From Candidatus Omnitrophota bacterium (GTDB lineage: Bacteria > Omnitrophota > Koll11 > Gygaellales > JAQTUY01): a DNA stretch of 19,651 bases. Location: assembly GCA_028707105.1 (NCBI GenBank), contig JAQTUY010000015.1:1-19651 (forward strand), in the 5' to 3' direction. Shown here piece by piece: positions 1 to 19,651 of this stretch (the stretch's first letter is position 1; the number at the start of each line of letters is the position of its first letter). Under the pieces are notes generated by a model. The model had not been told where the DNA came from, made no database searches, and was given only the letters and a program-made list of their open reading frames with translations. A program made the translations under genes and the position numbers.

Positions 1-26
1 ACACGACTCCGCAAAACGGATATCTT

Positions 27-54
27 ATTATAGCAGACAAAGCGTTCTTTGCAA
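27..54 (-). promoter_or_regulatory. Possible leftward sigma70-type promoter
   Basis: On the minus strand there is TTGCAA (54 to 49), a 16-base spacer and a perfect TATAAT (32 to 27). It would drive a gene to the left, outside the window. In many bacteria the gene next to rpmH on the other side is dnaA, but nothing visible here identifies it. The -35 box is only partly matched, so this is a weak call. Confidence 0.3.
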
Positions 55-65
55 GTATAAAATTT

Positions 66-135
66 GCCACAAGGCAACACCAACGCAATTCCTCATAAGC
101 GTTGGGTGCAGGCCACAAGGCAACACCCACGCAAT
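66..135. repeat. 24-bp direct repeat pair
   Basis: Two copies of a 24-base sequence beginning GCCACAAGGCAACACC lie at 66-89 and 112-135 and differ at one base. The segment between them contains GCGTTGGGTG, close to the reverse complement of the repeat's distal part, so each copy can also fold against the spacer. The function is unknown; the pair abuts the foldback element that follows. Confidence 0.7.
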
Positions 136-164
136 GCCAAATAGCGTGACGTGTAAATATTGTG

Positions 165-334
165 CTAGCGGGTGGCTCGGGTCGTGTGCGCGGGGCGTGG
201 AGGCAAGGAGCGGGCAAGGTTCACCCGCTATTTGCGTAGCAGGTGAGAGCGACGCAGCCGACCCGAGCGATGTTTTGCCTCGCAGGGGCAAAACGAGCGT
301 CCCCAAGCACACGACCCGAGACAGGACCCGCTAG
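165..334. repeat. Large foldback (multi-hairpin) element
   Basis: The left arm (165-189, starting CTAGCGGGT and containing CTCGGGTCGTGTGC) is the near-perfect reverse complement of the right arm (307-334), apart from a few unpaired bases. Three smaller inverted repeats lie inside: AGCGGG/CCCGCT at 209-214/224-229, TGCGT/ACGCA at 233-237/252-256 and GTTTTGCC/GGCAAAAC at 272-279/287-294. The whole unit of about 170 bases could fold as a closed multi-branched structure. Short open frames cross it on both strands, but they resemble no protein and are explained by the symmetry. It could be a MITE- or REP-type non-autonomous element or a structured RNA; the sequence alone does not decide. Confidence 0.6.
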
Positions 335-358
335 AAACAATATTAATAATATTGCTAC

Positions 359-386
359 TTGACTTCACGGCTTTTTGTGTTATAAT
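359..386 (+). promoter_or_regulatory. Promoter of the rpmH operon
   Basis: TTGACT (359-364) and TATAAT (381-386) are separated by 16 bases, a near-consensus sigma70-type promoter. Transcription would begin at about 393 and leave a leader of roughly 95 bases before rpmH. It is well placed to drive rpmH-yidD-yidC and possibly the jag-like gene. Confidence 0.75.
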
Positions 387-439
387 TTCCGAATTCATCC
401 ATTTGAAGAGGGATGAAAGTATAACATTTTAATAAGTTT

Positions 440-469
440 CGGGAAAATGCCGCCGCGGCAGTTTTCCCG
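440..469 (+). promoter_or_regulatory. Leader hairpin upstream of rpmH
   Basis: CGGGAAAA (440-447) pairs with TTTTCCCG (462-469). Inside, TGCCG (448-452) pairs with CGGCA (456-460) around a CCG loop, with one bulged G at 461. No T-run follows, so it is not a typical intrinsic terminator. It lies between the promoter and the ribosome binding site AAAGAGGG (475-482), where it could affect rpmH expression or mRNA stability. Confidence 0.55.
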
Positions 470-489
470 TCGAGAAAGAGGGAATTCCC

Positions 490-627
490 ATGAAGAAACA
501 TCTAAAAACCCCAACTATAATCGTTGCCAAGCGCCGCCATGGATTCCGCAAGCGCATGAAGACCGAGCACGGCAGAAATGTTATTAAGCGCCGCAGGCTA
601 GCCGGCCGGCGTAAACTCTCCATATGA
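490..627 (+). CDS. rpmH: 50S ribosomal protein L34
   Basis: This is a 45-residue, very basic protein with the L34 signature: HGFRKRM at residues 17-23, then [17 protein letters not shown] to the end. L34 is a small protein of the large ribosomal subunit. The start is the ATG at 490, preceded by the purine-rich AAAGAGGG with a 7-base spacing. The N-terminus carries TIIVA before the HGF motif, where many L34 proteins have a more basic stretch, but the total length is normal for the family. Its stop codon overlaps the yidD start in an ATGA arrangement. The usual next gene, rnpA, is absent, so rpmH is directly coupled to yidD. Confidence 0.93.
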
Positions 628-842
628 TCCGTAAAGCGGTCCTTTGTCTTATATGGATTTATCAGCAGGTTTCAAAGCATCTTTTTATAGCCAAGGTATG
701 CCGTTTTTATCCCAGCTGCTCGGAATACACCAGGCAGGCAGTTGTCAAATACGGTGTTGTCCGGGGCGGGCTTAAGGGAATGCGTCGCTTGAGCCGCTGT
801 CATCCATTTAACCCAAGCTGTGGTTACGACCCTCTAAAATAA
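624..842 (+). CDS. yidD: Membrane protein insertion efficiency factor YidD
   Basis: A 72-residue protein with the compact YidD signature: [19 protein letters not shown] around residues 26-44, then [15 protein letters not shown] and a C-terminal CGYDPLK. YidD is a small inner-face membrane-associated protein that helps YidC-dependent insertion, and its gene commonly lies just before yidC, as here (1 base between stop and start). The cysteines and the basic and aromatic residues typical of the family are present and the length is ordinary. The start ATG overlaps the rpmH stop by four bases, suggesting translational coupling. The N-terminal hydrophobic stretch (residues 5-14) probably forms an amphipathic membrane-binding helix. 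Confidence 0.93.
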
Positions 843-843
843 A

Positions 844-2388
844 ATGACTAACGAAAAAAGGCTTTTATTAGCGATAACCTTATCTTTATTGATTGTAACT
901 GGGTGGTCTTTTGTTACCTCCAAGATGTATCCACAGCAAAAGCAACTAGTTACAGCAACCAAACCTGCAGCGCAGCAGCCTGCGGCTGCAAAAGCGCCGA
1001 TTGTCCAATCTTGGGACGAGTCGTCCCTTCAGAATTTTTACCTGCCTAGTCAGGATATTGAATTCGCCCTTCCTTACGCAACACTTAAGAAAGCGATTTT
1101 TAAAGATTATCAAAACTCGGCGTTCGATCTGCACACTGGCTTCCTTTTACCTGATAAAGAGCTGCTTTTTAAAGTATCCCAGAATGGACATAAAATCACA
1201 TTTGTTCACCAGGATACAAATAAGCGGATTACTAAGGTATTCTCATCTCCTAAATCTAAATATAATATGGAGTTAGGTATTACGATTGAGAACCTGGGTT
1301 CCGCGCCTATTAGCCTGGAATATCCTTTAGTTATTGGTGAGCTTAAAATTCAGAGTGGACATTTCGCCGAACGCTTAAAAGAGATATATTTCGCGGAAAA
1401 AGAGAAGGTTGTGCACTTGTCGCCTTTTAGAAATTACTCCACTTCCGGAGAGATCAAGTTTGCCGGCTTCAGGGATCGGTATTTTTGCGTTGTGGTCCAG
1501 CCCGAGCAATCGGGGTACAAGGGGTATATTAAGAAAATTTCTAATGAGCACAGTGAAATGGGCATTGTTTATCCCTTAAAAATATTGCCGGGTCAAACTC
1601 AGCAGTTAAATTTTCATATATATTTGGGACCGCAGGAGTTACAGCTCCTAAAAGCTTCAGAGGTAGAGTGGGGGGCGGTTGTTTACTACGGGATATTTGA
1701 TGCCATTGCCCGAGCGCTGATGCAAGGGCTCAGATTCATTAATAATATTGTCGGCAATTGGGGCCTGACCCTGATCTTATTAAGTGTGGCAATTTATTTT
1801 ATTCTCTTCCCATTGAGTATCAAGCAGATGCGTTCAATGAAGAGGATGCAGGAAATTCAGCCCAAGGTTGAGGAGTTAAGGGCAAAATATAAAAAGGATG
1901 CCAGTGAGCTGAATAAGAAGGTGCTTGAGCTGTATCAGAGAGAGAAGGTTAATCCGTTCTCCGGGTGTTTGCCGATGATCCTCCAGATTCCCATATTCTT
2001 TGCGCTTTATCAGGGGCTAATCCGCTCAATTGAATTGAAGGGCGCGACTTTTTTGTGGATCAAAGATCTGGCTGAGCCGGATAAGCTCATTTCCTTGTCC
2101 CAGGCTATACCATTTGTGGGGAAGGATATAAATATCTTGCCGGTATTAATGGCGATTTTGATGTTCTTTCAGCAGAAATTGACTATGACTTCGTCGGGAG
2201 CTAGCTCAACCGCTGCCGAGCAACAAAAGATGATGATGTATATTATGCCGGTTTTATTTGGTGTAATATTCTATAATATGCCTTCTGGCCTGGTGCTGTA
2301 TTGGTTCGTGAACAGCATTTTGATGCTGGTATTCCAATTACGGATGACCCAGCAGTCTGTCAGTAAACAGGGGATAATCGATGTCTAA
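844..2388 (+). CDS. yidC: Membrane protein insertase YidC
   Basis: A 514-residue protein of the long, Gram-negative type of YidC. Residues 6-26 form the first membrane helix, followed by a low-complexity linker rich in Ala, Gln and Pro (about 38-53) and a periplasmic beta-sandwich domain to about residue 275. The conserved insertase core then carries further membrane helices: NWGLTLILLSVAIYFILFPL, the cytoplasmic coiled-coil hairpin MKRMQEIQPKVEELRAKYKK, and NPFSGCLPMILQIPIFFALY. YidC inserts and folds inner-membrane proteins alone or with SecYEG. The presence of the large periplasmic domain points to an organism with an outer membrane. The gene follows yidD with one base between them and overlaps the jag-like gene by eight bases. 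Confidence 0.96.
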   Translation: MTNEKRLLLAITLSLLIVTGWSFVTSKMYPQQKQLVTATKPAAQQPAAAKAPIVQSWDESSLQNFYLPSQDIEFALPYATLKKAIFKDYQNSAFDLHTGFLLPDKELLFKVSQNGHKITFVHQDTNKRITKVFSSPKSKYNMELGITIENLGSAPISLEYPLVIGELKIQSGHFAERLKEIYFAEKEKVVHLSPFRNYSTSGEIKFAGFRDRYFCVVVQPEQSGYKGYIKKISNEHSEMGIVYPLKILPGQTQQLNFHIYLGPQELQLLKASEVEWGAVVYYGIFDAIARALMQGLRFINNIVGNWGLTLILLSVAIYFILFPLSIKQMRSMKRMQEIQPKVEELRAKYKKDASELNKKVLELYQREKVNPFSGCLPMILQIPIFFALYQGLIRSIELKGATFLWIKDLAEPDKLISLSQAIPFVGKDINILPVLMAILMFFQQKLTMTSSGASSTAAEQQKMMMYIMPVLFGVIFYNMPSGLVLYWFVNSILMLVFQLRMTQQSVSKQGIIDV

Positions 2389-2575
2389 GAACAGAGTTGA
2401 AGTTGAAGGCAAGACTATAGAAGAGGCAATAGATAAGGCTTTGCAGGAGCTGAAACTCCCGCGCAGTAAGGTTAAGATCGAGATTATCTCTGAGGAAGAG
2501 AAGGGCCTTTTTGGGATGGCCGGCGCCAAGCCCGCCAGAGTGCGGGTGAGTATTAAGGGCAAAGAAAAGACTTGA
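2381..2575 (+). CDS. Stand-alone Jag N-terminal domain protein
   Basis: A 64-residue protein matching only the N-terminal domain of Jag/KhpB: GKTIEEAIDKALQEL near residues 10-24, then KVKIEIISEEEKGLFGMAG and PARVRV. Full-length Jag has this domain followed by KH and R3H RNA-binding domains (usually about 200 residues or more). Here the frame closes with TGA and nothing resembling KH or R3H follows. The position directly after yidC, with an 8-base overlap, is the normal jag location. It may be a naturally reduced form or a truncated gene whose remainder was lost when the next segment was rearranged. RNA binding cannot be assumed without KH/R3H. Confidence 0.8.
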   Translation: MSKNRVEVEGKTIEEAIDKALQELKLPRSKVKIEIISEEEKGLFGMAGAKPARVRVSIKGKEKT

Positions 2576-2599
2576 CAATTTGGTTAATTTTAGGATAAT
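2572..2599 (+). promoter_or_regulatory. Promoter ahead of the LAGLIDADG-parA-parB unit
   Basis: A perfect TTGACA (2572-2577) that overlaps the end of the jag-like gene is followed after 16 bases by GATAAT (2594-2599). The surrounding sequence is AT-rich. Transcription would begin about 75 bases before the small LAGLIDADG gene and pass through parA and parB. Confidence 0.65.
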
Positions 2600-2620
2600 T
2601 AAGTTATAACAACGCGACAA

Positions 2621-2651
2621 TGTTCCCCGTGAAAATGTTTAACTTGGAACA
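2621..2651. promoter_or_regulatory. Two adjacent parS-like palindromes
   Basis: The well-known parS consensus is TGTTNCACGTGAAACA. TGTTCCCCGTGAAAAT (2621-2636) matches it at 13 of 16 positions counting N, and TGTTTAACTTGGAACA (2636-2651) matches at 13 of 16. They share one base, and together they form a larger inverted repeat bounded by TGTTCC and GGAACA. They lie just upstream of the parAB genes, where ParB sites or an autoregulatory operator would be expected. Neither is a perfect parS, so these are candidates only. Confidence 0.4.
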
Positions 2652-2674
2652 CTTTCATTATTCTATAAATTAGT

Positions 2675-3097
2675 ATGTTAAATCCATGGTATATAACCGG
2701 CTTTTGCGACGGAGAAGCAGTATTTACCTATAGCAAAGCAGGAGGGACTTTCGGCCTGTATTTTGCTATTAAGCAAAAAGAGGACAACCGGCAGATCATA
2801 GAGGACATCCAGAGATATTTTAAATACCTAGGGACGATCTACCGTGGTAAAGAGGCTCAACCCGGCGCCTATTATCGTGTGACTAAAATAAGCGAGCTCA
2901 AGACGATAGTAGAGCATTTTGATAAGTATCCGCTGCAGAGCAAGAAAAAATTGGAAGCCTACAGGATTTGGCGCGAGATGGTAGTCTACAAATCGGAAAA
3001 TTACCGTGGCATAGATTATGACCGGCTTAGCGGCATGGCAGAAAAGCTTTCCAGCGTCGGCGCCCAGGGCCGCGTAAGAAAAGTGCATACTGTATAA
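2675..3097 (+). CDS. Single-motif LAGLIDADG-type homing endonuclease-like protein
   Basis: A 140-residue protein whose start, WYITGFCDGEAVF (residues 5-17), is a recognisable LAGLIDADG helix of the type usually written as W-x-x-G-F-x-D-G-E. Asp12 and Glu14 are in the metal-binding positions. The rest fits the small one-motif family: LYFAIKQKEDNRQIIEDIQRYF, then GTIYRG, YRVTKISELKTIVEHFDKYPL and KKKLEAYRIW. Such proteins act as homodimeric DNA endonucleases, and some have become maturases or regulators. It is free-standing, not inside an intron or intein. No clear ribosome binding site precedes its ATG. Its TAA shares a base with the parA ATG, so translation is probably coupled to parA. Whether it still cuts DNA is unknown. 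Confidence 0.8.
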   Translation: MLNPWYITGFCDGEAVFTYSKAGGTFGLYFAIKQKEDNRQIIEDIQRYFKYLGTIYRGKEAQPGAYYRVTKISELKTIVEHFDKYPLQSKKKLEAYRIWREMVVYKSENYRGIDYDRLSGMAEKLSSVGAQGRVRKVHTV

Positions 3098-3918
3098 TGG
3101 GTAAAATCCTTACAATTTGTAACCAGAAGGGCGGGACAGGCAAGACCACGTCGGCGATCAATATCGCTACTTATATGGCGCTCGCCGGAAGAAAAGTTCT
3201 CTTGGTGGATCTAGATCCCCAGGCCAATGCCACAAGCGGTGTGGGGGTTGATAAGCACAAGATCGAGAAGGGTACCTACCATATCCTGCTGGATGAATTA
3301 GAAGCGCAGAAAATAATCCAATCTACGGCAATTGAAAATCTCAGTCTTGCTCCGGCAAATCTGGATTTAACCGGCGCCGAAGTAGAGTTAGTCGGCGCGC
3401 TAGGCAGAGAGTACCGCTTGAAGAAAGCTTTGCAATCAGCCCGGGAAAATTTTGATTATATTCTTTTAGATTCGCCGCCGTCGCTGGGGCTGCTGACCAT
3501 TAATGCTCTCTGCGCCTGCGATGGGGTTTTGATACCGGTGCAATGCGAATATTACGCGCTGGAAGGATTGTCGCAACTCATTAATACAGTTAAACTTGTG
3601 AGAGAAAATCTAAATCCGGCCCTCTTGATCGAAGGTGTATTTTTAACCATGGCCGATTTTCGGACTAATTTAACCCGCGAGGTTATTAATGAGACCCGGC
3701 GTTATTTTTCCGAGGGAGAAATAAAAGAGAAGGTTTATCAGACAGTGATCCCCAGAAGTATTCGCCTGGGTGAGGCGCCTAGCTTTGGCAAGCCGATCGC
3801 CTTTTATGACCCTGAATCTATCGGCGCCCTCAAATATTTAGCTTTAACCAACGAAATTTTGGGATTACCCATACCGGAAAGCAATTTGGACAATATTGAA
3901 GGCTCAAAAGAAGCCTAA
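3097..3918 (+). CDS. parA: Chromosome partitioning ATPase ParA (Soj)
   Basis: A 273-residue deviant-Walker ATPase. KGGTGKTT (residues 11-18) is the signature P-loop with the extra lysine of the ParA/MinD class, followed by LLVDLDPQANATSG and the Walker B region YILLDSPPSLGLL. ParA dimerises on ATP, binds DNA non-specifically in the nucleoid, and is stimulated by ParB bound at parS to move replication origins. The length is typical for chromosomal Soj-type proteins. The ATG at 3097 overlaps the stop of the LAGLIDADG gene by one base and has no obvious ribosome binding site of its own, which suggests reinitiation. parB follows after 31 bases. In many genomes parAB lies next to rsmG and mnmG, and these are not here. 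Confidence 0.95.
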   Translation: MGKILTICNQKGGTGKTTSAINIATYMALAGRKVLLVDLDPQANATSGVGVDKHKIEKGTYHILLDELEAQKIIQSTAIENLSLAPANLDLTGAEVELVGALGREYRLKKALQSARENFDYILLDSPPSLGLLTINALCACDGVLIPVQCEYYALEGLSQLINTVKLVRENLNPALLIEGVFLTMADFRTNLTREVINETRRYFSEGEIKEKVYQTVIPRSIRLGEAPSFGKPIAFYDPESIGALKYLALTNEILGLPIPESNLDNIEGSKEA

Positions 3919-3938
3919 TTTCTAGATTGGACAATATT
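3886..3938. repeat. Short direct repeat at the parA-parB junction
   Basis: TTGGACAATATT occurs at 3886-3897 in the end of parA and again at 3927-3938 just before the parB ribosome binding site. The similarity continues for a few bases on the right (GAAGG versus ATAGG). It may come from a local slippage duplication; no function is evident. Confidence 0.5.
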
Positions 3939-3949
3939 ATAGGTGGCTT

Positions 3950-4810
3950 ATGGAAAGAAAAGTTCTGGGCAGAGGTATCAGTGCTTTAATTCCCCCCAAG
4001 GAACTGGAAGCGGGAGAGCACACTGAAAAGATTGTTTTTTTAGGAGTGGATCAGGTTCAGCCTAATCCTTTTCAGCCGCGTAAGGAATTTGATAGTGAGA
4101 GCCTGGAAGAGCTGACCCAGTCGATCCGGGAAAAAGGGATAATCCAGCCGATCCTGGTCCGCCGCCGGGGAGATATTTATGAACTTATCGCCGGTGAAAG
4201 GCGTTTTCGCGCAGCTAAGTCATTGGGTATCAATGAGATACCGGCTATTATAAAAAATGTGGATGACGAAGAATCGTTAGAAATTTCCCTGATCGAGAAT
4301 ATCCAGCGCCAGGAATTAAATCCTATTGAAGAAGCTCACGCCTATCAATACCTGATCGATAAATTTGGCTTGACCCAGGAATCTGTCAGCGATGTTGTGG
4401 GGAAGGCCAGGGTATCTATAACCAATACCCTGCGCCTTTTGAAATTGCCATTGGAGATACAGGAAGAGATAAAGAACGGACGGATCTCTTATGCCCACGG
4501 AAGGGCGTTATTGGAAATGGATGATGCCAATAAACAGAGGCATCTGGCGCAGGAAATAATTTCTAAAGGCTTGTCGGTGCGCGAATTAGAGGCCATCGTA
4601 AAAAAGATCAGGCCGCGTTCGACCAGGCACAAGGCGGTTAAGGAAAGAGATGTTTCATTAGCCGCAAAAGAGGAAGCGTTGCAGCATGTCTATGGGACCA
4701 AGGTGAAGATCGTGCGTCAACGCAAGCGCGGCCACGTTTTAATTGAATTTTATTCATCGGAAGACATGGACAGAGTGATCAATATTTTATTGAATAGGGG
4801 GGGACAATAG
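3950..4810 (+). CDS. parB: Chromosome partitioning protein ParB (Spo0J)
   Basis: A 286-residue ParB/Spo0J protein. The N-terminal GRGISALI (7-14) is the typical ParA-contacting segment. QPNPFQPRKEF (37-47) starts the ParB/Srx fold, GERRFRAAK (82-90) is the conserved arginine motif that binds CTP, and ENIQRQELNPIEEA (116-129) follows. A helix-turn-helix (about 137-168) reads parS, and the C-terminal part dimerises. ParB loads at parS, slides as a CTP clamp and spreads to build the partition complex. AGGTGG lies three bases before the ATG. The end of the gene overlaps the G-rich ribosome binding site for ndk, which begins immediately after the stop. Confidence 0.95.
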   Translation: MERKVLGRGISALIPPKELEAGEHTEKIVFLGVDQVQPNPFQPRKEFDSESLEELTQSIREKGIIQPILVRRRGDIYELIAGERRFRAAKSLGINEIPAIIKNVDDEESLEISLIENIQRQELNPIEEAHAYQYLIDKFGLTQESVSDVVGKARVSITNTLRLLKLPLEIQEEIKNGRISYAHGRALLEMDDANKQRHLAQEIISKGLSVRELEAIVKKIRPRSTRHKAVKERDVSLAAKEEALQHVYGTKVKIVRQRKRGHVLIEFYSSEDMDRVINILLNRGGQ

Positions 4811-5314
4811 GTGAACCAGGCAACTTTAATACTGATCAAGCCCGATGGGCTGAAAAAATCGTTGACGGGGAATATCCTTACCCGTCTTTCCGAGACCAAG
4901 TTGGAGATAGTCGCCTCCAGGATGACCCGGGTCTCGCTTAAATTAGCGGAGGAGCATTACCAGCATCTTAAGGACAAACCTTTTTTTGCGGGCCTGATGC
5001 AGTATATCTGCGGCGAACTCCACGACCGGCGCAAGGTGATGGCTCTGGTATATTGGGGGCCGGAGGCGATAGTAAAATGCCGGCAATTGGCCGGGGCCAC
5101 TAATCCCGAAGAAGCCGATCCTACGTCAATAAGAGGCTCATACGGCAGGATAACCACTACCGGGGTTTACGAAAACGTGGTCCATGTTTCCGCTAACGCG
5201 GAAGATGCCGAGCGGGAAATAAAACTCTGGTTTGAGCCTTCCGAAATAATCGTGGATCTGTATCCGACCAAGGACGATGTGCTGAAAGAAAAGAAAATAA
5301 AGGTATGGGCATAA
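4811..5314 (+). CDS. ndk: Nucleoside diphosphate kinase
   Basis: A 167-residue Ndk, the cytosolic enzyme that moves the gamma phosphate of ATP onto nucleoside diphosphates through a phospho-histidine. TLILIKPDGLKK (5-16) is the family start, GATNPEEADPTSIRG is the nucleotide-binding region, and NVVHVSA (122-128) contains the catalytic His125. It is longer than the usual 140 or so residues: extra residues lie around GELHDRRK (68-75), and there is a C-terminal extension of about 20 residues ending KIKVWA. The start is GTG directly after the parB stop, with AGGGGGGG in the end of parB as ribosome binding site. Co-transcription with parB is likely. Confidence 0.93.
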   Translation: MNQATLILIKPDGLKKSLTGNILTRLSETKLEIVASRMTRVSLKLAEEHYQHLKDKPFFAGLMQYICGELHDRRKVMALVYWGPEAIVKCRQLAGATNPEEADPTSIRGSYGRITTTGVYENVVHVSANAEDAEREIKLWFEPSEIIVDLYPTKDDVLKEKKIKVWA

Positions 5315-5315
5315 T

Positions 5316-6140
5316 ATGATAAAAAGCATGACGGGGTTTGGGACGGCAACGGCAACTGTCCTGCCTTGGGGCAGGATGACCATGGATGTGCGAAGTATAA
5401 ACCACCGGTTTCTTGATGTTGTTTTCCACCTGCCCCCCGGTCTCTCCTGCGTGGAAGAAGACCTGAAGAGGGAAATTGAAAAACGGCTGGGCCGCGGCCG
5501 GGTGACCTGCGCCGTTAATTTAAACGGCGCCCTGACCCAAAAGGTCTCGGTGAACAAGCCGCTGCTGCGTCAGTATTATCTGGAGTTGAAGAAAGCCAAG
5601 GACGACCTCGAGCTTGGCGATGAGATAAGCATAAATACGCTGGTACATATGCCGGGAGTCTTGAGCGTCGAGGATATCAAGGCCAGAAAAGAATCTCTGC
5701 CCGGGATGAAGGCGCTTTTGAAAAAAGCCCTGGATGAGCTCTCCCGCAACCGGGTCAGGGAAGGCGCGCAGATATATCAGGATTTGATGGCGCGCTGCCG
5801 GATGATCCAGGAGACCCTCGTTCAAATTAAGGTCAGATATAAGAAAGTAGTCGACCAAAGAGCCTCTGAGCTTGCCAGTCCCGACGAACAGAACGGTTTT
5901 TTAAAAAGTTCGGATATTACCGAGGAGCTGGTCAGGCTTGATTTTCATCTTAAAAGCGCTAAGGCGAAATTGAACGGAAGCCAGGCGATAGGCAAAGAGC
6001 TGGATTTTGTCGCCCAGGAGATGCAGCGCGAGATAAATACCGTAGGGGCCAAGTCCGTGGACGCGGCGGTATCGGGCAAGGTGGTGCAGATAAAAAGCGA
6101 GATCGAAAAGATCCGCGAACAACTGCAGAACGTAGAGTGA
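5316..6140 (+). CDS. yicC: YicC family endoribonuclease-like protein
   Basis: A 274-residue protein beginning MIKSMTGFG, the hallmark of the YicC family, with the family's C-terminal domain ending in EMQREINTVGAKSVDAAVSG and IEKIREQLQNVE. E. coli YicC has been described as an endoribonuclease involved in small-RNA turnover; the function here rests on family membership. The length is close to the family norm (about 290). It starts one base after the ndk stop and overlaps the start of gmk. The order yicC-gmk-rpoZ-coaBC is widely conserved in bacteria and supports the call. Confidence 0.92.
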   Translation: MIKSMTGFGTATATVLPWGRMTMDVRSINHRFLDVVFHLPPGLSCVEEDLKREIEKRLGRGRVTCAVNLNGALTQKVSVNKPLLRQYYLELKKAKDDLELGDEISINTLVHMPGVLSVEDIKARKESLPGMKALLKKALDELSRNRVREGAQIYQDLMARCRMIQETLVQIKVRYKKVVDQRASELASPDEQNGFLKSSDITEELVRLDFHLKSAKAKLNGSQAIGKELDFVAQEMQREINTVGAKSVDAAVSGKVVQIKSEIEKIREQLQNVE

Positions 6141-6760
6141 TGAGGAGCGGCGGGGAACAAACCTCTTCCCAAAAAGGGCGCAATTTCATATTCGTGGTAT
6201 CCGGGCCGTCCGGATGCGGGAAAACCACGCTCATCCGCAGTTTGCTTAAAGACAAGACGTTAAGAGATCGTGTAGTCAGGTCCATCTCTTTTACTACCAG
6301 GCCGGAGAGGCCGGGTGAGAAGGAGGGGGTGGATTATTTTTTTATTACCCAGGCCGGGTTTAAGAGCGCCCGCCGGCAAAAAAAAATACTTGAATGGACG
6401 CGTTTCTTAAATTACTATTATGGGACGCCGCGGGAGTATGTGGAGGGGCAACTTGAGCGGGGCCGCAGCCTCGCCCTGTGTTTGGATGTAAAGGGAGCTC
6501 TGCGCCTTAAGAAAATATACGGCAGCAGGGCGGTTACCATTTTTATCCTGCCGCCATCTATAGAGGCTTTAAAAGAGAGGATCCGCGGCCGCGGTTGTCG
6601 TACTGACGGAGGCGTGGTGGTAAGCCGGATGAAGCTGGCGGCGCAAGAGCTGCTCCGGGCGCGGGAATACGATCACCGGATCATCAACGATGATTTTTCT
6701 CTGGCCTTAAAGAAGCTTAAAGGTATAATAGGTAGACGGCTGCACCTTAAAAAAGCGTAA
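6140..6760 (+). CDS. gmk: Guanylate kinase
   Basis: A 206-residue guanylate kinase, which phosphorylates GMP to GDP. FVVSGPSGCGKTTL carries the P-loop (residues 22-30), and SISFTTRPERPGEKEGVDYFF is the GMP-binding segment with its conserved arginines and glutamate. EWTRFLNYYYGTP and LCLDVKGALRLK follow as in the family. I place the start at the ATG at 6140, which shares a base with the yicC TGA; an in-frame GTG at 6137 is an alternative that adds one residue. Near the lid the sequence is RGRGCRTDGGVVVSRM, where many homologues have RGTDSEEVIERR, so this loop is somewhat divergent. Confidence 0.94.
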   Translation: MRSGGEQTSSQKGRNFIFVVSGPSGCGKTTLIRSLLKDKTLRDRVVRSISFTTRPERPGEKEGVDYFFITQAGFKSARRQKKILEWTRFLNYYYGTPREYVEGQLERGRSLALCLDVKGALRLKKIYGSRAVTIFILPPSIEALKERIRGRGCRTDGGVVVSRMKLAAQELLRAREYDHRIINDDFSLALKKLKGIIGRRLHLKKA

Positions 6761-6789
6761 AAATAAGTCAAGTATCGGAGGAGAATCCT

Positions 6790-6993
6790 ATGCACGTGCC
6801 ATTAGAGAATTTGTTAGATAAATGCGAAGGTTCGGTTTATAAGCTGGTCATTGTGGCCGCCAAAAGGGCCCTGGAACTGGCTGAGGGTATGCCTAAGCTT
6901 ATAGAGGTCAACCCCGCAATAAAACCTTCGACGGTAGCGTTGATGGAGATCGCCGCCGGTAAGGTATTCGTCAAAAAGGCAAAGTCCAAGTGA
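6790..6993 (+). CDS. rpoZ: DNA-directed RNA polymerase omega subunit
   Basis: A 67-residue protein with omega-like features: MHVPLENLLDKCEGSVYKLVIVAAKRALELAEG, followed by NPAIKPSTVALMEIAAGKV. Omega wraps the C-terminus of beta-prime and aids RNA polymerase assembly. It starts 29 bases after gmk behind a good GGAGGAG site, and its position between gmk and coaC is the conserved one. The family is short and variable, but context and the AAKRA and ALMEIAAGK motifs make the call firm. Confidence 0.9.
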   Translation: MHVPLENLLDKCEGSVYKLVIVAAKRALELAEGMPKLIEVNPAIKPSTVALMEIAAGKVFVKKAKSK

Positions 6994-7526
6994 AAAAGAA
7001 GACCGTTGTGCTGGGCGTGACCGCCGGCATCGCGATATATAAGGCTTGCGATATCCTGCGCCGGCTGCAGGATGCCGGATTGGATGTTGTCGTGGTGATG
7101 ACCGAAGAAGCCGCGAAGCTTATTAATCCGATAGTTTTCAGCAGCCTTTCGGGCAACCAGGTTTATAGCGGTTTGTTTGACGCGCCGCAGGAATGGGAGA
7201 TTGGGCATGTCAGTTTAGCCAAGAGGGCGGAGGTGGTCTTAATCGCTCCGGCAACGGCGAACATCATCGGGAAGATTTCCGGCGGCATATGCGACGACCT
7301 GTTGACTTGCGTCGTTTGCGCCACGCGCGCTCCGGTGCTCATCGCCCCGGCGATGAACGAAGCGATGTTTGAAAATAAAGTAGTACAGGAGAATATCAGC
7401 AAGCTAAAAAAGATAGGCTATAAATTCATTGAACCCGGGGTAGGACGGCTTGCCTGCGGCGACGTCGGTAAGGGCTGCTTGGCGGCGGTGGAGACGATAA
7501 TCAAGGAAGTCAAGAAGACTCTTTGA
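6990..7526 (+). CDS. coaC: Phosphopantothenoylcysteine decarboxylase (CoaC domain only)
   Basis: A 178-residue flavoprotein corresponding to the CoaC half of CoaBC. It decarboxylates 4'-phosphopantothenoylcysteine in CoA synthesis using FMN. LGVTAGIAIYKACDILRRL is the FMN-binding start, GHVSLAKRA contains the catalytic His73, PAMNEAMF (120-127) is the substrate-recognition PxMNxxM motif, and GRLACGDVGKGCL carries the active-site Cys156. Most bacteria have a fused CoaBC of about 400 residues; here the frame ends after the CoaC domain and a tRNA gene follows, so CoaB must be encoded elsewhere or be supplied otherwise. The GTG start overlaps the rpoZ stop by four bases. Confidence 0.88.
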   Translation: MKKKTVVLGVTAGIAIYKACDILRRLQDAGLDVVVVMTEEAAKLINPIVFSSLSGNQVYSGLFDAPQEWEIGHVSLAKRAEVVLIAPATANIIGKISGGICDDLLTCVVCATRAPVLIAPAMNEAMFENKVVQENISKLKKIGYKFIEPGVGRLACGDVGKGCLAAVETIIKEVKKTL

Positions 7527-7544
7527 CATAATAAAAAGATTTAT

Positions 7545-7619
7545 GGCGACGTAGCCAAGAGGTAAGGCGACTGTCTGCAAAACAGTTATTCAGCGGTTCG
7601 ATTCCGCTCGTCGCCTCCA
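7545..7619 (+). tRNA. tRNA-Cys (GCA)
   Basis: The acceptor arms GGCGACG (7545-7551) and CGTCGCC (7609-7615) pair fully. The anticodon stem is ACTGT/ACAGT with the loop CTGCAAA, giving anticodon GCA at 7577-7579. The T-loop is TTCGATT. The discriminator is T (U73), as expected for tRNA-Cys, and CCA is encoded (7617-7619). A homing-endonuclease-like gene begins 9 bases downstream. Confidence 0.96.
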
Positions 7620-7627
7620 AAATTATA

Positions 7628-8293
7628 ATGCCCGCTATAAGAAAAGAACTGAAAATTGAAGGACCGAATCTGTGGTATTTGGTTGGGTTGATTACCACAG
7701 ACGGCTGCTTGTCTTCAGATGGCAGGCATATTGATATAACCTCCAAGGATTCCGAATTTCTCGAGACCATTAAAAAGTCAACCGGGATCAGCAATAAAAT
7801 ATGCGCTAAATATAATGGTCAGAAGCAGCGGTATTTTCACATTGTGATTGGGAACAGAAATTTTTATGATTTTCTTTTATCCGTCGGGCTTACCCAAAGA
7901 AAGTCGCTAACATTGGGCGCCCTGATGATACCCGATAAGTATTTTATAGATTTTTTCAGGGGGTTGATTGATGGCGATGGATGCATACGGCGCTGGAGAC
8001 ACCCCTCCAATGGCAGAGAACAGTGGAGCATGAGAATATATTCCGGATCAAGAAATTTTTTAGCGTGGTTGGTCAAGCCCGTCAAGAAATTGTTACTGGT
8101 AAAAGGTAGAATCCATTCCCAAAACGAAGAGAGCACGTGTTTTGTTCTAAAATTCGGTAAAATGGCTGCGAGAATCATCGCGAAGGAATGTTATTATCAA
8201 GGCTGTTTAGGCCTTGAGAGAAAAATAAAATTAGCGCGGGAATGCTGTTTGTCTTCCGTGGGATGGCAGCGTAGTAAAACAGCTCTTAATTAG
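7628..8293 (+). CDS. Two-motif LAGLIDADG homing endonuclease
   Basis: A 221-residue protein with two LAGLIDADG helices, LVGLITTDG (18-26) and FRGLIDGDG (110-118), so it should act as a monomer with a pseudo-twofold fold. Asp25 and Asp117 occupy the metal-binding catalytic positions, so the active site appears intact. The C-terminal half contains MRIYSGSRNFLAWL and ends in KIKLARECCL, features common in free-standing enzymes of this class. The gene starts 9 bases after tRNA-Cys and ends 10 bases before tRNA-Leu. No ribosome binding site is visible and the composition is more AT-rich than the neighbouring housekeeping genes, consistent with a mobile gene inserted into a tRNA cluster. Its cleavage site is unknown; a neighbouring tRNA gene is a reasonable guess. 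Confidence 0.88.
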   Translation: MPAIRKELKIEGPNLWYLVGLITTDGCLSSDGRHIDITSKDSEFLETIKKSTGISNKICAKYNGQKQRYFHIVIGNRNFYDFLLSVGLTQRKSLTLGALMIPDKYFIDFFRGLIDGDGCIRRWRHPSNGREQWSMRIYSGSRNFLAWLVKPVKKLLLVKGRIHSQNEESTCFVLKFGKMAARIIAKECYYQGCLGLERKIKLARECCLSSVGWQRSKTALN

Positions 8294-8303
8294 AAGATTG
8301 CTT

Positions 8304-8387
8304 GCCGGGATGTCGGAACTGGCAGACGATGCGGACTTAAAATCCGCCGCTCGTAAGAGTGTGAGGGTTCAAATCCCTCTCCCGGCA
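8304..8387 (+). tRNA. tRNA-Leu (TAA)
   Basis: An 84-base class II tRNA with a long variable arm. The acceptor arms GCCGGGA (8304-8310) and TCCCGGC (8380-8386) pair fully and the discriminator is A, as for leucine. The anticodon stem is GCGGA/TCCGC with the loop CTTAAAA, giving TAA at 8338-8340. The T-arm is GAGGG TTCAAAT CCCTC. No CCA is encoded (the next bases are TTA), unlike the tRNA genes on either side. Confidence 0.95.
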
Positions 8388-8396
8388 TTAAATTCA

Positions 8397-8473
8397 GGGC
8401 CCATAGCTCAGTTGGTTAGAGCGTCACATTGACATTGTGAAGGTCAGAGGTTCGAGCCCCCTTGGGCCCACCA
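8397..8473 (+). tRNA. tRNA-Val (GAC)
   Basis: The acceptor arms GGGCCCA and TGGGCCC pair fully, the discriminator is A, and CCA is encoded (8471-8473). The D-arm is GCTC/GAGC. The anticodon stem is TCACA/TGTGA with the loop TTGACAT, giving GAC at 8431-8433. The T-loop is TTCGAGC; the T-stem AGAGG/CCCCT has one A-C mismatch in the middle (8448 opposite 8460). It lies just upstream of thrS. Confidence 0.93.
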
Positions 8474-8488
8474 TTTTTATAGCATGCG

Positions 8489-8507
8489 CTTTTTTGCGCG
8501 AAAAAAG
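8489..8507 (+). promoter_or_regulatory. Hairpin covering the thrS ribosome binding site
   Basis: CTTTTTT (8489-8495) can pair with AAAAAAG (8501-8507) around a GCGCG loop, partly hiding the AAGGA ahead of the thrS ATG. An alternative pairing, GCGC (8486-8489) with GCGC (8496-8499) around the T-run, would exclude the first and free the site. This may be a small translational switch, but it is short and could be chance. Confidence 0.35.
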
Positions 8508-8511
8508 GACT

Positions 8512-10251
8512 ATGGAATTAGATATATTACGGCACTCATGTTCTCACGTTTTAGCGCAGGCCGTGAAAAAACTCTGGCCTGATGTTTTGCTCGCGATCGG
8601 ACCCTCGATCGAGGACGGCTTTTATTACGACTTCGATAAAAAAGAGCCGTTTACCGATGAAGACTTGGCGAGCATCGAGAACGAGATGCGCCAGATCATC
8701 AAAAGAAATGAGCCTTTCATTCGCCAGGAGATGACTAAGGGCGAAGCAAAGGCGCTATTTGAAAAATTGGGCGAGAATTATAAGCTCGAGCTTATCCGCG
8801 ATATCCCCGACGAGAAAGTTTCGATTTATAAGACCGGAGGGGATTTTTTGGATCTCTGCCGCGGGCCACACATAGAGTCGACAGGCCAGATCAAGGCGTT
8901 TAAATTATTGTCGGTTGCCGGAGCTTACTGGCACGGGATTGAGACTAACCCGATGCTCCAAAGGATCTACGGCACGGCTTTTGAAAGCGTAAAGGAATTA
9001 GAAGAATACCTCAAGAATCTGGAAGAGGCCAAGAAGCGCGACCACCGTAAGCTCGGGCCTCAACTGGGATATTTTGATATGTATCAGGAGGAGGCCGGAG
9101 CCGGGCTTGTCTTTTATCATCCCAAAGGCGCGCTCCTTCGTAAGTTCCTGGAGGATTACGAAAAAGACGAGCACTTAAAACGCGGCTATCAGTTGGTGAT
9201 TACCCCAAATATAATGCAGGAGGGGCTCTGGCATACTTCGGGCCATTACGATTATTACCGCCAGAATATGTATGGAGTCAGCACTTTTGCGGAGGACCCA
9301 TCCGAGGCGCAGAAATTCATCTTAAAGCCGATGAATTGCCCTGGGCATATTTTGATATATAAATCCAAGAGCCACAGCTACAAGGAATTGCCGATCCGTT
9401 ATTTTGAGCTGGGCACGGTTTACCGCTATGAAAAGGCGGGCGTTTTGCACGGGCTTTTGCGGGTGCGCGGGTTTACCCAGGATGACGCGCATATATTCTG
9501 CCTGCCGGAACAGCTAAAAACGGAGATAAAAGGCATTATCGATTTTGTCTTTGATACCATGAAGGTTTTTGGATTTAATGACGTGGGAATTGAATTAAGC
9601 ACCCGTCCGGAAAAATCCATCGGCAGCGATGAAGATTGGCAGAGGGCTACGGACGCGCTGGAAGAATCACTGAAAGAAAAGGGCCTCCAGTATGAGATTA
9701 ACGCCGGCGACGGCGCTTTTTACGGGCCCAAGATCGATATTAAATTAAAGGACGCCCTGAACAGGAAATGGCAGTGCGCCACGATCCAGTGCGACTTTGC
9801 CCTTCCGCAGAGATTTAATCTCGCGTATGTTGACAGCGACGGCAAAGAAAAGCAGCCGATCATGCTTCACCGCGTCCTGCTCGGCAGTCTTGAGCGTTTT
9901 ATGGGGGCCTTGCTTGAGCAATACAAGGGGGCTCTTCCGGTCTGGCTTTCTCCGGTGCAGGTTGTGGTGATACCGGTCAAAGAGCAGGTCTATGAATACG
10001 CGGCCAGGATAAAAGAGCGCATGGATAAAGAGGGCCTGCGCGCGCAGGTAGATGACCGCAACGAGACATTGGGAAAGAGGATCCGCGAGGCTGAAGTGCA
10101 AAAAAGCCCGTATATCCTGGTGCTCGGCGAGCGCGAGGCGCAAGCCGGGACTGTGGCGGTGAGAAAAAGAGGAGAGGGTGATAAGGGAGCAATGGCCCTC
10201 GATGAATTTATAGATAAGATAAAGGATGAAATAACCAAAAAGACAACATAG
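8512..10251 (+). CDS. thrS: Threonyl-tRNA synthetase (without TGS domain)
   Basis: A 579-residue ThrRS that charges tRNA-Thr. It begins directly with the editing domain: HSCSH (8-12) and CRGPH (116-120) supply the HxxxH and Cys/His residues used to remove mischarged serine. The class II catalytic core follows, with MNCPGH (Cys276), TQDDAH (His327) and MLHRVLLGSLERF (His453) supplying the zinc ligands; motif 2 is RYFELGTVYRYEKAG. The anticodon-binding domain is at the end. The N-terminal TGS domain of the common form (about 60 residues) is missing, because tRNA-Val lies just upstream. I chose the ATG at 8512, since longer in-frame starts would run through the tRNA. It heads the conserved thrS-infC-rpmI-rplT group. 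Confidence 0.95.
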   Translation: MELDILRHSCSHVLAQAVKKLWPDVLLAIGPSIEDGFYYDFDKKEPFTDEDLASIENEMRQIIKRNEPFIRQEMTKGEAKALFEKLGENYKLELIRDIPDEKVSIYKTGGDFLDLCRGPHIESTGQIKAFKLLSVAGAYWHGIETNPMLQRIYGTAFESVKELEEYLKNLEEAKKRDHRKLGPQLGYFDMYQEEAGAGLVFYHPKGALLRKFLEDYEKDEHLKRGYQLVITPNIMQEGLWHTSGHYDYYRQNMYGVSTFAEDPSEAQKFILKPMNCPGHILIYKSKSHSYKELPIRYFELGTVYRYEKAGVLHGLLRVRGFTQDDAHIFCLPEQLKTEIKGIIDFVFDTMKVFGFNDVGIELSTRPEKSIGSDEDWQRATDALEESLKEKGLQYEINAGDGAFYGPKIDIKLKDALNRKWQCATIQCDFALPQRFNLAYVDSDGKEKQPIMLHRVLLGSLERFMGALLEQYKGALPVWLSPVQVVVIPVKEQVYEYAARIKERMDKEGLRAQVDDRNETLGKRIREAEVQKSPYILVLGEREAQAGTVAVRKRGEGDKGAMALDEFIDKIKDEITKKTT

Positions 10252-10261
10252 GGCTTGATCG

Positions 10262-10286
10262 CTTGCCGGATCGTAGCGCGGGCAAG
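10262..10286 (+). promoter_or_regulatory. Hairpin in the thrS-infC spacer
   Basis: CTTGCC (10262-10267) pairs with GGCAAG (10281-10286), followed by TTTGATG. It lies in the short leader before infC, just after the thrS stop. The T-run is too short for a confident terminator. It could be an attenuator or a processing site; leaders of infC operons are often regulated. Confidence 0.4.
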
Positions 10287-10311
10287 TTTGATGCCCATGG
10301 GTGTCGAAAAC

Positions 10312-10327
10312 AGGAGGTGCGGCAATT
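10312..10327 (+). promoter_or_regulatory. Shine-Dalgarno and AUU start of infC
   Basis: AGGAGG (10312-10317) is followed after seven bases by ATT (10325-10327) and AAAAGG. In E. coli infC also starts with AUU behind a strong ribosome binding site, and this rare codon lets IF3 repress its own translation. An in-frame GTG at 10301 would place the Shine-Dalgarno sequence inside the coding region and has no good site of its own, so AUU is the better start. Confidence 0.8.
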
Positions 10328-10837
10328 AAAAGGTTTATCCGTATAAACGACAAGATTCGTGTTCCGCAGGTGCGCCTTATCGGTAAAGACGGCGAGCAGT
10401 TAGGGGTTGTTTCGATACAAAAGGCTTTGGAACTGAGCGACCAGGCGGAACTTGACCTGGTAGAAGTAGCTCCTCAGGCGGATCCTCCGGTGTGCCGGAT
10501 AATGGATTTCAGCAAATTCAAATACGACCAGGAGAAGAAAGAGCGCCAGGCCAAGAAACACCAGAAGATGAGCCACCTTAAGGAGATACGCGTTAAACCT
10601 AACATCTCCGAGCACGATTATCAGATAAAGTTAAAACAGACCATAAGTTTTTTACAGAAGAAGGACAAGATCAAGATAAGCCTGATGTTCCGCGGCAGGC
10701 AATTTGAACATATGGAATTGGGCCGGAAGATCATTGACAGGTTCGTCGCCGACACCCAGAACGAAGGATTACTGGAGAAGGAACCGATGTTAGAAGGCCG
10801 GATCATCACGATGATAGTATCTCCCAAGGCCGTATAA
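10325..10837 (+). CDS. infC: Translation initiation factor IF-3
   Basis: A 170-residue IF-3 from the AUU start. It begins [19 protein letters not shown], the conserved N-terminal domain, continues with [26 protein letters not shown], then the lysine-rich linker helix and the C-terminal domain with [14 protein letters not shown] and [18 protein letters not shown]-3 binds the 30S subunit, keeps it apart from the 50S and checks start-codon pairing. The length matches the family (about 170-180). An alternative GTG start at 10301 would add eight residues not typical of IF-3. With thrS upstream and rpmI and rplT downstream this is the classical operon; self-repression through the AUU start is expected. 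Confidence 0.95.
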
Positions 10838-10856
10838 TTTAAGAAACGAGGAGAAT

Positions 10857-11066
10857 ATGGGAAAGCTCAAACTAAAGACACATAAGGGGACCGCTAAAAG
10901 GTTCAGACTGACCAAGACGGGCAAGATCAAGCACGGCACCAGCGGCAAGAGTCATCTTTTGACCAGTAAGGAATCCGGCCGAAAGAGGGGCATGCGCCAG
11001 CCGGGCAGCATAGAGCAGATGAAGAGCAGGCAAGACCTTAAGAGGTTATTGCCGTACGGTAATTAA
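10857..11066 (+). CDS. rpmI: 50S ribosomal protein L35
   Basis: A 69-residue basic protein with the L35 pattern: [23 protein letters not shown] (residues 4-26), then [18 protein letters not shown], with a C-terminal RLLPYGN. L35 belongs to the large ribosomal subunit. It follows infC by 19 bases behind the ribosome binding site GAGGAG, and rplT follows 11 bases later, the standard order in which L20 often represses the operon. Confidence 0.95.
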
Positions 11067-11077
11067 GGAGAAAAGAA

Positions 11078-11425
11078 ATGCCTAAGATCAAACACAGCGT
11101 AGCAACGCACAAAAGAAAGAAGAAGACATTAAAAGCAGCCAAAGGTTACTGGGGAGACAGAAGCAAGCAATTCCAGCAGGCGCGCCGCGCCTTATTGCAC
11201 GCCCTGACCTATGCCTATCGCGACCGGAAGGTCAGAAAGAGAGACTTCAGGGCTTTATGGATCGCCCGTATCAACGCGGCTTGCCGCGCCGAAGGGCTTA
11301 CTTACAGCAAGCTTATCAACGGCCTGAAGAAATCCAAGGTCTTGTTGGACAGGAAGATGCTTGCCGATATAGCAGTGAGGGACATGGCTGTTTTTAAGAA
11401 GTTGTTGGAGATAGCTAAAGGGTAG
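11078..11425 (+). CDS. rplT: 50S ribosomal protein L20
   Basis: A 115-residue L20 with the hallmark start [20 protein letters not shown], the long basic helix, and [26 protein letters not shown]. The C-terminal part includes [29 protein letters not shown]20 is needed for early assembly of the large subunit and, in several bacteria, represses its own operon by binding leader or intergenic RNA. The start follows AAGGAG with good spacing. A hairpin-rich spacer of about 140 bases follows. Confidence 0.96.
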
Positions 11426-11439
11426 GGCCGCGCAACTAA

Positions 11440-11541
11440 ATCCCGTCCTTTATTACTTGAGCATTTTATCAGAAAGGCCGGGATAAATTCGCAGACGGCC
11501 TTCGGCCTATGATTTACGTCGCTATCGCTTCCGTAAATCAT
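11440..11541. repeat. Three hairpins in the spacer after rplT
   Basis: ATCCCGTCCTTT (11440-11451) pairs with AAAGGCCGGGAT (11473-11484) apart from one mismatch. GGCC (11497-11500) pairs with GGCC (11504-11507). ATGATTTACG (11509-11518) pairs perfectly with CGTAAATCAT (11532-11541), whose loop is itself partly symmetric (CGCTATCGC). None is followed by a T-run, so a normal intrinsic terminator is not supported. The group may end or stabilise the rplT mRNA or be a repetitive extragenic element. Confidence 0.6.
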
Positions 11542-11566
11542 CCGCTCATTTAAGGAGGTTCTGAAG

Positions 11567-12379
11567 GTGAAAACAAGAATATGGGTCATATTGATCATAG
11601 CCTTGGTATGCGCCGCGGTGGTTGTTTTTTTGACTCTGAATATCAAGAGTAAGATCACCAATCTCTCCGAGAGGTCTGAGAGCCAGACTGAGCTTGTGAA
11701 TTTAGCCAAGAGCTTCGAAGAAAAGGGTAATATCAAGGAAGCCAAGGCTTCTTACAAGCAATTGATCGCCGATTTTCCCGGCGCGCAGTCGGTTACTGCC
11801 TGGCAGAAGAAGGTCGAAGATCTCAATATTAAACTCTTGTTTTCTCCTGTCGTGACCAAGGAATGCGTCTTGTATGAGGTAAAGCCGGGGGACAGCCTGT
11901 ATAAAATAGCCAAACAGCTTGGCACCACCGTTGAATTAATAAAAGTAAGCAATAATTTAAAAAACGATAAGATCATAGTAGGAAAAAAGATCAAGGTCTG
12001 GAACCAGCCTTTTAATATCTACGTCAGCAAATCCCAGAACATCCTGCTTTTAAAGTCGGGGGATGAAGTTTTAAAAACCTACATCGTCGCCACGGGACTA
12101 AATAACTCCACTCCTGTGGGCACCTTCAAAATAACCACCAAACTCGCCAATCCCACATGGTTTAAGGCCGGAGCCATTGTGCCGCCAGGAAGCCCCGAGA
12201 ACATCCTGGGGACGCGGTGGCTGGGCCTGGAGATAGCCAGTTACGGTATCCATGGGACCACCGATCCTTCGACTTTAGGCCAGCAGGTCACCGCGGGCTG
12301 CGTGCGCATGGCAAACCCGGACGTGGAAGAATTATACACCATCGTCCCTTCGGGCACCGAAGTCACCATTGTCGACTAA
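11567..12379 (+). CDS. Membrane-anchored LysM/L,D-transpeptidase
   Basis: A 270-residue envelope protein. Residues 5-24 form an N-terminal membrane anchor. A short helical, TPR-like stretch follows (about 45-85), then a LysM domain (YEVKPGDSLYKIAKQLGT to about 145) that binds peptidoglycan. The YkuD-type catalytic domain (about 149-269) carries His229 in IHGTTDPSTLG and the nucleophile Cys245 in TAGCVRM. These enzymes make 3-3 cross-links or attach proteins to peptidoglycan. Thr replaces the usual Ser two positions before the glycine-cysteine pair, a conservative change, so activity is likely. The start is a GTG eight bases after a strong AGGAGG (11553-11558). It acts in the periplasm, and accA follows after 15 bases. 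Confidence 0.88.
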   Translation: MKTRIWVILIIALVCAAVVVFLTLNIKSKITNLSERSESQTELVNLAKSFEEKGNIKEAKASYKQLIADFPGAQSVTAWQKKVEDLNIKLLFSPVVTKECVLYEVKPGDSLYKIAKQLGTTVELIKVSNNLKNDKIIVGKKIKVWNQPFNIYVSKSQNILLLKSGDEVLKTYIVATGLNNSTPVGTFKITTKLANPTWFKAGAIVPPGSPENILGTRWLGLEIASYGIHGTTDPSTLGQQVTAGCVRMANPDVEELYTIVPSGTEVTIVD

Positions 12380-12394
12380 CCAGGGCCACATATT

Positions 12395-13342
12395 ATGCAC
12401 GGATTAGATTTTGAGAAGCCTATATTAGAGCTGGAGAGGAAAGTCCAGGAATTAAAGGCCTATTCTTCCGAAAAGAAAATGGACCTTTCTTCGGAGATCA
12501 AGCGCCTGGAAGAAAAGCTCGAAAAATTAAAGAGCCAGACTTACCAGGGGCTTTCTCCCTGGCACAGGGTCCAGCTCGCCCGGCATCCCCAGCGTCCCTA
12601 TACCCTGGATTATATCGGGATGATCATGACCGATTTCGTGGAACTGCACGGGGACAGGCTGTTTGCCGACGATAAAGCCATGATCTGCGGCCTGGCCAAG
12701 ATCGACGGCGTCAAGATAATGGTCATGGGGCACCAGAAGGGCCGCAGCACTAAAGAGAATATAATGCGTAATTTCGGCTGCGCGCATCCGGAAGGATACC
12801 GCAAGGCTTTAAGGCTGATGCAGATGGCGGAGAAGTATGACATCCCGGTAGTCGCGCTTATCGATACGCCCGGAGCTTATCCGGGCATAGGAGCGGAAGA
12901 GAGGGGCCAGGCTCAGGCGATCGCTTTAAACTTAAGAGAAATGGGCCAGATAAAAACGCCCATTATTTCAGTGGTAATAGGCGAGGGGGGAAGCGGCGGA
13001 GCCCTGGGTGTAGGCGTAACCGACAGGATCCTGGTTTTTGAGAACGCGTACTATTCCGTTATCTCTCCCGAAGGATGCGCCGCGATACTCTGGAAGGACA
13101 GCAGCAAGGCTAACGAAGCAGCCAGCGTTTTAAAACTGACAGCTCAGGACCTGCTGGAGCTGGGGATCATCGATGAAATAATCCCCGAGCCGTTGGGAGG
13201 AGCGCATCGTGACCCGCAGAAAACAGCGGCTGCCTTAAAAGAGTCCCTTAAGAAGAACCTGGCCGAACTGGCGCAGTTGAGCAAGGATAAGCTTTTAAAG
13301 CTAAGGTATGAGAAATTCAGGAAAATGGGTGTAGTCGGATGA
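12395..13342 (+). CDS. accA: Acetyl-CoA carboxylase carboxyltransferase subunit alpha
   Basis: A 315-residue AccA. With AccD it transfers carboxyl from biotin to acetyl-CoA, giving malonyl-CoA for fatty acid synthesis. The N-terminal charged helices (about 8-48) are typical. [22 protein letters not shown], the FVELHGDR segment, [26 protein letters not shown] and [15 protein letters not shown] mark the carboxyltransferase fold, and [17 protein letters not shown] follows. The length is normal. accD is not in the window. It overlaps the PadR-like gene by four bases (ATGA), the first of a run of close junctions reaching the giant signalling gene. Confidence 0.95.
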
Positions 13343-13848
13343 TCGAGCAGGAACTTTTGATATTGGGCTTGCTTAAAGAAAACCCGAAGCACGGATACGA
13401 GCTGAAAAAAGAGATCCTTGCTTTATTCGCCGGGATAGACGCGCAGTCGATATACTATCCTTTGAAAATAATGGAGAAGCAGGGGCTGGTCGTCAAGAAG
13501 GCGGCTAAGGAAGGCCGCAGGCCGCAGCGTTTCGTGTATCATCTTACCCCCAAAGGGGAAGGCAAGTTCCAGGAGCTTTTGACAAGCAGTTTTTTAAATT
13601 TCAAGCGCCCGCAATTCAGCCTGGACACGAGCCTTTATTTTCTGGATTATATGGAGCCGGGAGTGGCCAAGCGCCGCCTGCGCGCGCGGATGCTGCTTTT
13701 AGACAGGTTGATGAAGGGCCTGCGCCAGACAATAGATAACCTGGGAAACAAGAAATCGCCGTCCTTGGTACATATATTGGAGCATAACCTGCGCATGGTT
13801 GAGACTGAATCCGTGTTCCTGGGCAAGCTGGTAAAGGAGTTGTTATGA
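13339..13848 (+). CDS. PadR-like transcriptional regulator
   Basis: A 169-residue protein with an N-terminal winged helix-turn-helix of PadR type: [21 protein letters not shown] (6-26), [17 protein letters not shown] and the wing [21 protein letters not shown]. PadR proteins bind DNA as dimers and usually respond to small molecules. The C-terminal part (about 95-169) is helical, with many Leu and Arg, as in the PadR dimerisation region. It overlaps accA and the next gene by four bases each. The target is unknown; an operator near its own operon would be the first guess, but none was seen. Confidence 0.8.
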
Positions 13849-14117
13849 GGATCCTCCTTTTCCGCGGTAATAAAGGCGTTGCCGGCGTGATAGAGTTGTT
13901 GCTGGGCGTGTTGATCATGGGAGGGCTGGTTTACATCGCGTTGAATATTTATTTTAAGCAGGGAATAATAAGCGGCCCGTCAAGCGGCACGGTATCGTCC
14001 ACAGGCGCGGATGTCTCTAATCGTAAGACGGCAATAGACAACGCCAAGCAAAACGTGGAAGAACTCAACAAGCGTATTAACGAACAGAATAAACAACTAG
14101 AGATCCTGGAGCATTAA
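13845..14117 (+). CDS. Small membrane protein with C-terminal coiled coil
   Basis: A 90-residue protein of unknown function. A short basic N-terminus ([11 protein letters not shown]) is followed by a hydrophobic helix (about 13-36), a Ser/Gly-rich linker (40-60) and a charged coiled-coil segment (62-88, KQNVEELNKRINEQNKQLEIL). The segment NKGVAGVIELLLGVLIMGG resembles a type IV pilin or pseudopilin start, but the glutamate is one position further from the glycine than in classical pilins, and the protein is very short. More simply it is a single-pass anchor with a coiled coil. Its ATG overlaps the PadR-like stop by four bases, and the next gene starts immediately after its TAA. Confidence 0.7.
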   Translation: MRILLFRGNKGVAGVIELLLGVLIMGGLVYIALNIYFKQGIISGPSSGTVSSTGADVSNRKTAIDNAKQNVEELNKRINEQNKQLEILEH

Positions 14118-14825
14118 TTGTCAAAAAATTCCAAGAAGCCTTTGCAGCACCTCCTGCTGGAAGACGTTTACGCGATAAAAAGAAGCGGCAACCCCGATAA
14201 GCCTTTTGCTCCTAACGCGCGCTTCGGAGACCTGGAGGGCAGGACTTACCAGGAGATAGTCGAGATTTTTGAGAGCAGGATCTCCGGCTGGTATTTTGAC
14301 GTGGCCGAGGCGATATCCGACAAGATACCCGGGTATAATTTCGCGGTTATCATACTTAATAGTATTATTCTTGACCTGTTAAGCCAGTATATTTACGGCG
14401 CGCCCACCTCCAGCGAATCTATTTTCAAAAGGTTCTTCAGGGAATACCTGGGAGAATACAATCATAAAATAGAGCCGCCTATTGTGAGCTGCTATTTCAA
14501 TAAGCGAAGGCAGAAGTGGATGCGGGAAGTAACAAGGGACGTGGCCGACGGGTTTTACCATTGTTTCCGCTGCGGCGTGGTCCACGCGGCAGGCATACTT
14601 GAATACGGCCGGATCTCTTCCCGCTATCCTGGAGAAATAATCAAGGTCATCGACTGGGGGCAGGGGGCAAAGGAAATAAACGTTAACGCCATCGAGCTAT
14701 TGCGCAGGCTGCGCAGTATTTTTAACGCCTACATTGGGAAACTTAAGAGTAGCGAATTGATATTAAAGCATAACTTTATCGAGAAGTTCCAGATGGACTA
14801 CGGAGTGACAATAAAGCGCTGCTAA
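14118..14825 (+). CDS. Unknown protein with a HEPN-like R-x4-H motif
   Basis: A 235-residue, mostly helical protein that I do not recognise as a named family. FYHCFRCGVVHAAGIL (146-161) contains Arg151 and His156 spaced as R-x4-H, the active-site pattern of HEPN ribonuclease-type domains, and it lies in a predicted helix, as in HEPN proteins. A hydrophobic segment (75-92, FAVIILNSIILDLLSQY) may be a buried helix. The start is TTG at 14118 directly after the previous stop, with GGAG (14108-14111) six bases before it; no ATG is available until much further in. The HEPN link is inference from one motif. The giant signalling gene begins four bases downstream, which suggests a shared role. Confidence 0.6.
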   Translation: MSKNSKKPLQHLLLEDVYAIKRSGNPDKPFAPNARFGDLEGRTYQEIVEIFESRISGWYFDVAEAISDKIPGYNFAVIILNSIILDLLSQYIYGAPTSSESIFKRFFREYLGEYNHKIEPPIVSCYFNKRRQKWMREVTRDVADGFYHCFRCGVVHAAGILEYGRISSRYPGEIIKVIDWGQGAKEINVNAIELLRRLRSIFNAYIGKLKSSELILKHNFIEKFQMDYGVTIKRC

Positions 14826-14829
14826 ACTT

Positions 14830-17800
14830 ATGCTCGGTAAAACAGTAGCTAACCGCTATAAGATAACCGAAGAAATATCCCAGGATTCCCTCACTTTCCT
14901 CTGTAAGGCTCAAGATACCACCGAAAACAAACCCGTCTTCATCACCCTCTTAAAAGAAAAAGCCAGACAGCGCCCCCTGGAAACTTTGCTTCGTTTTAAA
15001 AGGGAACAGGAGCAGATCTCAAAACTAAATCACCCAAATCTTCTAAAAATCTACTCTCACGGCGAATTCGAAGGCCAAGATTACGTAGTCAGTGAATATT
15101 GCGAGTCCGAACCTCTCTCAAAGCTCTTGTTGCTGCCCCAAAACATCGGCCAGCCATTGCCGATAGATAGTGCCGTCGATATAATCCTTCAACTTTCGTC
15201 TGCTTTAGATGTCGCGCACCAAAGTACTATTCTGCACCAGGCACTTCAGCCCCAAAGCATCCTGATCACCCAGGATCTTAGAATGGTTAAACTTGCCAGC
15301 TTCGGCTATAACCTGTTGACAGATATAAGCCGTATCACCGAAAAAGAAGAAATTATCTCTACCTTCGGTTATCTCTCTCCAGAATCCTCAGGGATCCTGC
15401 GTAGGCCCATCGATGTGCGCTCTGATATTTACTCTTTAGGCATTATTTTTTACCGGTTCGTTACCGGAAGGCTTCCCTACACCGCCCCCGATATATCTAC
15501 TCTTATTCATGAGCATATAGCTCAAATACCGGATCCACCCTCTAAACTCAACAGCCAAATACCTCCGGTTATTGAGAATATCATTCTGCGCCTTATCGCC
15601 AAAGACCCCCAGGATAGATATCAGTCTTTATCCGGGCTGACCTTTGACTTGATGGAATACCAGAATCAGAGGTCAAGGGGCAAGCAACCGGTAGACTTTG
15701 AGATCGCCCGCTTCGATAAATTAAGACAGCTAACCTTTAATACCCGCCTTATCGGGCGTGATAAGGAACTTAACGTACTCAAGAGTCTGCTTGACCAGAC
15801 TAAGCAAGGCAAGGGTAGTCTTTGTTTTGTCTTCGGCGAACCCGGTATCGGAAAGTCCCGCCTGGTAGACGAACTTCGCGGTCACATTCATGGCCTCAAT
15901 GGGCTATTCTGCGGGGGCAAGTGCTACCAGTATGAATTCAGGACTCCCTATAAGGTCATCTCAGAGGCGGCAGATGCCTATATTGAAAAAATAAAGCGGC
16001 TATCACAGGAAGAACAACAAGAACATATCAAGCGGATAAAAGACGCCCTCGGCCAACTGGGGGGCGAGGTGGTTAAGGTGGCGCCCAACATCATTGACCT
16101 TATCGGTCAACCACCCAAGCTTGAGGAACTGGAGCCGGAAAAAGAAAAGATCAGATTTTTGATCACCATAACCAATTTTATAGCATCATTATCAACTTCT
16201 CAAGTCCCCCTGCTTATGTTTTTGGATGACCTGCAATGGGTAGATGACGGTAGTTTGGAGATATTGGAAAGAGTGGCGGAAAAACTTCAGAACATACCGG
16301 CTTTACTGATTGTGAGCTATCGTGACAACGAAGTAGACCAAAACCATCCGCTGGCGCAATTTATGAAGAGGCTGGCCGAGCAAAATATATCCTTAATGCA
16401 GATACCGGTTAAATCTTTCTCGCTTAACGAAACCGCCCAGATAATCTGTCAGATATTCCTTGAAAAGGAGGAACATGTCCTGCCATTGGCACAGGAGCTT
16501 CAGGAAAGAGCTAAGGGTAATCCCTTCTTTACCCTTGAGCTTTTGCATTCTTTGGTCGACGAGGGAGTAGTATCTTTAAAAGAAGAACATTATATTTACG
16601 ACTTAGATAAACTGAAGTCCGCAAGCCTGCCTACTACTATTGTCGATGCGGTTTTAAAGCGGATGAAAGACCTCTCAGTAGAGGAGCAGGAGATCATCTC
16701 TTATGCTTCGATAATGGGTAAAGAGATAGATTTTAAACTCTTGGCGGAATTATCCAATAAACAGACCGACACGATCCTGAGTTCCATAGAAGACGGCATC
16801 AAAAATCAGCTTCTCTTTAGGGATCTTACCGGCCAGGAAAACATCTTCTTTATGCATGACCGTATCAGGGAAGCTTTCTATAAGCGGGTATCCGAAGAGG
16901 ACCGCGTTCCGTTGCATAAGCATATTGCTGAAGTCCTGGAAGCACAGAATATAAAGGATCCTGGTCCGGTTTTATACGATCTGGCTTATCACTTTACGCA
17001 AGGCAAAGTAGAAGATAAAGCACTGCAATACGCCATACCCGCGGCCCATAAGGCCAAATCGTCTTATGCCAATGTTCTGGCAATAGAGCTTTTTAATTCC
17101 GCACGGGTGCTGTTAAAAAGGCTGCAGCAAACCCAAGGCCCGCAGTACATAGATGTATTGGAAAATTTAGGCGAGACATACCGATTGGCGGGAAGATTCG
17201 AGGAGTCGCTGGAGGCGCTGAAAACATGCGAGACTATTATTCCTGTAACGGATAAGCTTCATAAAGCCCAATTGTTGTCTAAAGAGGGGGAGACGCTATT
17301 TGAGAAAGGAGAGAAAGAAAACAGTATCAGGGCAATGGAGTCGGCCATTATGAATCTGGGAGAAAAGATCCCCAATAACATCATGACCATTATGTTGGGT
17401 GTAACGAAAGAATTCAGCATTCAGATGTTTCATACATGGTTCCCGAAATGGTTAGTGAGAGATGAGTATGTGGGCACATCTACGGACTTGGCTATCTTGA
17501 AACTCTATGCCATATTGGCCCGAGTCTATTACTTTGTCGATATTTATAAGGCCTTTTATTTTTTTCTAAAGGGGCTGAATAAAGGGGAAAAAATAGGGCC
17601 CTGTCCGGAACTTGCGCTCAATTATATAATGGGAATTCCTGTTTGGTCGACATTTCCGTGGGTAAGCCGCGCTTTTAGGGATGGGAATAAAGGCATAAAA
17701 ATGGCCCAGGATTTTGGCGATAAGAGAAAGGAAGGCACTGGTTGGGCCTATCTCGTTTACGGTTCCTACATCGCCAATAAAACCAAGCAGGGTGTTGATT

Positions 17801-19651
17801 ATGCCCCGAAAGCAATAAATCTGCTTAAAGGAGCCGGTGAATACTGGGATCTTGGAGTAGCTTTCGCTTTCAGGAATCATAGCAGCTGGGTAATGGGAAG
17901 GCTAAAAGAATATATTATTGAAGTGGAAGAATTTATAAAAATCGCCAAGGAAGCCAAGGTGCTGCAAAACTTTGGCTGGGGATTGGGTGAACGGAGTAAG
18001 TTATGGGCTTTGATCGGAGAGATAAACGAGGGCACTATTAGTGATATGAAGGAATGTATTGAACTTATGCAAAAGACCGGGGATTATTCTAATGTGCCGT
18101 ATTTTAAGTCTAGGCTGGCATTTGTTTATTTAAGAGCCGGCGATTATGAAAAAGCCATTGGAGAGACAGAAGAAGCAATAAAATTATTCCCTAATCCATA
18201 TATGCAAGGAGCTTGGGTGGCGGATGTTTTTGCCCTGGGCGCTCAGGTATATCTTGATGCCATAGTTAATATTTTGGGGCTTTCCAAAGACAAAAAGAAG
18301 CAATATATCAAGAGGGCGAGGTGGCTTTGTTTTAGATCCAGCATATTTTCGATTTTATTTAAATACTTTCTTGGTTGGTCTTATCAAGTCAATGGCACGT
18401 ATTTATGGCTGGTAGGCAAAAAAGGGAAAGCCATCAAAACTCTGGAGCGTGGTATTAGATTCTTGAGGGAGCATATTGAGGATAATAAGTATCGTTTAGC
18501 CTATATCCTCCTGGAGGAAGCCAAATTCTTACTTTCAGACAACCCCAAAGACAAAAAAGCCTACTCTAACCTGATAGAGGCAAGGGATCTCTTTACCGAG
18601 ATGGGCTGTAAATTAGACCTGGATACTGCCAATAAGCTCCTGGAATCCATCTCACCCGAAGGCATATCAGTAGACTCCCGTACCGTGCTTACCCAGAAGC
18701 GCCATCTGGATTCTCTACTCTCCGTAACCCAGGCCATCGGCTCGATCTTTATCCTGGATGAGCTGCTCCAGAAGATCCTGGAATACGGCCTGAAGGTAAC
18801 CGGAGCTGAAAGAGGCTTTTTGCTGCTCTACGACCAGGCTAAGAACCTCTCTTTAAAAGTCTCCTCCAACCTGGAAAAAGACCTCCAAGGCCTATCCTTT
18901 TCCTATGAGAACTACAAATTATCTCTTGAGCTTATCAATGAAGTCCAGAATTCTAAAGCTGCTGTTATTGCCGGCCAAGATACCGCATCCACTTCTAAAA
19001 TCTCAACCGAGCTCAAAACCTTCTCTGTCAAACAAGCCATCGCCGTACCCCTGCAGACCAGGGATAAGCCTATAGGTATCCTCTATATGGATAACAGATT
19101 AGCCGGAGGTACCTTCGGCAAGGATGAACTGGAGCTGATGAAAGGCTTTGCGGTCCAGGCTTCAGTCTCGATCGAGAACGCTTTCCTGGTCTCAAGCTTA
19201 GTTGAACAGGAAAGATTAAAACAAGAGCTAGAGCTGGGCAGGCAGATCCAGGAAAGCCTCCTGCCCAAAGAAAGCCCTAACTTGCCTAACCTAAAGCTCA
19301 TCGGCACCATGCTCCCGGCCAAGGAGATAGGCGGTGACTACTATGACTTCGTTATTCCGGAAATGGGGTCAGACCCAATTTCCCAGGCTATTTCCTCTGT
19401 AGGTATTGTCATCGGTGACGTCTCTGGCAAAGGCGTAGCCGCAGGCTTACTTATGGCCATGGCCAAGACCGCTATCCATACCCTCTCCCAGGAAGAGACC
19501 TCTCCTAAACAAATACTACTCAGGACTAACCAGATCCTGGTCAAGCACATCGGCGCCCAGAAGTTCATGACCATGCTCTACTTCAGGTATGATACTCAAA
19601 CCAAGACCTTAACCTACTCCTCAGCCGGACATGAGCATATCCTTATATATA
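14830..19651 (+). CDS. Giant pseudokinase-ATPase-GAF-SpoIIE-type phosphatase (3' end outside window)
   Basis: An uninterrupted frame of at least 1607 residues that leaves the window. Residues 1-280 have a Ser/Thr kinase fold (LSPE, SDIYSLG), but the VAIK lysine is Thr39, HRD is HQA (136-138), the catalytic-loop Lys and Asn are Gln140 and Ser143, DFG is SFG (157-159), and the glycine loop is lost. Next comes an NTPase with Walker A FGEPGIGKS (335-343) and Walker B LMFLDDLQW (462-470), as in STAND-like regulators. A long helical-repeat region (about 700-1280) follows, then a GAF domain (about 1290-1465), a coiled linker, and a PP2C/SpoIIE-type phosphatase with GGDYYD (1501-1506), GDVSGKG (1529-1535) and SAGHEH. 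The protein probably senses a ligand, uses ATP, and controls a Ser/Thr phosphatase in a partner-switching manner. Confidence 0.88.
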   Translation, partial: MLGKTVANRYKITEEISQDSLTFLCKAQDTTENKPVFITLLKEKARQRPLETLLRFKREQEQISKLNHPNLLKIYSHGEFEGQDYVVSEYCESEPLSKLLLLPQNIGQPLPIDSAVDIILQLSSALDVAHQSTILHQALQPQSILITQDLRMVKLASFGYNLLTDISRITEKEEIISTFGYLSPESSGILRRPIDVRSDIYSLGIIFYRFVTGRLPYTAPDISTLIHEHIAQIPDPPSKLNSQIPPVIENIILRLIAKDPQDRYQSLSGLTFDLMEYQNQRSRGKQPVDFEIARFDKLRQLTFNTRLIGRDKELNVLKSLLDQTKQGKGSLCFVFGEPGIGKSRLVDELRGHIHGLNGLFCGGKCYQYEFRTPYKVISEAADAYIEKIKRLSQEEQQEHIKRIKDALGQLGGEVVKVAPNIIDLIGQPPKLEELEPEKEKIRFLITITNFIASLSTSQVPLLMFLDDLQWVDDGSLEILERVAEKLQNIPALLIVSYRDNEVDQNHPLAQFMKRLAEQNISLMQIPVKSFSLNETAQIICQIFLEKEEHVLPLAQELQERAKGNPFFTLELLHSLVDEGVVSLKEEHYIYDLDKLKSASLPTTIVDAVLKRMKDLSVEEQEIISYASIMGKEIDFKLLAELSNKQTDTILSSIEDGIKNQLLFRDLTGQENIFFMHDRIREAFYKRVSEEDRVPLHKHIAEVLEAQNIKDPGPVLYDLAYHFTQGKVEDKALQYAIPAAHKAKSSYANVLAIELFNSARVLLKRLQQTQGPQYIDVLENLGETYRLAGRFEESLEALKTCETIIPVTDKLHKAQLLSKEGETLFEKGEKENSIRAMESAIMNLGEKIPNNIMTIMLGVTKEFSIQMFHTWFPKWLVRDEYVGTSTDLAILKLYAILARVYYFVDIYKAFYFFLKGLNKGEKIGPCPELALNYIMGIPVWSTFPWVSRAFRDGNKGIKMAQDFGDKRKEGTGWAYLVYGSYIANKTKQGVDYAPKAINLLKGAGEYWDLGVAFAFRNHSSWVMGRLKEYIIEVEEFIKIAKEAKVLQNFGWGLGERSKLWALIGEINEGTISDMKECIELMQKTGDYSNVPYFKSRLAFVYLRAGDYEKAIGETEEAIKLFPNPYMQGAWVADVFALGAQVYLDAIVNILGLSKDKKKQYIKRARWLCFRSSIFSILFKYFLGWSYQVNGTYLWLVGKKGKAIKTLERGIRFLREHIEDNKYRLAYILLEEAKFLLSDNPKDKKAYSNLIEARDLFTEMGCKLDLDTANKLLESISPEGISVDSRTVLTQKRHLDSLLSVTQAIGSIFILDELLQKILEYGLKVTGAERGFLLLYDQAKNLSLKVSSNLEKDLQGLSFSYENYKLSLELINEVQNSKAAVIAGQDTASTSKISTELKTFSVKQAIAVPLQTRDKPIGILYMDNRLAGGTFGKDELELMKGFAVQASVSIENAFLVSSLVEQERLKQELELGRQIQESLLPKESPNLPNLKLIGTMLPAKEIGGDYYDFVIPEMGSDPISQAISSVGIVIGDVSGKGVAAGLLMAMAKTAIHTLSQEETSPKQILLRTNQILVKHIGAQKFMTMLYFRYDTQTKTLTYSSAGHEHILIY

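What the first reader, a model, noticed from the sequence alone, without database searches (positions are those of the whole stretch)
14830..15700. Kinase domain with every catalytic residue replaced (pseudokinase) on a giant phosphatase protein
The kinase fold is recognisable (LNHPNLLKIY, YLSPE, SDIYSLG), but the VAIK Lys is Thr39, HRD is HQA, the catalytic-loop Lys and Asn are Gln140 and Ser143, DFG is SFG, and the glycine loop is gone. The replacements hit exactly the active site while the scaffold is kept, which argues for selection as a non-catalytic sensor or docking domain. It is fused to a STAND-like ATPase, GAF and SpoIIE-type phosphatase, so signalling may run from the ligand-sensing domains to the phosphatase without any kinase activity.
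Basis: partly seen in the sequence, partly recalled or inferred. Interest (0 to 1): 0.75.

Follow-up and report, generated by a model that had tools for sequence, protein, structure and literature searches.

The report
Dead kinase domain on STAND–phosphatase receptor
A bacterial signalling protein, probably from an uncultured Omnitrophota bacterium, carries a protein-kinase domain whose ATP site is destroyed but whose fold and one face are kept; the same dead domain recurs across related proteins with different outputs, so it probably works as a docking or gating part.

Summary
Residues 1-285 of a 1607-aa ORF cut by the contig end form a kinase fold with G-loop SQDS, Thr39, HQA, Gln140, Ser143 and SFG. 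"Every catalytic residue" is overstated: αC Glu59, the HRD His, the F and G of DFG, the APE Glu and the αF Asp remain. AlphaFold2 gives a confident PknB-like fold (pLDDT 92.2).
It is not recent decay. On a kinase-only tree without the catalytic columns, 51 proteins lacking the HRD Asp form one clade (SH-aLRT 95) across several phyla, with SpoIIE, histidine-kinase or no output. ATP-site positions lost conservation while the post-APE loop and αG helix gained it (His229 in 53 of 53). An acid replaces the second G-loop Gly in 68 of 92 degraded relatives and 0 of 190 intact ones.
Best reading: a non-catalytic docking or gating domain for the STAND ATPase, which drives the attached output. The docking step is inferred; no assay, coordinates or partner were seen.
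The kind is known: CP1 bacterial kinases are about 40% pseudokinases, those linked to a COG3899 ATPase (PMC12599244). I found no earlier description of this clade, its G-loop Asp, sensor-only proteins or interchangeable outputs.

The parts
14830..19650 (+). ORF of the whole protein, 1607 aa seen, cut by the contig end (full-length SpoIIE relatives are about 1700 aa)
14830..15684 (+). pseudokinase domain, residues 1-285
   Evidence: Pfam, PDB sequence match, AF2 model, Foldseek
14878..14895 (+). degenerate glycine loop SQDSLT (17-22), with Asp19 at the second glycine position
14944..14946 (+). Thr39 at the VAIK lysine position
15235..15258 (+). HQALQPQS (136-143) in place of HRDLKPxN
15298..15306 (+). 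SFG (157-159) in place of DFG
15391..15414 (+). post-APE loop GILRRPID (188-195), the segment that gained most conservation in the pseudokinase clade
15493..15525 (+). alphaG helix ISTLIHEHIAQ (222-232) with clade-invariant His229
15745..16311 (+). AAA_16 STAND-type ATPase, residues 306-494
   Evidence: Pfam E 4e-29; Walker A Lys342 kept in 54 of 54
15832..15861 (+). Walker A FGEPGIGKSR
17080..18210 (+). TPR region, most variable part of the protein
18550..18621 (+). module junction (residues 1241-1264): identity to P0098, P0004 and P0008 has risen to 95-100% here and stays high, and five sensor-only relatives end at 1264
18754..19179 (+). GAF domain
   Evidence: Pfam GAF_3 E 3.1e-12
19396..19650 (+). 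SpoIIE/PP2C phosphatase domain, truncated by the contig end; GGDYYD, GDVSGKG and SAGH present

Best explanation
A catalytically dead kinase domain, kept for a non-catalytic job in a STAND-type signalling protein. Steps. (1) Shown from sequence: the ATP site is dismantled (G-loop, Lys39, Asp138, Asn143, Asp157) while the fold and core C-lobe residues are kept, and loss of the HRD Asp is old and shared by one clade. (2) Inferred: the domain cannot transfer phosphate. Asp at the second G-loop glycine would repel ATP phosphates, much as VRK3's G-loop Asp is argued to do. (3) Inferred: its newly constrained post-APE/alphaG face docks either a partner protein or the protein's own STAND/TPR body and so gates the ATPase. 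(4) Inferred from the family: TPRs and GAF read the signal, the intact P-loop ATPase switches state and assembles, and the output domain (SpoIIE phosphatase here, histidine kinase in others) is turned on. In this copy the output would be dephosphorylation of a phospho-Ser/Thr target, probably a STAS-type anti-anti-sigma factor (recalled from RsbU/SpoIIE).
For: 51 proteins without HRD Asp (the window's included) are one group on kinase columns with catalytic positions removed, SH-aLRT 95; the clade is also seen on kinase+AAA columns (54 rows, support 99; 53 of 54 lack the Asp). Compared without choosing rows by their catalytic state (53 clade rows, 151 sister rows), ATP-site positions lose conservation even with 39/138/157 left out (mean -1.06 bits, Mann-Whitney p 0.001), the post-APE loop ranks 273/273 and alphaG 265/270 for gain, and His229 is 53/53 against 24/151 in the sister clade. 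D/E at position 19: 68 of 92 degraded, 0 of 190 intact. VRK3 precedent (passages of PMC2639636). Walker A Lys 54/54, Walker B Asp-Asp 51/54; of 24 SpoIIE members 15 match all five motif patterns and 23 the first two. The pseudokinase is kept with SpoIIE, histidine-kinase or no output.
Against: No partner, ligand, assay or coordinates. 19 of 53 clade members keep Lys39 and 17 of 53 keep the DFG Asp, so some relatives might still bind nucleotide. The P+1/APE stretch (177-187) also lost conservation (rank 19/270, 35/270), so not every part of the C-lobe face is kept. The link between G-loop Asp and degradation is not shown to be independent of kinship: 3.8 same-way against 0 opposite pairs, median p 0.125; paired with HRD-Asp loss alone (2.9 against 1.9) or Lys39 loss alone (2.7 against 1.1) there is no clear association. 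With controls matched for conservation and unselected rows, only 4 ATP-site positions remain and p is 0.05. Neither neighbouring genes nor a STAS partner could be examined, because no genome is held.
Confidence: 0.6

Rival explanations
1. The domain has swapped chemistry rather than lost it: the pocket binds a nucleotide in another way and performs AMPylation, glutamylation or similar, as SelO and SidJ do.
For: Asp19 is nearly fixed in the clade (45 of 53) and His136, Phe158 and Gly159 are kept, so the pocket is not drifting freely at every position. The review reports new activities in bacterial pseudokinases (section 4 of PMC12599244).
Against: No basic residue is conserved at the two lysine positions of the pocket: 39 is K/R/Q/S/T/A and others, 140 is N/Q/K/S/R. 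The alphaC Glu, Asn143 and DFG Asp vary too. In SidJ the ATP- and metal-binding residues are repurposed but present (PMC12599244).
Confidence: 0.07
2. It is an allosteric partner, substrate or decoy for a separate active kinase: the pseudokinase binds that kinase in trans, and phosphorylation of its activation segment or a change in docking opens the STAND switch.
For: The C-lobe surface that gains constraint (alphaG) is the one PknB uses to dock GarA (recalled; the PknB-GarA complex 6i2p is the top fold match). Related proteins with intact kinases exist, including in Omnitrophota (P0284, P0300, P0301, P0315).
Against: No partner kinase could be looked for: no genome is held. Intramolecular gating explains the same conservation.
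Confidence: 0.2
3. Recent decay of a dispensable kinase domain in this copy only.
For: Several losses are single rows on the wider tree (P0320, P0296, P0208), so loss does recur in this superfamily.
Against: The window copy sits in a 31-row clade of which 29 lack all three residues (the window gene counts twice, as Q and P0001); the fold is predicted with high confidence; many C-lobe positions are invariant; the ORF is open.
Confidence: 0.02
4. It is simply another CP1-type bacterial STK of the published classification and adds nothing beyond a record.
For: CP1 pseudokinases are described as linked to a COG3899 ATPase, often with GAF (FhlA) or PAS, without transmembrane regions, and about 40% of CP1 kinases are degraded (section 10 of PMC12599244).
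Against: In my trees the cyanobacterial and rhizobial proteins of this architecture that I sampled form a separate group from the window's clade, and that section names cyanobacteria, proteobacteria and Leptospira, no SpoIIE output and no Omnitrophota. The defining residue patterns of CP1 could not be applied here.
Confidence: 0.35

Closest known systems
CP1 family of bacterial Ser/Thr kinases (PMC12599244)
   Same: Kinase domain with one or more catalytic motifs lost, fused to a predicted ATPase and often a GAF domain; no transmembrane regions (no clear one here).
   Different: Here a separate clade by my trees, SpoIIE or histidine-kinase output, uncultured phyla, near-fixed G-loop Asp; the review describes mixed, partial degradation.
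DLHK pseudokinases (PMC12599244)
   Same: Pseudokinase family close to CP1 with lost ATP and metal motifs.
   Different: DLHK keeps the HRD Asp and is often linked to helicase domains; this clade lacks the HRD Asp.
VRK3 (eukaryotic pseudokinase, PMC2639636)
   Same: Degraded catalytic site on a well kept fold; acidic residue in the G-loop argued to hinder ATP binding.
   Different: No common function known; VRK3's Asp175 appears to lie one position before the equivalent of Asp19 (my reading) and is not well conserved, whereas Asp19 is near-fixed here.
TOMM kinase/cyclase fusion (TIGR03903)
   Same: Shares the ATPase core: 213 bits, best stretch residues 304-767.
   Different: Far below the 705.75-bit cut-off; Pfam finds no cyclase here.
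Plant NLR with pseudokinase adaptors (ZAR1-ZED1)
   Same: Pseudokinase paired with a STAND ATPase switch.
   Different: Separate proteins in plants; analogy only, taken from the start of an abstract (PMC6634424) and recall.

Membership tests
Pseudokinase (loss of beta3 Lys, HRD Asp and/or DFG Asp) | At least one of the three residues replaced | tested here: met
   T39, A138, S157
Pseudokinase (loss of beta3 Lys, HRD Asp and/or DFG Asp) | No phosphotransfer in an assay | not testable with these tools
   Needs purified protein
CP1 bSTK family | Linked to a COG3899 predicted ATPase | tested here: inconclusive
   AAA_16 (PF13191) E 4e-29 follows the kinase; the COG3899 model itself is not in the libraries used
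CP1 bSTK family | No transmembrane segment | tested here: inconclusive
   Highest 19-residue Kyte-Doolittle mean is 1.71, at residue 1133 just past the TPR match, borderline (the membrane-protein control in that script failed)
CP1 bSTK family | GAF/FhlA or PAS domain often present | tested here: met
   GAF_3 E 3.1e-12
CP1 bSTK family | Family residue pattern (constraints) of the classification | not testable with these tools
   The authors' models are not held; the primary paper did not turn up in the searches
CP1 bSTK family | Groups with cyanobacterial/proteobacterial CP1 members | tested here: inconclusive
   Cyanobacterial and rhizobial proteins of this architecture fall outside the window's clade, but none of them is labelled CP1 by any search
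TOMM_kin_cyc TIGR03903 | Score over the curated cut-off | tested here: not met
   213.3 bits against 705.75
PASTA kinase NF033483 | Score over the curated cut-off | tested here: not met
   201.8 bits against 450
STAND/AAA_16 ATPase | Walker A and B motifs | tested here: met
   GEPGIGKS; Lys342 54 of 54, Asp466-Asp467 51 of 54
SpoIIE/RsbU PP2C phosphatase | All metal-binding motifs | tested here: inconclusive
   The first three of five patterns match; the rest lies beyond the contig end
PADLOC PD-T4-6 and other defence kinases | Whole-protein match, not the kinase domain alone | tested here: not met
   The 25 of 34 matches that are listed for the window protein all fall within residues 1-313

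The most novel reading that the evidence does not exclude
A bacterial network built like an NLR immune network: sensor-only proteins (pseudokinase-STAND-TPR, ending at the module junction) co-assemble with output-bearing paralogues through their shared STAND and pseudokinase parts. The dead kinase is the recognition or docking face, like ZAR1's pseudokinase adaptors but fused in cis, and recombination at the junction keeps a common output module on fast-changing sensors.
Probability: 0.15. Interest if true: 0.8.

Novelty: new variant of a known kind. Interest (0 to 1): 0.5.

Why it matters
A 2025 review calls bacterial pseudokinases largely unexplored experimentally (abstract of PMC12599244). 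This clade gives a testable case: one apparent origin, a suggested order of losses (HRD Asp and the G-loop glycine first; Lys39 and the DFG Asp later in parts of the clade, assuming no regain), a named face of new constraint (post-APE loop and αG, His229), and natural versions with a phosphatase, a histidine kinase or no output. The G-loop acid may be a simple sequence flag for degraded kinases of this architecture, since none of the 190 intact ones sampled carries it.

Tried and rejected
Recent decay was rejected. A kinase-phosphatase antagonist pair on one chain was set aside, because the dead domain is kept with histidine-kinase and no-output forms. A claim that pocket loss is proven by the first test was toned down: the compared sets had been chosen by their catalytic residues, so repeats the comparison on unselected clades without positions 39, 138 and 157. 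A claim that G-loop Asp evolves together with inactivation is left as a correlation.

Led nowhere: the whole genome (not held), so no neighbours, paralogue count or STAS partner. Viral contigs gave 5 loci, best segments 25-29% identity; plasmids gave 1073 records, every best place under 60% identity. The 50 Foldseek rows listed for the 820-aa model are kinases and say nothing about the STAND part, and sequence search of that part in the PDB gave one match at E 0.079. Rfam at gathering scores found only three tRNAs. The model's coordinates are not exposed, so the pocket was not inspected in 3D.

Full report
What is there. The ORF 14830-19650 (+) encodes 1607 residues and is cut by the contig end. 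Pfam finds Pkinase (E 1.3e-26), AAA_16 (4e-29), TPRs, GAF_3 (3.1e-12) and SpoIIE positions 4-88 of 192 (2.7e-24). The nearest solved kinases by sequence are StkP and PknB. AlphaFold2 on a 46-row alignment gives pLDDT 92.2 and pTM 0.91 for residues 1-302; Foldseek ranks PknB first, E 2.9e-24. The kept features are αC Glu59, His136, Phe158, Gly159, Glu185 and Asp199.

Relatives. Three protein searches passed 1156, 1716 and 5588 proteins and each listed its best 120; only about 8000 candidates were scored. Only the listed ones, 323 different proteins, were used, so the fractions below describe this sample and not nature. With the window protein that is 324, of which 282 have an N-terminal kinase plus AAA by my profile and 42 were dropped (named). 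P0001 matches the window's protein at 100% and is taken as the same gene from another record, so that gene counts twice in the 282 and in the 54-row clade. Of the 282, 190 keep Lys39, Asp138 and Asp157, 92 lack at least one and 34 lack all three.

One old clade. FastTree on kinase and AAA columns without catalytic columns puts the window in a 31-row clade (support 94), all without the HRD Asp and 29 without any of the three residues, inside a 54-row clade (support 99) of which 53 lack the HRD Asp. The exception, P0047, leaves that clade when only kinase columns are used and pairs with P0295, so its kinase domain was probably exchanged. In that tree (88 rows: 52 of the 54, P0001 and P0022 left out, plus 36 that I chose from outside) the other 51 clade members are one group, SH-aLRT 95; the search was the short one, without bootstrap. 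Source names for members include Omnitrophota, Nitrospirota, Thermodesulfobacteriota, Verrucomicrobiae and Kiritimatiellae; many have none. Losses also occur elsewhere: the HRD Asp needs at least 12 changes over all 282 rows. Within the clade, all 7 rows of the Verrucomicrobiae/Kiritimatiellae-type group keep Lys39 and 3 of them the DFG Asp, and most of the P0026-P0035 group keep both, so those two residues probably went later.

Where constraint moved. A first comparison (53 clade rows without HRD Asp against 134 intact sister rows) showed eleven ATP-site invariants losing 1.6 bits on average while seven other invariants did not move on average (p 3.7e-6; against equally conserved positions p 0.002). 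Since rows had been chosen by catalytic state, I repeated it on unselected clades (53 against 151 rows) without positions 39, 138 and 157: the mean change is -1.06 bits, p 0.001; limited to positions well conserved in the sister clade only four ATP-site positions remain and p is 0.05. In the same call the G-loop ranks 5/275 and the catalytic loop 5/269 for loss, the post-APE loop 273/273 and αG 265/270 for gain. The P+1/APE stretch lost some conservation as well (35/270, 19/270). His229 is 53 of 53 in the clade and 24 of 151 in the sister; Arg191 47 of 53 against 15 of 151; Pro193 48 of 53 against 41 of 151.

G-loop acid. The second glycine (position 19) is Asp or Glu in 68 of the 92 degraded proteins and in 0 of the 190 intact ones. 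It occurs in this clade (45 Asp and 1 Glu of 53 rows), in AraC-output proteins and in part of the rhizobial group (motifs). Tree-aware pairing with loss of any catalytic residue goes the same way in 3.8 pairs and never the other way, but is too small for significance (median p 0.125); paired with HRD-Asp loss alone (2.9 against 1.9) or Lys39 loss alone (2.7 against 1.1) there is no clear association. In VRK3 a G-loop Asp is described as mimicking a phosphate in an acidic pocket likely to repel ATP (passages of PMC2639636).

The rest of the machine. Walker A Lys342 is kept in 54 of 54 and the Walker B Asp pair in 51 of 54. Of the 24 SpoIIE members, 15 match all five motif patterns, 3 are cut short (the window protein among them), and 6 miss one or more; P0126 matches only the last pattern (the patterns are mine and recalled). 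Outputs in the 54-row clade are 24 SpoIIE, 13 histidine kinase (12 plus P0041 by its Pfam list) and 17 without output or cut. Five of these 17 (P0005, P0006, P0007, P0009, P0010) end at exactly the same aligned place, residue 1264, with differing last residues; they form one group, SH-aLRT 93, so the sensor-only form looks real. P0005/P0009 and P0006/P0007 report the same longest contig length, which suggests neighbours on one contig but does not prove it.

Mosaic outputs. Against P0098, P0004 and P0008 the window protein is 35-51% identical in the 80-residue windows from 801 to 1200 but 82-100% identical in those of GAF and SpoIIE; against P0003 or P0011 the same GAF-SpoIIE stretch is only 57-79%. 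The rise lies at residues 1221-1241, just before the end of the sensor-only forms; P0002 and P0003 are also 90-100% there, so the junction itself is conserved. P0122/P0123 show the same pattern: 91-100% in the last four blocks of 100 columns, 46-78% before. Over 820 pairs of clade proteins (P0098 added), GAF identity minus STAND identity has median 4.4 and sd 8.8; window-P0004 (GAF 99, STAND 71) is second from the top, window-P0098 is not among the 14 shown, and some top pairs differ in STAND rather than in output, so exchange may touch several modules. I read this as homogenisation or exchange of modules; no DNA of the relatives was available. P0098 may come from the same organism (no source shown), which is inference, and repeated output modules would also explain why the contig breaks here.

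Comparison with the known. The review PMC12599244 (outline and abstract, sections 4, 10 and 14 and passages read) describes CP1: about 40% pseudokinases, which are linked to COG3899 and often carry GAF or PAS, mainly in cyanobacteria and proteobacteria. 'Omnitrophota', 'TPR' and 'AAA' do not occur in its text. PMC1262709 (passages) counted prokaryotic kinases without the catalytic Asp in 2005 and noted a kinase-SpoIIE fusion in Pseudomonas. My searches for this clade in print showed no paper on it among the listed rows; one search matched 347 papers and listed 15, none of which holds 'pseudokinase'. Most subscription journals are not in that library.

Verdict. The docking or gating role and the NLR-like network are inference.

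Noticed in passing
window 2675-3097 and 7628-8293 (+): Two free-standing LAGLIDADG ORFs (PF00961, PF14528), one between yidC and a parA-like gene, one between tRNA-Cys and tRNA-Leu; Rfam at gathering scores shows no intron.
   Followed up: partly
window 14118-14825 (+): 235-aa protein with no Pfam, NCBIfam or PADLOC match, ending 4 bases before the pseudokinase gene; its start codon is uncertain.
   Followed up: partly
window 8397-8473 and 8437-10251 (+): The listed GTG start of the threonyl-tRNA synthetase-like ORF lies inside the tRNA-Val gene, so the real start is probably further downstream.
   Followed up: no
P0122/P0123 and P0126/P0127: Pairs of pseudokinase-SpoIIE proteins with the same longest contig length (19908 and 235363 bases), perhaps neighbours; the first pair shares a near-identical C end, the second does not.
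   Followed up: partly
P0089, P0092, P0095, P0099, P0100: AraC-output relatives that lost Lys39 and the DFG Asp but keep HRD, with G-loop WEDA: another degraded group of this architecture.
   Followed up: no
G001 (genome of L001, titled a Myxococcales MAG): One 8.7-Mb genome gave 152 matches to P0003, most of the listed ones to its kinase region.
   Followed up: no
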